The position numbers and the translations under genes are program-made. A DNA stretch of 64,000 bases, taken from Cobetia amphilecti (GTDB lineage Bacteria; Pseudomonadota; Gammaproteobacteria; Pseudomonadales; Halomonadaceae). This document shows, one piece after another, positions 1 through 64,000 of the stretch. Within the stretch, counting starts at the first letter, position 1, and each line of letters opens with the position of its first letter. The notes under the pieces are model-generated. The model saw only the letters and a list, made by a program, of their open reading frames with translations. It did not search any database and had not been told where the DNA came from. The stretch is taken from positions 1,302,001 to 1,366,000 of the forward strand of contig NZ_CP084115.1 of the NCBI RefSeq assembly GCF_020217465.1. Reading direction: 5' to 3'.

Positions 1-180
1 ATGCTTGCGTGTCTCGACTTCCAGGGCCTGTTTGAGCTCGACACGGCTCGCATAGAAGGGCTCGAAGGCCTTCAGGAGCGCGGGACGCAGCCGTTCGGCG
101 TTATCCTCGAAATAATCAAGACTGTCTGCCAGGGCTTCCTGGACGCTATCCATCGCCACCTGGCGATTGTCGAGAAACAT
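1..180 (-). CDS. Partial gene, N-terminal 60 residues of an unidentified protein
   Basis: The minus strand opens at an ATG (178-180) with a strong GGAGG ribosome site just upstream (about 188-200), and the frame stays open to the window edge, so the C-terminus is missing. The visible part starts MFLDNRQVAMDSVQEALADS and is rich in Ala, Glu, Leu and charged residues, consistent with a helical, soluble protein without a signal peptide. I do not recognise the family. The next gene, rimK, lies about 320 bp upstream on the same strand. Confidence 0.6.
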   Translation of the reverse strand, partial: MFLDNRQVAMDSVQEALADSLDYFEDNAERLRPALLKAFEPFYASRVELKQALEVETRKH

Positions 181-502
181 GGGCGGTCACCTCCTCCGTC
201 AGAAGAGATTGTGCGGGTGAAAACAGTGTTTTTCTACCCCTGAAGGGCAGAAAGTCAGGATATTTATTCCCGCACTGTCAATCCCTGCAGTTTACGACAA
301 TACAATGACGTTCTGGTGACGATCATCGTTGCCTTTCAGGCGCTGGCCTTGCCCTGTTTCCATCGCTCACGCTTGTGCACGCGCGGCCATCTGACCCAGA
401 GACGCCAAGGGTGCAGTCATGACGACCTGCACCCTTGATCAAGCGTTGCGCGCAATGCTCTCAGGCTTCAGCGCTAAGGCTCAAGCCCTCAGCCCTCAGC
501 CC
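181..502. other. Intergenic region between rimK and the partial gene
   Basis: No convincing coding frame. The left end holds the ribosome site and presumably the promoter of the partial minus-strand gene. The right end holds a 7-bp tandem repeat that runs into the rimK stop codon. I see no canonical terminator. Confidence 0.6.
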
Positions 503-511
503 TTAGCCCTT
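484..511. repeat. 7-bp tandem repeat spanning the rimK stop codon
   Basis: Four consecutive 7-bp units read AGCCCTC, AGCCCTC, AGCCCTT, AGCCCTT on the plus strand. The minus-strand rimK stop codon (503-505) lies inside the third and fourth units. It is one of several short tandem repeats at gene ends in this window. Confidence 0.9.
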
Positions 512-1411
512 GGGCTTGGGCGGAATCTTCTTGGCCGGCGCGGCGGACTTGGCGATGTGATCGATGATCAGACCGGCGATGTCCTTGCCGGTGGCCGTCT
601 CGATGCCCTGCAGGCCCGGCGAGGAGTTCACTTCCATGATCACTGGGCCATGATTGGCGCGCAGCAGGTCGACACCGGCGACGGACAGGCCCATGGCCTT
701 GGCGGCGCGGATGGCGGTGGAGCGCTCTTCCGGCGTGATGCGGATCTCGCTCGCGGTGCCGCCACGGTGCAGGTTGGAGCGGAACTCGCCATCGGCCGCC
801 TGACGCTTCATGGACGCCACCACCTTGTCACCCACCACCAGGCAGCGGATGTCGGCGCCACGCGCTTCCTTGATGTATTCCTGCACCATGATGTTGGCTT
901 TCATGCCCATGAAAGCCTGGATCACGCTCTCGGCGGCCTGGTTGGTCTCGGCGAGTACCACGCCGATGCCCTGGGTGCCTTCCAGCAGCTTGATGACCAG
1001 CGGCGCGCCCTTGACCATGGTGATCAGGTCGGGGATGTCATCCGGCGAATGCGCGAAGCCGGTGACCGGCAGGCCCAGCCCCTTGCGCGACAGCAGCTGC
1101 AGGGAGCGCAGCTTGTCGCGTGAGCGGGAGATGGCCACGGAATCATTGACCACGTAGGTGCCCATCATCTCGAACTGGCGCAGCACGGCGCAGCCATAGA
1201 AGGTGACCGAGGCACCGATGCGCGGCACGACCGCATCGAAGTGCTCGATCTCGGCACCCTTGTAATGGATGGACGGGCGGTGCGAGGCGATGTTCATGTA
1301 GCAACGCAGCGTGTCCACCACGCGCGCGGTGTGGCCACGTGCCTCGGCGGCCTCGATCAGGCGACGGGTGGAGTAGAGGCGTGAGTTACGCGACAGGATA
1401 CCGATATGCAT
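503..1411 (-). CDS. rimK: RimK, ribosomal protein S6 glutamate ligase
   Basis: RimK is an ATP-grasp ligase that adds glutamate residues to the C-terminus of ribosomal protein S6. The 302-residue product matches the usual length of about 300. It starts [18 protein letters not shown] and carries the ATP-grasp core ([13 protein letters not shown] near the middle) and the C-terminal metal-binding segment [12 protein letters not shown]. The tail is Lys/Pro-rich ([11 protein letters not shown]). The ATG at 1409-1411 follows a GGAGG site. It sits downstream of rimB on the same strand (197 bp gap), which supports the S6-modification role over a paralogous ATP-grasp ligase. Confidence 0.95.
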
Positions 1412-1608
1412 GAAATCCTCCGGAGCCGAATGGGCCAGACAGAGATAGGAATGAATCAGAAGAAGACTGACGTGATGCCCGTCAGGAGGCGTGGTATTCG
1501 CCGGTGAAGCCTTTGTCGAATCGAGGCGTCACGCGATGCAGATGGCACCGGGGCCAGCGTCTTGAGGCGAGATGCCGAAGCATGCCGCCGCGCGCCTGGC
1601 TGGTGCCG

Positions 1609-2118
1609 TCAGGGTTCGCCGTGCAGATAGGCGGCGCCCGGTGCGACCAGCAGGCGACGCAGGGCACGGCGCCCCAGCAGAATGGGGTGACGCATCTGGG
1701 AGCGGTCCACCAGCGTCATGTCGATATCGTAGTCGAGCCCGGCCAGCTTCATGCGCGAGCGAATCGCGTAGCGCCACTCGGCCTGACCATTGGATGAGCG
1801 CACGCGGCGGCGATCATGCACCGGCGTCTCGACCGTATGCGGCGGGGAGTCGCTACCGCCGGTCCGGGTGATGAAGCGAACCCACAGATCATCGTTATGT
1901 TCGAAGACCTCGATGCTCTCGGCATGCAGCGCACTGGAATGCGCACCGGTGTCGATCTTGGCATTGAGGTGCAGCTTGAGTTCCGGCAGCTCGATCAGCT
2001 CACGCCGACCCACCACGCCCCGCGGACGAAAGCCCAGCAGGTCATGATTCAGTGTCTTGAGATCGAGGGGCGGTGCCTTGTCGATGTGATGACGCGAAGT
2101 GTTCTTGTGATGCGACAT
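1609..2118 (-). CDS. rimB: RimB, retropepsin-like ATP-dependent zinc protease family protein
   Basis: The 169-residue protein has the aspartic-protease signature KIDTGAHSSALHA with the catalytic D-T-G at residues 56-58. This is typical of the retropepsin-fold family found next to RimK/LysX ligases and called RimB in Pseudomonas, where it trims the poly-glutamate tail that RimK adds to S6. The C-terminal half has the conserved HPILLGRRALRRLLV strand-helix unit. The ATG at 2116-2118 follows AGGA. The older name 'ATP-dependent zinc protease' is misleading, since the visible catalytic motif is aspartic. Gene order rimB-rimK on one strand suggests one transcript. Confidence 0.88.
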   Translation of the reverse strand: MSHHKNTSRHHIDKAPPLDLKTLNHDLLGFRPRGVVGRRELIELPELKLHLNAKIDTGAHSSALHAESIEVFEHNDDLWVRFITRTGGSDSPPHTVETPVHDRRRVRSSNGQAEWRYAIRSRMKLAGLDYDIDMTLVDRSQMRHPILLGRRALRRLLVAPGAAYLHGEP

Positions 2119-2594
2119 GTTTCATCCTGAATCAGAGGGCGTGAGCGAAGCGGGCAGCGGCTCACGGCATGAAGACACCGGGCAGGCGCGGCACAGCGTA
2201 ATGTGCGTTGCCGGCATGGCGGGGTAATGGCCAGGCGGGCGCGCAGCATAGTCACTTAACGTACTGACAGCAATCCTTGCTGAAGCCTCTTTTTTCGCCT
2301 CACGAATCGGAGATGACGGTGGCGCTGGCAACGCCCGGCAAAACCGCCCCGGGCACGCGGTCATGGCACGCGGTGATGGCGCGCTTTCATCGCCGTCAGA
2401 CGCCTCGCTTGCGGGCGCTGGGCAAGTCACCCACGGCCACAGGCGCGGGTGGCATCGTGCAACTGGCGCGTCGCAACTTGCCCTGTTCACCGGTGCCGAT
2501 CAGCCCCGATTCCACGACTCGATCAAGTGTCCGATCAAGTGTCGTGGGTTATGCGCATGATCTCAAGCACTGTCACCTGTGGGCATGCCCGGCG
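2119..2594. other. Intergenic region upstream of rimB
   Basis: About 475 bp with open frames but no convincing coding signal or ribosome site. It holds the 3' flank of the DUF3549 gene and presumably the rimB promoter. A direct repeat of GATCAAGTGTC-like sequence lies near 2520-2542. I see no strong terminator. Confidence 0.5.
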
Positions 2595-3719
2595 TCAATG
2601 ACGCGGGGCAGGATTGCCGGTATCGGCCTGGCGAGTTAGGGCGGCGAGCGCCTGACCCAGCGGACTGTCCGCGCTTGCATTGCGCAGCGTCATCAGCACC
2701 GGCAGACGCAGACGCGGAATCAGGGCGAGGTCGCGGGCCAGGGCAGCGAAGTTGGCCTGCGGGCAGCTGGCCAGGCGGGTCAGGAAGGCCGGCAGACGTT
2801 CGGCATCTTCCAGGTGGGCGTAGCCGCGCGCGGCGATTGCGACCAGCACGTCGACATTGACGGCCTCGTCGTCGGCCAGCAGGGCATCGATCCACTCCGC
2901 CGCCGCAGGCCGTGGGCTGGCACCGGCGGCCCGCAGGCAGGCGCACAGCGTCTCCAGGTCCCCCAGGTCACGCGCGGCCTGGCCACGCGCGATCAGGGCG
3001 GAGAGCAGCTCGGTCTCGTATTCCTCCGGCAGCTGGCCAGCCAGCTGGGCATGGGCGGGCGGCGCCTGCTCCAGACACAGCGCGATGGCGCGCAGCGGCG
3101 TATCCGGCAGGTCAGCCAGACGCTGCACGAAGGCGGCGGCAAGCTCGCCGGACAACTCGCCGCGTCGTGTCAGCACGTCGGCAATGCCCTGCAGGCCCAG
3201 TGACGGCCAGTCATCCAGCGGTAGCTGGGCGGTGAGATACTGCTCGGCGAGCTCGTAGTACTGGCTGGCAGGGCGGTCACAATCGAGGCTGGCGCGGGCG
3301 TGCAGCATGGCGCGCAGGCTGTCATCCGGCGTGAAGGCCAGCGGGTTGTCCTGCATCAGGTTGTCGATCTTGCCTGCCTCGGCCTGCTGGAGATCAGGCC
3401 GGCCGACGGTCAGCGCCGTCTGACCCAGCGTCGTGATCAGGCGTTCGAGGAAGGCGTCGCGTTGCGCGGGAGACAGACGGCCTTCCTCATCCAGCGGCAA
3501 GGCCAGAAACCACACCAGCGGATCGTCGAGCCCGGCCGGACGGAACACGCATGCCAGGCGTGCCTGGCCCTTGAAGGGCTGCTCCCACGGCTGCTGTTCG
3601 GTCTCGAAGGCTTCGAGTTGCTCAAGACTGAGCGGCGCCAGGGTGCGACCCAGGTGATAAAGGTGCAGCTCGGCGCCGGTGCGTGTGAAGAAGTTGCTCA
3701 AGGAAGAGAGAGGAGTCAT
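2595..3719 (-). CDS. DUF3549 family protein
   Basis: A 374-residue soluble protein beginning MTPLSSLSNFFTRTGAELHL. The N-terminal segment (FFTRTGAELHLYHLGRTLAPL, then the GQARLACVFRP and DPLVWFLALPLDEEGRL blocks) matches the DUF3549 family of Pseudomonas/Halomonas-type gammaproteobacteria, whose function is unknown. The C-terminal half is an Ala/Leu-rich series of helices that may form HEAT-like repeats. I chose the ATG at 3717-3719 because GGTGAG precedes it at proper spacing; a GTG four codons upstream (3729-3731) is the alternative. It is followed 475 bp downstream by rimB. Confidence 0.8.
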   Translation of the reverse strand: MTPLSSLSNFFTRTGAELHLYHLGRTLAPLSLEQLEAFETEQQPWEQPFKGQARLACVFRPAGLDDPLVWFLALPLDEEGRLSPAQRDAFLERLITTLGQTALTVGRPDLQQAEAGKIDNLMQDNPLAFTPDDSLRAMLHARASLDCDRPASQYYELAEQYLTAQLPLDDWPSLGLQGIADVLTRRGELSGELAAAFVQRLADLPDTPLRAIALCLEQAPPAHAQLAGQLPEEYETELLSALIARGQAARDLGDLETLCACLRAAGASPRPAAAEWIDALLADDEAVNVDVLVAIAARGYAHLEDAERLPAFLTRLASCPQANFAALARDLALIPRLRLPVLMTLRNASADSPLGQALAALTRQADTGNPAPRH

Positions 3720-4439
3720 GAGGCTCACCACGGCTGTGTCTCCGCCACGCCTCGGCTTGGCGTGTGGAAGAACGGAAGAAAAGAGTCTTGTCGAGCATCA
3801 TTGCCAGGCGTGGCATGTGTCGTTGAGTGACAGCTGCCGGCGCGTGACATGTGCCTGAGCATGTCTGGAATGGCAGCGACTTTAGCGATTCACCGGCTGT
3901 CATGCCACCCGCTGGCGTGTGATGGCGGCCAGAGGGAAGAGGGCGACCTGATCCTATTATGGCCGCTCTTTCGGCCCGTAACGGCTTGACAGATTACGCG
4001 GCACCTCAAGTCCCGCTGAGCGTTTTGCAGGTTGATGATTTTTTGATCAATTTTCGTCATCCCACGACTGGCGTGGCTTGCAGCGTGACCGAGGCGGGTT
4101 ATCCACAGCATCGTCCACGGATGGCGTGAATAACTGTCATCCACTTGTCGTCAGGCTGACATCTAGCGCTGCAGGTAGCCCAGACGGCGTCACTGGCCCG
4201 CCATGACAGGCATGCTAGAATCGCGCTCATTGACAGAATTGCTGTCTTATTCCTTCTGGTTATGTCCTTAAGGGATGAAATGATTGGGAATGCGGGGCAG
4301 TCCCGTTATCCTATACAACCAAATCACATATAAAAGGCTGTGCTTATACCTGTTCTGTTGGCTAGACATCCGCGATCAGCCGAATGTCAGCGACCGTCCA
4401 GCGCCAATGGCTCAGTCTTGCGATCCACGAGGAATCCCG
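3720..4439. other. Long intergenic region upstream of the ABC importer
   Basis: About 720 bp without a gene. The first part is the 5' flank of the DUF3549 gene. The middle (about 4020-4110) is AT-richer and holds a perfect DnaA-box-like TTATCCACA at 4099-4107. The right part should hold the importer promoter; a TTGACA at 4230-4235 and a TATAAA at 4329-4334 are visible but do not pair at 17-bp spacing, so I name no promoter. Confidence 0.5.
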
Positions 4440-5234
4440 ATGCGCCAATCACGTTCGCTCGCAGCTGTCTTCTCTTCTACCGCTCTCAAGGGCGCCGTGA
4501 TGGCTGCCGCGCTGGGCGCGACCACCCTGGGCAGCCTGGCGGCACAGGCTGACACCCTCAAGGTCGGCATGTCGGGCGGCTACTTCCCGTTCACCTTCGT
4601 CAAGCAGGACAAGCTGCAGGGCTTTGAAGTGGATGTCCTCAACGCCGTCGGCGAGATCACCGGCGACGACATCGAATTCGTGACCATGAGCTTCTCCGGC
4701 CTGATCGGCTCGCTGGAAGCCGGCCGCATCGACACCGTGGCCAACCAGATCACCATCACCGATGCACGCCAGGCCAAGTTCGCCTTCACCCAGCCCTACG
4801 TCTACGACGGGGCTCAGGTGGTCAAGCGTCGCGGCAATGACGAGATAACCGGCGTCGAGTCCCTCAAGGGCCACAGCGTGGCGGTCAACCTGGGCTCCAA
4901 CTACGAAGCGCTGATGAAAGAGCTGCCGTACGCCGACCAGATCGACATCAAGACCTATGAGTCCAACATCGAGCAGGACACCGCTCTGGGCCGTGTCGAT
5001 GCCTTCGTGATGGACCGCGTCAGCGCAAGCCAGGTGATCCAGAAGACGCCGCTGCCGCTGGAACTGGCTGGCAAGCCGTTCTCGCGTCTGGAGAACGCAC
5101 TGCCGTTCCGCAAGGACGCCGAAGGCGAGGCCAAGCGTGACGAGGTGGATGCCGCGCTGACCGAGCTCAAGGAAAATGGCCGCCTGGCCGAGATTTCCAA
5201 CAAGTGGTTCGGCAACGACATCACCACGCCTTGA
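4440..5234 (+). CDS. tcyJ: Amino-acid (probably cystine) ABC transporter substrate-binding protein
   Basis: A 264-residue periplasmic binding protein. The first ~38 residues form a signal peptide (positive start, hydrophobic core, SLAAQA-D cleavage region). The mature part follows the FliY/TcyJ pattern: GYFPFTFV, GFEVDVLNAVGE, VANQITITDARQAKF, LGSNYEALM, GKPFSRLENALPFRK, ending in NKWFGNDITTP. It would capture the substrate and deliver it to the permease encoded next. The ATG at 4440 was chosen because GAGGA precedes it and the signal peptide begins there; the longer upstream frame adds an implausible leader. Cystine is inferred from family resemblance; another polar amino acid is possible. 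Confidence 0.85.
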   Translation: MRQSRSLAAVFSSTALKGAVMAAALGATTLGSLAAQADTLKVGMSGGYFPFTFVKQDKLQGFEVDVLNAVGEITGDDIEFVTMSFSGLIGSLEAGRIDTVANQITITDARQAKFAFTQPYVYDGAQVVKRRGNDEITGVESLKGHSVAVNLGSNYEALMKELPYADQIDIKTYESNIEQDTALGRVDAFVMDRVSASQVIQKTPLPLELAGKPFSRLENALPFRKDAEGEAKRDEVDAALTELKENGRLAEISNKWFGNDITTP

Positions 5235-5381
5235 ACATTGCTTGCTGCGCCCTGATACAAGGGCGCATGCCAGGATGTCATGTGCAAACGGGGTGACGGC
5301 TTGACCGTCGCCCCGTTGTCGTCATGTCGACGGGTGTCTTTCCAGACCCTCAGCCAAGCCCCCAGCCTGTCCGGATAACGA

Positions 5382-6056
5382 ATGGATACTCTCAATATCG
5401 ATTACATGCTTGGCCTGTTGCCGGTCATGCTCAAATACCTGCCACTGACACTCAAGATGGCCTGTATCGGCATGGTGGCCGCGCTGGTGCTGGCCTCGCT
5501 GTTGGCGGTAGTGCGGGTGCTCAAGGTGCCGGTGCTGAATGCGCTGACCATCGTGTTCATCTCCTTCTTCCGCGGCACGCCGCTGCTGGTGCAGTTGTTC
5601 CTGTTCTACTACGGCCTGCCGCAGGTGATGGCGTTCCTGACCCAGATCGATGGCGTCACCGCGACGATTCTCGGCCTGACGCTGCACTTCTCGGCCTACA
5701 TGGCCGAATCCATCCGCGCTGCCATCGTCGGGGTCGATCGCAGCCAGACCGAAGCGGCGCTCTCCATCGGCATGACCAATGTCCAGCTGATGCGACGCAT
5801 CGTGCTGCCCCAGGCGGCCCGCGTGGCGGCCCCCACGCTGATGAACTACTTCGTGGACATGATCAAGTCCACGTCGCTGGCCTTCACGCTGGGGGTGACC
5901 GAGTTGATGGGCGCGACCCAGAAGGAAGCGGCCAGCAGCTTCCTGTACTTTGAATCCTTCATCATGGTGGCCATCGTCTACTGGGTGATGGTGGAAGGGC
6001 TGTCCTTCGTGCAGCGCTGGATGGAGAAACGTCTCAACAAGGCCTATCAGCGATGA
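5382..6056 (+). CDS. Amino-acid (probably cystine) ABC transporter permease
   Basis: A 224-residue inner-membrane permease of the His/Glu/Gln/cystine family, with about five membrane segments. The [20 protein letters not shown] stretch is typical of this family. The ATPase-coupling EAA loop reads [20 protein letters not shown]. It follows the binding protein by 147 bp and its last four bases overlap the ATPase start (ATGA), indicating translational coupling. It resembles TcyL/YecS; substrate assignment rests on the operon. Confidence 0.88.
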
Positions 6057-6817
6057 TTGCAGTCAGAAACCTGGTCAAGAAATTCGGCGGGCAGGCCGTA
6101 CTCGATGGCATCACTCTGGAAGTGAAGCAGGGTGAGATCATCGTCGTCATCGGCCCGTCAGGCACCGGCAAGTCCACGCTGCTGCGCTGCATCAACTTCC
6201 TCGAGCAGCCCGATGGTGGCGAGATCCAGATCGGCGAGCGCAAGGTCGAGGCTACACGCGCCAGCCGTCACGACATTCTCGGTCTGCGTCGCAGCAGTGC
6301 CTTCGTGTTCCAGAACTATGCGCTGTTCGCCAACAAGACGGCGCTGGAGAACATTGCCGAGGGCCTGATCGTCGTCAACGGCTGGCCCAAGGCCAAGGCG
6401 CACCAGCGAGCGCGCGAGATTCTCGAGCGTATCGGCATGAGCGAGAAGGCGGACGCCTTCCCGGCGGCTCTGTCAGGCGGTCAGCAGCAGCGTATCGGCA
6501 TCGGGCGCGCCATGGCCGCCCAGGCCGAGGTGATCCTGTTCGATGAGCCGACCTCGGCACTGGACCCGGAATGGGTCGATGAGGTGCTGGAGCTGATGAA
6601 GCAGCTGGCGGTCGAGCGCCAGACCATGATCGTGGTCACCCACGAGATGCAGTTCGCGCGGGAAGTCGCCGACCGCGTCATCTTCATGGAAGGCGGGCGT
6701 ATCGTCGAGCAGGGGCCGCCGAGTCAGCTGTTCAGCGCGCCGAAGGATGACCGCACGCGCGCCTTCCTGCGCAAGGTGCTGGATGAAGTGCCGCCGCAGT
6801 GCGCCGAGGGCATCTGA
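6053..6817 (+). CDS. Amino-acid (probably cystine) ABC transporter ATP-binding protein
   Basis: A 254-residue ABC ATPase. Walker A is GPSGTGKS (about residues 34-41), the signature is LSGGQQQR, Walker B is [12 protein letters not shown], and the switch histidine lies in VVTHEMQFA. It would power the permease encoded just upstream, with which it overlaps by 4 bp. The family resemblance is to TcyN/GlnQ-type polar amino-acid importers. A 17-bp-stem hairpin 70 bp downstream probably ends the operon transcript. Confidence 0.9.
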
Positions 6818-6886
6818 TACTGCCCGGTTGAGGTAATGCCCCTCAGGTCACGTGAGGTAACGCCTCGGGCAGTACCTGCGACAGAC

Positions 6887-6924
6887 ACAACGGCCACCGC
6901 GATATCCATCGCGGTGGCCGTTGT
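6887..6924. terminator. Strong hairpin terminator after the ABC importer operon
   Basis: A perfect 17-bp stem (6887-6903 with 6908-6924) closes a 4-base loop. A short T-containing tail follows on the plus strand. It lies 70 bp after the ATPase stop and can also serve the minus-strand ComFB-like gene that ends at 7020. Confidence 0.85.
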
Positions 6925-7019
6925 CGTTTCGCTGGCGGTGATCATTAATCCGTTTCTGGTGTTGCAGGGCGCGTTCAGGGCGCGTTCAGGGCGACGCTTC
7001 ATGGGGCCGCAGCGTGTGG

Positions 7020-7286
7020 CTAGCCGTGGCGGGGCATCGAGCGCACCTTGTCGAAGGCTTCCTGAAGCGCCATCGAGACGCGCTCTTCCAGCAGCTCCTG
7101 CTCGGCGGGTGCCATGTAGAACGCCATGTCGACGTCGTGGCGGATATAGCGGGGCGCCAGCTGATTGAGCGCGATGCAGGCCACGTCTTCGCGGCTGTCG
7201 ACATCCATGGCGTGGCTATCGGGATGCAAGCGCAGCTGGTCGAGCACCAGCTGCTCCATGTAATTGTGTACGCCTGCGCTTTCCAT
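7020..7286 (-). CDS. Late competence protein ComFB-like (PF10719 type)
   Basis: An 88-residue protein starting MESAGVHNYMEQLVLDQLRL. The pattern of an N-terminal helix, then EDVACIALNQLAPRYIRHDVDMAFYMAP, then a C-terminal helix is typical of ComFB-domain proteins, where an '...ALN.LPP.Y' block is conserved. The role in gammaproteobacteria is not established; cyanobacterial members have been linked to cyclic-dinucleotide signalling. The ATG at 7284-7286 follows AGGAGG at good spacing, so I prefer it to the longer frame reaching 7415. Confidence 0.72.
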   Translation of the reverse strand: MESAGVHNYMEQLVLDQLRLHPDSHAMDVDSREDVACIALNQLAPRYIRHDVDMAFYMAPAEQELLEERVSMALQEAFDKVRSMPRHG

Positions 7287-7485
7287 GTGTATTGCCTCCT
7301 GGTGATGGGTGCTATCTCCCATGCAGGGCCGTGCCCCCTGACATGTCGATCCCTTCAGTGTGCTCATCAGTATGTTCATCCGAGCTGACTCTCTGTGACG
7401 CTCTCCCTCCCGCACGCCAGCTCGGTTGCTGGCGGCAGGACAGCAGGCGGCGGAGTCTTGGGTGTCGCCTGCCGCTCAAGGCCTG

Positions 7486-9474
7486 TCAGCCGGTCAGCAG
7501 GCGGGTTTCCGCCTCTTCAATATGATCAGCCAATCCCGATAATACCAGTGTATCGCCACACGCCAGCGTCAGGTCGCCGGTGGGTTCTTCCAGGTTCTCG
7601 CCACTGGCGCGCACCACGCGTGAGACGAGAATGCCGCACACTTCCGGCAGGGCGATGTCGTCCAGTCGCCGGCCACAGGCCCAGGCATCGGCGGTCAGCG
7701 TCAGTGGGTGTCGTCGCAGCAGCGGGTTGCCGCGTTTGTCGGTCAGCTGGGACTGCTGACCATGGAAATAGCCATGCAGCATGCTGTAGCGCGCCTCACG
7801 CGCATTCTGGATCGAGCGCGCCACGCGCCGGAAGGGCACCTCGAGATTGACCAGCACATGCGAGACCAGCATCAGCGAGCCCTCGAGTACCTCGGGAATC
7901 ACCTCGGTGGCCCCGGCGGCCTTGTAGGTCTCGAGGTCCGCGTCATCCTGGGTGCGCACCAGCACCTTGAGGTTCTCGAGTTCCAGCGGCTGGATGGCGC
8001 GCAGAATGGCCAGCGCATGCGAGAGCTGATTGACGGTGATCACCACCTGACGGGCGCGCTCGATACCGAGCGCGCGCAGGATTTCCAGACGCTGAGCATC
8101 ACCGAACACCACCGGCTCACCGGCGCTGGCGGCCTCGTGGACGCGGATGGGGTCGGCATCGATGGCGATCCACTCAAGTTTCTCCTGAGTGAGAAATCGC
8201 CCCACCGTCTGGCCGACACGCCCGAAGCCGCACACGATGACATGGCCACTGAGCGGGGCGGTGGCGGCGCTCAGCTCCGCGGTGGTGTGCGGGTTCTCCT
8301 GGGTGGGCGTGGTGGAGCGACACAGGCGGCGCGTCAGCTGCTGGTTGTGGCGAATCAGGCTTGGCGTGACTACCAGCGAGCCGATGATGATCGCCACCAC
8401 CAGGCCGACGGTCTCGTTGTCCATCAGGCGTTGCTGACTGGCCAGGGCCAGCAGCGCGAAGCCGAATTCGCCACCCTGGGACAGCACCAGGCCAGTGCGC
8501 AGCGCGCTGTCCAGCGGGCGGCCGGAGAGGCGCGCCAGTCCGGTGATCAGCAGTGCCTTGGTCGCCAGCAGGCAGGCCACGCCGATGACGACCCAATACC
8601 ACTGGGCCAGCAGCACCTGCGGGTCCAGCAACATGCCCACCGAGACGAAGAACAGCCCCAGCAGGATGTCGCGGAAGGGCCGGATGTCGGCCTCGATCTG
8701 ATGGCGGAAATGGCTCTCGCCGAGCATCATTCCGGCCAGGAAGGCGCCCAGCGCCATCGACAGGTGCAGGCTGTGGGTCAGCCAGGCGGAGAACAGCGCC
8801 ACCAGCAGCACGGTGAGCACGAACAGCTCTTCCGAGCGCGCGCGCGAGATTTCCTGGAACACGAACGGCAGCACCCACTTGCCGATCATCAGCATCACCG
8901 CCACCAGCCCGAGCCCCTTGATGAGCATCAGGCCCAGGTCGCTGAGCAGCTGGCTGCCATCGCCGGCCATGGCCGGAATCAGGATCAGGAACAGCAGGGC
9001 GGCGAGATCCTGGAACAGCAGCACGCCCACGGCGGCGTGGCCGTGGGGGCTGTCCAGTTCATTCCAGCGCGCCAGTTCCCGCGTAACGATGGCGGTGGAG
9101 GAAAGCCCCAGTGCACCGGCCGCGACCAGCGCCGCCGCCGGTGACAGGCCAAGCGCCGAGCCCAGTGCCCAGAACAGGCCACTGCATACCGCCACCTGAC
9201 AGGCACCCAGCCCGAACACCGTGGTCTTGAGGGCGCGCATCCGCGGCACCGAGAATTCGAGGCCGAGCGAGAAGAGCAGAAACACCAGCCCGAATTCCGA
9301 CAGGAAGGCGAGTTCTTCCGGGCGACCGATCCAGCCCGCCAGATGAGGGCCGACCAGAAAGCCGACCGCCAGATAGGCCAGCACCGGCGGCAGATGCAGG
9401 CGGCGGAACAGCGCCGCGGCCACTACCGAGGCTCCCAGCAGTATCATCACATCATTGAACAGCGTGTCTGCCAT
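7486..9474 (-). CDS. CPA2-family monovalent cation:proton antiporter with TrkA-N domain
   Basis: A 662-residue membrane protein. The N-terminal ~390 residues form a Na+/H+ exchanger domain with about twelve membrane segments (LLGASVVAAALFRRLHLPP, LAFLSEFGLVFLLFSLGLEF). A cytoplasmic Rossmann TrkA-N domain follows (GFGRVGQTVGRFL...IDADP...VFGDAQR), then a TrkA-C-like end. This is the KefB/KefC/YbaL architecture for K+ or Na+ exchange against protons. I chose ATG 9472-9474 because AGGAGG lies just upstream and the membrane domain begins there. The longer open frame extends through the divergent YqcC gene and is not credible. Substrate cannot be read from sequence. Confidence 0.88.
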   Translation of the reverse strand: MADTLFNDVMILLGASVVAAALFRRLHLPPVLAYLAVGFLVGPHLAGWIGRPEELAFLSEFGLVFLLFSLGLEFSVPRMRALKTTVFGLGACQVAVCSGLFWALGSALGLSPAAALVAAGALGLSSTAIVTRELARWNELDSPHGHAAVGVLLFQDLAALLFLILIPAMAGDGSQLLSDLGLMLIKGLGLVAVMLMIGKWVLPFVFQEISRARSEELFVLTVLLVALFSAWLTHSLHLSMALGAFLAGMMLGESHFRHQIEADIRPFRDILLGLFFVSVGMLLDPQVLLAQWYWVVIGVACLLATKALLITGLARLSGRPLDSALRTGLVLSQGGEFGFALLALASQQRLMDNETVGLVVAIIIGSLVVTPSLIRHNQQLTRRLCRSTTPTQENPHTTAELSAATAPLSGHVIVCGFGRVGQTVGRFLTQEKLEWIAIDADPIRVHEAASAGEPVVFGDAQRLEILRALGIERARQVVITVNQLSHALAILRAIQPLELENLKVLVRTQDDADLETYKAAGATEVIPEVLEGSLMLVSHVLVNLEVPFRRVARSIQNAREARYSMLHGYFHGQQSQLTDKRGNPLLRRHPLTLTADAWACGRRLDDIALPEVCGILVSRVVRASGENLEEPTGDLTLACGDTLVLSGLADHIEEAETRLLTG

Positions 9475-9549
9475 GCGGCCTCCTGGCCTTCCGTGAGCAT
9501 CATCGGGATAATAGCGTGAACGAACCATGCATGATTTGACGGAGGTCGC

Positions 9550-9915
9550 ATGAATCCGACTGAACAACCCCAGGACGGCGAGATCGCCGGCAATCCCTAC
9601 GACGAGCTGCGCGCGCTGCTGGCACGTCTGGAAGCGACCATGAAGGCAGCAGACCTGTGGCGCATGGACACGCCATCCCCGCAGGCCTTCATGAGTGTGG
9701 AGCCATTCTGTGTCGATCACATGGACATGGGCCAGTGGCTGCGCTTCGTGTTCATCGCCCGTCTGCAAGCGCTGTGCGATGCCCGCGCGCCGTTCCCCGC
9801 CAAGTGTGAAGTGGCGCCGGCCATCGAGGCCTGGTTGAAGGATGCCCGCCCCGAGCGCCGCGTGGCGATGACGGAAGTGATTCGCGAGATCGACACGCTG
9901 ATCACGACGCACTGA
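9550..9915 (+). CDS. YqcC family protein (DUF446)
   Basis: A 121-residue cytoplasmic protein. The central PFCVDHMDMGQWLRFVFIARLQALCD block and the preceding LLARLEATMKAADLW helix match the YqcC/DUF446 family, small helical proteins of unknown function often found near RNA-modification genes. The ATG follows GGAGG. It is divergent from the antiporter gene (75 bp between starts). Confidence 0.85.
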   Translation: MNPTEQPQDGEIAGNPYDELRALLARLEATMKAADLWRMDTPSPQAFMSVEPFCVDHMDMGQWLRFVFIARLQALCDARAPFPAKCEVAPAIEAWLKDARPERRVAMTEVIREIDTLITTH

Positions 9916-10032
9916 TTGCCGGGTAGGGGTCTCACCTCGCACTGAGCCTCCTCTACCCGACACCTCCCACTCTGCCCCTATGCAGGCGTGATGCCCTCGC
10001 ATTGCGCCTCGAGACAACTGTCAGGAGCTTGC

Positions 10033-10533
10033 ATGGCCTATTACTTCGCCTACGGCAGCAACATGAATCCGGCGCGTGTCGAGGCACGCATCGGCGAGAC
10101 GCGACGGGCCGTGCATGGTTGGCTGCAAGAGCATCGCCTGAGTTTCGACAAGGCCTCTCGGGTCGATGGTATCGCGCATGCCAACGTGCAGCCTGCGCCG
10201 GGCGAGCGCGTCGAAGGCGTGCTGTATGAGCTGCTCGAGGCCGAGCAGATCACGCTGATGGACCCCTTCGAAGGCCGCCCGCATGAATATGAGCGTTTCC
10301 TTCATTCCATCGTCACCCGCGAAGGCGTGATCGACGCCTGGGTGTATGTGGCGCTGCCCGAGCGCACCGCCGAGGGCCTCAAGCCGGCACGCGAGTATCT
10401 GGAGCACCTGCTTGGCGGGCGTGACTTCCTGACGCCGGACTACTTCACGGCACTGAGCGGCGTCGAGGCCGTGCATGCGCTGGATGACGCCACCCTGGCT
10501 CAGCTGGGCCTGTCGCGTAGTACGCCGCGCTGA
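10033..10533 (+). CDS. Gamma-glutamylcyclotransferase-like protein
   Basis: A 166-residue protein beginning MAYYFAYGSNMNPARVEARI. The N-terminal YGSN motif and the later RVEGVLYEL and DPFEGRPHEYER blocks fit the GGCT fold, whose members cleave gamma-glutamyl peptides or amines with release of 5-oxoproline. The ATG at 10033 follows AGGAG; the in-frame upstream extension lacks a ribosome site. The exact substrate is unknown. A run of degenerate 7-bp repeats and a terminator follow. Confidence 0.82.
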   Translation: MAYYFAYGSNMNPARVEARIGETRRAVHGWLQEHRLSFDKASRVDGIAHANVQPAPGERVEGVLYELLEAEQITLMDPFEGRPHEYERFLHSIVTREGVIDAWVYVALPERTAEGLKPAREYLEHLLGGRDFLTPDYFTALSGVEAVHALDDATLAQLGLSRSTPR

Positions 10534-10558
10534 CGGTCGCCTGATAGCTGACGGGTGC

Positions 10559-10586
10559 CTGTCATCTGTTTTCTGTCACCTGTCAT
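10559..10586. repeat. Degenerate 7-bp tandem repeat after the GGCT-like gene
   Basis: Four units read CTGTCAT, CTGTTTT, CTGTCAC, CTGTCAT. They lie between the stop codon at 10533 and the terminator at 10597. Confidence 0.75.
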
Positions 10587-10596
10587 GTCGCAACAA

Positions 10597-10628
10597 AAAG
10601 CCCGCCTCTCGTTGGAGAGGCGGGCTTT
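10597..10628. terminator. Bidirectional intrinsic terminator
   Basis: A 14-bp stem (10597-10610 with 10615-10628) closes a GTTG loop. It has A-rich and T-rich flanks, so it works on both strands between the convergent GGCT-like and brnQ genes. Confidence 0.92.
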
Positions 10629-10668
10629 CGTGTTTCTGGTCACGCCGCGCGACTGATTGGCGTGAGCC

Positions 10669-12009
10669 TCAGTCCTGCGCGGCCAGTGCCGGGTCCAGGT
10701 TCGTCTGGTCACGACGGCTGGCCAGCATGCCGATGATCAGCCCCGCCAGCGCCGGCGCCAGCCAGCCCAGATTCATCGAGGCCAGCGGCAGCAGCGGCTC
10801 GATGCGGTGCGAGATGGCCATCAGCGAGTCGATGCCGCTGGCTTCGAAGCCATCCAGCAGGCTGACCAGCAGCGTCAGGCCCAGGGTCCAGGCGAACACG
10901 CGCGGCGCATCATGCAGGCGCGGACGCAGGTAGGACAGCAGCGTCAGCACCAGCACCAGCGGATAGAGCGTCACCAGTACCGGAATCGAGACGCTGATCA
11001 GGGTCGAGAGGCCCAGATTGGCGATCAACGCCGAGGCCACGGCCATCACGATCACCAGCAGGCGGTAGGGCACGCTCGGCAGCAGGCGATGGAAGAACTC
11101 GCCGCAGGAGGTCAACAGGCCCACCGCGGTGGTCAGACACGCCAGGGTGATGACCAGCGCCAGGATCAGCTTGCCGGCATCGCCGAACAGTGCCTCGACG
11201 TAGACCGGGATCAGTTCGCCCTTGGCCGCTTCGCTGACCAGTGCATGGCTGGTGGCGCCCATGTAGGTCAGCGGCAGGTAGACGGCGGCCAGACAGATGG
11301 CGGCGATGGCGCCGGCCCACAGGGTGTAGCGGGTCACGTCAGCGGTCGCGGTGATGCCGCGTGCCTTGATCGCCGAGACGATCAGGATGCCGAACACCAT
11401 CGAGGCCAGCGCATCCATGGTCAGGTAGCCCTGCTGGAAGCCGGTCATGAACGGCGCCTCGGCCCACTCGGGACTCACCGGCCCCAGCGGCCCCTGTGGG
11501 TCGATGATGGTGAACAGCGCGATCAGCGCCAGCAGCGCGATCAGCAGCGGCGTCAGCCACTTGCCGACCACATCCATCAACTTGCCCGGGCTCAGCGCGA
11601 TCAGCGTGGCGATGCCGAAGAACAGCACCGAATGCAGGGCCAGGCCGCTCTGTGCTGACATGTCGATGAAGGGGCGCATGCCCATCTCGAAGGCCACGGT
11701 GCCGGTGCGCGGAATCGCGAACATCGGCCCGATGGACAGGTAGATGGCGACGCCGAAGGCCGCGGCTGCCCACTTGGGCAACGGCGAGGTGATCTTGTCG
11801 AGGCCACCGCCGATCACGGCCACCGCGACGATACCGGCCAGCGGCATGCCGACACCGGTGGCCAGAAAGCCCAGTGCCGCCGGCCAGAATTCGGCACCCG
11901 CGCCCTGACCCACCTGAGGCGGGAAGATGATATTGCCTGCGCCCAGAAAGAGGGCAAAGGTCATGAAGCCCAGCGCCACGATGTCGAGGCTGGAAAGTCG
12001 TGTTTTCAC
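10669..12009 (-). CDS. brnQ: BrnQ, branched-chain amino acid:cation symporter
   Basis: A 446-residue inner-membrane carrier of the LIVCS family, importing Leu, Ile and Val with Na+ or H+. The start KTRLSSLDIVALGFMTFALFL leads straight into the family hallmark GAGNIIFPPQVGQ. About twelve membrane segments follow, including AIPRTGTVAFEMGM. Translation starts at GTG 12007-12009 with AGGA upstream. It is monocistronic by position, convergent with the GGCT-like gene. Confidence 0.93.
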   Translation of the reverse strand: MKTRLSSLDIVALGFMTFALFLGAGNIIFPPQVGQGAGAEFWPAALGFLATGVGMPLAGIVAVAVIGGGLDKITSPLPKWAAAAFGVAIYLSIGPMFAIPRTGTVAFEMGMRPFIDMSAQSGLALHSVLFFGIATLIALSPGKLMDVVGKWLTPLLIALLALIALFTIIDPQGPLGPVSPEWAEAPFMTGFQQGYLTMDALASMVFGILIVSAIKARGITATADVTRYTLWAGAIAAICLAAVYLPLTYMGATSHALVSEAAKGELIPVYVEALFGDAGKLILALVITLACLTTAVGLLTSCGEFFHRLLPSVPYRLLVIVMAVASALIANLGLSTLISVSIPVLVTLYPLVLVLTLLSYLRPRLHDAPRVFAWTLGLTLLVSLLDGFEASGIDSLMAISHRIEPLLPLASMNLGWLAPALAGLIIGMLASRRDQTNLDPALAAQD

Positions 12010-12278
12010 TATGACGTCCTACGGATTCAGCAGATGCGTTGCAGCAGGCGTCATCAGGTGACCGATGAGGTGGTCGGTCAGGCAAGAAGACGTGCCGAGA
12101 AGCCGTTGGCTAGCGACAGGGGTGGGTCACCAGCAGACCCGGGAGCAGCGGGGTAGTGTTGCGCGCGGGCCGAATGGCGAGATCAGGCTGATGGATTGTC
12201 GCCACCCTGATCTGACGCGGCGCATTATCGTTGATTTCACGTGGCAAGACAAAGCCATCAGCAAGCCACGCGGCAGGC

Positions 12279-13577
12279 TCACTGCGCGGCAGGCGCCGGG
12301 GGCGGTAGTGGAATGAAGCTCGGCCAGTCGTCCGGCACCACGAAGATCCGCCATTGCTGGCGGGGCGAGCTGGCGGTGGTCGGCTCGCCGTCAGGCGCCG
12401 CCACGCTGCGCTCCAGCCACAGCTGGCGGGGGTGTTGATGCGTGCGCTGGCGGCTATGCTGCTGAGCCGGCGCGTCTTGCTGAGCCGCCGTGACTTGCTG
12501 AACCGGTTCGTCCGGCCTGAGGTCGTCAGCGGCAGGTGGCACGAAGTGATCGCGCAGCCAGCGGTCAAGTTCATGCCATGGTTGTAGCGACGCCACGGGC
12601 GGGGCGGCCAGCCAGGCAGGCTTTTCCCTGACACAGCCCAACAGCGGGCCGTCATGTATCGGGGAGGCCTCGAGGGTCTGACAGAAGGCAGCGAACTGAC
12701 TGACGCTCATCCACCAGCCGGCCTGGCGCGCACTCTCGGGATGGCAATGGCGGGGCGGGGGCAGCCAGTCGGCGGGAGCTATATCTGGCTGCCAGGGGCG
12801 AAACAGGCAACCGGGCAATGCCAGTTGCTGGCCTGCAAGCAGCGGGGCAGGCGGATCTTCTGCCAGCGGTGAGTTCGTCTCGCTCGCGCCTGCCTGTCTG
12901 GCCAGTGCTTGTCTGGCAAGTGCCTGGCGGATCGTCTGCTGTCCGCGCTCGGTATAGGCCAGGGGCAATTGATGCTCAAGGCTGCGCTGATACTTGATGG
13001 CGAGGCTGTCGGCGCCGCCGGGGCCTATCCAGCGTGCCGGGCTGTCAGCCGCTTCGGGGCCTTCTGGCAGGCCGAGATAGAACTTGATCGCGACCTCCAG
13101 GTGCGTGGGCGCCGTGTCCTGCGCCGCCAGATAGAGCATGTCCAGCTCGCCCAGCGTGATCTTGCCCTGGGAAATCCTGAGGTTGTTGACCAGCAGGTGA
13201 CTGCCGGGCGCGTGTGCCAGCACGAATTGCCAGAGCAGCTCATGGTAGTGGCCCAGGCGATAGTGGCGGCGCTCATTCACGGCGGCCTCGAGCGCGTGGG
13301 GCGCCTGCTCCAGTGTCATCAGCCAGCGGTGGCGGACGCGGTCATCCTCCAGCCCGAGTGCCGCCAGGGACGGGCGCGGGTAACGCGCAAGCTGCAAGAG
13401 GTCCGGGGCACTCAGAAGCCAGGCGATATCCCTGACGCGCGGGTGACTGTAGCGCGCGCAGTCGCGGCGCAGGTCGCGGCCGGTCGCACAGGGGGAGTCG
13501 GCCCATTGGGCAAAAGGGGGCGATGACTCGGCTGCACCGGGCGATGCATGGGATTGGGCTTCGGGCTCGATAGGCAT
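12279..13577 (-). CDS. DUF1853 family protein
   Basis: A 432-residue protein whose central region (RVRDIAWLLSAPDLL; FVLAHAPGSHLLVNNLRISQ; TLGELDMLYLA; HLEVAIKFYLGL) matches DUF1853. This family resembles a PD-(D/E)XK-type fold by the E..IKFYL pattern; that fold assignment is inference. The C-terminal ~130 residues are Gln/Ala/Pro-rich and look like a low-complexity insertion. The ATG at 13575-13577 is the first that precedes recognisable sequence; its ribosome site is weak, so an upstream start is possible. Function is unknown. Confidence 0.78.
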   Translation of the reverse strand: MPIEPEAQSHASPGAAESSPPFAQWADSPCATGRDLRRDCARYSHPRVRDIAWLLSAPDLLQLARYPRPSLAALGLEDDRVRHRWLMTLEQAPHALEAAVNERRHYRLGHYHELLWQFVLAHAPGSHLLVNNLRISQGKITLGELDMLYLAAQDTAPTHLEVAIKFYLGLPEGPEAADSPARWIGPGGADSLAIKYQRSLEHQLPLAYTERGQQTIRQALARQALARQAGASETNSPLAEDPPAPLLAGQQLALPGCLFRPWQPDIAPADWLPPPRHCHPESARQAGWWMSVSQFAAFCQTLEASPIHDGPLLGCVREKPAWLAAPPVASLQPWHELDRWLRDHFVPPAADDLRPDEPVQQVTAAQQDAPAQQHSRQRTHQHPRQLWLERSVAAPDGEPTTASSPRQQWRIFVVPDDWPSFIPLPPPAPAAQ

Positions 13578-14740
13578 GACGCCAGTGTATCCCACGTCGG
13601 ATGACGGTCGATAATGCGCGACTTCGTTCGGGGCTGGCTCTGTGTGAACCGAGCCGAGTGCTGCTTGCCGGCCGTGGTGTCCTGCTGGTGCTCCTTCTCT
13701 CCCTCTATCTACTCCCTTCTCCTTTCCCTTCCTCCACTCCCACTCTCTGCTCTCTCTGTCTTCTCGCTCCTTTCCCTCACTCGCCACTCTTTACCCGACC
13801 CTTTACGCCAGCCTAGCGCTGCTCACGCGACACTTTCTCGCCGTTTTCTTGACGCTCTTCCACCACGTTCTGCCGTCCACCGCCGGAAATGCGACGGCCG
13901 TCCCCAGGCTGTCATCATTTTGACATCGTTGCATGGGTCGCCTAAGCGATTGAAAACGTTGAGATTACTTCGCGTGGGTGGGTGAGGGTGCTTCAGTCCG
14001 GGTTGGAAGAGCGCTGAATTGATTCGATGAGAGAATCAATCCTGTTCCGGCGCGGGGATATATCCCGCGGCTCGCGAGGTTCACAATGCACTCCATCAAC
14101 GTTGCAGCAAATATGCAGGGCTGATGAGGCGGTATTGACCTCGAGCTCTTGGTTGTCGAGCGACATGAATCTTCTCGACATCAGTGGGCAAGGCGTCACC
14201 GACTGACAGTGTGAGGGGCAGAATCCACACCCTGAACAATCGGTCAATGAATATTCGTAAAGATTGATGTGCACAATTTCTTGCTGCTAGACGCTGTTTT
14301 CAGGCGTCTCAGCCAAAGCAGAAAGAAAAATACGCATTTTCTTGTTTTTGTGGCATCCAGTTCTGCTGTGGCGACGTATAACTCATCAGCACAGCAAGAC
14401 ACACCCTGCAGCGTGCAGCATGTTCGACCAAGGTGGTGGGCGAGACACTGTCTTCCTCAACCAAAGTCGATAGTGATCTGCCAGGCCGAAGCGCCGCTCA
14501 AGGGGATGGGCCAGCACGCAAACAAGGAATTCTTGCACTCTCCATGTTGTACAAGTCTTTTTCAGAACCGCTGCAATAGCTTTATGGGTGATGAGAGGGG
14601 CAGTAGGGGCAAGCGCTGGGGAAGGCCGTTCGTTTCCAGTGGCGTTGCTCAAAGAGAAACAGTGAGCTTCCAGTTGCACGGCTAGTTTGAGCGCAGCATA
14701 ACAATTAGTCTGTTAATAATCGAAACGCAGCACGCACCAC
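13578..14740. other. Gene-poor region with a polypyrimidine tract
   Basis: More than 1.1 kb with no gene I can support. From about 13685 to 13805 the plus strand is almost pure C/T (runs of TCTC, CCTT). From about 14260 the sequence becomes AT-richer than its surroundings and holds a hairpin (GACGC at 14291-14295 with GCGTC at 14305-14309). Open frames of 90-140 codons occur on both strands but lack ribosome sites and family resemblance. It may hold regulatory DNA or an RNA gene for the downstream cluster. Confidence 0.55.
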
Positions 14741-14795
14741 AGTCAGTGAAGGCCAGGACCCGGACAGGGGTCAGCAAACCACTCCTTCACTGACT
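14741..14795 (+). promoter_or_regulatory. Nested inverted repeat in the leader of the paralogue array
   Basis: AGTCAGTGAAGG at 14741-14752 is exactly complementary to CCTTCACTGACT at 14784-14795. The loop holds a second hairpin (GACCC 14757-14761 with GGGTC 14768-14772). It ends about 50 bp before the first gene of the array and has no T-tail, so it looks like a leader RNA structure or an operator rather than a terminator. Confidence 0.65.
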
Positions 14796-14844
14796 GACAA
14801 CGACTCAAAGCGGAAGCATCCGCACCAGGACCAGGAGATACACC

Positions 14845-15186
14845 ATGAAAAACATTTCCCTCAAGACTCTGATCGCTACCGTCGCCATCGCCACTGCCAG
14901 CACCTCCGTATTCGCAGCCGACGATAGCCCTGCCGCCGTGCGCGTCCAGAACGCCATCAGCAGCCAGCAGATCATGGGCCAGACTCAGCCGGCTGCCACC
15001 AGCCAGCAGGGCTTCTCCGAAACGGGCATGAGCGTTGCTGCCGGTCGCGTTGAGCAGGCGCTCAATGCTGACCACATCCGTGGCGTCGATACCGCTGCCG
15101 TGTCCCAGGCCAACGCCACCGTCAATGATCAGGGCAAGAGCGTCGCCGCTAGCCGCGTTCAGCAGCGCATCAGCGACAACGCCTGA
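14845..15186 (+). CDS. Small exported repeat protein, array member 1
   Basis: A 113-residue protein with a signal peptide ending at about residue 24 (TSVFA-A). The mature part has the family repeat: SPAAVRVQNAISSQQIMGQ, then GMSVAAGRVEQALNADHIRG, then GKSVAASRVQQRISDNA. Each unit is about 35 residues, the last being a half unit. A GGAG site precedes the ATG. It is the most divergent of four tandem paralogues and has an extra Lys/Leu stretch in the signal peptide. I recognise no known family; the charge pattern suggests amphipathic helices in the periplasm or outside the cell. Confidence 0.85.
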   Translation: MKNISLKTLIATVAIATASTSVFAADDSPAAVRVQNAISSQQIMGQTQPAATSQQGFSETGMSVAAGRVEQALNADHIRGVDTAAVSQANATVNDQGKSVAASRVQQRISDNA

Positions 15187-15273
15187 AGCAGAGTGGGCCA
15201 CGCTGACAACTCGGTGACCCCCGAACATCGCCTCACCTGACATTCGATCCTTGCCCATTTCTGGAGAATCATC

Positions 15274-15606
15274 ATGAAAACCCTGACTTCCCTGATCGCC
15301 GCCGCTGCCATTTCCATTGCTGCCACCGGCGTTGCCACCGCTGATGAAAGTGTTGCCGATGCCCAGGTGCGTGCCGCACTGAGTGAACAGGTCATCCACG
15401 GCCAGGCGCAGCCCGCCGCGACGCAGCTGAATGCTGCCGAGTCCGGCATGAGTGCCGCTGCCAACCGTGTCGAACAGTCCCTGAACGCCGACACCATCAA
15501 GGGTGAGCAGACGCACGCCGTCTCCCGCGGCCAGAGTCTGAGCAACGACAACGGCAAGAGTGTCGCGGCATCACGCTTTGAAGATGCGCTGAACGGCAAC
15601 GCCTGA
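15274..15606 (+). CDS. Small exported repeat protein, array member 2
   Basis: A 110-residue paralogue of its neighbours. The signal peptide runs to about residue 23 (ATGVATA-D). The mature part reads SVADAQVRAALSEQVIHGQ, SAAANRVEQSLNADTIKGEQ and GKSVAASRFEDALNGNA, two and a half copies of the ~35-residue unit. TGGAG precedes the ATG. The gap from member 1 is 87 bp without a clear terminator, so co-transcription is likely. There is no Cys and almost no aromatic residue, which argues against an enzyme. Function unknown. Confidence 0.88.
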   Translation: MKTLTSLIAAAAISIAATGVATADESVADAQVRAALSEQVIHGQAQPAATQLNAAESGMSAAANRVEQSLNADTIKGEQTHAVSRGQSLSNDNGKSVAASRFEDALNGNA

Positions 15607-15702
15607 GTCTGCAGGTCCTGATTCATGGCCTCAGGCCCGGGACCACAGCAGCACTGATCTCCCTTTTATCTATTCGCTATTCACTTTTTCTGGAGTCATC
15701 TA

Positions 15703-16035
15703 ATGAAAACCCTCAATGCCCTTATCGCCGCCGTTGCCCTGTCCGTGACCGCCACTGGCGTCGCCAATGCCGATAGTGTTGCCGACCAGCAGGTTCGCGC
15801 CAACATCAGTGAATCCGTGATCCACGGTCAGGCTCAGCAGGCAGCCACTCAGCAGCAGGCCATCACCGATGCAGGCAAGAGCGTTGCGGCCAGCCGTGTC
15901 GAGCAGGCGCTGAACAGCCAGACCATCAAGGGCCAGCAGGCGCAGGTCACTCGCGACACCCAGCAGTTCGTCAATGATTCCGGCAAGAGCGTTGCCGCGT
16001 CACGTGTCGAGCATGCCCTGAACGACAACGCCTGA
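15703..16035 (+). CDS. Small exported repeat protein, array member 3
   Basis: A 110-residue protein and the clearest member of the family. Signal peptide 1-23, then repeat units at about residues 25-58 (SVADQQVRANISESVIHGQ...), 59-94 (KSVAASRVEQALNSQTIKGQ...) and 95-110 (KSVAASRVEHALNDNA). TGGAG precedes the ATG. The 96-bp gap from member 2 can fold into a nested hairpin near 15616-15646. The array probably grew by unequal crossing-over. Function unknown. Confidence 0.88.
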   Translation: MKTLNALIAAVALSVTATGVANADSVADQQVRANISESVIHGQAQQAATQQQAITDAGKSVAASRVEQALNSQTIKGQQAQVTRDTQQFVNDSGKSVAASRVEHALNDNA

Positions 16036-16140
16036 TGCGTCGCGCCGTCACACTGACGGCAGCGAACAAGGACTCTGCTTGCGACCTGGCTGACCTTTTT
16101 ACCCGGTTGACCCGATAAAAGATTTCACTGGAGATATTTC

Positions 16141-16473
16141 ATGAAAATGCTCAATACCCTCATCGCCGCCACCGCGCTTTCCGTTGCTGCCACCGGTGCT
16201 GCCTTGGCAGACAGCGTCGCTGACCTTCAGGTGCGCTCTGCGCTCAGCGAATCCAGCATCCACGGCCAGGCCCAGTCCGCCGCCGCCGAGCAAGCCACCT
16301 TTGCCGATACCGGCATGAGCGTTGCCGCGGGTCGTGTCGAAAGCTCCTTGAACGATGCTGCGATCGAAGGTCAGCGCGAGACCCTGGCGTCCGACTCACA
16401 GCAATTCGTCAACGATGCTGGCAAGAGTGTTTCCGCGACTCGCGTCCAGCATGCTCTGAGCGAAAGCGTCTGA
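16141..16473 (+). CDS. Small exported repeat protein, array member 4
   Basis: A 110-residue paralogue. The signal peptide ends near AALA-D. The repeats read SVADLQVRSALSESSIHGQ, GMSVAAGRVESSLNDAAIEGQ and GKSVSATRVQHALSESV, so the final copy has drifted from the usual NDNA ending. TGGAG precedes the ATG. The 105-bp gap upstream holds a GCCGTCA/TGACGGC hairpin (16044-16060). The last codon and stop are the first bases of a 14-bp tandem repeat. Function unknown. Confidence 0.86.
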   Translation: MKMLNTLIAATALSVAATGAALADSVADLQVRSALSESSIHGQAQSAAAEQATFADTGMSVAAGRVESSLNDAAIEGQRETLASDSQQFVNDAGKSVSATRVQHALSESV

Positions 16474-16520
16474 GCCAGATTGTCTGAGCCAGGTTGTCTG
16501 ATTCAGGTTGTCTGAGCCCC
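16468..16520. repeat. 14-bp tandem repeat spanning the stop codon of array member 4
   Basis: Units of the form GTCTGAGCCAG[A/G]TT start at 16468, 16482 and 16496, with a partial fourth copy at 16510. The first unit supplies the last Val codon and the TGA stop of the gene. Confidence 0.9.
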
Positions 16521-17051
16521 GCTCTGATTCGTGACCACGCATGGCAGCAACTGACCCAAGCGTCCCCGTAGCAAGTGTCGTCATGAGCAGCAGCAAGAGT
16601 TTTAAGTAGCTAGAGCTTGAAGACATAAGGTCTTGGAGACATAAGGGCTTGGAGACATAAGAGCTCGAAGAATCAAAAGCGTGAACAAGCCAGTCGTAAA
16701 GCAGTGTCACTGACACTGATCGCCAGGTGATACCTCGTCGCGAAGTGAAACGACAGTCTGACCCTTCCTGAAATGGCCGGTATCTGTCGGGAGTCATCCC
16801 GCGCAGCGACGCCCCGTGCCTCGTACGATGACGTAGAAGGGTCCCGCCATGGGCAAGCCTGAATATCGCGCCATCGTAAACCGCATCCTTGTGGGTAGTG
16901 CTTGTTGATGGTCTTTATCAATAGGTCACGTGGGTGATGTCAGTTATCGACTCTGATAGATATCCCGCCTGGATATACCCAGTACTTGAAGTGATCAATG
17001 ATGTGTCACTTCATGGCAACTCGATAGTGAAAATGAACGGAGGATAGAAAG
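16521..17051. other. Intergenic region after the array
   Basis: About 530 bp without a supported gene. It holds a 16-bp tandem repeat at 16616-16671 and an AT-rich stretch near 16900-17040 that probably carries the promoter of the next small gene. No clear terminator is visible after the array. Confidence 0.5.
16616..16671. repeat. 16-bp tandem repeat
   Basis: Three units of CTTG[A/G]AGACATAAG plus two variable bases start at 16616, 16632 and 16648, with a partial fourth at 16664. It lies 140 bp after array member 4. Confidence 0.9.
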
Positions 17052-17318
17052 ATGATCAAGTCATTCATGACTCACGGCCTGGCAGCGTTTGCCCTCGCCA
17101 CCAGCGGTCTGGCCAGTGCCGATATCAGCACTGATGACAGCAGTAACGTGCGATTCAATAGCGCTCAATCTCACGGCATCCACAGCGAAGTGCGTGATTA
17201 TCAGAAGAGCGAAAAGCGCTACGCCGCAAATCCTGACATTCTGATCACCAGCCGTGGCAATGTGTTTGCCGATAGTGATGTGCATGGTGCAGTCGATATC
17301 GACGCTGACCATCGCTGA
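17052..17318 (+). CDS. Small exported protein of unknown function
   Basis: An 88-residue protein with a signal peptide to about residue 23 (TSGLASA-D). The mature part is polar and Ser/Asp-rich (ISTDDSSNVRFNSAQSHGIH...) and ends in an Asp-rich tail (DSDVHGAVDIDADHR). A strong GGAGG precedes the ATG. It shares the signal-peptide style and the S/H/G-rich composition of the upstream array, but not its repeat. I recognise no family. An isolated intrinsic terminator lies about 335 bp downstream. Confidence 0.72.
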   Translation: MIKSFMTHGLAAFALATSGLASADISTDDSSNVRFNSAQSHGIHSEVRDYQKSEKRYAANPDILITSRGNVFADSDVHGAVDIDADHR

Positions 17319-17907
17319 GCTTTCGATGCTGACGGTTCACACGACTCGGTTCACATGACTTCATGCCGCAAGTTGTCATTGCGAAACAATTGAAGCGCTG
17401 TGATTTGATTGCCACTGCTTGAATCACCGCGCAGCGACGATTGAAGGCGTAGGCACTGATGCGCAGCCAGTGACTACCGACATTCAGGGAGAGCGAAAGG
17501 AAATATCCCAGACGTAGAGACACTTGGATAGTGAGCAGAACGCTTGAGCAAGGGCTTTGGGACCCTCCACCATCCCCTCTAGAACGACCTGGTGGCAAAA
17601 CCCTTTCTCAAACGCTTTCCTGTCCTGGGTGTCGCTGTCCCGACATTCATTGCCCGCCACCATGGCGGGTTTTTTTATGCCCGGATTCCAGAAGGGCACA
17701 GCAAGTGGCTGGTCGACTCTGTGTATGGCACCTTGCTTGATGCCCGCAATATTCTGAGGGTTTTCCAGATGATTCGTAAGGATTCATCGGCAGTTCACTG
17801 TGTGGATGTCATGATGCATCACGGTGATTAAACGTTGTTGATTGCCGGCCTGCATGTCGGATATCCCGAGGCAGGATGCCATGATATCAATCAAGTGGAG
17901 GCCCATG
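17319..17907. other. Intergenic region holding an isolated terminator
   Basis: About 590 bp with no gene supported by a ribosome site or family resemblance. A textbook terminator at 17653-17676 stands 335 bp after the previous stop, too far to be its obvious terminator, so a small RNA between about 17400 and 17676 is possible. Confidence 0.5.
17653..17676 (+). terminator. Intrinsic terminator (possible end of a small RNA)
   Basis: A 7-bp GC-rich stem (CCCGCCA 17653-17659 with TGGCGGG 17663-17669) with a CCA loop is followed by seven Ts. It is the best-formed plus-strand terminator in this part of the window. Confidence 0.9.
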
Positions 17908-18666
17908 ATGGTGCGCGGAAAACTCAAGAAAGTGGCGGGTTCATTGGTGTTGGGCGTTGGTCTGATGTCAGGGAGTGTGATGGCGGGTGATGTCGTCGAA
18001 AAGCCCAAGGTGCTGATCTTCGATGTCAATGAAACGCTGCTGGATCTTGCCTCGATGCGCAGTTCCGTCGGCGAGGCACTGGGGGGAAGAGAAGACCTGC
18101 TGCCCCTGTGGTTCTCGACCATGCTGCATTATTCTCTGGTGTCTACCGTGACTCGGGATTACCACGATTTCGGGCAGATCGGTGTCGCCTCGTTGCGGGT
18201 GGTCGCGCAGAACAACGGTGTCGAATTGACGGATGAGCAGGCGAAGAAGGCCATCATCACCCCGTTGCTGACACTCCCGCCTCACCCTGATGTCAAGGAA
18301 GGTCTGGCCAGGCTGAAGGCGGAAGGCTACAAGATCGTCAGCCTGACCAACTCGTCCAACAAGGGCGTCCAGGCGCAGTTCGAAAACGCGGGATTGCTGC
18401 CGTATTTCGATGCGCGCTACAGCATTGAAGATATCCAGATCTACAAGCCGGACCTGCGTTCCTATGAATGGGTGCTGGACAAGCTTGATGTCGAACCCGA
18501 GGAAGCCATGATGGTCGCGGCACATGGCTGGGATGTCGCGGGCGCCAAGGAGGCGGGCTTGCAGACCACGTTCATCGCCCGCCCGGGCAAGGCATTGTTC
18601 CCGCTGTCAAAGAAGCCCGATCATGTCGTGAAGGATGTGAACGAACTGGCCGACATTCTGCAATAG
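17908..18666 (+). CDS. Exported haloacid dehalogenase type II (HAD superfamily)
   Basis: A 252-residue HAD hydrolase with an N-terminal signal peptide (KKVAGSLVLGVGLMSGSVMA-G), so it should act in the periplasm. HAD motif I is LIFDVNETLLDL (nucleophile Asp), motif II is SLTNSSNKG, the catalytic Lys is in IYKPDLRSYEWVL, and motif IV is MVAAHGWDVAGAKEAGL. This set matches type II L-2-haloacid dehalogenases, which are usually cytoplasmic, so export is the odd feature. The second of two adjacent ATGs is preferred because GGAGG is then six bases upstream. The real substrate could be a phosphate ester or haloacid. Confidence 0.85.
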   Translation: MVRGKLKKVAGSLVLGVGLMSGSVMAGDVVEKPKVLIFDVNETLLDLASMRSSVGEALGGREDLLPLWFSTMLHYSLVSTVTRDYHDFGQIGVASLRVVAQNNGVELTDEQAKKAIITPLLTLPPHPDVKEGLARLKAEGYKIVSLTNSSNKGVQAQFENAGLLPYFDARYSIEDIQIYKPDLRSYEWVLDKLDVEPEEAMMVAAHGWDVAGAKEAGLQTTFIARPGKALFPLSKKPDHVVKDVNELADILQ

Positions 18667-18670
18667 CACC

Positions 18671-18702
18671 AGAACCCTTGATTGGCAGAACCCTTGATTG
18701 AC
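18671..18702. repeat. 16-bp tandem duplication after the HAD gene
   Basis: AGAACCCTTGATTGGC (18671-18686) is followed directly by AGAACCCTTGATTGAC (18687-18702). The stop codon ends at 18666. Confidence 0.9.
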
Positions 18703-18877
18703 AGGTGCTGAAGATATTCTGTCATCATGGCGTTTATGGCATCGGTGAGGCTGGCGGGCGTCGAGTGACAGGGCAATTTGCCTGTTCATCGTGAGATTGC
18801 CAGCCTCATCGCATGGCAGATGCCAGCGTCAATGGTAGGCTGGGCGGCATTCCCCTTCTTACCGACCGGAGCTGAAC

Positions 18878-19561
18878 ATGAGTGACGCATCACAGCAGCA
18901 TGGCCACCGTGCCCCTCAGATCATCGAGCCGAGCGCCCAGGCGGATGCCTGCGTGATCTGGCTGCACGGCCTGGGTGCTGACGGCAGTGATTTCGTGCCC
19001 GTGGTGCCTGCATTGGGTCTGCCTGAGAATCACGGCGTGCGTTTCGTCTTCCCGCATGCACAGGAGCTGGCCGTGACCGTCAATGGCGGCATGCGCATGC
19101 CGGCCTGGTACGACATTCTCGAGATGAATCTCGGCCGGCGCGTCGATGAGGTGCAGCTGCGTGAATCCGCAGCCTACGTGCATGCCTTGATCGAGGAGCA
19201 GATCGCCCAGGGCATCGCCAGTGAGCGCATCATTCTGGCCGGCTTCTCCCAGGGCGGTGCGGTGGTCTATGAGGCGGCGTTGAGCTGCGAGCGTCCGCTG
19301 GGCGGCTTGCTGGCGCTCTCGACCTATTTCGCGACCAGCGCGACCATTGCGCCGAGCGCCGCCAATCAGGGCCTGGCCCTCAGTGTCCATCACGGTACCC
19401 ACGACGATATCGTGCCGCTGGCACTGGGTGAGGCGGGCGCCGAGAGTGCGCGTGCACTGGGTCATCCACTTGAATGGCAGACCTGGCCGATGGCGCACGC
19501 CGTGTGTCTCGAGGAAATCGAGGCGATCGGTGAGTGGTTCAAGGCGCGTCTGCTGGCCTGA
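18878..19561 (+). CDS. Carboxylesterase / acyl-protein thioesterase-like alpha/beta hydrolase
   Basis: A 227-residue cytoplasmic hydrolase of the Abhydrolase_2 family. Visible features are the oxyanion region VIWLHGLGADGSDF, the nucleophile elbow GFSQGG, the acid in HGTHDDIVP and the histidine in MAHAVCLEE. Members hydrolyse short-chain carboxyl esters or lysophospholipids. Length is normal. The ATG has a GGAG site a little far upstream. Three 13-bp repeats begin on its stop codon and a strong terminator follows. Confidence 0.9.
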   Translation: MSDASQQHGHRAPQIIEPSAQADACVIWLHGLGADGSDFVPVVPALGLPENHGVRFVFPHAQELAVTVNGGMRMPAWYDILEMNLGRRVDEVQLRESAAYVHALIEEQIAQGIASERIILAGFSQGGAVVYEAALSCERPLGGLLALSTYFATSATIAPSAANQGLALSVHHGTHDDIVPLALGEAGAESARALGHPLEWQTWPMAHAVCLEEIEAIGEWFKARLLA

Positions 19562-19599
19562 TCGGCTGCCAGGATCGACTGTCAGTATCGACTGCCAGA
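19561..19599. repeat. 13-bp tandem repeat starting at the esterase stop codon
   Basis: Three units, ATCGGCTGCCAGG, ATCGACTGTCAGT and ATCGACTGCCAGA, start at 19561, 19574 and 19587. The first base is the A of the TGA stop. Confidence 0.88.
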
Positions 19600-19602
19600 G
19601 CA

Positions 19603-19640
19603 AAAACGCCGCTGACGGATCACTCCGTCAGCGGCGTTTT
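19603..19640. terminator. Bidirectional intrinsic terminator
   Basis: A 17-bp stem (19603-19619 with 19624-19640) is flanked by A4 and T4. It separates the convergent esterase and DUF6314 genes. Confidence 0.92.
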
Positions 19641-19700
19641 CATGTGCTGCCAGCGGCCCCGTCATACGCCGTCAGCGGTCTTTGCCAGTGCTGGTCGCGC

Positions 19701-20267
19701 TCAGCAGCGATAGCGGTAGGCGAGGTGTTCATCCTTGCGCGGGCCGGTGATGCGCCAGTCGAGATCAAAGCCCAGGGCATTGCCCACCTCATCGCGCACG
19801 ATGACCAGCGTGGCGGCGTAGAGATCATCGATGCACAGATGCGCTTCACGACTGACGAAGTGATCTTCGCCTCGAGCGCTGTCGGCCACCAAGTCGAACA
19901 GGAAGACGGCGGCATCGCGGCCACGACGTTCATGACTGAGCGACAGCGCCTCGCCATCCGCAGCCAGCTGCCAGCGATAGCGGTTGTGGAAGTTGACGCT
20001 GGATGACTGGCCCTCGAGCTGGAACTGGCCCTGCTCGAGAAATACCACACTCTCCTCCTCTTGCTGAGCCGCCTGTCGTGACCCGTCGTGGGGGAAGGCT
20101 GGGGCTTCGCGGGTGACCGTCACCTCGCCGCTTCCCTGGCCAGACCAGGCATTGCGCGAGGCCGGGCCGGAGCGTGACGAAAAATCCAGCCGGCGGATCT
20201 GCGCGAGCAGCGCATAGAGGGTTACAATTGGTGTCAACTTCTTCTGGCTACCGAGTTTACTCGTCAT
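19701..20267 (-). CDS. DUF6314 family protein
   Basis: A 188-residue soluble protein. The beta-rich middle (VVFLEQGQFQLEG, NRYRWQLAADGEALSLS, AAVFLFDLV) and the ending FDLDWRITGPRKDEHLAYRY match DUF6314, a lipocalin-like barrel family of unknown function; the GPRKD block is its hallmark. The only ATG (20265-20267) overlaps the start codon of the divergent DMT gene, which is unusual. A TTG about twelve codons downstream is an alternative start that would free the shared region for promoters. Confidence 0.7.
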   Translation of the reverse strand: MTSKLGSQKKLTPIVTLYALLAQIRRLDFSSRSGPASRNAWSGQGSGEVTVTREAPAFPHDGSRQAAQQEEESVVFLEQGQFQLEGQSSSVNFHNRYRWQLAADGEALSLSHERRGRDAAVFLFDLVADSARGEDHFVSREAHLCIDDLYAATLVIVRDEVGNALGFDLDWRITGPRKDEHLAYRYRC

Positions 20268-21141
20268 GTCCTACCTGATTGGTGTCACGGCCCTCTGGGC
20301 CTTCTCGTTTTCCCTGATCGGCGTCTATCTGTCCGGTCAGGTCGATAGCTATCTGGCCGTACTGACGCGTATCGTGCTGGCGTGCCTGATCTTTGCGCCG
20401 TTCATGCGCCCGCGGGCGATCAGCGGTCGTCTGCGCTTCCAGTTGATGGCCATCGGCGCGATCCAGCTCGGCCTGATGTACATCTTCTTCTATCGCTCCT
20501 TCCTGCTGCTGCCCGTGCCGGAAGTGCTGCTGTTCACCATCTTCACGCCTATCTACATCACCTTGCTCGATGACCTGATGAACAAGCGCCTGTCGCCATT
20601 CTACCTGCTGACCGCCGCGATTGCGGTGCTGGGTGCGGCGATCATTCGCTACAACGGGGTCAGTGACGGCTTCTGGCTCGGCTTTGCGGTCGTGCAGGGT
20701 GCCAATCTGTGCTTTGCCATCGGGCAGGTGGCCTATCGTCAGGTTGCTCCGCAGCTGCCGGCGGATGTCGCCCATCGCCATGTGTTCGGCTGGTTCTATC
20801 TCGGCGCGCTGGCGCTGGTGATCGTGATGTTCCTGCTGTTCGGCAGTACCGACAAGCTGCCGTCGCAGCCGGTGCACTTCGTGGTGCTGGGCTGGCTGGG
20901 CATCGTGGCCTCGGGGCTGGGCTACTTCCTGTGGAACAAGGGCGCGACGCGGGTCGATGCCGGCACGCTGGCGATCATGAACAATGCGCTGGTGCCGGCG
21001 GGCCTGCTGGTCAATCTGCTGATCTGGAACCGCGACGCCGACCTGGCGCGTCTGGCGCTGGGTGGGGCGGTCATCGTGGCGGCACTGGTGATCAATCAGG
21101 TGTGGGCACGTCGCCGCGAGCAGGCGCTGCGCATGGCCTGA
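20266..21141 (+). CDS. DMT-family (EamA) membrane transporter
   Basis: A 291-residue inner-membrane protein with about ten membrane segments in two EamA repeats. The first repeat starts MSYLIGVTALWAFSFSLIGV; the second holds GWLGIVASGLGYFLWNKGATRVDAGTLAIMNN, a typical EamA segment. Members usually export amino acids or other metabolites. The ribosome site is weak, and the start codon overlaps the start of the divergent DUF6314 gene by two bases. Substrate is unknown. Confidence 0.87.
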   Translation: MSYLIGVTALWAFSFSLIGVYLSGQVDSYLAVLTRIVLACLIFAPFMRPRAISGRLRFQLMAIGAIQLGLMYIFFYRSFLLLPVPEVLLFTIFTPIYITLLDDLMNKRLSPFYLLTAAIAVLGAAIIRYNGVSDGFWLGFAVVQGANLCFAIGQVAYRQVAPQLPADVAHRHVFGWFYLGALALVIVMFLLFGSTDKLPSQPVHFVVLGWLGIVASGLGYFLWNKGATRVDAGTLAIMNNALVPAGLLVNLLIWNRDADLARLALGGAVIVAALVINQVWARRREQALRMA

Positions 21142-21180
21142 CAGTCTGTGCCATAAGCAAATCCAGACATCGCACCTCAA

Positions 21181-22887
21181 TCAGCCCTCGCCCTGTGCGA
21201 GGGCTTTTTGCAGGTGAGCGGTGAGGCGCGCCAGTATCTCCTGCTGGCGGGGAATCTCGTCAGAGGGCCGCGCAGCGTTCTGCATCGCTTCCTCGCCGAG
21301 CTGGGCCGCATTGAGACGCAGGCCGGATTGTTCGGCATTGAACAGGCTGCCGGGCAGGGTGGCGATGCCTGCATTCAGCAGCTCCTGATGCAACTGCTCA
21401 AGCTGGCGCGCCTCAAGGCTGGGCAGGCCACACCATTGCAGATAGCCGCCGCTCGGTGGCGGCAGCCAGACTCGGTCACCCAGCGCCGTGCTCAGGTGCG
21501 CACGCAGACGCTCCAGGCGCCTCGCATAGCAGCGTCGCATGCGCTGCACGTGGCGGCCGTAATCCCCGCTGGTGATCAGTTCGCTCAGGGCAGCATGCAT
21601 CCACGGCATGTCGCCCATGCCATTGGCCCAGCGCGCCCGAATCATCGCCTGCAGCCCCAGTGGTGACTCCTGCTCGGGCCGTGACAGCCACAGCCAGCCG
21701 CAGCGGGTGCGGGGGTCCAGCGTCTTGGAAAATGATCCGAGACTGATCAGCGCAGGCATCGGCCTGTCGGCATGGCGATGGGCGAGGTCGGCCAGCCACG
21801 GCTGGCGGGTATCGAAGCTCAGCTCGGCAAAGGTGGTGTTCTCGACCAGCAGGATGGCGTGGCGGGCCGCCAGTGCCAGCAGGCGGTGGCGATCTGGCGT
21901 GCTCAGCTGTCCGCCCAGGGGATTGTGGCCATCCGCGGTCACGATCAGGGCATCCAGCGTCAGGGCGGGCGTCTTGTCATCATGACGTTCGAGCAGACGC
22001 TCGAGCGCCGCGACATCCAGTCCCTGGTGCGCGCGGGCCGGAATGGCGATCGCCTGATGGCCCTGGGCTTCGATGGCAGCCACGATGCCGAAATAGCCCG
22101 GCGCTTCGACGCCGATCCGACAGCGGCCCTTGGCGGCACGCAGCTGGCCGAGCAGCAGGGACATGCCATGCTGCGCCCCCTGGCTGATCAACAGGGCGTC
22201 GCTGTCACAGGGATGGCCGTGGTGGCTGAGGTGCTGGGCGATGGCGGTGCGCAGCGCGCTCGAGCCCGGCGGTAGGGCATAGGCGCTGGGATGCTGGGCA
22301 TGCGCCCCGAGCTGAGTGCGCGCCAGACGATACAGGCGACGCACGGCGGGGGCGTCCAGCTCTGGGTGAGCGGCACCTAACGGCGCCAGGCGCGGATCAC
22401 TGGCATTCGCCATCGCCTGCCAGGCCGGGTCACTGATGGTGAGGGTGGTGATGGCGCGCGGCCTGTGATGTGACTCTCGCTGCCCGTGCTCTAGCTCGTC
22501 GGGGTGGCGAGATGAAGCCGGGCTGGTCTGTGAGTCGGTATTCAGGGCATCCGCGTCGTGAGCAGCCTGCGTCGCTGGCGCGACCCGATAGCCGGCACGC
22601 GGTTCGGCGATGATCAGGCCCGCCGCCTCCAGCTCGCCATAGGCACGAATCACGCTGTTGAGGCCGAGCCCCGACTGCGCCGCCTGCCGCCTGAGCGAAG
22701 GCAGGCGCTGTCCCGCGCTCAGTTTACCCGTCGCCATCTGGGTCTTGAGCCGCTCGACCAGCTGCTGATAGCGCGGCAGCGTCGCGGCTGTGGCGCCTGA
22801 GCTGGCGGTTGAGCTGGTGGTTGAGTTGATGGCGGGGCCTGCAAGCGAAGGGCGGCTGGCGGACGAAGCGTGCTCGGCGGATGACAT
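21181..22887 (-). CDS. MocR-family transcriptional regulator (GntR wHTH plus aminotransferase domain)
   Basis: A 568-residue regulator. A low-complexity Ser/Ala/Thr N-terminus is followed by a GntR winged helix (LPRYQQLVERLKTQMATGKL, GQRLPSLRRQAAQSGLGLNSVIRAYGELEAAGLI), a linker, and a fold-type I aminotransferase domain with the PLP lysine in SLGSFSKTLDPRTRCGWL. Such regulators sense PLP or a PLP-bound amine and bind spaced direct repeats. It is divergent from a DMT exporter gene, a common pairing for MocR proteins, and probably controls it and itself. CCCCTTGA direct repeats lie in the shared region. Confidence 0.92.
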   Translation of the reverse strand: MSSAEHASSASRPSLAGPAINSTTSSTASSGATAATLPRYQQLVERLKTQMATGKLSAGQRLPSLRRQAAQSGLGLNSVIRAYGELEAAGLIIAEPRAGYRVAPATQAAHDADALNTDSQTSPASSRHPDELEHGQRESHHRPRAITTLTISDPAWQAMANASDPRLAPLGAAHPELDAPAVRRLYRLARTQLGAHAQHPSAYALPPGSSALRTAIAQHLSHHGHPCDSDALLISQGAQHGMSLLLGQLRAAKGRCRIGVEAPGYFGIVAAIEAQGHQAIAIPARAHQGLDVAALERLLERHDDKTPALTLDALIVTADGHNPLGGQLSTPDRHRLLALAARHAILLVENTTFAELSFDTRQPWLADLAHRHADRPMPALISLGSFSKTLDPRTRCGWLWLSRPEQESPLGLQAMIRARWANGMGDMPWMHAALSELITSGDYGRHVQRMRRCYARRLERLRAHLSTALGDRVWLPPPSGGYLQWCGLPSLEARQLEQLHQELLNAGIATLPGSLFNAEQSGLRLNAAQLGEEAMQNAARPSDEIPRQQEILARLTAHLQKALAQGEG

Positions 22888-22898
22888 GCCTGTCTGTA

Positions 22899-22939
22899 CC
22901 CCTTGAATTGGTGATTATCTGTATCTTGTGCCCCCTTGA
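22899..22939. promoter_or_regulatory. Candidate MocR operator: CCCCTTGA direct repeats
   Basis: CCCCTTGA occurs at 22899-22906 and again at 22932-22939, a start-to-start spacing of 33 bp or about three helical turns. MocR regulators such as GabR bind direct repeats about 34 bp apart. The site lies between the divergent MocR and exporter genes. Binding is inferred. Confidence 0.55.
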
Positions 22940-23043
22940 GGGTTCGCGGCAAGCTGAAGGCTCATGTCGTGGTCCCGTCGGTGCACGTCCTGCACCTGCC
23001 TATGGGCCGACCGCTTGTCATTTCTCTCGCTGGAGTCTGCGTG

Positions 23044-24033
23044 ATGTGGATGCCACTTTGCTTCGTGTTTCTGTTCGCCAGCGGCTTCATCGCCGCGCGC
23101 TTCGGCACCCTGGACGCTGAACCCTTCACCTTGCTGCTGGTGCGCAGCCTGCTGGTGCTGCCGGTGCTGGGGTTGATTCTATGGCTGCGCCGCAAGCCGC
23201 GTCAGTGGGGCCGGCGCAATGACCGTCTGGCGCAGATGGGCATTGGCATGCTGTTGCATGGCGCCTACCTGGGCGGCGTGTTCGCGGCGGTCAAGGCGGG
23301 GCTGCCGGCGGGCCTGACGGCGCTGCTGGTCAGCCTGCATCCACTGGTGACGGCGGCCTTGTCACTGCCGCTGTTCGGCGTGCGGCTGGGCGCCAAGCAG
23401 TGGGCGGGGCTTGGCTGTGGCGCCATCGGCGTCAGTCTGGTGCTGGGGGCAGGGCTTGCCAAGGATGGCGCGGGTACCCTGGAGTGGCCGCTGATCGGGC
23501 TCGTCTGGTGCCTGGTGGCGCTGATCGGCGTGTCCAGCTCGACGCTGTGGCAGAAGCGGGTCTCCGGGCGCATGGGGCTGGTCGAGGGGCTGATGTTCCA
23601 GTATCTCGGTGCGGGCGCGGTGTTCGTCGTCGCGGCGACCAGTGTCGGCAGCTTTGCCTTTGACCCCACGCCGCGTCTGCTGCTGACCATGGCCTGGCTG
23701 GTGATCGCCATCTCGGTCGGTGCCATCTGGCTGCTGATGCTGATGCTGGAGCGGGGCGAGGCCCATCAGGTCGCGCGCACCTTCTTCCTGGTGCCGCCGT
23801 GTGCCGCGCTGATGGCATGGTGGCTGTTCGATGAGCAGTGGACCGCGCTGATGGTGGCGGGCGCGGCACTGGTGGTGCTGGGGCTGGTGCTGGACCGCCC
23901 GCGTCCGGGCAAGGTGAGCAAGGCGCCGGCCGACGACGCCATGCCGCCTTCGCCTTCAACGCCCTCAACCTCAATAGCTTCAGCAACTTCCAAGGCCTCG
24001 GTAACGAACAGCGGGCAAGCCGCCCCGCGCTGA
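23044..24033 (+). CDS. DMT-family (EamA) transporter paired with the MocR regulator
   Basis: A 329-residue inner-membrane protein with about ten membrane segments. It starts MWMPLCFVFLFASGFIAARFG and includes KAGLPAGLTALLVSLHPLVTAAL, typical of EamA carriers. The last ~35 residues are a Ser/Pro/Ala/Thr-rich tail (PSPSTPSTSIASATSKASV). I chose ATG 23044 because GGAG precedes it and the first membrane helix begins there; the upstream TTG-initiated extension is unlikely. It probably exports a metabolite sensed by the neighbouring MocR protein. The stop is followed by 7-bp repeats and a terminator. Confidence 0.86.
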   Translation: MWMPLCFVFLFASGFIAARFGTLDAEPFTLLLVRSLLVLPVLGLILWLRRKPRQWGRRNDRLAQMGIGMLLHGAYLGGVFAAVKAGLPAGLTALLVSLHPLVTAALSLPLFGVRLGAKQWAGLGCGAIGVSLVLGAGLAKDGAGTLEWPLIGLVWCLVALIGVSSSTLWQKRVSGRMGLVEGLMFQYLGAGAVFVVAATSVGSFAFDPTPRLLLTMAWLVIAISVGAIWLLMLMLERGEAHQVARTFFLVPPCAALMAWWLFDEQWTALMVAGAALVVLGLVLDRPRPGKVSKAPADDAMPPSPSTPSTSIASATSKASVTNSGQAAPR

Positions 24034-24046
24034 GGCGTGCCGAGCG

Positions 24047-24081
24047 CACAACTCACAACGCACAACGCACAACGCACAACG
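24047..24081. repeat. 7-bp tandem repeat after the DMT gene
   Basis: CACAACT at 24047 is followed by four perfect CACAACG units (24054-24081). It lies 13 bp after the stop codon and runs into the stem of the terminator. Confidence 0.92.
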
Positions 24082-24116
24082 CCCCGCCGGCCCGAGATGG
24101 GCTGGCGGGGCGTTGT
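24077..24116. terminator. Bidirectional terminator between the DMT and OmpW genes
   Basis: A long GC-rich stem (24077-24094 with 24099-24116, one G-T pair) closes a short loop. It serves the convergent DMT exporter and OmpW genes. Confidence 0.88.
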
Positions 24117-24157
24117 CGTTTCTGACCAGTCAGAAGCGCTAGCCAGGAAGTGGCTGA

Positions 24158-24907
24158 TCAGAAGCGATAGCTGATCCCGGCCATGGTCACGATGGGGTCG
24201 ATCTCGACCTTGTCGTTGACGCTGCCCGCCACGGTGACATCGGAATCGATATCCAGATACCAGGCGGCGACGTTGGCCGCCCAGTGCTCGTTGATCACCA
24301 GATCGACGCCGATCTGTGCGGCCGCGCCCCAGCTGTCATCCATCTCGAGCTTGGTGCCATCGTCGAGGGTTTCATCGGAGAAGTGGGTGTAGTTGACGCC
24401 CGCGCCGATGTACGGCTGAATGCGCGATTCACGTCCGCCAAGCGGGTAGTACTGCAGTGTCAGGGTCGGCGGCAGGTGATCGACGGAACCGGCTTTCTGG
24501 CCATTGAGCGAGATGTCGTGGTCGAAATCCTGCGCCGCCAGCAGCTCGATACCGAAGGTGTCGGTGAAGCGATAGCCGAGAGTGAAGGCAAAGGCGCTGT
24601 CATCATCGACATCCACGTCGGCACCGATGGCATCGATGCGACCGTTGTCACTCTTCGGCGAGACCTTGGCGACACCTGCACGCGTCCAGAACTGTCCGGC
24701 GCCGTAGTTGAGCGAGCTGAGAGAGTTGAGAGAGCTGTGAGAGCTGGCATTCAGCGAGTCGGCGGCCATGGCCGGTGTGGCGCCGAGAGTCGCGAGGCTG
24801 GTGAGGCCTGCCAGTGCCAGAATCTGCCACGGGCGTGCCGCAGAGCGCGGGCTGCGCGAAGTCAGGTGCGCGGGGAGGGAGGCTGAGCGAGAGACGACGT
24901 CGGACAT
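24158..24907 (-). CDS. OmpW family outer-membrane protein (longer paralogue)
   Basis: A 249-residue predicted eight-stranded outer-membrane barrel. The N-terminus has an unusually long charged leader (MSDVVSRSASLPAHLTSRSP) before the hydrophobic signal core (ILALAGLTSLATLGATPAMAA). A Ser/Leu/Asn low-complexity stretch encoded by 9-bp repeats follows. The mature part shows OmpW features (AGVAKVSPKSDNG, YRFTDTFGIELLAAQDFDHDI, LPPTLTLQYYPLGG, YIGAGVNYTHFSDE) and ends in the barrel signal GISYRF. AGGAG precedes the ATG. OmpW proteins pass small hydrophobic compounds. A shorter paralogue lies 343 bp upstream on the same strand. Confidence 0.9.
   Translation of the reverse strand: MSDVVSRSASLPAHLTSRSPRSAARPWQILALAGLTSLATLGATPAMAADSLNASSHSSLNSLSSLNYGAGQFWTRAGVAKVSPKSDNGRIDAIGADVDVDDDSAFAFTLGYRFTDTFGIELLAAQDFDHDISLNGQKAGSVDHLPPTLTLQYYPLGGRESRIQPYIGAGVNYTHFSDETLDDGTKLEMDDSWGAAAQIGVDLVINEHWAANVAAWYLDIDSDVTVAGSVNDKVEIDPIVTMAGISYRF
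24718..24745. repeat. 9-bp tandem repeat inside the longer ompW gene
   Basis: Units related to GAGAGTTGA / GAGAGCTGT / GAGAGCTGG encode a Ser/Leu/Asn-rich stretch just after the signal peptide. It is absent from the shorter paralogue. Confidence 0.7.
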
Positions 24908-25089
24908 GATGGCTCCTGAAGGATGGCGGGAAACAATGCCCTCATTCTAGGTAGCCGAATTTCGAGAAATTTGATCTGGGGCAAGAGTTTACGGGCGTTC
25001 TTGCTCGGTCAGGGACGTGGTTGATCCAGGTCAATTTCTGCGCCACGTCGCTGAAGATCGGCCATGTAGCCGTTGGCTGCCCACAACGA

Positions 25090-25121
25090 AAACGCCGCAG
25101 ACCCGAAGGTCTGCGGCGTTT
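25090..25121. terminator. Intrinsic terminator between the two OmpW genes
   Basis: A 14-bp stem (25090-25103 with 25108-25121) closes a CGAA tetraloop with A and T flanks. It ends the minus-strand transcript of the shorter OmpW gene and separates the two paralogues. Confidence 0.9.
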
Positions 25122-25250
25122 GTGTGTGATGCCCATCTGGCGCCTGGACGGCTCGGCGTTGCCGAGCTCCATCGCTGACGTTTTCATGACGCGGCATCAC
25201 ACGGCTTGCCAGGTACTCGCTGGAGGCATGTTCACGCCTCGTGCAAGGAC

Positions 25251-25844
25251 TTAGAAGCGGTAGGTGACACCGGCACCGACAGTGACCGGGTCCAGCTCGG
25301 TGTCGTTCACGTCCTGTCCGGCGATCTTGGTATCGGCCTTGACGTCGGCGTAACGAGCGAAGCCGTTGACGGCCCAGGCTTCGGTGATCTTGAGGTCCAC
25401 ACCCAGCTCGGCAGCGGCGCCGTAGCTGTCGTCGATGTCCATGCTCTGGCCACCGGCAGACTCACCGGAGAAGTGGGTGTAGTTCAGGCCGACACCAGCG
25501 TACGGCTGGACGCGGGCTTCAGTACCGCCCAGCGGGTAGTACTGCAGCATCAGGTTGATCGGCATCTGATCGAAACCACCGGCGCTGTTTTCCCAGTCAG
25601 TGCTGAATTCTTCAGTGGACTGCAGGGCGATGGCCAGGTTGTCGTGGAACATGTAGCCCACGGAACCGGCGAAGCCAGACTCGTCCTTGGCGATCAGACC
25701 GTTGCCGTTGTTGCTCTTGCCGTCGACCTTGGCAACGCCACCGCGCAGGAAGGTATCACCCTTGCCATATGCCATGGCGGATTGTGCGCCCATTGCCATG
25801 GTGCCGGCGATAACAGTAGCGGTCAGGATCTTGATAGCTTTCAT
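25251..25844 (-). CDS. OmpW family outer-membrane protein
   Basis: A 197-residue OmpW-type porin, the usual family length. The signal peptide runs to about residue 25 (AMGAQSAMA-Y). The mature protein has FLRGGVAKVDGKSNNG, INLMLQYYPLGGTEARVQPYAGVGLNYTHFSGE and the terminal barrel signal GVTYRF. AAGGAG precedes the ATG. It is clearly paralogous to the longer OmpW gene downstream, suggesting a tandem duplication with an intervening terminator. The AT-rich 5' flank holds an AAACAG-N4-CTGTTT inverted repeat. Confidence 0.92.
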   Translation of the reverse strand: MKAIKILTATVIAGTMAMGAQSAMAYGKGDTFLRGGVAKVDGKSNNGNGLIAKDESGFAGSVGYMFHDNLAIALQSTEEFSTDWENSAGGFDQMPINLMLQYYPLGGTEARVQPYAGVGLNYTHFSGESAGGQSMDIDDSYGAAAELGVDLKITEAWAVNGFARYADVKADTKIAGQDVNDTELDPVTVGAGVTYRF

Positions 25845-25964
25845 GTGTAGTTCTCCTTGAAGCTTGGCTTCGTGAGCTGCCTGTCAGCAGTGCCTCGCTA
25901 CCCTACGGCTTGGGCCGTGTGCTCTGCGTGGCTGCGTCGATCAGGGGACGCTGCAAACTATAAA

Positions 25965-25980
25965 AAACAGCGTTCTGTTT
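25965..25980. promoter_or_regulatory. Inverted repeat upstream of the shorter ompW gene
   Basis: AAACAG (25965-25970) and CTGTTT (25975-25980) form a perfect 6-bp dyad in an AT-rich stretch about 120 bp upstream of the start codon. It may be an operator or part of the promoter; the binding factor is unknown. Confidence 0.4.
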
Positions 25981-26115
25981 GGCAAGCTTTTTTTAGAACG
26001 TTGTTTGAAAACTTATTAGGCGTCCTGTTAGCGGATGTTACCGATTATTTCAGGGAAGTTTAATGTCTCACGAGTGAGACTTGTGGTGACGCATTCGAGC
26101 GACATCCCCATTCAT

Positions 26116-26161
26116 CCTCGCGCAAGGTGACCAAGACCTTGGTCGCATGCCGTGCGCGAGG
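26116..26161. other. Nested hairpin between the InaA-type kinase and OmpW genes
   Basis: CCTCGCGCA (26116-26124) pairs with TGCGCGAGG (26153-26161), enclosing a second stem (GACCAA 26129-26134 with TTGGTC 26139-26144). It lies just after the minus-strand kinase gene (ending at 26204). There is no T-tail, so it may be a factor-independent RNA structure or 3' stabiliser. Confidence 0.5.
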
Positions 26162-26203
26162 TTAGTGTTCACTACGCAAAGGTCATTTCCGGCCTCTGCA
26201 GGC

Positions 26204-27067
26204 TCAGCGCCGCTTGCGTGCGGCGCGTGCTTCCAGCTCTTTCAGCCACTGACTGACCTCGGCGCTCTGCGCATCCGCATCGCGATAGACGGCAAGAAAT
26301 TGTCGCCATTCATCGTGCTGCCAGCTCTTCAGGCGGCGCCACAGCACGTAGAGATCGCGCAGGCACTCGTGGCGGCGCAGCACGAAGCGGCGCGTCTTCT
26401 CGAGGTCGATGATGACGGCGTCCATCTGCCAGGTGCTGTTCGGCGACTCACTCGGCGGGCGACTGAGGAAGAGGTGCTTGGGGAACAGACAGCCATGCAT
26501 CAGGCCAGCCTGATGAATCTCGCGAACGAGGCGGGCGCTGGCGGTGATGACCTGAGAGCGCATGCCGGCATCGAGTTCCGCCCAGCGTTCATGCCAGTGA
26601 TCCAGATCATCGCGCCCGGCGAGATCGAAGGTGATCAGGATGGCGCGCCATTCCCGGCCAGCACGCCGCTCGCCGTACCAGCCGGCGTCCACTGCCGGTA
26701 TTCCCAGCGCGTGATAGTGGCGGATGGCACGCCATTCGCGAGAGAAGGTCGGTTCGCCCAGCGGGCGCGCCAGGCTGCGGCCCAGGTGGTTGGTCTGGCG
26801 CTTGAGATAGAGGCGATGACTGTTGCCGTCCTCATCCTCGAGCGTCAGCAGCGAAACCGTCGAGACGCCGCCGCGTTCACGATTCGGCGCGTCGACGTCG
26901 TGGGCTGCCACTTGCCACAGGGCATCGAAGCTATTGAGGTCGTGCTGCTCCAGCAGGCGGGCGAGGCCGGCTTCGCAGTAATCGCCGTGGCCGCGCGGCG
27001 CCGTGGCGCTGGGGCTGGTGGTGGCGGTGTGACCAGCAGAGGGATGAATGGGGGAGCGATGCGTCAT
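26204..27067 (-). CDS. InaA-type lipopolysaccharide kinase family protein
   Basis: A 287-residue protein with a protein-kinase-like fold as in InaA/KdkA lipopolysaccharide kinases. The nucleotide-binding side shows LYLKRQTNHLG (putative ATP-anchoring Lys) and FSREWRAIRHYHALGIPA. The catalytic loop region reads IHQAGLMHGCLFPKHLFL and the metal-binding region VIIDLEKTRRF. In known members this fold phosphorylates the inner core sugar of LPS. The first ~30 residues are low-complexity Ser/Thr/Ala. The active-site loop has HGCLFP where HGDLNP is common, so substrate and activity need caution. Confidence 0.82.
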   Translation of the reverse strand: MTHRSPIHPSAGHTATTSPSATAPRGHGDYCEAGLARLLEQHDLNSFDALWQVAAHDVDAPNRERGGVSTVSLLTLEDEDGNSHRLYLKRQTNHLGRSLARPLGEPTFSREWRAIRHYHALGIPAVDAGWYGERRAGREWRAILITFDLAGRDDLDHWHERWAELDAGMRSQVITASARLVREIHQAGLMHGCLFPKHLFLSRPPSESPNSTWQMDAVIIDLEKTRRFVLRRHECLRDLYVLWRRLKSWQHDEWRQFLAVYRDADAQSAEVSQWLKELEARAARKRR

Positions 27068-27653
27068 GTCAGGTAGGAATCACGGTCTCGGGTGATAGGC
27101 GGTAAGCGTTCACTGGCAATCCTTGGCGGTGAGCGCTGCGATGACTGGCCATGATAGTTAGCCTGCTGGGGAAGTGACAGGCCTGCGGCACAAAACTCTC
27201 CTTCCCAGCGCGTCAATGGCGCGGGGCCGTGATGGCTTGCTGCGCGGCGACTGGCGGCGCTTGGGTGCGCCAGTCGGTCGCAGCGTGGTGCAACGTCGCA
27301 GTGTGGTCGATGGTCGCAGCGCGCGCAGGGGTGCGCAGAGTCAGCGTTGAGATGGCGCCAGGCCAGCGAGGCCCGCCGCTCCAGCATCCATGCGGCTTGC
27401 AGCGGAGTTGTCCAGTGACAGCAGGCACTTGGCGGAGGTAGCGGGTGCGACATGCGCCCGGTGAGTGCGACAACCTGACATCTGGAGACTGGCGCGGGAG
27501 GGTAGACAATGCCGACCAAGGTCTTGGTGCCACGGTGCCATTGCCTGTGTGCTTGCCGGCGAGAGTCGGCCTGATGTGTCCGTCCGACGTCGGTGGCAAG
27601 CGCATGCAGGGACGGCAGCCTGACCGTCCGCCTTATCGCAAAGGGGTTAAGAC
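27068..27653. other. Intergenic region upstream of cydA
   Basis: About 585 bp between the divergent kinase and cydA genes. Open frames exist on the minus strand but have no ribosome site or family resemblance. The region should hold the cyd promoter; I could not identify a clear FNR or ArcA box. Confidence 0.5.
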
Positions 27654-29270
27654 ATGATCTCCGATACCGTCGTGGAGCTGTCGCGGTTCCAGTTCGGCAT
27701 GACCGCGCTCTACCACTTCCTGTTCGTACCATTGACCATCGGCATGGCTTTCCTGCTGGCCATCATGGAATCCCTGTATGTCATGACCGGCAAGCAGGTC
27801 TACCAGGACATGACCAGGTTCTGGGGCAAGCTGTTCGGTATCAACTTCGCTCTTGGCGTGGCCACTGGCCTGACGATGGAATTCCAGTTCGGCACCAACT
27901 GGGCCTACTACTCGCATTACGTCGGCGACATCTTCGGTGCGCCGCTGGCCATCGAGGGCCTGGTGGCCTTCTTCCTCGAGTCCACCTTCGTCGGCCTGTT
28001 CTTCTTCGGCTGGGACCGCCTGACCAAGCGTCAGCACCTGATGGTGACCTGGCTTGTGGCCTTCGGCTCCAACTTCTCGGCGCTGTGGATCCTGATCGCC
28101 AACGGCTGGATGCAGAATCCGGTCGGTGCGGCCTTCAATTTCGAGACCATGCGCATGGAGCTGACCAGCTTCGCGGATGTCATCTTCAACCCGGTCGCCC
28201 AGGCCAAGTTCGTGCATACCGTGTCGGCAGGCTATGTGACCGGCGCCATGTTCGTGCTCGGCATCAGCGCCTTCTACCTGCTCAAGGGGCGTGACCTGGG
28301 CTTTGCCAAGCGCAGCTTCGCCATCGCCGCCGCCTTCGGTCTGTTCTCGGTGGCTTCGGTGATCGTGCTGGGCGATGAGTCCGGTTATGAAGTCGGGGAT
28401 GTCCAGAAGGCCAAGATGGCCGCCATCGAGGCGATGTGGGAAACCGAGCCGGCGCCGGCGTCCTTCACGCTGATCGGTCTGCCCAACGAGGAGACCCAGC
28501 ACACCGATTACGGCATCCATATTCCCTATGTGATGGGCCTGATCGGCACGCGCTCGCTGGATACCGAGATTCCCGGCATCAAGGAGCTGACCGAGGAGCA
28601 CCGCGGACGCATCCTCAATGGCATGCAGGCCTATGACCTGCTCCAGCAGCTGCGTGATGGCCAGGACGACATCGCGACCCGCAAGGCCTTCGATGCGGTC
28701 AAGGATGATCTCGGTTACGGCATGCTGCTCAAGCGCTACGTCGAGACTCCGTCAGATGCCACGCCGGAGATGATCGACAAGGCCGCCGCCGACTCGATTC
28801 CGCCGGTCGCGCCGATGTTCTTCTCGTTCCGCATCATGGTCGCCTGCGGCATGGCGATGCTGGTGATCTTCATCGCGGCGGTGTGGATGACCGCCAAGCA
28901 GCGCTTCGACGTGCGGCCCTTCCTGTGGATCTGCCTGCTGTCGATCCCGCTGCCGTTCATCGCCGTGGAAACCGGCTGGTTCGTGGCCGAATTCGGGCGT
29001 CAGCCGTGGGCGGTGGGGGAGATCCTGCCGACCTTCATGGCGGCCTCGAGTCTGGATGAGTCCGACCTGTGGTGGTCCATCGGTGGCTTCCTGGCCTTCT
29101 ACAGCCTGTTCTTCGTCATCGAGATGTGGCTGATGTTCCACTTCGCGCGCAAGGGGCCGTCTTCCCTGCACACCGGTCGCTATCACTTCGAGCGCAGCGG
29201 CATCCACCATGGCGCCATGTCCGAAGATGACGGCATGTCACTCAATCCTTCGCTGTCATTCAAGGAGTAA
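27654..29270 (+). CDS. cydA: Cytochrome bd ubiquinol oxidase subunit I
   Basis: CydA is the haem-bearing subunit of the bd oxidase, which passes electrons from quinol to oxygen without pumping protons. The 538-residue product has the N-terminal SRFQFGMTALYHFLFVPLTIG, membrane segments, a long quinol-binding Q-loop (as in E. coli-type CydA) and the family hallmark GRQPWAVGEILPT. AAGGGG precedes the ATG. It starts the operon cydA-cydB-cydX-ybgE, with only 6 bp between cydA and cydB. Confidence 0.97.
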   Translation: MISDTVVELSRFQFGMTALYHFLFVPLTIGMAFLLAIMESLYVMTGKQVYQDMTRFWGKLFGINFALGVATGLTMEFQFGTNWAYYSHYVGDIFGAPLAIEGLVAFFLESTFVGLFFFGWDRLTKRQHLMVTWLVAFGSNFSALWILIANGWMQNPVGAAFNFETMRMELTSFADVIFNPVAQAKFVHTVSAGYVTGAMFVLGISAFYLLKGRDLGFAKRSFAIAAAFGLFSVASVIVLGDESGYEVGDVQKAKMAAIEAMWETEPAPASFTLIGLPNEETQHTDYGIHIPYVMGLIGTRSLDTEIPGIKELTEEHRGRILNGMQAYDLLQQLRDGQDDIATRKAFDAVKDDLGYGMLLKRYVETPSDATPEMIDKAAADSIPPVAPMFFSFRIMVACGMAMLVIFIAAVWMTAKQRFDVRPFLWICLLSIPLPFIAVETGWFVAEFGRQPWAVGEILPTFMAASSLDESDLWWSIGGFLAFYSLFFVIEMWLMFHFARKGPSSLHTGRYHFERSGIHHGAMSEDDGMSLNPSLSFKE

Positions 29271-29276
29271 CGGATC

Positions 29277-30410
29277 ATGTGGGATTACGAGATCCTCAAG
29301 CTGTTCTGGTGGGTGGCGGTAGGGCTGCTGCTGATCGGCTTCGTCATCACCGATGGCATGGACATGGGCGCGGCGATGCTGATGCCGCTGGTCAGCCGCA
29401 ATGACAGCGAGCGCCGTGTGGTGATCAATACCCTGGCCCCGCACTGGGATGGCAATCAGGTATGGCTGGTCACCGCCATCGGCGCGGTGTTCGCGGTGTG
29501 GCCGGTGGTCTACGGCGCCGTGTTCTCCAGTTTCTATTTCGCGATGCTGACCATCCTGTTCTCGCTGTTCTTCCGCCCGCTGGGCTTTGACTATCGCTCC
29601 AAGCTCGAGAACACCCAGTGGCGTGGCTGGTGGGACCGCGGCATCGTCGCCGGCAGCCTGATTCCCACCGCCTTCTTCGGGCTGATCTTCGGCAACCTGC
29701 TGCAGGGCGTGCCGCTGGAAGTCGATCAGTTCATGCGTGCCAGCTACGCCGGCAGCTACCTGGGGCTGTTCAACCCCTTCGCTTTGCTGTGTGCGGCGCT
29801 GTCCATCGTGATGGTGATGCTGCATGGCGGCACCTGGCTGGTGGCACGTGCCGATGAGGCCGTCGCCGCACGCAGCGCGCGTCTGGTGCAGCCGCTGGGC
29901 CTGCTGACGCTGGGGCTGTTCGCGCTGGGCGGCCTGTGGGTGTGGCTGTCCGGCATGGGCTACAGCATCGATCAGATGGGCGATACCGCTTCGGCCTTGA
30001 AGCTGCTCGACAAGCAGGTCGGGCCAGGCAGCTGGCTGGATGTCTATGCGCGTGAGCCGCTGACGCTGCTGGCACCGCTCAGCGCAGTGGTCGGTGTGCT
30101 GGCCGCGATGGTGCTGTCGGCCCGGCGCAAGGGCGGCGCGGCCTTCACGGCAAGCTCCGTCGGGGTAGGGGGTGTGGTCGCCACCGCGGGCATCAGCATG
30201 TTCCCGTTCATCGTGCCGTCCTCGCGCATGAGCGAGGCCAGCCTGACGCTGTGGGATTCCGTTTCCAGCGAGCTGACGCTCTCCATCGTCACCGTGGCGG
30301 GGCTGGTGATGGTGCCGACCATCATCCTCTACACCACCTGGTGCTACGTGAAGATGTGGCGTCGCGTCACCGTCGCGCATATCGAGCAGGACGGTCACAG
30401 CCTGTATTGA
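29277..30410 (+). CDS. cydB: Cytochrome bd ubiquinol oxidase subunit II
   Basis: A 377-residue membrane subunit with about eight segments. It starts MWDYEILKLFWWVAVGLLLIGF and has FVITDGMDMGAAMLMP and APHWDGNQVWLVTAIGAVFAVWP, typical of E. coli-type CydB. It pairs with CydA to form the oxidase. GGAG lies in the short gap after cydA. A 15-bp tandem repeat lies between its stop and cydX. Confidence 0.97.
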   Translation: MWDYEILKLFWWVAVGLLLIGFVITDGMDMGAAMLMPLVSRNDSERRVVINTLAPHWDGNQVWLVTAIGAVFAVWPVVYGAVFSSFYFAMLTILFSLFFRPLGFDYRSKLENTQWRGWWDRGIVAGSLIPTAFFGLIFGNLLQGVPLEVDQFMRASYAGSYLGLFNPFALLCAALSIVMVMLHGGTWLVARADEAVAARSARLVQPLGLLTLGLFALGGLWVWLSGMGYSIDQMGDTASALKLLDKQVGPGSWLDVYAREPLTLLAPLSAVVGVLAAMVLSARRKGGAAFTASSVGVGGVVATAGISMFPFIVPSSRMSEASLTLWDSVSSELTLSIVTVAGLVMVPTIILYTTWCYVKMWRRVTVAHIEQDGHSLY

Positions 30411-30421
30411 GGTGCGCTGAC

Positions 30422-30466
30422 CTGAGTTGAGCTGATCTGAGTTGAGCTGATCTGAATTGAGTTGAG
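30422..30466. repeat. 15-bp tandem repeat between cydB and cydX
   Basis: CTGAGTTGAGCTGAT occurs twice in tandem (30422-30436 and 30437-30451), followed by a diverged partial copy. It starts 12 bp after the cydB stop. Confidence 0.92.
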
Positions 30467-30535
30467 CTAGCTGAGCCAATTGCTCCCATTTGCTATCAAC
30501 AGGCGAGGGCAGTGCCCTCGCCAGGAGACGACACC

Positions 30536-30637
30536 ATGTGGTATTTCGCCTGGATTCTCGGTGTGTTGCTGGCCTGCTTCGCGGGCATCATCAATGCATT
30601 GTGGCTTGAGCAGACCCACACCTTTGACGATGATTGA
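30536..30637 (+). CDS. cydX: CydX, small subunit of cytochrome bd oxidase
   Basis: A 33-residue single-pass membrane peptide reading MWYFAWILGVLLACFAGIIN and then ALWLEQTHTFDDD. The MWYFAWILG start and the position between cydB and ybgE identify CydX, which stabilises the haems of the bd complex. GGAG precedes the ATG. Its TGA is 60 bp from the ybgE start. Confidence 0.95.
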   Translation: MWYFAWILGVLLACFAGIINALWLEQTHTFDDD

Positions 30638-30696
30638 GTGAGGCGGCCCCCAACGTTACTTCTGCGCCGCTGACCGTTCCGATCAAGGAGAGCTCG

Positions 30697-31002
30697 ATGT
30701 CACGACCCTGGTACGCCTCACGACCACCGGCCTGGTGCCGAACTCGACCTGCCCATCTGGCCTCGCTGCTGCTGTCTGCCATGGTGGCCATCTGGATGCT
30801 GCTGGGGCCGGATGCGATAGCCTCGATGCAGACAGGACCGCGCTATCTGATGTTGCTGGTCGCGCTGTGGGGGCTGGGCGCCGGCTTCACGCATGGCGTC
30901 GGCCTGGTGCCGCGCCATGCGACCCGCGCCTGGCTGCTGGGGGCGCCGCTGAGCTGGTGTCTTTTGCTCATCACGCTGGTGACCCTCGCGTCCAGCCAGT
31001 AA
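30697..31002 (+). CDS. ybgE: YbgE family cyd operon protein
   Basis: A 101-residue membrane protein with about three segments (LASLLLSAMVAIWMLLGPDA; PRYLMLLVALWGLGAGFTHGVGL; WLLGAPLSWCLLLITLVTLA). The GxGFTHGVG pattern and the position after cydX match YbgE, an accessory protein of unknown role encoded with bd oxidase. ATG 30697 is chosen for the AAGGAG just upstream. A strong terminator follows 30 bp after the stop. Confidence 0.87.
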   Translation: MSRPWYASRPPAWCRTRPAHLASLLLSAMVAIWMLLGPDAIASMQTGPRYLMLLVALWGLGAGFTHGVGLVPRHATRAWLLGAPLSWCLLLITLVTLASSQ

Positions 31003-31032
31003 CGCGATTGCGCGGGCTCTAATCATTACATC

Positions 31033-31070
31033 AACAAACACGGCCGCTCCCTGGAGCGGCCGTGTTTGTT
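31033..31070. terminator. Intrinsic terminator of the cyd operon
   Basis: Two 18-base arms (31033-31050 and 31053-31070) are perfectly complementary and nearly contiguous, giving a long stem with a tiny loop and T-rich end. Confidence 0.92.
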
Positions 31071-31501
31071 TAGGGCTAAAGGCATGGCTCAAGGGCATGG
31101 CTTGCGAGCCCTTGAGTGATTCAGGCTTTACTTGTTGAGGCCGCAGGCTCTATAACGCAGCGAGGTGGTGTCGCGCTCAATGACCCGCGCAGACCGCTCT
31201 CGCAAGCCCTCGTAAACCCTCGCAAGCCCTTGCCGATGTCTGGCGCTGTGCGGAGCTTTTCACGGATTCTTGCAGCCGGCAGACCGGTTCGCGCTGGTCA
31301 CCGTCAGCATTGACGCTGCGTTGTATTCGTCGCCCTCGGCCCCAAGAGGTAATGGAGCGGAGGGAGGAGGGGCGCCGATCGAGAACGGGAGAGTGTCTGG
31401 TAAGCCGCTGGTGCAGCACCTGTGTCCTCTTCACTCTCACCTTGTCAGATGATGATGCCCTGGCGTGTATGAATGACGGGGCTCTCGATGGAGGAAATAC
31501 C
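31071..31501. other. Intergenic region upstream of the glycosylation operon
   Basis: About 430 bp without a supported gene. It holds a GGCATGGCT direct repeat near 31080-31105 and a 10-bp tandem repeat at 31199-31228 (CTCGCAAGCC, CTCGTAAACC, CTCGCAAGCC). The promoter of the following operon should lie in its right half. Confidence 0.5.
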
Positions 31502-32638
31502 ATGCGGTCTTCAGCTGATGCATCCTGCGGCCAGGCGTCTGGCCGGCAGTCCTCGTCGGGGCACATTCCCCGCGACATGTCGCGCCGCCTTTCCGGTGAC
31601 TGGGTCTTGTCATTGGTGGTGCCGGTGATGAACGAGGAGGAGACCATCGGTCTCTTTCTGGAGGCCATCGAGAAGACTCTGGGCTCGCAGGTGCCACACC
31701 TTGAAGTGCTGTTCGTCGATGATGGCTCGACCGACGGCACCCTGGCGTGTCTGGAGGCCGCGGCGGCCGGCGATGCCCGCGTGCGCTACCTGAGCCTGAC
31801 ACGCAACTTCGGCAAGGAAGCGGCCATGTCCGCCGGCATCGAGCAGGCGCGTGGCGATGCCATCGTGCCGATGGATGTCGATCTGCAGGACCCGCCGGAG
31901 GTGATTCTCGAGTTCATCAGCCAATGGCAGGCCGGCTACGACATGGTCTATGGCGTACGCGCCGCGCGTAATGAAGACACCGCCACCAAGCGCAAGACGG
32001 CAGGCTGGTTCTATCGCGTCTTCAACCGCCTGACCTTCACCGAGATACCGCGCGATGCGGGCGACTTCCGCCTGCTGGACCGCCGTGTCGTCGAGGCGCT
32101 GCGGCGCCTGCCCGAGCGCAATCGCTTCATGAAGGGCCTGTTCTCATGGCCCGGCTATCGCTCGGTGGGCGTCACCTACCAGCGCCCGTCGCGCACGGCC
32201 GGCACCACCAAGTTCAACTACTGGAAGCTGTGGAACTTCGCCCTCGATGGCGTGGTGAGCTTCTCGACCTGGCCGCTGCGGGTCTGGACCTATATCGGCA
32301 GTGTCGTCGCCGCTCTGTCCTTCCTCTATATCCTGGTGATCATCAGCAAGACGGTGCTGTTCGGCGCCGATGCGCCGGGCTATGCCTCACTGATGGTCGC
32401 GATCCTGTTCTTCGGCGGCATGCAGCTGATCTCGATCGGCGTGCTGGGCGAATACCTCGGTCGTCTGTTCATGGAAACCAAGCAGCGTCCGCTTTACCTG
32501 ATCGACCATGACAGCCTGCACGACAGCCCGCCGGGCAGCGTGTCACCGGACAGGGGCCTCGATAGCGGCCTGAGCACTGCGCGAGTCGTGCGCGGCGCGT
32601 CACGCGATGCGGCGCGAGGTGAATCACTTGAGCGCTGA
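31502..32638 (+). CDS. GtrB-like family 2 glycosyltransferase (polyprenyl-phosphate sugar transferase)
   Basis: A 378-residue enzyme. The GT2 domain has LSLVVPVMNEEETIG, the nucleotide-sugar site VDDGSTDGT and the metal-binding DVDLQDPPE. Two C-terminal membrane helices (WTYIGSVVAALSFLYILVII; LMVAILFFGGMQLISIGVLG) are followed by the typical GEYLGRLFMETKQRPLYLI. Members load glucose or another sugar onto undecaprenyl phosphate at the inner membrane. ATG 31502 follows GGAGG. It heads an operon with a GtrA flippase and a membrane glycosyltransferase. Confidence 0.9.
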   Translation: MRSSADASCGQASGRQSSSGHIPRDMSRRLSGDWVLSLVVPVMNEEETIGLFLEAIEKTLGSQVPHLEVLFVDDGSTDGTLACLEAAAAGDARVRYLSLTRNFGKEAAMSAGIEQARGDAIVPMDVDLQDPPEVILEFISQWQAGYDMVYGVRAARNEDTATKRKTAGWFYRVFNRLTFTEIPRDAGDFRLLDRRVVEALRRLPERNRFMKGLFSWPGYRSVGVTYQRPSRTAGTTKFNYWKLWNFALDGVVSFSTWPLRVWTYIGSVVAALSFLYILVIISKTVLFGADAPGYASLMVAILFFGGMQLISIGVLGEYLGRLFMETKQRPLYLIDHDSLHDSPPGSVSPDRGLDSGLSTARVVRGASRDAARGESLER

Positions 32639-33062
32639 TCGTGAGGGCGTCAGCGAGTCCGACAGGCCAGTCACTGCCCGCGCCAGGGAGGAGGCGGGCA
32701 CCGCGACCCGCTTCGGGCTGGTCGGGCTGGCCGCGACGGGCGTGCACCTGGGCGTCGCCGCCTTGCTGCTGTTCCTGTGGCCGCAGCTCAATGAATTCAT
32801 CGCCAATATCATTGCCTTCTGCGTCGCCTTTCAGGTCTCGCTGGTCGGCCATCGCCGGCTGACCTTCAAGCGCCAGGGCAGTGCCTGGCGTTTCGGGCTG
32901 GTCGCGGCGGGCGGCTTTGCGCTCAACAATGGCCTGTTGGCACTGCTGATGCAGGGGCTGGATCTGTCGGGCTTCGTCGCCATCGCGATCGCCACGCTCT
33001 CGGTGCCGATCATGACCTATCTGGCCTCACGGCTGTGGGCCTTCAAGGAAGACCATGCATGA
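32607..33062 (+). CDS. GtrA family membrane protein (polyprenyl-linked sugar flippase)
   Basis: A protein of up to 151 residues with four membrane segments. TRFGLVGLAATGVHLGVAALLL and NEFIANIIAFCVAFQVSLVGHRRLTFK are typical of GtrA, which is thought to flip the polyprenyl-phosphate sugar across the inner membrane. The ATG at 32607 overlaps the previous gene by 32 bp and lacks a ribosome site; a TTG at 32628, preceded by GAGGTG, may be the true start. The stop overlaps the next gene's ATG. Confidence 0.86.
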   Translation: MRREVNHLSADREGVSESDRPVTARAREEAGTATRFGLVGLAATGVHLGVAALLLFLWPQLNEFIANIIAFCVAFQVSLVGHRRLTFKRQGSAWRFGLVAAGGFALNNGLLALLMQGLDLSGFVAIAIATLSVPIMTYLASRLWAFKEDHA

Positions 33063-34258
33063 ATGACAGCGTCACCGCAGGACCGCGCTCGACGCTGGGG
33101 GAGCGCCTCAAGACATTGGCAGCCGAGACGCCGCCCCCTGCCGAGGCACTCGCGCGGGCGCAGGCCGTGCGCATTCCCTGGGGGCATATCCTGCTGGCGC
33201 TGCTGGTGACGCGCGCCGTCTGGCTCGCCATCGCGCTGTGGGGCGATCACAGTTATCTGCACGCCATGGCGCAGTTCGACGGCAGCTGGTTCAAGGGCAT
33301 CATGACGCGCGGCTACGATGTCGAGGCGCGCGGCATGAGCGATGGCGACGCCGCCAACTGGGCCTTCTTCCCGCTCTATCCGGCGCTACTGTGGCTGGTG
33401 ACGCTGGGCGGTCAGCTGGACCCCGAGCTGATGGGCGTGCTCCTGAGCAATGCCTTGCTGGCCGTCGCGCTGGGGCTGGGCTGTCGCTATCTGGCCATCA
33501 CGCGCCCCGGCGCGCCGTTGCTGCTGTTCGTGTGGCTGGCGGCCAGCATGCCGTACAGCTTCTATTTCAGCGCGCTCTATTCCGAGTCACTGTTCTGGCT
33601 GCTGTGTCTGGCGTCATTGATCGACTGGCGCTGTCAGCGTACCGGCCGCGTGATGCTCTGGACGCTGCTGTTGTCGATGACCCGCGCCACCGGGGTGTTC
33701 TGGGTCATCGCGATGGGAATCGAGCTTGTGGCGCGCCTGCGCCTGCGGGCTTTCGCCGAGCTGTGGCGGCGGCCCGATTGGCTGCTGATCGGCGTGGTGG
33801 GGCCCTTGGGGCTGTTCCTGTTCATGGCGCTGCTCTATCACCGGACGGGTGACGCGCTGGCCTTCAGTCATGTGCAGATTTCCTGGGGCCGTGAGATGGG
33901 CAATCCCCTCACCAACCTCATTGAAGGGCTGAGCTACTGGCAGAGCGCGCCGGAGACGCTGCGCCCGGCGTGGCAGGCGAGCATGGCGCTGGTCGGTGTC
34001 GGCCTGATCGGCTGGCTGGGCGTGCAGCGGCGCTGGCTGGAGATGGGGCTGGCGGGCTTCACGCTGTTCGTACCGCTGGCGACCGGGCTGGACGCTATTC
34101 CGCGCTACATGATCGGCATGCCGGTGTTCGTGCTGGCCCTGCATGACCTGCTCACTCGTCTGCCACGCATGCTGGCCTGGGGCCTGGTCATGCTGGGCGC
34201 GCTCGCTAATCTCTGGCTGGTGGAGAACTGGTATGACACCGTCTTCTGGCTCGTCTGA
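33059..34258 (+). CDS. PIG-V-like integral membrane mannosyl/glycosyltransferase
   Basis: A 399-residue membrane protein with about nine segments. HAMAQFDGSWFKGIMTRGYD and FFPLYPALLWLV match the PIG-V (Mannosyl_trans2) family, which uses polyprenyl-phosphate sugars on the outer face of the membrane; the acidic FDG motif near the first outer loop is the expected catalytic site. The start overlaps the gtrA stop (ATGA) after AAGGA. It is therefore the likely user of the sugar donor made by the GtrB/GtrA pair. The acceptor is unknown. Confidence 0.82.
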   Translation: MNDSVTAGPRSTLGERLKTLAAETPPPAEALARAQAVRIPWGHILLALLVTRAVWLAIALWGDHSYLHAMAQFDGSWFKGIMTRGYDVEARGMSDGDAANWAFFPLYPALLWLVTLGGQLDPELMGVLLSNALLAVALGLGCRYLAITRPGAPLLLFVWLAASMPYSFYFSALYSESLFWLLCLASLIDWRCQRTGRVMLWTLLLSMTRATGVFWVIAMGIELVARLRLRAFAELWRRPDWLLIGVVGPLGLFLFMALLYHRTGDALAFSHVQISWGREMGNPLTNLIEGLSYWQSAPETLRPAWQASMALVGVGLIGWLGVQRRWLEMGLAGFTLFVPLATGLDAIPRYMIGMPVFVLALHDLLTRLPRMLAWGLVMLGALANLWLVENWYDTVFWLV

Positions 34259-34928
34259 TGCCCTGTATGGCGCGCCACGGCCACGGCGCAGCCAGCGGGT
34301 CTGGTGGCTGCTGGCCACCGTGGTGGTGTTGGCCTTCGAACTCACCCTGCTGTGGCTGGCGCGCACGCCCAGGGTCGATGATCACTACCGGCGCTACTTC
34401 ATCGAGCATGCCACCACCTGTTACCGGCCGATGGGCGAGGTGCCGGTACTGACGCCCGGTGAGCGCTACCCCATCCGCAAGGGCGAGCCGCTGGGCAATT
34501 GCGGCGTGCTGTGGGCCGGTTTCTACTCGCCCCAGCCAGATGTGCCGGTCAGTGCGCGGCTGGCGGAGGTCACCTTGCGCCTGCGGGTGGCGCCCGAGGT
34601 CTCGCCGGCAGGCTCGCAGGCCGTGGTCGTGGCGCTTGAGCTGTCACGCTTCCCGGATTCGGCCGCCGCGCTGCCGGTGGAAGTCATGATCGGGGAGCAG
34701 ACCGTCACGCGCTGGCCGGTAGGCGGCCGTTATGAGCGCTTCGAGGTCGAGGTGCCCGCCGCGCTGATCGCGAGCGACGGCAGCTTCAGCCTGACCCTCA
34801 AGGGGCCGCCGCCCATCGCGCCGCGCGATGCGGGCCTGGATGCCAACAAGTTTCCCGTGGGCCTGCGCCTGGACGCGCTGACGCTGCGCTCACCGCTGGG
34901 ACTGACGCCCGCTCGGGCGCAGCCCTGA
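34233..34928 (+). CDS. Membrane-anchored protein of unknown function in the glycosylation operon
   Basis: A 231-residue protein with one N-terminal membrane anchor (VWWLLATVVVLAFELTLLWLA) and a large outer domain. The outer part has two or three Cys residues (TTCYRPMGE; PLGNCGVLWAGFYSPQ) and a beta-rich region (LAEVTLRLRVAPEVS; RYERFEVEVPAALIA) that resembles a carbohydrate-binding or lectin-like fold; that is inference. The ATG lies inside the 3' end of the PIG-V-like gene with GGAG upstream, so it is translationally coupled. I recognise no named family. Confidence 0.75.
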   Translation: MTPSSGSSDALYGAPRPRRSQRVWWLLATVVVLAFELTLLWLARTPRVDDHYRRYFIEHATTCYRPMGEVPVLTPGERYPIRKGEPLGNCGVLWAGFYSPQPDVPVSARLAEVTLRLRVAPEVSPAGSQAVVVALELSRFPDSAAALPVEVMIGEQTVTRWPVGGRYERFEVEVPAALIASDGSFSLTLKGPPPIAPRDAGLDANKFPVGLRLDALTLRSPLGLTPARAQP

Positions 34929-35135
34929 ATGGATGAATGGCCTGTCAGGGCACGCTGCTTCAGCGGCAAGAGCACTGACGTGACGCCGATAGTCAGGTAA
35001 ATTGTGTGCGCGTGAATACCCAATGATCCGTTCGGCCGAGTGTCAGTGCGTCCCCGGCGCGCGCCTCGTGCCCTATAACGATAAAGCACCCGGTGGTCTG
35101 CTGACCGCCACGCAAGGGATGCTCAAGGAGTTGTC

Positions 35136-35975
35136 GTGGAATTTTTGAATGCCATCCCCATGGATACCAGTCAGCTGTTCGAGATAGGGCTGCAATGGGG
35201 CGGAACCCTGCTGTCGGCGCTGGCCGTGCTGGTCTTCGGCATGTGGGTCGCCAAGCGCCTGACCCAGTGGGCGACCTCGCTGCTGCACCGCAAGAGCATG
35301 GACGAGGCGGCGGCCGGTTTCGTCGGCCAGATCGCCTACGCCATCCTGGTGGTCATGGTGCTGCTGACCGCTCTGGACCAGATCGGTGTCGATACCACCT
35401 CCATGATCGCCGCGCTGGGTGCGGCGGGTCTGGCGATCGGTCTGGCGCTGCAGAGCTCGCTGTCCAATCTGGCCTCCGGCTTCCTGCTGGTCACGCTGCG
35501 TCCGTTCAAGAAGGGCGATTACGTCGAAGCCGCCGGCACCTCCGGTAGCGTCGATCAGATCACCATGCTGCAGACCCGCCTGGTGACGCCGGACAACCGC
35601 AAGGTCACCGTGCCGAACTCCAGCGTCATGTCCAACACCATCACCAACTACTCGGCGCTGCCGACGCGGCGTCTGGACCTGGTGGTCGGTGTCAGCTATG
35701 ACGACGACATCCGTCAGGTCAAGGCGGTGCTCGAGGAGCTGGTCGCCGGTGACGAGCGCATCATGAAGGAGCCGTCCTACCTGATCGCCGTGTCAGAGCT
35801 GGCCGACAGCTCGGTCAACTTCAACTTCCGCATGTGGTGTCAGGCCTCCGATTACTGGGCGCTGAAGTGGGACATGACCGAACGCATCAAGCTGACCTTC
35901 GATGAGCGCGGCATCAGCATTCCCTATCCGCAGCGCGATGTGCACTTCCATCAGGCCAGCACGCCGGCCGAGTAA
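35136..35975 (+). CDS. mscS: Small-conductance mechanosensitive channel MscS
   Basis: A 279-residue channel that opens under membrane tension to release solutes after osmotic downshift. It has three membrane helices and the pore-lining, Gly/Ala-rich TM3 (LGAAGLAIGLALQSSLSNLA followed by SGFLLVTLRPFKKGDYVE). A cytoplasmic beta/alpha cage follows (VTVPNSSVMSNTITNYS). The length is that of E. coli MscS. Translation starts at GTG 35136 with AAGGAG six bases upstream. Confidence 0.94.
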   Translation: MEFLNAIPMDTSQLFEIGLQWGGTLLSALAVLVFGMWVAKRLTQWATSLLHRKSMDEAAAGFVGQIAYAILVVMVLLTALDQIGVDTTSMIAALGAAGLAIGLALQSSLSNLASGFLLVTLRPFKKGDYVEAAGTSGSVDQITMLQTRLVTPDNRKVTVPNSSVMSNTITNYSALPTRRLDLVVGVSYDDDIRQVKAVLEELVAGDERIMKEPSYLIAVSELADSSVNFNFRMWCQASDYWALKWDMTERIKLTFDERGISIPYPQRDVHFHQASTPAE

Positions 35976-36001
35976 CTTTTGCATCACGTAGGCATGTCGA
36001 C

Positions 36002-36026
36002 AACGCCACCCTCGGGTGGCGTTTTT
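36002..36026 (+). terminator. Intrinsic terminator after mscS
   Basis: AACGCCACC (36002-36010) pairs with GGTGGCGTT (36015-36023), with Ts continuing to 36026. It lies 26 bp after the stop. Confidence 0.92.
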
Positions 36027-36119
36027 GATGGGCTTTCGTCGGGGCATTCCATCGCGCCCCGAGTCAGGTACTCTCGACGTCATCCGTCCTGGGTATCGTT
36101 CTGATCGGGAGTCCAGTGC

Positions 36120-37961
36120 ATGACAAGCTCGCAGCCGTTGTCCCAAGCGTGTGATGCCGCTGATGCCAGGCGGCGTCAGGCATGGCGCATTCTGCTTGCC
36201 AGTCTCGTGGTGATCGGGCTCGGGCTTGTGCCACTGATCGCCACGCGCGCGCTGTATCTGGATGACATGAGCCGTGCCCTGGATGGCTATTACGGCTGGA
36301 TGCTCAATGCGCGCCCGGCCGCCGAGGGCATCATGCGCCTGCTGGGCTTTGGCGATGTGCTGGTCAATGTCGCGCCCTTGCCGCAAATGGCGGCCTGGGG
36401 GTTGGCGGCGAGCATGGCGCTGGCCTGGTGGCGATGGCTGCCGGGGCTCTCGCTGGCGGGCTGCGTAGTGGGCAATGCGCTGATCTGGCTGACGCCCTTC
36501 ACCCTGCAGAATTTCAGTTACGCCTTCGACAGCCTGCCGATGAGCGTGGCGCTGGCCAGTGCCACACTGGCCAGTCTGGTGCTGCGTGCTGGCGGGAAAA
36601 GCGGGGCAGAGGGAGAGCAAGGCGGAGGGATAAGCGAAGGGCGAGGCCCATGGCAAGTCTGGCAGCCACCGCTGAGCGCCTTGCTGCTGTTGTTGCTGGC
36701 GCTGTGCTGCTATCAACCGGCCCTGAATGCCTTTCTGGTGCTGAGCCTGCTCGAAGCCCTGTTCGCGGGCGCCGTCAGCACGTCACTGTGGTCGCGCTGG
36801 CGGATGCTGTTGCAGCGTGGGGCGCTGGCCGCCGTCGCCTTGCTGCTCTATCTGCCCATCACGCGGCTGCTGGTGGCGGGGGAGTACAGTCAGCAGCATG
36901 GCCAGATGCTGCCCTTCGCCGACCCTCAGGCCTTGCTGGCAGGGATCGAGCACAACCTGAGCGTGGCGCTGGGCGCGCTGCGTGAGGGGCTGGGGCAGGT
37001 CACGTTGTTGCTCAGTCTGGCGCTGCTGGCCGGGGCAGCGCTGTTGCGACTCCTGCCTCGAAGCGTGCCTTTATGTCATGCAGAAGCCGCTGGCGCGCCC
37101 GAGGGCAGGTCTCGCTCGGCGCGCCAGCTATCGCTGCAGCGCATGAGCTGGGCCCTGTGGGCGCTGCTGCTGGTTCCCGCCCTGTGGGGGCCGATGCTGT
37201 TGCTGGCCGAGCCGGTATTTCATTCGCGCACCCTGATCGCCTGGGGACCGCTGTTGGGCGGTGCCCTGATGCTGGCACTGAGTGTGAGTGTGAGTGTGAG
37301 AGAGGGCGCGAGCGCGGAGGCAAGCGCAACGCCGAGCATGACAGAAACGGCCAACACGCAGCGCAAGTCACCTGGCTGGCGGGGTCTGACGCAGTGCCCT
37401 TTGAAGCCGTGTCTGTTGATCGTCGCCGGCCTGTTGCTGGTGCGCCATGGGGTGATCTTCGCCGCCTGGAGCAATGCGCTGGGCGCCCAACAGGCCCATG
37501 AGACACAGCTGGCGCGCACTCTGGTGGCTCAGGCGCGGGAGCAGGGCCTGCCGCTGGACTCGCCCCGTGACGCCGAGCGCTACCAGCCGCGCGATGCCTT
37601 GCCGGTACTGGTGCTGGGCGAGGCGCCAGTGGCGCCGCTGGCGCGGGTCGCTCGCCAGCAGGCGGCGGCCGTGGGCCAGAATCTGGTTGCCGCCTTCACG
37701 CCTGACAACTACTGGGCCGTGGTGCGGCTGCGCCTGGCGGGCGCCAGCGCGGTGACCTTGCTGCGCGATGAGGCGCTCAAGGCACGCCTGCAAGCGCGAT
37801 CGCCCTGTGCGCCGGGCGATGCTGTCAGTCAGGCCTCCGATCAGCCCACCAGCCAGCCCTCAGCTCCTTTATCAGTTCTGTCGCAAGTGCCGTCGCCAGC
37901 GCTGTCACTGCAAGAAGGAGTCTGGGTAATCGATTTCCGCAAGCCTCGCCAATGTGATTAG
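36120..37961 (+). CDS. GtrII-like membrane glucosyltransferase domain protein
   Basis: A 613-residue integral membrane protein with about eleven segments. After an N-terminal helix come LYLDDMSRALDGYYGWMLNARPA and PFTLQNFSYAFDSLPMSVAL, which match the glucosyltransferase GtrII domain that adds glucose from polyprenyl phosphate to O-antigen. A linker near residue 390 is low-complexity (6-bp GAGTGT repeats, Ser/Val then Ala/Glu-rich). The C-terminal part is periplasmic. It lies 3.5 kb from the GtrB/GtrA genes and could use their donor. The acceptor is unknown. Confidence 0.8.
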   Translation: MTSSQPLSQACDAADARRRQAWRILLASLVVIGLGLVPLIATRALYLDDMSRALDGYYGWMLNARPAAEGIMRLLGFGDVLVNVAPLPQMAAWGLAASMALAWWRWLPGLSLAGCVVGNALIWLTPFTLQNFSYAFDSLPMSVALASATLASLVLRAGGKSGAEGEQGGGISEGRGPWQVWQPPLSALLLLLLALCCYQPALNAFLVLSLLEALFAGAVSTSLWSRWRMLLQRGALAAVALLLYLPITRLLVAGEYSQQHGQMLPFADPQALLAGIEHNLSVALGALREGLGQVTLLLSLALLAGAALLRLLPRSVPLCHAEAAGAPEGRSRSARQLSLQRMSWALWALLLVPALWGPMLLLAEPVFHSRTLIAWGPLLGGALMLALSVSVSVREGASAEASATPSMTETANTQRKSPGWRGLTQCPLKPCLLIVAGLLLVRHGVIFAAWSNALGAQQAHETQLARTLVAQAREQGLPLDSPRDAERYQPRDALPVLVLGEAPVAPLARVARQQAAAVGQNLVAAFTPDNYWAVVRLRLAGASAVTLLRDEALKARLQARSPCAPGDAVSQASDQPTSQPSAPLSVLSQVPSPALSLQEGVWVIDFRKPRQCD

Positions 37962-38013
37962 GACATATGAGAGAGCCATGACAGCCAGAGTCAGTGAGGA
38001 CAAGTTGCCATGA

Positions 38014-38047
38014 ACGACAACGCCGCCCCGAGGGGCGGCGTTGTCGT
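38014..38047. terminator. Bidirectional terminator between the GtrII-like gene and putP
   Basis: A perfect 16-bp stem (38014-38029 with 38032-38047) with a minimal loop lies between convergent genes. Confidence 0.88.
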
Positions 38048-38104
38048 ATTGCCGATATGAGCGGCAATAGGTACAGGCTTCAACAATGTGTTGTCACACC
38101 TCGA

Positions 38105-39586
38105 TCAGGCGTGGTTCTCGACCTTGTCGAATTCCGTGGTGATCTCATCAGCCGGTGCTGCGCTCATGATGCTGGCCACGTAGATGGCGATGTAGGCGAA
38201 GATGACGCCCGGCACGATCTCGTAGAGATCGAAGATGCCACCGGAAAGCTGCTTCCAGACCACCACGGTCACGCCACCGACGATGATGCCGGCCAGCGCG
38301 CCGAAGCGGTTCATGCGGCGCCAGTACAGCGACATGATCAGCGCCGGGCCGAAGGCGGCACCGAAGCCGGCCCAGGCGTAGGACACCAGACCCAGCACGC
38401 TGGAGTTCGGGTCCAGCGCCAGGATCCAGGCGATGATGGCGATACCGACCACCGCGAAGCGACCGACCCACACCAGCTCGGACTGGGTCGCATCCTTCTT
38501 GAACAGCGCCTTGTAGAAGTCATCGGCCAGAGCAGAGGACGATACCAGCAGCTGGGAGTCAGCGGTGGACATCACGGCAGCCAGGATGGCGGCCAGCAGC
38601 ACGCCGGCAACCGCCGGGTGGAAGATGAAGTTCACCATGACCATGAAGATCTTCTCGCTGTCGGCCAGGTCCTTCGGCACGTAGACGAGACCCAGCAGGC
38701 CGATACAGATGGCCGCGAACAGACCCAGTGCAGACCAGACGACGGCGATGGTACGGGCCGCGCCGATGTCCTTCTCGCTGCGGATGGCCGCGAAACGCGC
38801 CAGGATATGCGGCTGACCAAAGTAGCCCAGGCCCCACGCCAGTGAGGAGACGATGCCGACCAGGGTCAGCGCTTCGCCGGTGGAGGCGTCACGGAACCAT
38901 TCCAGCAGCAGCGGGTTCTCGGCAGTGATGCGCGAGGTCGCTTCTGCCACGCCACCCATGTCGGTGAGTGCCACGATGGGCACCACGATCAGGGCAACAG
39001 CCATCATCAGACCCTGGATGAGGTCAGTCCACGACACGGCGAGGAAGCCGCCGAAGAAGGTGTAGGACACGATGGCGATGGTACCGACGGTCACGGCGAT
39101 GGTGTAGTCGAGGCCGAAGACGGTCTCGAACAGCTTGCCACCTGCCACCAGACCGGAGCTGGTGTAGAAGAGGAAGAACAGCAGGATGAAGACGGCCGAG
39201 ATGACGCGCAACATCTTGGAGTTGTCGCGGAAGCGCTTCTCGAAGTAATCCGGCAGGGTCAGCGAGTCGCTGGCGACGAAGCTGTAGATACGCAGGCGCT
39301 TGGCGACGATCAGCCAGTTGAGCCAGGTACCGGCCAGCAGACCGATGCCGATCCAGGCAGCGGACAGGCCGCTGAGGTAGGCAGCGCCGGGCAGGCCCAG
39401 CAGCAGCCAGCCGGACATGTCAGACGCACCGGCGGAAATGGCGGATGTCCAGGGGCCCAATGAGCGGCCACCCAGGATGTAATCCGACATGTTGGAGGTG
39501 CGCTTGTAGGCCAGCAGGCCTATGCCGAGCATCACCGCCAGATAGATAGCGAACGTGATGAGTATGGTGGGGCTGTTATCGACCAT
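38105..39586 (-). CDS. putP: PutP, sodium/proline symporter
   Basis: A 493-residue Na+/solute symporter (SSS family) that imports proline. It has about thirteen membrane segments and the PutP hallmarks DYILGGRSLGPWTSAISAGA, SDMSGWLLLGLPGAAYLSGL, FGGFLAVSWTDLIQG and GLGYFGQPHILARF. ATG 39584-39586 aligns with the start of known PutP proteins and has AAGGA upstream; an in-frame ATG at 39607 adds seven residues and lacks a site. It lies downstream of putA on the same strand with a 468-bp gap, so a separate promoter is likely. Confidence 0.95.
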   Translation of the reverse strand: MVDNSPTILITFAIYLAVMLGIGLLAYKRTSNMSDYILGGRSLGPWTSAISAGASDMSGWLLLGLPGAAYLSGLSAAWIGIGLLAGTWLNWLIVAKRLRIYSFVASDSLTLPDYFEKRFRDNSKMLRVISAVFILLFFLFYTSSGLVAGGKLFETVFGLDYTIAVTVGTIAIVSYTFFGGFLAVSWTDLIQGLMMAVALIVVPIVALTDMGGVAEATSRITAENPLLLEWFRDASTGEALTLVGIVSSLAWGLGYFGQPHILARFAAIRSEKDIGAARTIAVVWSALGLFAAICIGLLGLVYVPKDLADSEKIFMVMVNFIFHPAVAGVLLAAILAAVMSTADSQLLVSSSALADDFYKALFKKDATQSELVWVGRFAVVGIAIIAWILALDPNSSVLGLVSYAWAGFGAAFGPALIMSLYWRRMNRFGALAGIIVGGVTVVVWKQLSGGIFDLYEIVPGVIFAYIAIYVASIMSAAPADEITTEFDKVENHA

Positions 39587-40054
39587 CGTGGAGTAAATCC
39601 TTTGCATTTATTGTTGTCGGACGGCGAGCGTCGTGATGATTCACTGCCAGTGACGGTTCCTGTCAGACCGTCGCCGGGAGTCCTGCGTCATGCATCGAAC
39701 GTCCTTCGAGGGCCATGTCGCGGCGGCTCTCGCAAGTTCCTGCCAATCTTGTACGTTCAGACTAGCGCATAAACGAATCTTCTGACGTTCGTCCGTCCCC
39801 GCATATTGCCGTCGAGTCAAAAGGGGAAACGGCAACGGACACCGCAGGGCACGAGCATGAGGGGCCAGTCGCTGGCGATTCATGTCCGTGGGCGTCCCTG
39901 TCGGTGTCCGGGGCAGATGACGGCCTGGCGTGCTCGCCGTCATCCACTGGGCATCGTCCTGATGCCCTGTCACCTGGCTACCTCATGCACGTCCAGCATG
40001 CAGTCTTCCGCCAGGCATGACCTCTGCTGCTGCCGCGAGAGCAGGCAGCGTCGG
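39587..40054. other. Intergenic region between putA and putP
   Basis: About 470 bp with no supported gene. It should contain the putP promoter and the 3' end of the putA transcript. I see no strong terminator after putA. Confidence 0.5.
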
Positions 40055-43000
40055 TCATTCGTCGCCCATGGCGAGAAGAGACGCGTTGCCGCCGAGAGCC
40101 GTGGTGTTGACGGTACGGGTCTTCTCGGTAGCGAAGCGGTGCAGGTAGTGCGGGCCGCCGGCTTTCGGGCCAGTACCAGAGAAGCCCTGACCACCAAACG
40201 GCTGTACACCTACCACAGCACCGATGATATTCCTGTTGACGTAGACATTACCAACACGAATTTTCTGTGCAACGGCATTAGCAAAACTTTCGTTTCGCGA
40301 ATGCACACCGAAGGTCAGGCCGTAGCCGAGGCCATTGATGGTATCGATGACCTTGTCCACTTCGCCGCCTTTCCAGGTCGCGATGTGCAGTACCGGACCG
40401 AACTGCTCGCTTTCCAGGCTATCGATGCCATCGATGCGCAGGGCGACCGGCGCAACGAAGGTGCCGTGCTCGGTGATGGTCTTGTCGACGGCGGCTTCGG
40501 CGATCACGCGGCCCTGGCTGCGATATTCCTCGATGTGCTTGAGCAGACCGGCACGCGCTTCCTCGTCGATGACCGGGCCGACGTCGGTGCCCAGATCGCG
40601 CGGGTCACCGATCTTCAGCTCGTCCATCGCGCCCTTGAGCAGGCCGATGACGCGCTCGGCGACGTCTTCCTGCACGTAGAGCACACGCAGGGCGGAACAG
40701 CGCTGACCGGCACTCTGGAAGGCGGACTGCACCACGTCATTGACGACCTGCTCCGGCAGGGCGGTGGAGTCGACGATCATGGCGTTGAGGCCACCGGTCT
40801 CGGCGATCAGCGTCGGCAGCGGAGCGTTCTCACGCGCGGCCAGCGAGCGGTTGATGATCTGCGCGGTCTGGGTGGAGCCGGTGAAGCACACGCCAGTGAT
40901 GCGCGGGTCGCTGGACAGCACGCTACCCACGGTCGGGCCATCGCCCGGCAGCAGCTGGACGACATCGTGCGGCATGCCGGCTTCGCGCAGCAGCTCGACC
41001 ACGCGGTGAGCGACCAGCGAGGTCTGCTCGGCGGGCTTGGCGACCACGGTGTTGCCGGTGACGGCGGCGGCGACCATCTGGCCGCAGAAGATCGCGACCG
41101 GGAAGTTCCACGGGCTGATGCAGGCGAAGACGCCCTTGCCGCCGAGCATGATCTGGTTGTGCTCGCCGGTCGGGCCCTGCAGCTCGGTCGGCTCGGCGAA
41201 GTCGGCACGCGCACGGTTGGCGTAGTAGCGGCAGAAGTCGACCGCTTCACGGATCTCGGCGATGCCGTCGGTGAGCAGCTTGCCACCCTCGCGGGAGCAC
41301 AGGGTCATCAGCTCGGCGGTGTGGGTTTCCATCAGGTCACCGAAGCGCTCGAGAATCGCGGCGCGTTCCTCGACCGGTGTCTGCTCCCAGCGCGGGAAGG
41401 CAGCCCAGGCGGCGTCGATGGCCTTGGAGGCTTCCTCGGCGCTGGTCCACTGCACGTGGCCCAGGGTGTCACGACGGTCGAACGGGCAGGTGACGGCCTG
41501 ACGACGCTCGGCATTGACCTCGACATCGAAGGCCAGCTGCGGACGCACGTCGTAGGTGGTGTCCATGTGCGTGGCCATCTCGTCGATCAGCGGCTGGTAC
41601 TGGCTATTGATGTTCAGATTGATGCCCCGTGAATTCAGGCGGTCTGCGCCATAGATATTCGGCGGCAGCGCGATGCGTGGGTTGTGGTAGGTCTTGTACT
41701 GATTGAGCGTGACCACCGGGTGGGTGCACAGGCTCTCGACCGGCACGCGCGGGTCGACCAGCTGGTGAACGAACGAGGAGTTGGCCCCGTTCTCCAGCAG
41801 ACGACGCACCAGGTACGGGAGCAGGTCCTTGTGCGCGCCGACCGGCGCATAGATACGGCACCAGGTCCCCTTGGGGGCACGCTTGAGCGCGGCTTCATAC
41901 AAGGCTTCGCCCATGCCGTGCAGACGCTGGAATTCGAACTGACGTGTCTCGCCGGCGTTGGCCACATCCAGAATGGTGCTGATGGTGTGGGCATTGTGGG
42001 TGGCGAACTGCGGGTAGATGCGTCCGCGAGTGTTCTCGGACAGCAGGAAGCGCACGCAGACCAGGTAGCTGACGTCGGTGGAGGCCTTGCGGGTGAACAC
42101 CGGATAGCCTTCGACACCCAGCTCCTGGGATTCCTTGATCTCGCTGTCCCAGTAGGCGCCCTTGACCAGACGCAGCGGGATCTCGTCGCCTTGCAGGTCG
42201 GCGATGCGGTTCAGGTACTGCAGGGTCGGCAGGGCACGCGTCGAGTAGGCCTGCACGACGAGGCCGAACTTGCCCCAGCCGCGGCAGGTGTCGCTCTCGT
42301 AGACGGCGCGGAACACTTCCAGCGAGATCTCGAGGCGATCGACTTCCTCGGCATCGATGGTGATGGCGACGTTCAGCTCGCGGGCGATGCCGGCCAGTTC
42401 ACGCACGCTTGCCACCAGCTCTTCCAGCACCTGCTCACGACGGCCGAATTCATAGCGCGGATGCAGGGCGGACAGCTTGATGGACACGGACGGCGACGGG
42501 GTGCCTTCCTTCAGCTTGCGCGAGGTTTCGCCGACGGTGCGGATGGCACGCGCGTAGTCGTCGAAGTAGCCCTTGGCGTCGTCGCGGGTACAGGCCGCTT
42601 CACCCAGCATGTCGTAGGAATAGGTGTAGCCCTTGTCGAACAGCGGCTGGGAGCGCTTGAGCGCTTCCTTGATGTCGCGGCCCAGCACGAACTGCTTGCC
42701 CATCACCTTCATCGCCTGGTACATGGCGCGGCGGATGACCGGCTCGCCGAGACGATTGACCATGCGGTTGATGAAGGTGGCCGGCTTGCCGTCACCCTTG
42801 GGCAGATCCATCTTGATGACGTTGCCGGTCATCAGAAGGCCCCAGGTGGAGGCGTTGACGAACCAGGACTCGCTCTGGCCCAGGTGGGACTTCCAGTCGG
42901 CCACGCCGAGCTTGTCCTCGATCAGCGCATCGGCGGTTTCCTTGTCCGGAATGCGCAGCAGCGCCTCGGCCAGGCACATCAGCAGCACGCCTTCCTGGGT

Positions 43001-43384
43001 GTCGAGGCTGTACTGCTGCAGCAGCTCGTCGATGGAATCGACGGCGGTGTCCATGGTGCGGATCTCGCGAACCAGCTCGGCCGTCTTGTCGCCGATGCGC
43101 TTGGCATCCTTGTCTTCGGCGTTCAGCAGCCCGACCAGCTCGCTGACGTAGGCGCTTTCATCGACCAGGTAGTGGTCGCTTAAGCGCGCGAACAGCGCCT
43201 CCGGAGACTGCTGCCAGGTGCTGGCGGCCAGCATCTGGTCACTGCGCAGGATGTTGTCCTTGAGCACATTGCCCTTGAGCACCCCTTGCTTGTCGTTTGT
43301 CGATGACTGGGCGGCTGTGGACGTGGCTGAGGCGATCGCGGCATTCACTGCACTGGACTGATCGGAGGAAGTGGAGGTGGTCAT
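40055..43384 (-). CDS. putA: PutA, bifunctional proline dehydrogenase / glutamate-semialdehyde dehydrogenase
   Basis: PutA oxidises proline to glutamate in two steps at the membrane face. The 1109-residue protein has a ~55-residue Ser/Thr/Ala-rich leader, a helical arm domain, the FAD-binding PRODH barrel (VSIKLSALHPRYEFGRREQ; RLVKGAYWDSEIK), and the aldehyde dehydrogenase domain with Glu in AETGGLNAMIVDS and Cys in SAGQRCSALRV. The C-terminal NVYVNRNIIGAVVGVQPFGG block is typical. It lacks the N-terminal ribbon-helix-helix domain that lets E. coli PutA repress its own operon, so control must come from elsewhere, probably the adjacent AraC protein. Confidence 0.96.
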   Translation of the reverse strand: MTTSTSSDQSSAVNAAIASATSTAAQSSTNDKQGVLKGNVLKDNILRSDQMLAASTWQQSPEALFARLSDHYLVDESAYVSELVGLLNAEDKDAKRIGDKTAELVREIRTMDTAVDSIDELLQQYSLDTQEGVLLMCLAEALLRIPDKETADALIEDKLGVADWKSHLGQSESWFVNASTWGLLMTGNVIKMDLPKGDGKPATFINRMVNRLGEPVIRRAMYQAMKVMGKQFVLGRDIKEALKRSQPLFDKGYTYSYDMLGEAACTRDDAKGYFDDYARAIRTVGETSRKLKEGTPSPSVSIKLSALHPRYEFGRREQVLEELVASVRELAGIARELNVAITIDAEEVDRLEISLEVFRAVYESDTCRGWGKFGLVVQAYSTRALPTLQYLNRIADLQGDEIPLRLVKGAYWDSEIKESQELGVEGYPVFTRKASTDVSYLVCVRFLLSENTRGRIYPQFATHNAHTISTILDVANAGETRQFEFQRLHGMGEALYEAALKRAPKGTWCRIYAPVGAHKDLLPYLVRRLLENGANSSFVHQLVDPRVPVESLCTHPVVTLNQYKTYHNPRIALPPNIYGADRLNSRGINLNINSQYQPLIDEMATHMDTTYDVRPQLAFDVEVNAERRQAVTCPFDRRDTLGHVQWTSAEEASKAIDAAWAAFPRWEQTPVEERAAILERFGDLMETHTAELMTLCSREGGKLLTDGIAEIREAVDFCRYYANRARADFAEPTELQGPTGEHNQIMLGGKGVFACISPWNFPVAIFCGQMVAAAVTGNTVVAKPAEQTSLVAHRVVELLREAGMPHDVVQLLPGDGPTVGSVLSSDPRITGVCFTGSTQTAQIINRSLAARENAPLPTLIAETGGLNAMIVDSTALPEQVVNDVVQSAFQSAGQRCSALRVLYVQEDVAERVIGLLKGAMDELKIGDPRDLGTDVGPVIDEEARAGLLKHIEEYRSQGRVIAEAAVDKTITEHGTFVAPVALRIDGIDSLESEQFGPVLHIATWKGGEVDKVIDTINGLGYGLTFGVHSRNESFANAVAQKIRVGNVYVNRNIIGAVVGVQPFGGQGFSGTGPKAGGPHYLHRFATEKTRTVNTTALGGNASLLAMGDE

Positions 43385-43740
43385 GGTGCGAACCCCTTGC
43401 TGCTGGGCGTCGAAGCGCCGAATGGGATTGCCGAGTCACAGCGCCGGGAGTGATGCAGAACGCATCAGAAAGCGCGACAGCGGCACGTCTGGATGTATGA
43501 CTGAGAATGTAGGGTGGCGCAGGGGGGCGGGTCTTTCCAATTTCTCGGCTGCACATGTCAAATTCACGGGCATGTCAGAAAAGTGACACGCTTCTCCGAC
43601 CTTTGTCGAAGGCTGTGCAGCGAAATGATGCGATCTTGTTATACCAAGGTGGTAGAGGCTTGAGGGGCGAATTGAAGAGCGGCGTGCCAGGCACACGGGC
43701 GGATCTGACACGCACGCCTCATCGGCTCCTGCCGGCTCGA
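43385..43740. other. Intergenic region between the AraC regulator and putA
   Basis: About 355 bp containing the putA promoter region. It holds CATGTCA direct repeats at 43554-43577 and no supported gene. Confidence 0.6.
43554..43577. promoter_or_regulatory. CATGTCA direct repeats, candidate AraC-type operator
   Basis: CATGTCA occurs at 43554-43560 and 43571-43577 (17 bp start to start), followed by a related TGACAC at 43584-43589. AraC-family proteins bind direct repeats, and an AraC gene lies next to it. The site is about 175 bp upstream of the putA start. Binding is inferred. Confidence 0.45.
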
Positions 43741-44499
43741 TCAGGACTTGCGCAGTGCCGAAGGCGGGAAGCCGAGATGCTTGCGGAAGGCGTGGGACAG
43801 GGCGCTCTGGTTGGCAAAGCCGCAGCGATCCGCGATCTGGGACAGGGAAAGCTCGCTGGTGCCCAGCAGCTGGCGTGCCTCTTCCAGCCGACGGCGCAGC
43901 AGATACTGATAGGGCGAGAGGCCGGTCAGGACGCGGAAGCGCTCGCTGAAATGCTGCTCGGAGAGATGCGACTGGCGGGCAAGATCCGCCACGCTGAGGC
44001 GCTGGCCGAGATTGGCGTCGATGAAGCGGTTGAGCGCGACCAGATCCAGCTGACGACCACTGGTGCTCAGCGCGCTCATCGGCTCTTCTATGCGTGTGTT
44101 CAGGCAGGCGAGGAAGGTGGCGGCGAGCAGGTCGCCCGGCGCCTGCTGGTAGTCGTTGACTTCCGCGAGCATGAATTCGAGATAGCCACGCAGGCGGGTG
44201 TCCAGCGTGAAGAAGCGTGGGCGCTCGAAGAGACGCTTGAGCTCGCGATGATGGGCGGTCAGGTAGGGCGCATCATCGGGCAGGTCGAGAATCAGCTGGC
44301 GATTCTCGCCGATGCCCGCGTAGTAATGGACATGATCGGCCGGCACGATGCAGCCGGTCAGCGGGCGAATCTCGCCGCCCTGGCCCTCGATCTCGAACTC
44401 GGCCAGGCCATCGAGGCCGATCACCAGCTGGTGGTAGCTGTGATCGTGGTGCTCACGCAGGTTGGAGAGCGGGATCAGGCGCATCTCGCTGGCGGCCAT
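43741..44499 (-). CDS. AraC family transcriptional regulator (probable proline-use regulator)
   Basis: A 252-residue regulator. The N-terminal half is a cupin-like sensor (LREHHDHSYHQLVIGLDGLAE; GCIVPADHVHYYAG). The C-terminal half holds two helix-turn-helix units (LSVADLARQSHLSEQHFSERF; LSLSQIADRCGFANQSALSHAF) and ends RKHLGFPPSALRKS. It lies directly upstream of putA on the same strand and overlaps by one base the preceding small membrane-protein gene. Control of putA/putP in response to proline is inferred from position, by analogy with AraC regulators beside putA in Pseudomonas. Confidence 0.88.
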   Translation of the reverse strand: MAASEMRLIPLSNLREHHDHSYHQLVIGLDGLAEFEIEGQGGEIRPLTGCIVPADHVHYYAGIGENRQLILDLPDDAPYLTAHHRELKRLFERPRFFTLDTRLRGYLEFMLAEVNDYQQAPGDLLAATFLACLNTRIEEPMSALSTSGRQLDLVALNRFIDANLGQRLSVADLARQSHLSEQHFSERFRVLTGLSPYQYLLRRRLEEARQLLGTSELSLSQIADRCGFANQSALSHAFRKHLGFPPSALRKS

Positions 44500-44864
44500 C
44501 AGGCGCGAGTCTCCGCGACACCGGTGCGGGCACGCAGATGGCCCAGCAGCACGTTGAGCTCTTCACGGCCGGCGCGCGAGAACAGCGCACCGCCCTGGGC
44601 CAGCTGCCACGGCCGGGCGTGGTTGTCGAAGATGCCCTGGCAGCGGCGCCGTAGACTCTCCAGATACTCATCATGGCGAATCGGGTAGCCGATCACGCTG
44701 TGCCACTCGTTCTCGTTGATCTCGCCGCTGATCGCCTGGTCCAGCACGCGGGCGATATCGCTGTAGTCGGTACGAAAGCGCGGCGTACGCGACATCATCA
44801 GCATGGCCACGGTGCCGACGGTGACGATCAGGCAGACCACGAAGGTGATGATGAAGATGGACAT
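44499..44864 (-). CDS. Small membrane protein of unknown function coupled to the AraC gene
   Basis: A 121-residue protein with one N-terminal membrane helix (IFIITFVVCLIVTVGTVAMLMM) and a cytoplasmic helical domain (DYSDIARVLDQAISGEINENEW; DEYLESLRRRCQGIFDNHARPW). Its TGA overlaps the ATG of the AraC gene, so the two are translationally coupled. I do not recognise the family. The association suggests a role in sensing or signalling to the regulator, which is speculative. Confidence 0.8.
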   Translation of the reverse strand: MSIFIITFVVCLIVTVGTVAMLMMSRTPRFRTDYSDIARVLDQAISGEINENEWHSVIGYPIRHDEYLESLRRRCQGIFDNHARPWQLAQGGALFSRAGREELNVLLGHLRARTGVAETRA

Positions 44865-44960
44865 GAGCGAACCTTGTGCGGGCGTAACCGGAAATAGTGT
44901 GGTAGCTCACCATTCTATCACGCTGCACGGCCAGTATCGTCAGTGCGGCAGGCGCGTCAT

Positions 44961-44977
44961 GTTCTGTCTGTCAGAAC
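44961..44977. promoter_or_regulatory. Inverted repeat upstream of the iclR-type gene
   Basis: GTTCTG (44961-44966) and CAGAAC (44972-44977) form a perfect dyad with a 5-base spacer. It lies about 90 bp before the IclR start, between divergent genes, and may be an autoregulatory operator. The CAGAA half recurs upstream of tctC. Confidence 0.45.
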
Positions 44978-45064
44978 GTTATGGCATGATTCAAGTCCAT
45001 TGAGACGGCATGGCACACGTTGCCTGTCAGCCTCGTTCTTCACCTGCCGTGGGAGCCCCGCCGC

Positions 45065-45730
45065 ATGGCCAATCAACGTGTGGAAGCGGTCGAGCGTGCC
45101 TTGACGCTGCTGGAAGCCTTTACCCCCGCGACCCCTCGCCTGACGCTCAACGAGCTGGCGCAGGCCAGTGGTTTCTACAAGAGCACGATTCTGCGGCTGA
45201 TGGGCTCGCTTGAGCACTTCGGCTATGTGGCGCGTGACAGCCATGGCATCTACTCCATCGGCGCGGCGCTGGGGCGTTTTGCCCAGCTGGCACCGGCGCT
45301 GCCGGCCCGCGAGGCTCAGCTGCGCGGCTGGTTGGCGGCGCTGAATGCCGCCAGTGGCGAGACGGCCAGCCTGATGCTGGTCGAGCATGGCCCGCTGGCC
45401 GAGGCGCGCCCGGTGGAGGGCGTGACACGCCCGCGTCAGGCGATGTGCCAGTACGCGCATGTCAGCCAGTGGCCGCTGCGTCATCAGCTGGAGGAGGGCG
45501 AGCTGGTCGATGAGGCGCTGTCCGCCTTGCTGCAGCAGTGTGTCGACAGTGGCGAGATCGAGACCGGTGAAGCCGCCGGCCTGTCGGTGGCGGCGTTGGC
45601 GGTCAGCGTCGCCCAGCATCACGACGAGGGGCTGGCACCGGCGGAAGTCATCGTGCTCAGTGGCCCGACGGCGCGCCTGACGCCTGCCCAGGCCCACCGC
45701 CTGCTCGCGCAGTGGCAGCAGGGCAACTGA
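45065..45730 (+). CDS. IclR family transcriptional regulator
   Basis: A 221-residue regulator. The N-terminal winged helix reads VEAVERALTLLEAFTPATPRL and LNELAQASGFYKSTILRLMG. The C-terminal effector domain (GETASLMLVEHGPLAEARPVE onward) is somewhat shorter than in typical IclR proteins of about 250 residues. ATG 45065 is chosen over an upstream in-frame start because the HTH domain begins there and a GGGAG site precedes it. It is convergent with tctCBA, so it is a candidate sensor for the tricarboxylate taken up by that system. Confidence 0.87.
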   Translation: MANQRVEAVERALTLLEAFTPATPRLTLNELAQASGFYKSTILRLMGSLEHFGYVARDSHGIYSIGAALGRFAQLAPALPAREAQLRGWLAALNAASGETASLMLVEHGPLAEARPVEGVTRPRQAMCQYAHVSQWPLRHQLEEGELVDEALSALLQQCVDSGEIETGEAAGLSVAALAVSVAQHHDEGLAPAEVIVLSGPTARLTPAQAHRLLAQWQQGN

Positions 45731-45763
45731 TGCGCGCTCACCAGTGACAGGAGTCTTGAAGTG

Positions 45764-45816
45764 CTGAAATGACATCGCCCCCGCCGGTCTTGCCGGCGGG
45801 GGCGATGTCATTTCAG
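45764..45816. terminator. Very long bidirectional terminator between iclR-type gene and tctA
   Basis: A perfect 24-bp stem (45764-45787 with 45793-45816) closes a 5-base loop. It lies between convergent transcripts. It is the longest uninterrupted palindrome noticed in the window. Confidence 0.88.
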
Positions 45817-45870
45817 AGCGCTGTCATTCAGGGCGTGGCACCTCATGAGAGGCGCGGACCCTGGCCAGGA

Positions 45871-47391
45871 TCAGGCGTCGGTGGCGGCCTTGGCGGCGCT
45901 CATGCGGCGACGCAGGATGGGGCCGACGATCACCGGCAGCAGCAGACCGGCGATGGCGATGCACCACAGGGTCACGGCCAGCGGGCTGCCGATCAGGATG
46001 GTCCAGTCGCCGTCAGACAGCTGCATGGCGTGACGCAGGTTCTTCTCCATCTCTGGCCCCAGCAGCATGCCGAGAATGACCGGCACCAGCGGGATATCCA
46101 GCTTGCGCAGGAAGTAGCCAGCGACCCCGAAGGCGACCATGAAGTACAGGTCGAAGGTCGAGTGGCTGATGGAGTAGATGCCCACGAAGGCGACCATGGT
46201 CACCACCGGCAGCAGATACTTGGGCGGCACGGACAGCAGCTTGACGAAGATGCCGACCATCGGGATGTTCATCAGCAGCAGGATGACGTTACCGATCAGC
46301 AGCGCCGCGATCACGCCCCACACGATGTCGCCGTGCTGGGTGAACATCAGCGGGCCGGGGGTGATGTTGAGCGAGATCAGCATCGCCAGCAGCACCGCGG
46401 TGGTACCGGAACCCGGCACGCCCAGCGTCAGCATCGGCACCAGGGCACCAGAGGCGGCGCCGTTGTTGCCGGCTTCCGGGGCGGCCACGCCGCGCGGATC
46501 ACCTTCACCGAAGTTGCCTTTCTTGCCGAGGATCTTCTTCTCCAGCGTGTAGCTGATGAAGCTGCCCAGCGACGCACCGGCGCCCGGCAACACGCCGGAA
46601 ATGAAGCCCAGCACACCGCCACGGAAGGAGGTCGGCAGAATCGCGACGATGTCCTTCAGCTTCAGGGTCATCTTGTTCATGGCGATCATCGGCTTGCCTT
46701 CACCGGCGTGCTGTTCGATGAAGAACAGCAGCTCCGAGATGGCGAACAGACCGACGATGGCGATGATGAAGTCGATGCCCTCGAACAGCTCCAGCACATC
46801 GAAGGTGTAGCGCTGGGTGCCGGTGGAGCCATCGATGCCGACGGTGGCGATCATCAGGCCGATGGCGGCGGCCATCAGCGTCTTGACCGGATTCTTGCCG
46901 GTGATGCCGCCCAGGGTGGCGAAGGCCAGCACGAACAGCGCGAAGTATTCCGCCGGGCCGAAGGTCAGCGCGAAGCTGGCCAGCCACGGCGCCATCACGA
47001 TCAGGCCGATGGTGGCGATCAGGCTGCCGATGAAGGAGGCGATCGCCGAGATGGCCATCGCTTCGGCGGCCTTGCCTTTCTGGGCCATCGGATAGCCATC
47101 GAGACAGGTCATCATCGCCGGCTCATCGCCCGGGATGTTGAGCAGGATCGAGGAGATGCGCCCGCCGTACATGGCACCGGCGTAGACCGAGGTCAGCAGG
47201 ATAAGCGAGGTTTCCGGGCTCAGGCCCAGGGTGAAGGCCAGCGGAATCAGGATGGCCACACCGTTGGCCGGGCCCAGGCCCGGCAGTGCGCCGATCAGGG
47301 TGCCCAGGAAGGCCCCCAGCACGGCGAACATCAGATTCTCTGGCTGCAGGGCGATGCCGAAGCCCTGCATCAAGAAGCCAAGACTTTCCAT
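45871..47391 (-). CDS. tctA: TctA, tripartite tricarboxylate transporter large permease subunit
   Basis: A 506-residue inner-membrane protein with about twelve segments. GALPGLGPANGVAILIPLAFTLG near the N-terminus and the second internal repeat FISGVLPGAGASLGSFISYTLE are the TctA hallmarks. With TctB and TctC it imports tricarboxylates or related acids using an ion gradient. Its start overlaps the tctB stop by one base. It is the last gene of tctCBA and ends at a long terminator shared with the IclR-type gene. Confidence 0.95.
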   Translation of the reverse strand: MESLGFLMQGFGIALQPENLMFAVLGAFLGTLIGALPGLGPANGVAILIPLAFTLGLSPETSLILLTSVYAGAMYGGRISSILLNIPGDEPAMMTCLDGYPMAQKGKAAEAMAISAIASFIGSLIATIGLIVMAPWLASFALTFGPAEYFALFVLAFATLGGITGKNPVKTLMAAAIGLMIATVGIDGSTGTQRYTFDVLELFEGIDFIIAIVGLFAISELLFFIEQHAGEGKPMIAMNKMTLKLKDIVAILPTSFRGGVLGFISGVLPGAGASLGSFISYTLEKKILGKKGNFGEGDPRGVAAPEAGNNGAASGALVPMLTLGVPGSGTTAVLLAMLISLNITPGPLMFTQHGDIVWGVIAALLIGNVILLLMNIPMVGIFVKLLSVPPKYLLPVVTMVAFVGIYSISHSTFDLYFMVAFGVAGYFLRKLDIPLVPVILGMLLGPEMEKNLRHAMQLSDGDWTILIGSPLAVTLWCIAIAGLLLPVIVGPILRRRMSAAKAATDA

Positions 47392-47828
47392 TACGCCACC
47401 TCCAGGATGCCCAGCGGCAGTGGTAGCTCAAGCACGAAGTTGAACAGGGCGAAGACGACGATGCCGCCGAGCAGGCCTGTCACGTAAGCGCGAACCGGCT
47501 TGGAGCCCATGCGCCAGCACAGGGTGCCGACCGCAGCGGTGGTCGTGACGATGAAGCCCAGCGGCTCAAGCAGTGCGGTGTACAGGCACAGGATGACGAT
47601 GGCCAGCACCATCTCGGCGCCGGTGCGGCTCCACGGCCATTGCTGGTCCGGGTCGGGGCGCACGATCAGATACAGGCTGCTCAGCGCCAGCACGATCGAG
47701 AGCACCGTGGGGAAGGTTTCGGGCCCGATGGACTCGGCCCCGCCGAAGGGTTCCGGGAACTGCTGGGCACCCCAGCCGTACGCGACGGCCAGGGTGAGCA
47801 TCAGCAGACCAAAGATGCGGTCATTCAT
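47391..47828 (-). CDS. tctB: TctB, tripartite tricarboxylate transporter small permease subunit
   Basis: A 145-residue membrane protein with four segments (FGLLMLTLAVAYGWGAQQFP; TVLSIVLALSSLYLIV; MVLAIVILCLYTALLEPLGF; YVTGLLGGIVVFALFNFVLE). The small size and the position between tctC and tctA identify TctB. Start and stop codons overlap the neighbours by a single base each, showing a tightly coupled operon. Confidence 0.92.
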   Translation of the reverse strand: MNDRIFGLLMLTLAVAYGWGAQQFPEPFGGAESIGPETFPTVLSIVLALSSLYLIVRPDPDQQWPWSRTGAEMVLAIVILCLYTALLEPLGFIVTTTAAVGTLCWRMGSKPVRAYVTGLLGGIVVFALFNFVLELPLPLGILEVA

Positions 47829-48814
47829 CAGCGAATCAGCCCAATGTCCTTGGAAAGGGTCTGGATGTCCTGGATCTGTGCCTTCACGAAGGCATCAAAG
47901 TCGGCACCCGATTTGTGGAACGGCATTAGGCCGCTCTTGGTCATCACATCTTTCCATTCTTCGCTTTCATAGACGCTGTCCAGCGTGGTGGTCCAGTACT
48001 GCTCGGCATCGTCGCTGACACCGGCCGGGATGTAGAAGCCGCGCCAGTTGGGGGCGACGGCATCGATGCCCTGTTCGCGAGCGGTCGGCACCTCAGCCAG
48101 CTTGCCCGGCAGGCGCTCTTCGGAGAGCACGGCCAGCACTTTCAGGTCGCCGGATTCCATGAAGCCCTGAATCTCGGAGATATCACCGGTGAAGGCCTGC
48201 ACGTGGCCGCCGACGACCTGGGTGATGGCTTCGCCGCCGTTGTTGTAGGACAGGTAGGAGACCTTGGGCAGGTTCTCGACATCGGCAGCCTGGGCGGCGA
48301 TCAGCACCTTGAGGTGATCCCAGCCACCTGCGGCACTGCCGCCGGCGAACTTGACGGATTTCGGGTCTTTCTTCAGCGCGTCCATCACCTCACTCAGGGT
48401 GTTGTACGGCGAATCCTTGGAGACGGCGATGGCGCCGTAGTCCGCGCCCAGTGCGCCGATCCACTCGACCTGGTCCTGATTCATGCCCGGGAACTGGCCC
48501 TGGGCCAGACGGGTGGTGGTCGCGGTGGAGGCGGCCACCAGCAGCTGCTCGTCACCGGCACGCTTGGAGACGGTGTGCGCGAAGGCGACACCGCCACCGG
48601 CACCGGCCATGTTGATGGTCTGCACGTTGCCCGGCACGAAATCGAGCTCAGACAGGATCTTGCCGACGCTGCGGCAGGTGAAGTCCCAGCCGCCGCCCGG
48701 ATCAGCCGGCGCGATGCAGTCAACCTTGCCTTTCGGTTCGAAGGCGAAGGCCTGGGCGGACATGGCGGTGACCACCGCAGCTGTCAGGAGTTTGAGTGTC
48801 ATATGACGTGTCAT
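47828..48814 (-). CDS. tctC: TctC, tripartite tricarboxylate transporter substrate-binding protein
   Basis: A 328-residue periplasmic binding protein. The signal peptide is MTRHMTLKLLTAAVVTAMSA followed by QAFA-F. The mature part shows VDCIAPADPGGGWDFTCRSV, GAGGGVAFAHTVSKR and VAPNWRGFYIPAGVSDD, matching the TctC (Bug) family that binds citrate-like acids. ATG 48812-48814 is chosen because GAGGT precedes it and the signal peptide begins there. A closely related but defective paralogue lies at 51240-52315. Confidence 0.94.
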   Translation of the reverse strand: MTRHMTLKLLTAAVVTAMSAQAFAFEPKGKVDCIAPADPGGGWDFTCRSVGKILSELDFVPGNVQTINMAGAGGGVAFAHTVSKRAGDEQLLVAASTATTTRLAQGQFPGMNQDQVEWIGALGADYGAIAVSKDSPYNTLSEVMDALKKDPKSVKFAGGSAAGGWDHLKVLIAAQAADVENLPKVSYLSYNNGGEAITQVVGGHVQAFTGDISEIQGFMESGDLKVLAVLSEERLPGKLAEVPTAREQGIDAVAPNWRGFYIPAGVSDDAEQYWTTTLDSVYESEEWKDVMTKSGLMPFHKSGADFDAFVKAQIQDIQTLSKDIGLIR

Positions 48815-49427
48815 GGCGACCTCTGGTGTTATTGGATTGTGGTAGCGGCACATGTCGTGAGTCAGGTGCTGGCAGCGGTCGAGCGAGAAACTCGCCCTGC
48901 GCCGCGAACCTGACAGCAACCTTACAATTCTGTAAGGCGGAACTTTATTCTGTATGGTGAAATTAGACTGCCGCCCGATGGCTCGCAAGATACCCATTCG
49001 TCGCACCGACCTTGGTCGAAAGGCGTATTTGCGCACCTTTGTGGTGCATTTTTGTGAATGATCCGGCGGGATGTCGTGTCGGAATCTGGCGGTTTCCGAC
49101 GCTCTCTTGCTTCTCTCTTGCTTTTCTCTTGTTCCTCTCTCACTCCTCTCTTGTTTCTCTCTCGCTTCTCTATCGCTGCTCTCTGGCTGCTCTTACTTGC
49201 CTCCCTCGCACCTCGCCCAGCAGGCCCGAGCGGGACGCTTGCGTCGCCTGCGTGAGCTGTGCGTTCACGGGCGTCATGGCTTGCTTGTCGTGTTTGAAAC
49301 GTTATGCGGCGTTGCAGCAGAAGCGTGGCCATTGGGCTTTGGTCTAGCGTGTAGCCGGTAGCCAGACTGCGTGCTGACCGGGTGCCATCGGCAATCGTGC
49401 AAGGGGACAGGGGAGGGGAGAAGACTC
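48815..49427. other. Intergenic region between tctC and the MFS gene, with polypyrimidine tract
   Basis: About 610 bp. Near tctC lies an 18-bp inverted repeat (48920-48937). From about 49095 to 49205 the plus strand is dominated by CTCTCTTG-type pyrimidine repeats. The arginine/glutamate-rich frame this makes on the minus strand is a composition effect rather than a gene. Divergent promoters for tctC and the MFS gene should lie here. Confidence 0.55.
48920..48937. promoter_or_regulatory. Inverted repeat upstream of tctC
   Basis: CCTTACA (48920-48926) and TGTAAGG (48931-48937) form a perfect dyad about 105 bp upstream of the tctC start. On the minus strand the motif TACAGAAT occurs here and again 22 bp away, giving a palindrome plus a direct-repeat half. 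It is a candidate site for the IclR-type regulator across the operon. Confidence 0.5.
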
Positions 49428-51074
49428 ATGGCCAAGGTGTTGGGCAGTGTGTGGGCGTTGTTGCTGGGTATCGTGCTGATCATGCTCGGCAATGGCATGC
49501 ACTTCACGCTGATCGGTCTGCGTGGCGGCATCGAGGGCTTCTCCTCGGCGGAGCTGGCGATCGTCACCTCGGGCTACTTCGTGGGCTTTCTCTCCGGCGC
49601 GCGCTATACGCCGGTGCTGATCCAGCGGGTCGGGCATGTGCGGGTGTTCGCGGCACTCGGCAGCTTCATCTCGGCGGCCTTGATCGCCTTGCCGCTGCTG
49701 ACCGAACCCTGGGCCTGGACGTTGCTGCGCCTGCTGATCGGCTTCTGCATGTCAGGCATCTATGTCACGGCGGAAAGCTGGTTGAATGCGGCTGCCAGCA
49801 ACGAGACGCGCGGCAAGGTGCTGTCGGCCTACATGATGGCGCAGACACTGGGCATCATCGGCGCGCAGGGCCTGTTGACGCTGGGCGACGCCGCGACCTC
49901 GGTGCTGTTCATCTGTGCCTCCATCCTGGTGTCGATCTCCTTCGGGCCGATTCTGCTGTCGGCAGCCGTGGCCCCGGTGGTCGAGGTGTCGCGGGCCATG
50001 TCGTTCGCGAAACTGTTCAAGGCGTCACCGCTGGGCGCCATCGGCATCTTCCTGCTCGGCAGTGTCTATGCGACCCAGTCGGGGATGGGCGCGGTCTTCG
50101 GCACCCAGGTGGGCCTGTCGGGCTCACATATCGCTCTGTTCATCGCCATGCTGTTCGCCGGCGCGCTGGTGTTGCAGACCCCGATCGGCTGGCTGTCGGA
50201 CCGCATGGACCGCCGCGTGCTCATCTGCGGCCTGTCCGCCGCAGGGGCAGGCTCATGTCTGTTCGGCTGGATGGCGGGCGATGCGCTGTGGCCGTTGATC
50301 GCCTCGGCCTTCTTTGCCGGGGGCGTGACCACACCGCTGTATGCGCTGCTGCTGGCCTTCACCAATGATTCGCTGTCGGCCGAGGAGATGCCGGGCGCCT
50401 CCGGCGGGCTGGTGTTCGCCTTCGGGCTGGGTGCCATCGTCGGGCCGCTGGCGGCAGGTGGCGCGATGGAGGTGATGGACCCCTACGCCTTCTGGCTGGT
50501 GCTGGCGACCACCTTCGTGGCCATCTCGCTGTATGCGCTCTATCAGATCACCCAGCGCGAGATGGTGCCGGTCGAGGAGACCGACAGTTACCTCAACATC
50601 CTGCCGACGGCGTCACCGATGGCGGTCGAGGTGGCGGTGGAGTGGGCGCATGAACACGCCGAGGATGAGCAGCTGGCCGCCGAGGCAGCCGAGGCAGCGG
50701 CGCAGGAAGAGGCCTTCGAGGTCGCGCTGGAAGAAGCCTTCGAGGAGGCATTGGAAGAGGCGCTGGATGAGGCGTTCGAGGCCAACGTCGCACCGCTGGA
50801 GGAGGCGGAGTTGGTGGAGCCGGATCACGAGTACGTGGCAGAGCCGCTGCTCGAGGCTGATGCCGACACGGAAATCGCGTTCGAGACGGAGCGGTTGTCC
50901 GAGCTGTTGCCGGGAGCGGAGCCTCGGTCACAGACAGCTTCTGAGACAGGTTCAGGCGCTGACACAGGTTCAAGCTCGGACTCAGAGCCGCACGAAGAGA
51001 GAGACCAGGCATCGTCCTATCAATTCGACTCCGAACATCAGCCGCCCAAGGGGCCCTGGCCCTCCATGCCTTGA
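49428..51074 (+). CDS. YcaD-like MFS transporter with a long acidic C-terminal tail
   Basis: A 548-residue protein. The first ~382 residues form a twelve-helix MFS carrier resembling E. coli YcaD (GNGMHFTLIGLRGGIEGFSS; GFCMSGIYVTAESWLNAAA; SNETRGKVLSAYMMAQTLG). YcaD itself is about 382 residues, so the last ~165 residues are extra. They are Glu/Ala-rich with repeats such as AEAAEAAAQEEAFEVALEEA, then Ser/Asp/Glu-rich, and should lie in the cytoplasm. ATG 49428 follows a G-rich site and starts the first membrane helix. Substrate is unknown. Confidence 0.85.
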   Translation: MAKVLGSVWALLLGIVLIMLGNGMHFTLIGLRGGIEGFSSAELAIVTSGYFVGFLSGARYTPVLIQRVGHVRVFAALGSFISAALIALPLLTEPWAWTLLRLLIGFCMSGIYVTAESWLNAAASNETRGKVLSAYMMAQTLGIIGAQGLLTLGDAATSVLFICASILVSISFGPILLSAAVAPVVEVSRAMSFAKLFKASPLGAIGIFLLGSVYATQSGMGAVFGTQVGLSGSHIALFIAMLFAGALVLQTPIGWLSDRMDRRVLICGLSAAGAGSCLFGWMAGDALWPLIASAFFAGGVTTPLYALLLAFTNDSLSAEEMPGASGGLVFAFGLGAIVGPLAAGGAMEVMDPYAFWLVLATTFVAISLYALYQITQREMVPVEETDSYLNILPTASPMAVEVAVEWAHEHAEDEQLAAEAAEAAAQEEAFEVALEEAFEEALEEALDEAFEANVAPLEEAELVEPDHEYVAEPLLEADADTEIAFETERLSELLPGAEPRSQTASETGSGADTGSSSDSEPHEERDQASSYQFDSEHQPPKGPWPSMP

Positions 51075-51098
51075 GGTCGTTGGAAGCCAGTCAGTCGC

Positions 51099-51137
51099 AA
51101 AAAGACGCCACCCCGGCTAACGGGTGGCGTCTTTTTT
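51099..51137. terminator. Bidirectional intrinsic terminator
   Basis: A 15-bp stem (51099-51113 with 51122-51136) has an A-run on one side and six Ts on the other. It separates the MFS gene from the convergent second tctC gene. Confidence 0.93.
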
Positions 51138-51148
51138 GGGGCTGCCTT

Positions 51149-51178
51149 GAGCTTTTGCCAGTCTCGAGCGTTTGCCAG
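51149..51178. repeat. 17-bp-period direct repeat after the second tctC gene
   Basis: GAGCTTTTGCCAG (51149-51161) and GAGCGTTTGCCAG (51166-51178) repeat with a 17-bp period. Further CTCAGGG copies lie between here and the minus-strand stop codon at 51240. Confidence 0.7.
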
Positions 51179-51239
51179 GCGAGCGCGGCGCTCAGGGCTC
51201 AAGGGTCTCAGGGAGCCAGTACCTCAGGGCTTCAGTTGA

Positions 51240-52196
51240 TCACTGCAGGCCCAGCTCCTGCGACATCTGCTCGACATCGTTGACCTGCTGGGTGATGAAG
51301 CGATCCAACGCCTGGCCGGACTTGTGGAACGGCATCAGGCCGTTGTCCTGCATCACCTGCTGCCACTCGGGCGTCTCGGCCATGCGGTTGAGGGTCTGCT
51401 CCCACCAGTCGAAGGCGGCATCCGACGCGCCACCCGGCAGGTAGAAGCCGCGCCAGTTGGGTGCGACCACATCGATCCCCTGCTCACGCGCGGTGGGGAT
51501 GTCGCTGTACTGGCCGGGCAGACGCTCTTCACTGAACACTGCCAACAGGCGCAGGTGGCCGGATTCGACGAAGCCGCGGGCCTCGGTCATGTCGCCGGTG
51601 AAGGCCTCCAGGTGTCCGCCCATCACCTGGGTGATGGCGACGGAGCCGGAGTCGTAGGCGAGGTACGGCAGGGCGCGCAGATTGTCGATGCCCGCCTCAC
51701 GCGCCGCCATCAGCACCTTGAGGTGATCAAACCCGCCCGCGACATCGCCACCGGCGAAGCGCACCGCCTTGGGGTCTGCCTGCATGGCGGCCAGCAGCTC
51801 GTTCAGCGATTGGTAGGGTGAGTCCTCGGCCACGGCAATCACACCGTAGTCGGCGCCGAGAGTCATCAGCCAGCGTACGTCGTCGACCTTGCCGTCCTGA
51901 TAGGCATGCTGGCCCAGGCGGGTGGTGGTCGCGCTCGAGGCGGCGACGATGACTTGCTCATCGGCGTGGCGCTTGGACTTCACATGCGCGAAGGCGACGC
52001 CACCGCTGGCGCCGGGCACGTTGAGGGTCTGCATGCCGGCAGGGATGAGGTTCTGCTCATCCAGCAGGCGGGCCACGCTGCGACAGGTGAAATCCCAGCC
52101 ACCGCCGGGCTTGGCGGGTGCGATGCACTCCGTCTTGCCCTGCGGGGCGAAGTCGGTCTGTTCGTTCTGCTCCTCTTGGGCGGCGTTGGCGCTCAA
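51240..52196 (-). CDS. Second TctC-like substrate-binding protein, signal peptide frameshifted (possible pseudogene)
   Basis: The open frame encodes 318 residues of a TctC paralogue (TECIAPAKPGGGWDFTCRSV, GASGGVAFAHVKSKR, VVAPNWRGFYLPGG) close to TctC encoded at 47828. It can only begin at a TTG (52194-52196) and then lacks a signal peptide, although the upstream in-frame codons still read LLLSLGLLAPLSANA. The missing N-terminus lies in another frame: an ATG at 52313-52315 begins MHATSPARHPFSRRKQSRQR and then GALPAALL. The two join perfectly if one copy of an 8-bp tandem duplication at 52222-52237 is removed. As written the protein would not be exported. It has no adjacent TctA/B. Confidence 0.82.
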   Translation of the reverse strand: MSANAAQEEQNEQTDFAPQGKTECIAPAKPGGGWDFTCRSVARLLDEQNLIPAGMQTLNVPGASGGVAFAHVKSKRHADEQVIVAASSATTTRLGQHAYQDGKVDDVRWLMTLGADYGVIAVAEDSPYQSLNELLAAMQADPKAVRFAGGDVAGGFDHLKVLMAAREAGIDNLRALPYLAYDSGSVAITQVMGGHLEAFTGDMTEARGFVESGHLRLLAVFSEERLPGQYSDIPTAREQGIDVVAPNWRGFYLPGGASDAAFDWWEQTLNRMAETPEWQQVMQDNGLMPFHKSGQALDRFITQQVNDVEQMSQELGLQ

Positions 52197-52221
52197 GGGT
52201 GCCAGCAGGCCAAGGCTGAGC

Positions 52222-52237
52222 AGCAGGGCAGCAGGGC
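52222..52237. repeat. 8-bp tandem duplication that frameshifts the second tctC gene
   Basis: AGCAGGGC occurs twice in tandem (52222-52229, 52230-52237) within the signal-peptide coding part, with a similar AGCGGGC next to it. One copy keeps the reading frame; two copies break it. Confidence 0.9.
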
Positions 52238-52315
52238 AGCGGGCAGGGCGCCAGTGCGCTGTCGAGATTGCTTTCTGCGTGAGAAGGGATGGCGTGCAGG
52301 GGATGTGGCGTGCAT

Positions 52316-52637
52316 GGCTATCGTGTCCTTGGTGTTCAGCGTCGATCGTTATGGTTATGTCAGTCAGCGTGGCATGGGGCTGAGCGTTGCTGGCTGTCGC
52401 ACGCTCATGACTGTTGTGATGAGCTTGTGTCGTGAGCTTGCGAGAGTGCGAATGAACGAAAATAGCCTATTTCGGCGAGTCGCGAAAAGGCACGGCAGGC
52501 GGGCAGTGAGTAGAGAAATCGCATTTCCCGCGCCGTCACTCCTCAAGGTGGTCTCGGGATTGCTAGAATTGCGCCATCAGGCTGTGGTGAGCGCTCCGCG
52601 ATCTTCCAGCCGCCGCCTTTCATTGAGGAGACGGGCC
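52316..52637. other. Intergenic region between the second tctC and the deaminase gene
   Basis: About 320 bp between divergent genes, with no supported gene and no clear promoter boxes. The right end holds a GAGGAG ribosome site for the deaminase. Confidence 0.5.
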
Positions 52638-53678
52638 ATGACCCTTACCCCGCGCATGCACGACTTTCTCGCCCGCCTGCCCAAGGTGGAGCTGCACCTG
52701 CACATCGAAGGCTCGCTGACGCCGGCCTTGATGTTCGAGCTGGCGGCGGAGCAGGGCATCACATTGCCCTACGCCACCCTGGAGGAGGTCGAGGCGGCCT
52801 ATGACTTCGCGGACCTGCCTGCCTTCCTCGCGCTCTATTACCAGGGCATGGGCGTCTTGAATGATGAGTCACACTTCTACCGCCTGGCGCAGGACTACTT
52901 CCGCCGTGCGAGCGCCGATGGCGTCAAGCATCTGGAGCTGTTCTTCGATCCGCAGGCGCATCTGGCGCGTGGCGTGAGTCTGGAAACCCAGTTCGCGGGG
53001 CTGGAGCGCGCCTGTCGTGAGGCAGTGAAGGAATTCGATATCACCTCGGCGCTGGTGCCGAGCTTCCTGCGTTGTCATTCCGCGGCGTCTGCGCGCGAGC
53101 TGTTCGACGCGCTGATTCCCTTTGAATCGCGCTTCGTGGGTGTCGGCCTGGACAGCGCCGAGATCGGCAATCCGCCGGAGAAGTTCACCGAAGTCTTCCA
53201 GCTTGCGGGGGAGCGCGGCTGGCATCGTGTCGCGCACGCAGGTGAGGAAGGCCCGGCAGAGTACATCCGCACGGCGCTTGAGGTGCTGGGGGTGGAGCGT
53301 ATCGACCACGGTGTGCGCTGCCTGGAAGATGCCGCCCTGGTCGCGGAGCTGGCCGAGCGGCGTATCCCGCTGACGGTGTGTCCGCTGTCCAATGTCGCGC
53401 TCAAGGTGGTGGAGCGCATGGAAGACCACCCGCTGCCGAAGCTGATCGATGCGGGCCTCAATATCACCCTCAACTCGGATGACCCGGCCTATTTCGGCGG
53501 CGGCATGCTCGACAACTTCATCGCCGTGCAGCAAGCGCTGAACCTCAGCGAGGCGCAGTGGCTTACCCTGTGCCGCAACGCCATCGACGCCGCCTTCCCG
53601 CAGCGCGGCGAAGGCCTCGGCATGAGTGACGCCCGCCGTGGTCTGCTGCTGGCGCAACTCGATAGCTGCGCAGCCTGA
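52638..53678 (+). CDS. Adenine/adenosine deaminase
   Basis: A 346-residue metal-dependent amidohydrolase of the adenosine deaminase superfamily. Metal ligands and catalytic residues are visible in KVELHLHIEGSL, VAHAGEEGPAEYI, VERIDHGVRCLED and LNSDDPAYFGGG. The GVGLDSAEIGNPPEKF block and the NSDDPAYFGG ending resemble the Pseudomonas group shown to deaminate adenine to hypoxanthine, so adenine deaminase is more likely than adenosine deaminase; this is inference. ATG 52638 follows GAGGAG. The protein acts in purine salvage in the cytoplasm. Confidence 0.9.
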   Translation: MTLTPRMHDFLARLPKVELHLHIEGSLTPALMFELAAEQGITLPYATLEEVEAAYDFADLPAFLALYYQGMGVLNDESHFYRLAQDYFRRASADGVKHLELFFDPQAHLARGVSLETQFAGLERACREAVKEFDITSALVPSFLRCHSAASARELFDALIPFESRFVGVGLDSAEIGNPPEKFTEVFQLAGERGWHRVAHAGEEGPAEYIRTALEVLGVERIDHGVRCLEDAALVAELAERRIPLTVCPLSNVALKVVERMEDHPLPKLIDAGLNITLNSDDPAYFGGGMLDNFIAVQQALNLSEAQWLTLCRNAIDAAFPQRGEGLGMSDARRGLLLAQLDSCAA

Positions 53679-53836
53679 GAATTATCACCGGCGCTTGAAT
53701 ACTGAATGCAATCAACGGCTTGGCCACCAACATCGCCAGTACGACGCCGCCTGCGGCAACCGCTCCATCAGATGTTGCTTGACCGCGCTAAGTCGTTGAG
53801 TACAATGCAGTTCTGGCGTGCGCAATGCACCGCCCT

Positions 53837-53910
53837 GCGGGTGTAGCTCAATGGTAGAGCAGAAGCTTCCCAAGCTTAAGACGAGGGTTCGATTCCCTTC
53901 ACCCGCTCCA
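53837..53910 (+). tRNA. tRNA-Gly (anticodon CCC)
   Basis: A 74-base cloverleaf. The acceptor arms GCGGGTG and CACCCGC pair, the D arm is GCTC...GAGC, the anticodon loop is TTCCCAA (anticodon CCC), the T arm contains GGTTCGATTCC, and the 3' end encodes TCCA. It closely resembles E. coli glyU. Anticodon-stem pair 27-43 appears to be G-A. The integrase gene starts 165 bp downstream, so the tRNA 3' end is the likely attachment site. Confidence 0.96.
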
Positions 53911-53943
53911 ATAGGGCATCTTCTGATGTTCTAAATTGATTCT

Positions 53944-53985
53944 AACCTCCTGATTTTGCTATCAACTAGCAGTCGGGAGGTTTTT
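53944..53985 (+). terminator. Terminator after tRNA-Gly
   Basis: AACCTCC (53944-53950) pairs with GGAGGTT (53976-53982), with partial pairing inside and a T-run to 53985. It lies 34 bp after the tRNA. Confidence 0.75.
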
Positions 53986-54075
53986 CGTTGTGCGTCCATA
54001 TATCCCAGTAGGCCGATCATTCCTGTATGTTGTCGTGTATGTTGTTCGAGAAACATACACGAGGCCCCCTCCGAC

Positions 54076-55305
54076 ATGAAACGCACCGCCATCAAGCGCC
54101 GACCTTTGGCCGATTCCGTGCTTGCCAATCTTGAACCTGAGCAACGCATCTATCGCGAGAGCTATGGTGTGGACCGCCTGTATTTCGTGGTGTTGCCCAG
54201 CGGCACCAAGCGGTGGGAAGTCAGGTACAAGCGTCCCTCAGATGGCAAGTGGGCGTGGGTTGGCGCTGGTAGCTACCCCAAGGTTTCTGCCAAGCGTGCG
54301 CGAGCCAAAGCGTTGGAGGTAGCCGCCATGGTGGACGAGGGGGTTGACCCTATTCATGGTGAGCAGCAGCAACAAGGCATCTCATTCCGTGAGGCATCGA
54401 AAGCCTGGTTCGAGCACAAGAAGATCCAGGGGAGAGCAGTCAAGACGCTCACGGGCATGCAGCTCTGGATGAAGAATGATGCTCTCCCAATGCTGGGTGA
54501 CATGCCTCTAACGGATGTGGGGCGCAAGGAGTGTGCTCAGCTGCAAAAGCATATTGAGGATCGCAAGGCGCACAACACAGCGGAAAAGAGTCGAGTATGG
54601 CTGAAGCAGATATTCGACTATTCCATTGCAAGCGGCTGGGCAGACAGCAACCCCGCGACCAATCTTGTGGCCATAGCGGCGCCGACGCCTGTAGCAGACC
54701 GCTACCCGCACCTTATGGAATCCGAGCTTCCGGACTTCCTGAACAAGCTGAGTCTTAGCACGAGTTCGCTGCATGTGCGTACAGCTGCCAGGGTTGTGAT
54801 GCTGACTGCATCACGCCCCGGGATGGTTCGAATGGCAGAGTGGCAGGAGCTCGATCTCGAGGAGGCTATCTGGAGTGTCCCTGCTGAGAAAATGAAGACC
54901 AGACGGCCTCATCGTGTGCCACTTTCCAAACAGGTGGTTCAGCTTTTGAAGGATCTCAAGCCCGTGACCGGACGGTCGAGGTGGGTATTCCCCGGGCAAG
55001 GGGAGGCTCCGACCATCAGCGACATGAGCATTAATGGATGCTTCAAGCGTATTGGCTATGGTCGGAAGATGACAGGCCACGGCGCCAGGCATACCGCCAA
55101 GACATTGTTGGCTGAGCATGGCTGGAGCCGAGACTGGACAGAAACTCAGTTGGCTCACAAGCGCCCAGGACTCGAGGGCGTGTATAACCAGGCTGAGTAT
55201 CTGGAGGAGAGGAGGGAGATGATGCAGTGGTACGCCGACTATCTTGATGCCTTGGAAGCCGGCGATGGTAAGGTGCTGAAGAGGCTGTCACGCAAGACTG
55301 TCTAG
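54076..55305 (+). CDS. Tyrosine recombinase, P4-type integrase
   Basis: A 409-residue site-specific recombinase. An N-terminal arm-binding domain (YRESYGVDRLYFVVLPSGTKR; WAWVGAGSYPKVSAKRARA) is followed by a core-binding domain and the catalytic domain with Arg in MLTASRPGMVRMAEW, His-x-x-Arg-type region GHGARHTAKT, LAHKRPG, and the catalytic Tyr in VYNQAEYLEERREMM. It would integrate the element at the adjacent tRNA-Gly. ATG 54076 is preferred because it starts the conserved N-terminus. Its 3' end overlaps the convergent AlpA-like gene by 4 bp. Confidence 0.93.
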   Translation: MKRTAIKRRPLADSVLANLEPEQRIYRESYGVDRLYFVVLPSGTKRWEVRYKRPSDGKWAWVGAGSYPKVSAKRARAKALEVAAMVDEGVDPIHGEQQQQGISFREASKAWFEHKKIQGRAVKTLTGMQLWMKNDALPMLGDMPLTDVGRKECAQLQKHIEDRKAHNTAEKSRVWLKQIFDYSIASGWADSNPATNLVAIAAPTPVADRYPHLMESELPDFLNKLSLSTSSLHVRTAARVVMLTASRPGMVRMAEWQELDLEEAIWSVPAEKMKTRRPHRVPLSKQVVQLLKDLKPVTGRSRWVFPGQGEAPTISDMSINGCFKRIGYGRKMTGHGARHTAKTLLAEHGWSRDWTETQLAHKRPGLEGVYNQAEYLEERREMMQWYADYLDALEAGDGKVLKRLSRKTV

Positions 55306-55538
55306 CCACGAGTTGCCATTCGCTGGGTCATCCATTGATCGATCTCGCTTTCGACCCAGCGGATCTGGCAGGTACGGAGTTCTTCTCTCCCGAGCTTGAT
55401 GGGTTTCGGAAAGTCCGGATCTTCATTGCGCAGCTTGTAGAGCTTTGACCGTGACAAGCTGGTCTTTTCAATGAGCTCATTGGTAGTGATGAAGCGGAGC
55501 TCGTGTTCGCTGTGTAGTGCTTGAGCTGTATCTGACAT
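55302..55538 (-). CDS. AlpA-family DNA-binding protein (excisionase-like)
   Basis: A 78-residue protein with an AlpA/MerR-type helix-turn-helix: RFITTNELIEKTSLSRSKLY, then LRNEDPDFPKPIKLGREELR, and RWVESEIDQWMTQRM. This family includes AlpA, an activator of integrase expression, and excisionases of P4-like elements. GGAG precedes the ATG and overlaps the stop region of the next upstream gene. Its position against the integrase supports a role in excision. Confidence 0.9.
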   Translation of the reverse strand: MSDTAQALHSEHELRFITTNELIEKTSLSRSKLYKLRNEDPDFPKPIKLGREELRTCQIRWVESEIDQWMTQRMATRG

Positions 55539-55540
55539 TT

Positions 55541-55873
55541 TCAGTCTCCTTGATATCGACCTTGGCCATAGCCCATGGCCTCACGTTCTTGCTCTGCCTG
55601 TCGCGCCGCCTGGTATTGCTCCACGGCCTGACGCACGCCGGGCACCTTCATCAGCTGGGCATGTGCTTGTCGCCAGTGATCGCGGCGCCGACTGATCATC
55701 ACGATCAGGTCTTCCAATGGCAGCGCCTCACCATCGTCAGCGGCGTACCCGGTGCCATGGCAGTGAGCACAGGGCGAACGATGGAAGACGCCATGGAATG
55801 TGCCGCTGCCACCACACTGCGGGCACGGGCCATGTGCTGGCGGCTCCCACGTTGATTGCGATACCTGACGCAT
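55541..55873 (-). CDS. Phage protein with DnaJ-like zinc-binding motif
   Basis: A 110-residue protein. Residues about 16-45 carry two CxxC pairs in a DnaJ-type pattern (CPQCGGSGTFHG; CAHCHGTGYA), followed by a helical region (LEDLIVMISRRRDHWRQAHAQ) and a Gln/Glu-rich C-terminus. Zinc motifs of this kind occur in phage antitermination Q-like and late regulatory proteins, but this is only suggestive. ATG 55871-55873 follows GGGAGG. A weak terminator lies just upstream of it. Confidence 0.8.
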   Translation of the reverse strand: MRQVSQSTWEPPAHGPCPQCGGSGTFHGVFHRSPCAHCHGTGYAADDGEALPLEDLIVMISRRRDHWRQAHAQLMKVPGVRQAVEQYQAARQAEQEREAMGYGQGRYQGD

Positions 55874-55892
55874 CTGGCCTCCCTGCGGGCAC

Positions 55893-55911
55893 AAAAAAAC
55901 CACCTCGTGGA
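55893..55911 (-). terminator. Short hairpin with T7 tail inside the leftward operon
   Basis: On the minus strand CCAC-GAG-GTGG is followed by seven Ts and then GTGCCC. The stem is short, so termination may be partial. The same T-tract-GTGCYC ending is seen at two other terminators of this operon. Confidence 0.55.
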
Positions 55912-55964
55912 TGGCCGTGATATTCGAGGTCGTCGACTCTCAATATGCATTGATTTACAAGGGA

Positions 55965-56153
55965 TTATTGCTTGTCTTCATGCTCTGGAGAGGGAGGTCG
56001 TCGACTCTTGAGAAACTCTTCCAGGTATTGAATTCGCTTCTTCTCGACTCGTTTGACCTGCCTGCCGACATCCCAGATGACGAGCGAGATAATCCCCCAG
56101 ATGGCCAGCGTGATTCCTATGGCGACGAGTGCATCGGTAATTGTGATGTTCAC
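55965..56153 (-). CDS. Small single-pass membrane protein of the element
   Basis: A 62-residue protein starting at GTG 56151-56153, which overlaps the stop of the upstream gene (GTGA). It has one membrane helix (ALVAIGITLAIWGIISLVIW) and a positively charged cytoplasmic tail (RQVKRVEKKRIQYLEEFLKS). Function unknown; the overlap and tail composition support translation. The longer open frame upstream is the shadow of the next gene. Confidence 0.7.
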   Translation of the reverse strand: MNITITDALVAIGITLAIWGIISLVIWDVGRQVKRVEKKRIQYLEEFLKSRRPPSPEHEDKQ

Positions 56154-57250
56154 TGGTCGCCGCCCTCCGCCTGCTCTCGGTGCAGGGTGGCCATGCGGTT
56201 GACCAGCTTGCAGATGCCCACTGGATTCATATCCCACGCATCCTCACCTATCGACTTTGCGAAGCGGGAAAGATCGTGGGGGTTAAGCGCCTCCAGCGCC
56301 TCAGCCTTCATGCGGGCGTCTCGTCGGGCGAGGGCGTCTGTACCTGTGGCACTTACAGCTCGTGTCCAGCGTATTGGTGCTTCGTTGATCACGCTGTAGT
56401 CCTGAAGTGCAATGTGTTTCAGCCCGGGCAACAGTGCCTCGAATGCCACGTAGAGGCCATTGCCGCTTGCCTCTAGCTCTTGGATGCGGGAATGCAGGCG
56501 CGCACTGGAATTACCAGGATTCTCGTTGACCACCGATCGCCAGGCAGCCATCGCCGCACTCGTATCTGGATCGCGTTCTGTAAGCGCCCACTGCTGAAGC
56601 TCGTCGTGAAGGGTGCGCCCACTTTTCACTAGCTCGCCAACGTGCGCCACCAACGCGTCCCGCTGCTCTGTGATGGCCACCAAGTGAGTTTTGGTATTCT
56701 CGAGCCGAGTATCACGTAGCGCCGCATAGTCGCTAGCAGCGCTGGCGATAGGGTTGTTTTCTATGAAGTTATCGAACGAGGCATCTGCCCCACAGTGAAT
56801 AGCTTCATCGATCACCGTGCGGATAAGTGCCTCCAATGCATCCCGCTCCTCACGAAGTCCTCGGGCCTCCTGCCAGTGCTCGATCAGGTAGGCCAGGGAG
56901 CCGCACACTGACCGGCACAGTGACTGTTCGTTGCACTCGGTTCCGTGGGGAAGATCCACCACATGTGGCTCGATCAGATCGGCGCAGTGATGGTAGGCAT
57001 CGGAAGCAGTCATCTCCGGCTCGTGGCTGCGATCTTCCAGTTCGGCCTTGAGCCGGTCCCGATCTGCCTCAGCCTTCCGAAGACGCTTGAGCGCATCCGC
57101 CATCAAGCCGGTGATGGATACATGCCCGCTCACTCCGCCGTCATACTCGATTTCGAAGGCGTTACCCTCGACGGTTTCCGGCGGCGCTTTGGCCAACAAC
57201 TCGGCCTGATAGATGAACAGGTCCGTCAGGTATTGTTCGTTGCTCACCAC
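56150..57250 (-). CDS. Large coiled-coil protein of the element, unknown function
   Basis: A 366-residue protein rich in Ala, Glu and Arg with coiled-coil stretches (LMADALKRLRKAEADRDRLK; HWQEARGLREERDALEALIR; HLVAITEQRDALVAHVGELV). The C-terminal part has ALARRDARMKAEALEALN, which recurs in the gene at 57495. It starts at one of two adjacent GTG codons (57250 or 57247), both served by AGGAGG. It resembles the ead/ea22-type accessory proteins of phage early regions only in composition. Function unknown. Confidence 0.78.
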   Translation of the reverse strand: MVSNEQYLTDLFIYQAELLAKAPPETVEGNAFEIEYDGGVSGHVSITGLMADALKRLRKAEADRDRLKAELEDRSHEPEMTASDAYHHCADLIEPHVVDLPHGTECNEQSLCRSVCGSLAYLIEHWQEARGLREERDALEALIRTVIDEAIHCGADASFDNFIENNPIASAASDYAALRDTRLENTKTHLVAITEQRDALVAHVGELVKSGRTLHDELQQWALTERDPDTSAAMAAWRSVVNENPGNSSARLHSRIQELEASGNGLYVAFEALLPGLKHIALQDYSVINEAPIRWTRAVSATGTDALARRDARMKAEALEALNPHDLSRFAKSIGEDAWDMNPVGICKLVNRMATLHREQAEGGDQ

Positions 57251-57498
57251 TCTACCTCCTGAATGCCTATGGCATTGACCTCTTCATGCTCAGCCAGATC
57301 GCCGCAGAAAGTCCGGTCGGGCTCAATGACTAGCTTCACGACAAGATGCCCGGTCCGGCCTATTACGGCTTCACACGCCACTGGCGCATCCGCATCCCCC
57401 TTTACCTTTCCCTCTATCAGCGGACTCACCATGTTGGAGAACGTCTGTTGCAGGACTGCCGGATTCAGCCCGACCTTGATTTTCTTGATGTTGCTCAT
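57244..57498 (-). CDS. Small conserved-looking phage protein, unknown function
   Basis: An 84-residue protein (MSNIKKIKVGLNPAVLQQTF...VVKLVIEPDRTFCGDLAEHEE). It overlaps both neighbours by a few bases (ATGA-type coupling). The composition is balanced, with a beta-rich centre. I do not recognise the family. Confidence 0.75.
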   Translation of the reverse strand: MSNIKKIKVGLNPAVLQQTFSNMVSPLIEGKVKGDADAPVACEAVIGRTGHLVVKLVIEPDRTFCGDLAEHEEVNAIGIQEVEW

Positions 57499-57851
57499 GC
57501 CTCGCCCTCCGCCTGCTTGCGGTACTCGGCGGCCAGCGCCTTGGTTGATCGACTGGCCGTGAAGTGCTCCATGCCTGGCTGTGCAGCAAGCTCCTTCAGC
57601 GCCTCAGTCTTCATGCGGGCGTCGCGGCGGGCGAGGGCGCCGCCTTCGTCATGTACCAACCCCGCTATCTTCTGCACGATTTCGTCTGCTTCACCTTCGC
57701 TCGAGGCGTAAGTCAGGCTGTCGGCCAGTGCCGCCATCTCGGAGAACTGAGCCGCCAATTCATCACGCTCAGCCTCCACCTTCAGCGCGGCCTCTCGAAA
57801 GCGGTTCTTCTGCTCCACCGAGATCATCGGCATGTCGCGTAGAGTGGTCAT
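57495..57851 (-). CDS. Helical phage protein sharing a C-terminal motif with the gene at 56150
   Basis: A 118-residue, strongly helical protein (KNRFREAALKVEAERDELAA; QFSEMAALADSLTYASSEGE). The C-terminus carries GGALARRDARMKTEALKELA, nearly the same as ALARRDARMKAEALEALN in the neighbouring larger gene, which suggests a shared binding module. The ATG overlaps the upstream stop (ATGA). Function unknown. Confidence 0.76.
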   Translation of the reverse strand: MTTLRDMPMISVEQKNRFREAALKVEAERDELAAQFSEMAALADSLTYASSEGEADEIVQKIAGLVHDEGGALARRDARMKTEALKELAAQPGMEHFTASRSTKALAAEYRKQAEGEA

Positions 57852-58066
57852 TGCAGCATCTCCCCAATGTGTTTCATCAGCCGCTGCCGAGCCATCTCAA
57901 CCTGCGAGGGCGTGAGAATGTCAGCGAACATCAATCGCGTAATGGCGTCGGCCTGGTTGTCCCACGCTTGTGATCTGCTGGGGTCGATATCCACACCCTG
58001 ATCAGCCAGCTGCTGCGTGATGGATGGGGCCAGCGCGCCCATCTGGATTTCCACTTGCTTGCTCAT
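57848..58066 (-). CDS. Small phage protein, unknown function
   Basis: A 72-residue protein beginning MSKQVEIQMGALAPSITQQL and ending RQRLMKHIGEMLQ. ATG 58064-58066 follows AGGAGG and overlaps the stop of the upstream gene; the longer frame is a shadow. Predicted mostly helical. No family recognised. Confidence 0.78.
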   Translation of the reverse strand: MSKQVEIQMGALAPSITQQLADQGVDIDPSRSQAWDNQADAITRLMFADILTPSQVEMARQRLMKHIGEMLQ

Positions 58067-58782
58067 GCTGCCTCCTTGGCAACCGCCCTCATGACTTGCT
58101 TGATCGTGGCCGGCCCGATGCCCTTGATGGCCGTCAGCTGCTGCTCGATGCCGTCTGCCTGAAGTTCGGCCAGCGTCTCGATGCCGGCATCTTCCAAGCG
58201 GCGCATCACCTTGGCGGGAAGGTCGAGGTCTTCGACGCGCAGCCGGTGGTTGTCGGCGCGCCACTTGGCGGCCAGGGTGCCGATGGCGCCTTCCACGAAT
58301 TCGGCGTAGTCGCCGGCGCGGATGCCGTCGATCAGCCCACAGAAGACGACGCGGGCTTTCTTTGACTTGTTGAGCGGCTGGCTGCTGACCATGTACCAGC
58401 GATCCGGCTCATGGATATGCACCTGGTTGTAGGCCAGCTGCACGATGCACTTGCCGTCGTCACTCTTGATGGTGGCGTGGTTGCCTGCGTCACGTTGCTT
58501 CTCTCGCCGGGCTTCTGCGCGGGCCTTGTCCAGTGCCTGCTTCGTCTCGTGGCGGATCTGCTTGGCCTGCTTCTCGGTGGCGTCCAGCTTGGCGCGCAGT
58601 CGGTCGGCGCGGTCCTTGTGCTGCTGGGCTTCCTTGGCGGCTTTCTCGGCCTGCTTGAGCTTGCCTTCAAGCGCCTTGCTGCGCTGGCGTTCTGCCATCA
58701 ACTCGGTGCGCAGGTCGGTATTGGTGAGCTGCTGCTGAATGGCGAAGGCGAGGGGATCATCGTGCTGCAGTTGAGTGTTCAT
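58063..58782 (-). CDS. Coiled-coil protein with C-terminal helix-hairpin-helix-like domain
   Basis: A 239-residue protein. Residues ~25-100 are a long charged coiled coil (LMAERQRSKALEGKLKQAEK; QALDKARAEARREKQRD). A middle domain follows (VQLAYNQVHIHEPDRWYMVS). The C-terminal ~60 residues resemble helix-hairpin-helix or RNA polymerase alpha-CTD modules (LEDAGIETLAELQADGIEQQ; LTAIKGIGPATIKQVMRAV). It probably binds DNA or a replication/transcription complex. ATGA overlaps link it to both neighbours. Confidence 0.78.
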   Translation of the reverse strand: MNTQLQHDDPLAFAIQQQLTNTDLRTELMAERQRSKALEGKLKQAEKAAKEAQQHKDRADRLRAKLDATEKQAKQIRHETKQALDKARAEARREKQRDAGNHATIKSDDGKCIVQLAYNQVHIHEPDRWYMVSSQPLNKSKKARVVFCGLIDGIRAGDYAEFVEGAIGTLAAKWRADNHRLRVEDLDLPAKVMRRLEDAGIETLAELQADGIEQQLTAIKGIGPATIKQVMRAVAKEAA

Positions 58783-58952
58783 GCCTTGCTCCCTTGTACG
58801 TTGCGTGCCGGCCCCACCAAGGGCGGCTGGCCTTCATCGAGCGTCCACTCGAATATCAGGTGGCAGTCGCCGCATTGCTTCTCGTTGGTGCTGCTGTACA
58901 GCACCAGTGCCGTGCTGCCGCATTGAGGGCAGCGCTTGGTGGATGTCTTCAC
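58779..58952 (-). CDS. Very small zinc-ribbon protein (57 aa)
   Basis: A 57-residue protein starting at GTG 58950-58952 (MKTSTKRCPQCGSTALVLYS...). CPQC and CGDC pairs separated by 16 residues form a likely zinc ribbon. GGAG lies seven bases upstream. The stop overlaps the next gene's ATG by four bases, which strongly supports translation. Function unknown; such ribbons often bind nucleic acid or transcription proteins. Confidence 0.78.
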   Translation of the reverse strand: MKTSTKRCPQCGSTALVLYSSTNEKQCGDCHLIFEWTLDEGQPPLVGPARNVQGSKA

Positions 58953-58971
58953 GGGGTGTCTCCGGAGGCGC

Positions 58972-59886
58972 TCACGCGGCTTGCTGCAGCGCCTTGATGA
59001 TGTGGCTGACCGGCGTAGGGCATACCGCGTTGCCGAGCAGATGCACGGCGAGGCGGTGGTTGTCCGGTAGCTGGTAGGTGTCGGGGAAACTCATAGCCGA
59101 CCGACATTCCCACCGGCTGAGCATGCGCATGCGGTCGCCATCGACGATGGCCCAGCGATCGCGCGTGGTGATGGTGCCGATAGGGCGATACAGCGAGCGT
59201 CCTGTCTTGGTGTTGCCGTAGTAGCTGATCAGGAATCGCTCGCCGTGGGTGGCGCGGCCAGCGCGAACACGCTCGAGAGTGGCGGCGGCTCGTCCGGGCT
59301 TCTCGATGGGTTGCCATCGGCCTGACTCGAAGTCGATGAAGCTGGCGGCTGGCAGGTGATCGAGTGTCGGCAGGTTCAGCTTGAGTGGCTGGGCAGACTG
59401 GGTGAGCACCAGGAACATGCGGATGCGGTTCTGTGGGGCGCCGAGATCCGCGGCGTCTACTACATGCGGGCTGACGGCATAGCCCAGTGCCTGCATGGCC
59501 AGCACCCAGGGGCGGTAGAGCTGCCAATCGAGGAACTCGGGGACGTTCTCCACGAGGATGGCTGGCGGCCGGTGATACTCGGCAGCTGATACCACTGCCC
59601 AGGCAGTCGAGCGGCTGGCATCGTGCTGAGGGTTGCCGCTGGCCTTGCCTCGCGCCTTGCTGTGGCCCTGACAGCAGGGCGACGCCAGCATCAGATCATG
59701 CGCGGGCACCTGACTCCAATCCGCCTGATGCAAGTCCTGGCAGATGTGCGCTGCCTTCGGATGGTTGCGGCTGTGCCACTCGACAGCATCCGGCCAATGG
59801 TTGGCAGCCCAGGCCACGTTGCAGCCGGCCATAGTGGCACCGGTGCTGAATCCTCCGGCACCGGCGAAGAGGTCGATGACGTTCAT
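58972..59886 (-). CDS. C5-cytosine DNA methyltransferase (orphan)
   Basis: A 304-residue DNA methyltransferase. Motif I is VIDLFAGAGGFSTGA, motif IV is ASPCCQGHSKARG (catalytic Cys), motif VI is ILVENVPEFL, motif VIII is GAPQNRIRMF, and motif X is HLLGNAVCPTP. It is short, with a small target-recognition region. No restriction endonuclease is nearby, so it is an orphan enzyme and may protect the element from host restriction or mark its DNA. The start overlaps the upstream gene by 4 bp. Confidence 0.92.
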   Translation of the reverse strand: MNVIDLFAGAGGFSTGATMAGCNVAWAANHWPDAVEWHSRNHPKAAHICQDLHQADWSQVPAHDLMLASPCCQGHSKARGKASGNPQHDASRSTAWAVVSAAEYHRPPAILVENVPEFLDWQLYRPWVLAMQALGYAVSPHVVDAADLGAPQNRIRMFLVLTQSAQPLKLNLPTLDHLPAASFIDFESGRWQPIEKPGRAAATLERVRAGRATHGERFLISYYGNTKTGRSLYRPIGTITTRDRWAIVDGDRMRMLSRWECRSAMSFPDTYQLPDNHRLAVHLLGNAVCPTPVSHIIKALQQAA

Positions 59887-60500
59887 GGCGTCACCTTGCG
59901 ATGGCCTGCGTCGTAGAGTGCGCCCAGCAGGTACTCTTCCGACAGTGCCCCATGCAGCTCGCGCTTATGAGCGTCAGCCGCGGCCTTGGTGATCTGCTTC
60001 ATGTCCTCGATCGCCGTCTCGCGCTCGCTGTGAATGGGGCGGAAGTCATTGTTGGCAGTGTACAAGTGCGCAGTTCTCTCCGAATCGCTTGAGGTGCAGA
60101 TCGTGTGGCGGCTGTCGATGTAGATGATGCGAGCCTCTACCCATTTATCAGACCAACCATGGCTAACCTCCACCACCGCACCCACCGGCGGCAGGCCATC
60201 GCCATTCCAGTCGCCTGGATCGACTTCATCTGCTGAGGTGGTTGGAACCGCATCGCAGACTGGCCGCTCGAGGTGTTGGACGTGTGCCAGCAGCGCCTCT
60301 TCCCATTGTTCCCGGGTGATGACGATGCGGCGCTCATGGGCGCCGATCCATGCGTAGTGCCATTCGTTGTTGGTCGGGCCCTTGATCCAGCCCTCGAGGT
60401 CACCGTGGCCGTTGTCGGTCGGGAGGTTGCATTCCGTCTCGGGTCGCGGCCACGGGTGAGGGAGGTGCAGCAGGCTTTCCATCAGTTGATCGCGGGTCAT
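59883..60500 (-). CDS. Phage hypothetical protein with an SH3-like segment
   Basis: A 205-residue protein starting MTRDQLMESLLHLPHPWPRP. The N-terminal half has WIKGPTNNEWHYAWIGAHER. The middle (GDGLPPVGAVVEVSHGWSDK; WVEARIIYIDSRHTICT) looks like a small beta-barrel as in phage DUF-type proteins. The C-terminal end is helical. GAGGA precedes the ATG, which overlaps the stop of a 34-residue membrane peptide gene. Function unknown. Confidence 0.75.
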   Translation of the reverse strand: MTRDQLMESLLHLPHPWPRPETECNLPTDNGHGDLEGWIKGPTNNEWHYAWIGAHERRIVITREQWEEALLAHVQHLERPVCDAVPTTSADEVDPGDWNGDGLPPVGAVVEVSHGWSDKWVEARIIYIDSRHTICTSSDSERTAHLYTANNDFRPIHSERETAIEDMKQITKAAADAHKRELHGALSEEYLLGALYDAGHRKVTP

Positions 60501-60601
60501 TGGCGCTTGTCCTCTTTCAATATGCTGTCCATGGCACTTGCTCCCCAAAGCGCCAAGACGATGAGCAGAAGCGCACCAGCCCCGAGGAACATATAGATCA
60601 T
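60497..60601 (-). CDS. Tiny membrane peptide (34 aa)
   Basis: Reads MIYMFLGAGALLLIVLALWG and then ASAMDSILKEDKRQ. One membrane helix is followed by a charged tail. GGGAG lies upstream at good spacing and the stop overlaps the next ATG (ATGA), so translation is likely. Function unknown. Confidence 0.65.
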   Translation of the reverse strand: MIYMFLGAGALLLIVLALWGASAMDSILKEDKRQ

Positions 60602-60603
60602 GG

Positions 60604-60708
60604 TTACTCTCCCTTGGTGAGCAGCGTGTCGAGCCAGCCACCGGCGAGCAGGTAAAAGAAAGCCGCCAGGCAAGTGGCGGCGATGAGCAGCGGGTGAATC
60701 ATGGTCAT
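60604..60708 (-). CDS. Tiny membrane peptide (34 aa)
   Basis: Reads MTMIHPLLIAATCLAAFFYL and then LAGGWLDTLLTKGE. One membrane helix. Two starts (60708 or 60702) are possible; both lie right after the ssb stop, so coupled translation is likely. It sits just before the other tiny membrane gene. Function unknown. Confidence 0.55.
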   Translation of the reverse strand: MTMIHPLLIAATCLAAFFYLLAGGWLDTLLTKGE

Positions 60709-60711
60709 TGG

Positions 60712-61257
60712 CTAGAACGGGATCTCGTCATCGAAGTCATCGAAGCTGCCGGCTGGCGGTGCCCCGAAGTTGTTCGGCTGCTGCTGGCCTGCTGGTGGCT
60801 GGCCTATACCGTGATGCGTGCTTGCGGGTGCCGGTTGCTGGTAGCCGCCTTGCTGCTGGGGTGGCTGCTGATAGCCCTGCTGAGCTGGCGGCCGCTGTGC
60901 CTGGGATGGCTGGCCGCCACCGGAACCGCCGAGCATCTGCATGTCGTTGGCGACGATCTCGGTGCTGTAGCGTTCGATGCTTTGCTGGTCCGTCCACTTG
61001 CGCGTCTGCAAGCGTCCTTCGATGTACACCTGAGCGCCTTTCTTGAGGTACTGCTGAGCGATCTCGGCGGTCTTGTTGAACAGCACCACCCGGTGCCATT
61101 CGGTGCGCTCCTGGACGTTGCCGGTCTGTTTGTCACGCCACTTGTCGGTGGTGGCGATGCTGATGTTGGCAACGGCTGAGCCGCTGGGGGTGAAGCGCAC
61201 CTCTGGGTCTTGGCCGAGATGGCCGATCAGGATCGCCTTGTTGATGCCGCGGGCCAT
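60712..61257 (-). CDS. ssb: Single-stranded DNA-binding protein
   Basis: A 181-residue SSB. The OB fold spans about residues 1-110 ([58 protein letters not shown]). A Gln/Pro/Gly-rich linker follows and the C-terminal partner-binding tip is DFDDEIPF. The length and tip match functional SSBs. It is element-encoded and probably serves its replication together with RdgC. AGGAGG precedes the ATG. Confidence 0.95.
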
Positions 61258-61275
61258 GCTGGCCTCCTTGAGTGG

Positions 61276-62196
61276 TTACGTGGCGGGCTGAGCTTCGCCA
61301 CCCATCCATGAGATGAGGTCTGATGCCACCTGGTCGAGCAGGCCAGCCATCAGTGCGAAGTCTGCTTCCAAGCGCAGCACCGGGTCTTCGTCATCATCTT
61401 GGGCGTTGGCCTCATCGATGATGGCGTCTGCGAAGTGCAGCTGCTTGATCGACATGTCATCGCAGAGCGTCATTGCTACCTTGCCATCCAGCTCAACGGC
61501 CATCTGGCTGACGATGTGCCCGAGGCTGAGAGCGGTCTGTATCTCTTCACCATCAAGGTCGTACAGGCGGGCACGGAGCACGCCATCCTCACCACCTGGC
61601 GCCGTGAGCGTGACGGCATCGCCGACGATCAGGCCTTCCGGGCGTGAACTCACATCCTTTAGCCAGGTCGTCATGACCTGTGAGGGTGGTTGAGCGACTG
61701 CCAGCGGCGTCACCTTGAGGCTGCCGAGAGACTGTCGCAGTAGGTCCAGCACCTCTTCGGCCCGCTTGGCCGTGCTTGCGTTGATCGCGATCAGTCCGCT
61801 GCGGCGACTCCACCACAGGTCAGTGCGCTTGGAGCGCGTGAAGGCCCGGGGCAGGAGCTCCTCGTATATCTGCTCCTTGAGTGTCAGCTTCTCCCGCCGG
61901 CGAAGCGGTCGGCCTTCAGTGGCCTCACGCTCGGCGACTCGTTCATCCAGCTCATCCTTGATGACGCTCGATGGCAGGATGCGATCCTGATAGAGCGCCG
62001 AGACCAGGAAGTGTCCGGACACTTCATGCACCAGCACATCGCTGTCTCGCCCCGCTGGCGGCACCCACCCGATTCGCTTGGCCTCAACCCCAGACACCGG
62101 CCGGAACCGATACTCGGGTAAGCATTCAGCCAGGCGGCCATCGTCAAGCGGCGTGCTGTCGTGCAGACGGTAGAGCTGTAGATTCTTGAACCACAT
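61276..62196 (-). CDS. rdgC: RdgC, recombination-associated protein
   Basis: A 306-residue protein starting MWFKNLQLYRLHDSTPLDDG, typical of RdgC. RdgC is a ring-shaped, sequence-independent DNA-binding protein that limits RecA activity. Further family blocks are RFRPVSGVEAKRIGWVPP, LKEQIYEELLPRAF and MSIKQLHFADAIIDEANAQD. ATG 62194-62196 follows GAGGAAG; the upstream extension lacks support. Its presence next to ssb in a mobile element suggests control of recombination during its replication. Confidence 0.95.
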   Translation of the reverse strand: MWFKNLQLYRLHDSTPLDDGRLAECLPEYRFRPVSGVEAKRIGWVPPAGRDSDVLVHEVSGHFLVSALYQDRILPSSVIKDELDERVAEREATEGRPLRRREKLTLKEQIYEELLPRAFTRSKRTDLWWSRRSGLIAINASTAKRAEEVLDLLRQSLGSLKVTPLAVAQPPSQVMTTWLKDVSSRPEGLIVGDAVTLTAPGGEDGVLRARLYDLDGEEIQTALSLGHIVSQMAVELDGKVAMTLCDDMSIKQLHFADAIIDEANAQDDDEDPVLRLEADFALMAGLLDQVASDLISWMGGEAQPAT

Positions 62197-62232
62197 GGAG
62201 GCTTCCTCATGGATGGTTGAGCGCACAGGTCA

Positions 62233-62266
62233 GCCCCCAGAAGAGACTGGCGTGTGAGCACAAAAA
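62233..62266 (-). repeat. Leader repeat copy 1 (upstream of rdgC)
   Basis: On the minus strand a T-tract is followed by GTGCTCACACGCCAGTCTCT and then TCTGGGGG, 37 bp upstream of rdgC. The same unit, with three or four changes, lies at 62725-62759 upstream of the next gene. Confidence 0.85.
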
Positions 62267-62293
62267 ACAAAAAGCCGCCTCAGAGGGCGGCTT
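62261..62293 (-). terminator. Intrinsic terminator between the 62321 gene and rdgC
   Basis: On the minus strand AAGCCGCC (62286-62293) pairs with GGCGGCTT (62272-62279) and is followed by TTT, G, then TTTTTT. It lies inside the leftward gene block, before leader repeat copy 1. Confidence 0.9.
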
Positions 62294-62320
62294 GGATTTG
62301 ATTTAGATAGCTTGCAGAAG

Positions 62321-62671
62321 TTAATTAATCTGGGACAGCGCAAATATAACGAGTATGAAAATAATGATTGCGCCGATTATTTTTCCACCGAGTTCAGCTT
62401 CTTGGCCGCGCTTCTCTGTGTCTGCAATGAGTTTTTGAGTATCGGCCTCTAGCTCAGCATTAAGAGCATCGCTTTCTTGGGCGTACATCTCAAAAAAGCG
62501 AGCCTGCTCTTCGGGGCTCATGCCTTCCGTATGCTGCTCAACGATAATATCTTGCTGATCTAAAGCAAGTTGGTGGATATTTTCTCCGCGCTGGGCGGCC
62601 TCTGCTAGCTCGGTGTGATTTATCTTCACCAGCTCCCTTACTGCCTTCCTGCTTAGTGATCGATCTGTCAT
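62321..62671 (-). CDS. Tail-anchored membrane protein of the element
   Basis: A 116-residue protein, helical and acidic (ELAEAAQRGENIHQLALDQQ; MSPEEQARFFEMYAQESDAL), ending in a membrane anchor (GGKIIGAIIIFILVIFALSQ). Its DNA is visibly AT-richer than its neighbours, a sign of foreign origin. GGGAGGGGG precedes the ATG. Function unknown. Confidence 0.8.
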   Translation of the reverse strand: MTDRSLSRKAVRELVKINHTELAEAAQRGENIHQLALDQQDIIVEQHTEGMSPEEQARFFEMYAQESDALNAELEADTQKLIADTEKRGQEAELGGKIIGAIIIFILVIFALSQIN

Positions 62672-62724
62672 ATGCCCCCTCCCTGGTTCTCCTTATCGTA
62701 GCTTAAGGAGCCGCTAATGAGGTA

Positions 62725-62759
62725 GCGCCCCAGAAGAGGCTGGCGCGTGAGCACAAAAA
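62725..62759 (-). repeat. Leader repeat copy 2 (upstream of the 62321 gene)
   Basis: Minus strand T-tract followed by GTGCTCACGCGCCAGCCTCT and then TCTGGGGCG, 54 bp upstream of the start at 62671. It is the partner of the copy at 62233-62266. Both copies follow a terminator and precede a gene. Confidence 0.85.
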
Positions 62760-62780
62760 GGCCCACCGGTTGGGGTGGGC
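62756..62780 (-). terminator. Intrinsic terminator in the leader
   Basis: On the minus strand GCCCACC (62774-62780) pairs with GGTGGGC (62761-62767), then C and five Ts. It would stop transcripts coming from the 63.7-kb promoter before the 62321 gene unless antitermination acts. Confidence 0.88.
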
Positions 62781-63197
62781 AAGGTGCGCCGAGAGACACG
62801 ATGAAAAGGGGGATGCCCAAAGGCCCCGTCAGGGACGTGACGGGAAGCACAGGCACTGCAGGGAAAGGGCATGGGTAAGCCGACACATAGAGTGACGGCT
62901 TGCTGATGGCCTTTCTTGGATGCCCTGATCTCGCCCAGGGCAGCGCCATTTCATCCAGCTGCGATACCAGATGATCCGGTTCCGTTGTGGTTTGGCGTGG
63001 GCTTCCCTCCTCTCGGCTCAATCGCATCGTCGAGATTCTTAGGGCCATTACAACGCCGGTGATGCAGCCCGGTGCACAAGTGATGGAGGCACGGCCGGCG
63101 AGGTCGTATGCCCAGTATTTCGACAGCCCTAGGCGAGGGCGTACTCCCAGCGGCCTCTCGCGTGTCTAGCGCTACGGGCGGGCTGGGCATGCCTGAT

Positions 63198-63209
63198 TGT
63201 TAAAGAGCA
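63198..63209 (-). promoter_or_regulatory. boxA antitermination element
   Basis: The minus strand reads TGCTCTTTAACA, identical to the boxA of E. coli rRNA leaders and close to those of lambdoid nut sites. It lies downstream of the leftward promoter and the 63418 gene and upstream of the terminators at 62761 and 62272. boxA RNA binds NusB/NusE and supports processive antitermination. Confidence 0.75.
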
Positions 63210-63417
63210 GCCGCATTGCCCGGCGGTTCGGGACTCATCAGGCGATACCGGCAGTGCCGATGCCCTCTGATAAGCGCTGTCTCTCCAGCTGTCACACCAC
63301 TTGCCCAGGTGTCGGGGGTAAGGCCGCTAGCGCAAGGGAGGAACCGGCGCCTTACCTGCGGGTGGTTATGCTCGTAATCCCACTGGCACCACCTGCTGGC
63401 CGTGGGGCGAGGCGGGA

Positions 63418-63693
63418 TCAGCGACTGGCAAGCTGCTGACCATGCGTAATCTGAGGGGTGCAGAGGCTGGCGGCATTGCGATGGAAGTCCGGCCAGCCGC
63501 GGCGCTGTGATTCGGTGAAACCGGCCTTGGCGTCTTCCTGCCACATGGCGGTCATCTCGCAGTATTCGGCTTCGCTGGCGGTCAGCTGGCGCGGGCCATC
63601 GGTCTGCTGGGTGAGGCTGGCGAGCGTGACCAGACCGCCGACGATGACGGCGAGGGTGATAGCTGAACGATGCTTACGGGCTGTGTCGGTCAT
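63418..63693 (-). CDS. Small phage membrane/secreted protein, first gene after the leftward promoter
   Basis: A 91-residue protein. An N-terminal hydrophobic helix (SAITLAVIVGGLVTLASL) is followed by a polar domain with EYCEMTAMWQEDAKAGFTES and RRGWPDFHRNAASLC. The YCEM...GWPDF pattern is reminiscent of small phage proteins of unknown role. ATG 63691-63693 follows GGAG. It occupies the position that antiterminator genes hold in lambdoid phages, but the sequence does not look like an N protein. Confidence 0.75.
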   Translation of the reverse strand: MTDTARKHRSAITLAVIVGGLVTLASLTQQTDGPRQLTASEAEYCEMTAMWQEDAKAGFTESQRRGWPDFHRNAASLCTPQITHGQQLASR

Positions 63694-63747
63694 GGGCTGC
63701 TCCAATCCACTCAGTGACGATGGCGATGTGCCGTGTCGATGGATCAA

Positions 63748-63776
63748 ATATGAACTATCGGTTCAGCTACAGTCAA
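63748..63776 (-). promoter_or_regulatory. Leftward sigma-70-type promoter
   Basis: On the minus strand TTGACT (63771-63776) and TCATAT (63748-63753) are separated by exactly 17 bp. Transcription would start near 63741 and reach the gene at 63693. Two inverted repeats overlap it. Confidence 0.7.
63751..63765. promoter_or_regulatory. Inverted repeat operator candidate in the promoter spacer
   Basis: TGAAC-N5-GTTCA is a perfect dyad that covers the -10 edge and the spacer of the leftward promoter. This is the usual position for a phage repressor operator. Confidence 0.6.
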
Positions 63777-63789
63777 GTACCAAAAGTAC
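63777..63789. promoter_or_regulatory. Second inverted repeat upstream of the -35 box
   Basis: GTAC-N5-GTAC lies immediately upstream of the -35 hexamer. It may be a second repressor or activator site. Confidence 0.45.
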
Positions 63790-63807
63790 ATCTTGTGATT
63801 TAGACAA

Positions 63808-63833
63808 TAAAAAACCCGCCACGATGGGCGGGT
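63808..63833 (-). terminator. Intrinsic terminator after the edge gene
   Basis: On the minus strand ACCCGCC (63827-63833) pairs with GGCGGGT (63814-63820), then a T-run. It ends the transcript of the partial gene at the window edge and insulates the leftward promoter. Confidence 0.9.
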
Positions 63834-63852
63834 CAGATGGCCTGCGGGAGGC

Positions 63853-64000
63853 TTAGCGGTCTGCGTTCTCGATGCGTCGCTTGTACGCCTCGGCGGCCTG
63901 AGTGTCTGTGCCACCGTGTTCCGCGTAATCGAAGCTACCGGCTGGAATGGGGGCTGGCTCCCGCGTCTTTTGTGGTTGGGGAGGGGCTGGCGGTGGGGTG
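63853..64000 (-). CDS. Partial gene, C-terminal 49 residues of a Pro-rich protein
   Basis: The frame is open from the window edge to a TAA at 63853-63855. The visible part is Pro/Gln-rich (TPPPAPPQPQKTREPAPIPA) and then SFDYAEHGGTDTQAAEAYKR followed by RIENADR. A terminator follows 20 bp after the stop. The N-terminus lies outside the window, so no family can be given. Confidence 0.6.
   Translation of the reverse strand, partial: TPPPAPPQPQKTREPAPIPAGSFDYAEHGGTDTQAAEAYKRRIENADR

Follow-up and report, generated by a model that had tools for sequence, protein, structure and literature searches.

In the genus Cobetia, small repeat proteins of two related subtypes are encoded in cassettes of conserved anatomy, in which a leader element precedes tandem genes and a structured RNA element with covarying helices follows them on the same strand, and the proteins of this family are under purifying selection. 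We hypothesize, with slightly less than even confidence, that such a cassette is a two-subtype module for abundant envelope or secreted proteins held in check by RNA-mediated negative feedback, similar in layout to CpxP/CpxQ and unrelated to it. As proposed, a cassette would consist of a dedicated leader, at least one head gene, at least one tail gene and then the structured RNA with its terminator. Expression of the array would be driven by a dedicated promoter, and the predicted products are small, Sec-exported, A/S/Q-rich proteins with three repeats, most likely abundant and non-catalytic and located in the periplasm or outside the cell, where the head and tail types may work together. We take the 3′ RNA to be, most likely, a small RNA that probably derives from the 3′ end of the transcript, and its linker, CCUGUCCUG, would cover the ribosome site of the head gene and limit head translation, giving negative feedback. 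A fuller version, possible but less likely than not, sees in the cassette a genus-specific, self-contained module with a heterotypic head/tail pair, in which dosage is set by copy number, translation is limited by the RNA at the array end, and protein, promoter element and RNA have co-evolved and been duplicated together.

The window, by which we mean the whole stretch of 64,000 nucleotides that was analysed, contains one array (array 1), its flanking elements and a neighbouring gene:

14644 to 14720, + strand: conserved leader, GAAACAGTGAGCTTCCAG ... GGCTAGTT ... ATTAGTCTGTTAA, a candidate promoter/operator of the array
14825 to 14838, + strand: ribosome site of the first gene, CCAGGACcAGGAGA, the putative pairing site of the 3′ RNA linker (RNAduplex against control starts)
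14845 to 15186, + strand: head-type exported repeat protein, 113 aa, first gene of array 1
15274 to 15606, + strand: tail-type exported repeat protein, 110 aa, array 1
15703 to 16035, + strand: tail-type exported repeat protein, 110 aa, array 1
16141 to 16473, + strand: tail-type exported repeat protein, 110 aa, last gene of array 1
17522 to 17677, + strand: predicted 3′ RNA, consisting of a long stem with a variable loop, the unpaired linker CCTGTCCTG (17619–17627), a hairpin, and a terminator hairpin with a T run
17842 to 18666, + strand: haloacid dehalogenase (HAD) type II homologue with a signal-peptide-like stretch (TIGR01428, 188.5 bits, cut-off 125.4)

A first-pass annotation of this DNA had described four consecutive + strand genes of 110–113 codons at 14845–16473, each with its own ribosome site, and its coordinates agree with ours: all four genes have an ATG start and a GGAG-containing ribosome site of their own, and the other three full-length proteins are 55, 50 and 48% identical to the first, in keeping with the relatedness that had been claimed. 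The DNA does repeat at two scales, within the genes and between them, as had been noticed, and the signal peptides of the window proteins have A-x-A-like ends by eye (for instance, ANA before DSVAD in the third). This observation of a four-gene array is right but incomplete, the missing parts being a second array, a singleton, conserved flanking elements and the division into two subtypes. The genome to which the window belongs (4.16 Mb, one contig) carries nine family copies, namely two arrays of four and a singleton, and the other two sites are:

1671778 to 1673357 of the genome: second array (array 2), four genes
2464217 to 2464558 of the genome: singleton family gene

Six genomes form the genus sample behind all Cobetia-wide counts given here. 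All six, including our own, carry 8–10 copies each, 53 in total, in a sample of 58 genomes (a script run over the loci gives the same 53), and both arrays lie at conserved places in every one of them, in answer to the comparison of array copy number among relatives that the first reading had suggested. In a tree of the 53 copies, whose root is arbitrary, the head group comprises 26 copies (eight from array 1 and 18 from array 2; support 97/92) and the tail group 24 (16 from array 1 and eight from array 2; support 95/90), and three singletons sit on long branches. Mature head proteins have an ADDSPAA-like start and mature tail proteins a DSVAD-like one. The first gene is of head type and the last of tail type in all 14 leader-bearing arrays, the exception being a leaderless pair in genome G002 (L044, 3705–4448), both members of which fall in the head group. 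Arrays hold two to six genes, and the six of array 2 in G001 include near-identical copies. In the window genome, array 1 consists of one head and three tails and array 2 of three heads and one tail. On the simplest reading of these sequences, an ancestral array with a head and a tail would have been duplicated before the sampled species split, each copy then expanding another subtype. Array 1 of G002 and of G003 is split into two cassettes, with the HAD gene between their genes. The singleton is present in G000, G001 and G005; those of G000 and G005 have neither a leader nor a strong 3′ RNA match, and that of G001 is accompanied by a copy of the 3′ RNA. At one locus (L010, 6218–9101) the singleton, which there lacks adapted codons, a leader and a strong 3′ RNA match, has as neighbours, by eye, an ankyrin-like gene and a catalase-like gene whose start resembles a signal peptide. 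One head-type gene of Cobetia crustatorum (L046, 10560–10901) has an end part that looks tail-like by eye and is perhaps a gene-conversion mosaic.

Beyond Cobetia, the genomes searched gave no credible match to the repeat-protein family, which by these searches has so far been found in one genus. At E 0.001, none of 31 genomes from the rest of the bacterial family and none of 21 from other families of the order matched in the 58-genome sample. Among 275 genomes of the bacterial family, with at most the 17 best candidates scored per genome, strong matches were confined to the six Cobetia genomes, and 38 of the 269 non-Cobetia genomes gave weak matches (E 0.0014 to 0.45, the same number of candidates being scored). 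Nine weak non-Cobetia loci (L056–L064; alignments of seven) were rejected as signal peptides, compositional matches or fragments, the three-repeat pattern being absent; amid these otherwise spurious matches, L056 and L060 have a short GM..A/S..R-E stretch in common. A mature-only profile, with at most the best 13 or 14 candidates taken per genome, gave one marginal match beyond our own genome among 390 genomes of the order and one among 369 of the class, two samples that overlap, and both matches were discarded, one lying in a 5719-aa frame and one in a frame with stops. In a collection of genome contigs, a single-sequence query found no match to the family and an alignment query found two loci, both in C. 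crustatorum. Viral contigs gave no match to it either, and the two plasmid records that matched did so in the HAD gene only, none matching the repeat proteins. Among the matches listed from the Cobetia literature on proteome, transcriptome, small RNA and pan-genome, the titles and abstract openings do not describe the family, and the accessible part of PMC10887145 has zero mentions of tandem, hypothetical or signal peptide.

At the 5′ end of the cassette, one copy of the leader stands before each of the 14 arrays in the loci of the six genomes, and a search of our whole genome places it at the two arrays only. Compared across the two arrays, the leader has 79% identity (61 columns), against 21% for the other 5′ region and 65% for the head genes. 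Four comparisons across species within an array gave 77–80% for the leader and 53–70% for the other 5′ region; within array 2 the leader, at 77% against 70% and 55%, is little better kept. An imperfect dyad (GGCTAGT ... ATTAGTC) lies within the leader, which could combine a promoter and an operator. A scan for sigma-70 promoters found none in the window between 14300 and 17900 and a single weak one overlapping the array 2 leader. An RNA structure in the leader was considered and rejected, the one predicted stem having a double change in one of eight pairs; since such a stem is hardly supported, the leader is read as a DNA element. Rfam gave no match up to E 1 in 14200–16900. A hairpin at 14757–14772 (GACCCGGACAGGGGTC), in the 5′ region of array 1, recurs in all eight array-1 leaders with some paired changes (by eye), and array 2 has a different small hairpin (GGGCA..CGCCC) immediately before the ribosome site.

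With the region 3′ of the window array as query, our own genome contains just one more copy of the 3′ RNA, after array 2, and a profile found 16 copies in the loci, one for each of the 14 arrays with a leader, one for the leaderless pair in G002 and one for the G001 singleton. Each of the 16 strong copies follows a family gene on the same strand, and three are separated from it by the HAD gene. A covariance model run on the 58 genomes gave 16 matches of at least 55 bits, every one at a family locus in one of the six Cobetia genomes; weak matches only (up to 26.4 bits, E 9e-4 or worse) came from 15 other genomes, and further weak matches in the Cobetia genomes (up to 34.2 bits) fall mostly on the reverse strand of the same elements. 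A structural alignment of 15 of the 16 copies, the G001 singleton copy being left out, is predicted to fold into three helices: a long stem whose loop varies, then a hairpin, then the terminator. In a covariation test, which is biased towards the structure because this was derived from the same alignment, changes on both sides occur in seven of 34 pairs (12 cells against 2.6 in shuffles, reached by 0 of 500), the paired share of cells is 96.7%, where shuffles give 93.8% (reached by 0 of 500) and slid alignments 39–55%, and the count of further pair types is equalled by 54 of 500 shuffles. The RNA elements of our own genome also fold better than most shuffles, with z-scores of −2.2 to −4.5. By eye, no conserved promoter precedes the 3′ RNA. 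In the window this RNA begins about 1 kb beyond the array, and the HAD gene intervenes in three cassettes; hence, a single shared transcript is not assured. Rfam gave sub-threshold matches only, the best being anti-hemB (RF02837), a Burkholderia small RNA. This match, although it extends weakly across the full length of the model, scores 22.4 and 25.0 bits, below the gathering score of 49.5, and by Rfam's rule the Cobetia element is not a member.

Of the 15 aligned copies, 14 share the nine-base linker CCTGTCCTG unchanged, and the fifteenth and the sixteenth (that of the G001 singleton) differ by one base each. In both arrays, the first gene has a ribosome site complementary to the unpaired and almost unvarying segment CCUGUCCUG, above most controls, which supports, but does not prove, a regulatory reading of the linker. 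Predicted pairing of its 12-nt core with 15 head first-gene starts (14 arrays plus the leaderless pair) ranges from −12.7 to −16.4 kcal/mol (mean −14.1), these sites being homologous and therefore not independent, whereas 91 SD-bearing control starts gave −8.3 (sd 3.0), with 4 of the 91 reaching the median head, and 38 other family genes gave a mean of −6.4 (lowest −13.7). With 16-nt pieces, 8 and 13 of the 91 controls were as low as the median head, and of 500 shuffled 16-nt linkers, 4 equalled the pairing of the true linker. Pairing is weaker for the heads of array 1 in G002 and G003 (−12.7 to −13.3). In a comparison with 63 controls taken from our own genome, two equalled or beat the first gene of array 1 and three that of array 2, one of these controls being the opposite strand of the RNA itself. 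When 146 12-nt windows along the RNA were scored against both first genes and the same 63 controls, the eight best summed z-scores all overlapped the linker. The predicted pairing contains one bulged base in array 1 and an internal loop in array 2.

A simpler explanation of the downstream element is that it serves as a strong intrinsic terminator or RNA-protecting 3′ structure, or that its outer stem is a DNA palindrome, with no regulatory pairing and with a protein role independent of it. The element does end in a classical terminator, its outer stem is a long inverted repeat that could also be a protein site, and the complementarity between linker and ribosome site ranks, depending on the piece, only among the best few percent or the best 14 percent of the controls. 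We nevertheless regard this explanation as unlikely, as a terminator can do without two additional helices and an unpaired linker that hardly varies, the part with the linker and helices is 85–96% identical where the coding DNA is 62–75% identical (between and within the same arrays), and no strong copy of the RNA is found at other genes of the genome.

The reading that we favour, feedback by the 3′ RNA on the head gene, has a counterpart in Escherichia coli, where CpxQ, a product of the cpxP 3′ end, reduces the level of CpxP, most likely at translation, an effect that needed the signal-peptide region and for which no pairing site could be predicted (PMC4817254, as far as its accessible text goes). 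There, as is proposed for the Cobetia cassette, the mRNA of a small exported protein is associated with a same-strand downstream small RNA, and the Cobetia element is like the CpxQ type in its position 3′ of coding genes on the same strand (16 of 16 strong copies), in the intrinsic terminator at its end, and in combining a conserved structure with a conserved unpaired seed. Unlike CpxP/CpxQ, the Cobetia genes form paralogue arrays, the RNA of the window lies about 1 kb away, the proteins have no CpxP/Spy match, and the predicted pairing site is the ribosome site, whereas for CpxQ and CpxP none is predictable (accessible text of PMC4817254). On this comparison, the resemblance is one of layout and not of descent. 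The combination of a leader, two subtypes and a covarying RNA makes a testable layout for the question whether orphan envelope proteins bring their own feedback RNA and, if the RNA acts as proposed, it would represent a new RNA family and a sequence-unrelated example of the CpxP/CpxQ arrangement.

For the proteins, the repeat and composition statistics refer to 47 distinct mature sequences from the 53 copies. Each protein contains three copies of the core pattern S-x-A-[AD]-x-[RQ]-V-x-x-[AS]-[LI]-[SN]-x-x-x-I-x-G, and core similarity exceeds that of shuffles, no more than 2 of 200 attaining the score, in 47/47 sequences for cores 1 and 2, 45/47 for cores 1 and 3 and 47/47 for cores 2 and 3, with mean identities of 37, 37 and 47%, respectively. 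The two and a half repeat units counted previously are a fair description, because the third core copy is truncated. Mature sequences are rich in Ala (16.8%), Ser (13.3%) and Gln (10.8%), all 47 are without Cys, and F/Y/W residues average 1.8 per sequence, which bears out the reported lack of Cys and scarcity of aromatic residues; the net charge is negative in 46 of 47. Hydrophilins have a glycine content above 6% and a mean hydrophilicity above 1. A hydrophilin or LEA-like nature was rejected for the Cobetia proteins, in which glycine averages 6.2% (4.6–9.0) and GRAVY −0.47 (lowest −0.81) over the 47 mature sequences. Plain disorder is not supported, since the charge-hydropathy line places just 8 of the 47 on its disordered side. 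AlphaFold models, built from alignments of 37 full-length and 32 mature sequences, contain helices only and have mean pLDDT values of 52.8 and 56.1, a low confidence that may mean either that the proteins have no stable fold alone or that the alignment is too shallow. The hydrophobic moment of the cores is on average no better than that of shuffles and gives no indication of an amphipathic helix.

The dN/dS ratio is 0.05–0.34 in all 22 pairs computed, orthologues and paralogues alike, and the tandem family is therefore more than chance. Codon adaptation, measured against a reference of 11 ORFs around the ribosomal L2 gene that are ribosomal by place (self-scores 0.59–0.78), is 0.63–0.77 for the eight array genes of our own genome and 0.54 for the singleton; the array genes exceed 70–95% of 43 long window ORFs (mean 0.58, sd 0.10, highest 0.79), some of which may not be genes. 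An orphan family that is under purifying selection, has adapted codons and occurs in all six sampled genomes of this marine genus, yet is absent from Pfam, NCBIfam, PHROGs and the PDB sequences, is a good candidate for one with a task of importance to its owner. The non-catalytic role proposed at first sight is still favoured by the absence of Cys, the few aromatics, the A/S/Q-rich composition and the adapted codons; no result separates the surface, structural and chaperone-like roles that had been proposed along with it.

That the proteins belong to no recognised family, as the first-pass annotation had stated, holds against Pfam, NCBIfam, PHROGs and PDB sequences. The four window proteins come nowhere near a cut-off in Pfam and NCBIfam, the best matches of nine members are a single member each in PHROGs (E 0.021) and Pfam (E 0.025), and PDB sequences gave a single match with E 1.2. 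Searched at full length against NCBIfam, 37 members gave matches to BhsA in seven (best 2.5e-6), YbiJ in eight, McbA in two and PtrA in five (best 3.7e-4), whereas 32 mature members gave none to any of these up to E 0.1, the best remaining match being E 0.0042 in one member. The BhsA, YbiJ and PtrA matches are attributed to the signal peptide because they vanish for the mature sequences. Membership of DUF1471 (BhsA/YbiJ/McbA) was rejected, its matches appearing only with the signal peptide on, as was membership of the PtrA (PA2808) N-terminal domain family, which falls from 5/37 full-length to 0/32 mature sequences. The mature sequences likewise have no CpxP/Spy match.

DUF1471 proteins of the BhsA-McbA-YhcN group resemble the Cobetia family in being small, exported and multi-paralogue and in their signal peptide, but differ in that the BhsA, YbiJ and McbA matches are all lost without it; some DUF1471 proteins have three domain copies, and roles in stress and biofilm are described in the accessible part of PMC4092069. 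A periplasmic stress-protection or chaperone-like function, convergent with BhsA/McbA or Spy/CpxP, seems rather improbable for the Cobetia proteins. They are small, exported, multi-copy and free of Cys, the singleton adjoins the catalase-like and ankyrin-like genes (by eye) and the layout resembles CpxP/CpxQ (PMC4817254, accessible text), but the mature sequences match none of the BhsA, McbA, Spy and CpxP families and no site for a stress regulator was recognised.

Tandem arrays whose codons are adapted, internal repeats, and array sizes of two to six genes, some of which are almost the same in G001, would also suit building blocks of the surface or biofilm matrix, in which fibre- or layer-forming repeats are supplied in a dosage set by copy number. 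We consider this quite unlikely, as no curlin or other matrix family is matched and AlphaFold predicts no ordered fold. Curli-type functional amyloid was rejected specifically, there being no curlin among the eight Pfam families that nine members match at E up to 1. That the proteins are precursors from whose repeats signalling or antimicrobial peptides are cut is hardly credible, for although they are exported and have repeated conserved segments, no conserved dibasic or protease-like site is seen between the repeats (by eye), the spacers vary in length and sequence, and RiPP-type matches are weak and limited to one or two members.

The surroundings of array 1 had been described as a block of exported proteins of unknown role from 14.8 to 18.7 kb, a description that is right in part, as the gene at 17842–18666 has a known family, being the HAD type II homologue (TIGR01428). 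Its signal-peptide-like stretch is unusual for the haloacid dehalogenase type II family. The HAD gene is a neighbour of array 1 in all six Cobetia genomes and lies inside the bracket formed by leader and RNA in three of eight array-1 cassettes (G001, G002 block 1 and G003 block 1). Between the array and the 3′ RNA, in a region that is unaligned with G001, an ORF of 88 aa at 17052–17315 has a signal-peptide-like start and no significant Pfam or NCBIfam match. At the end of the array and just past it, 16455–16687 contains two short tandem repeats, one with a 14-nt unit (TCTGAGCCAGRTTG) and one with a 16-nt unit.
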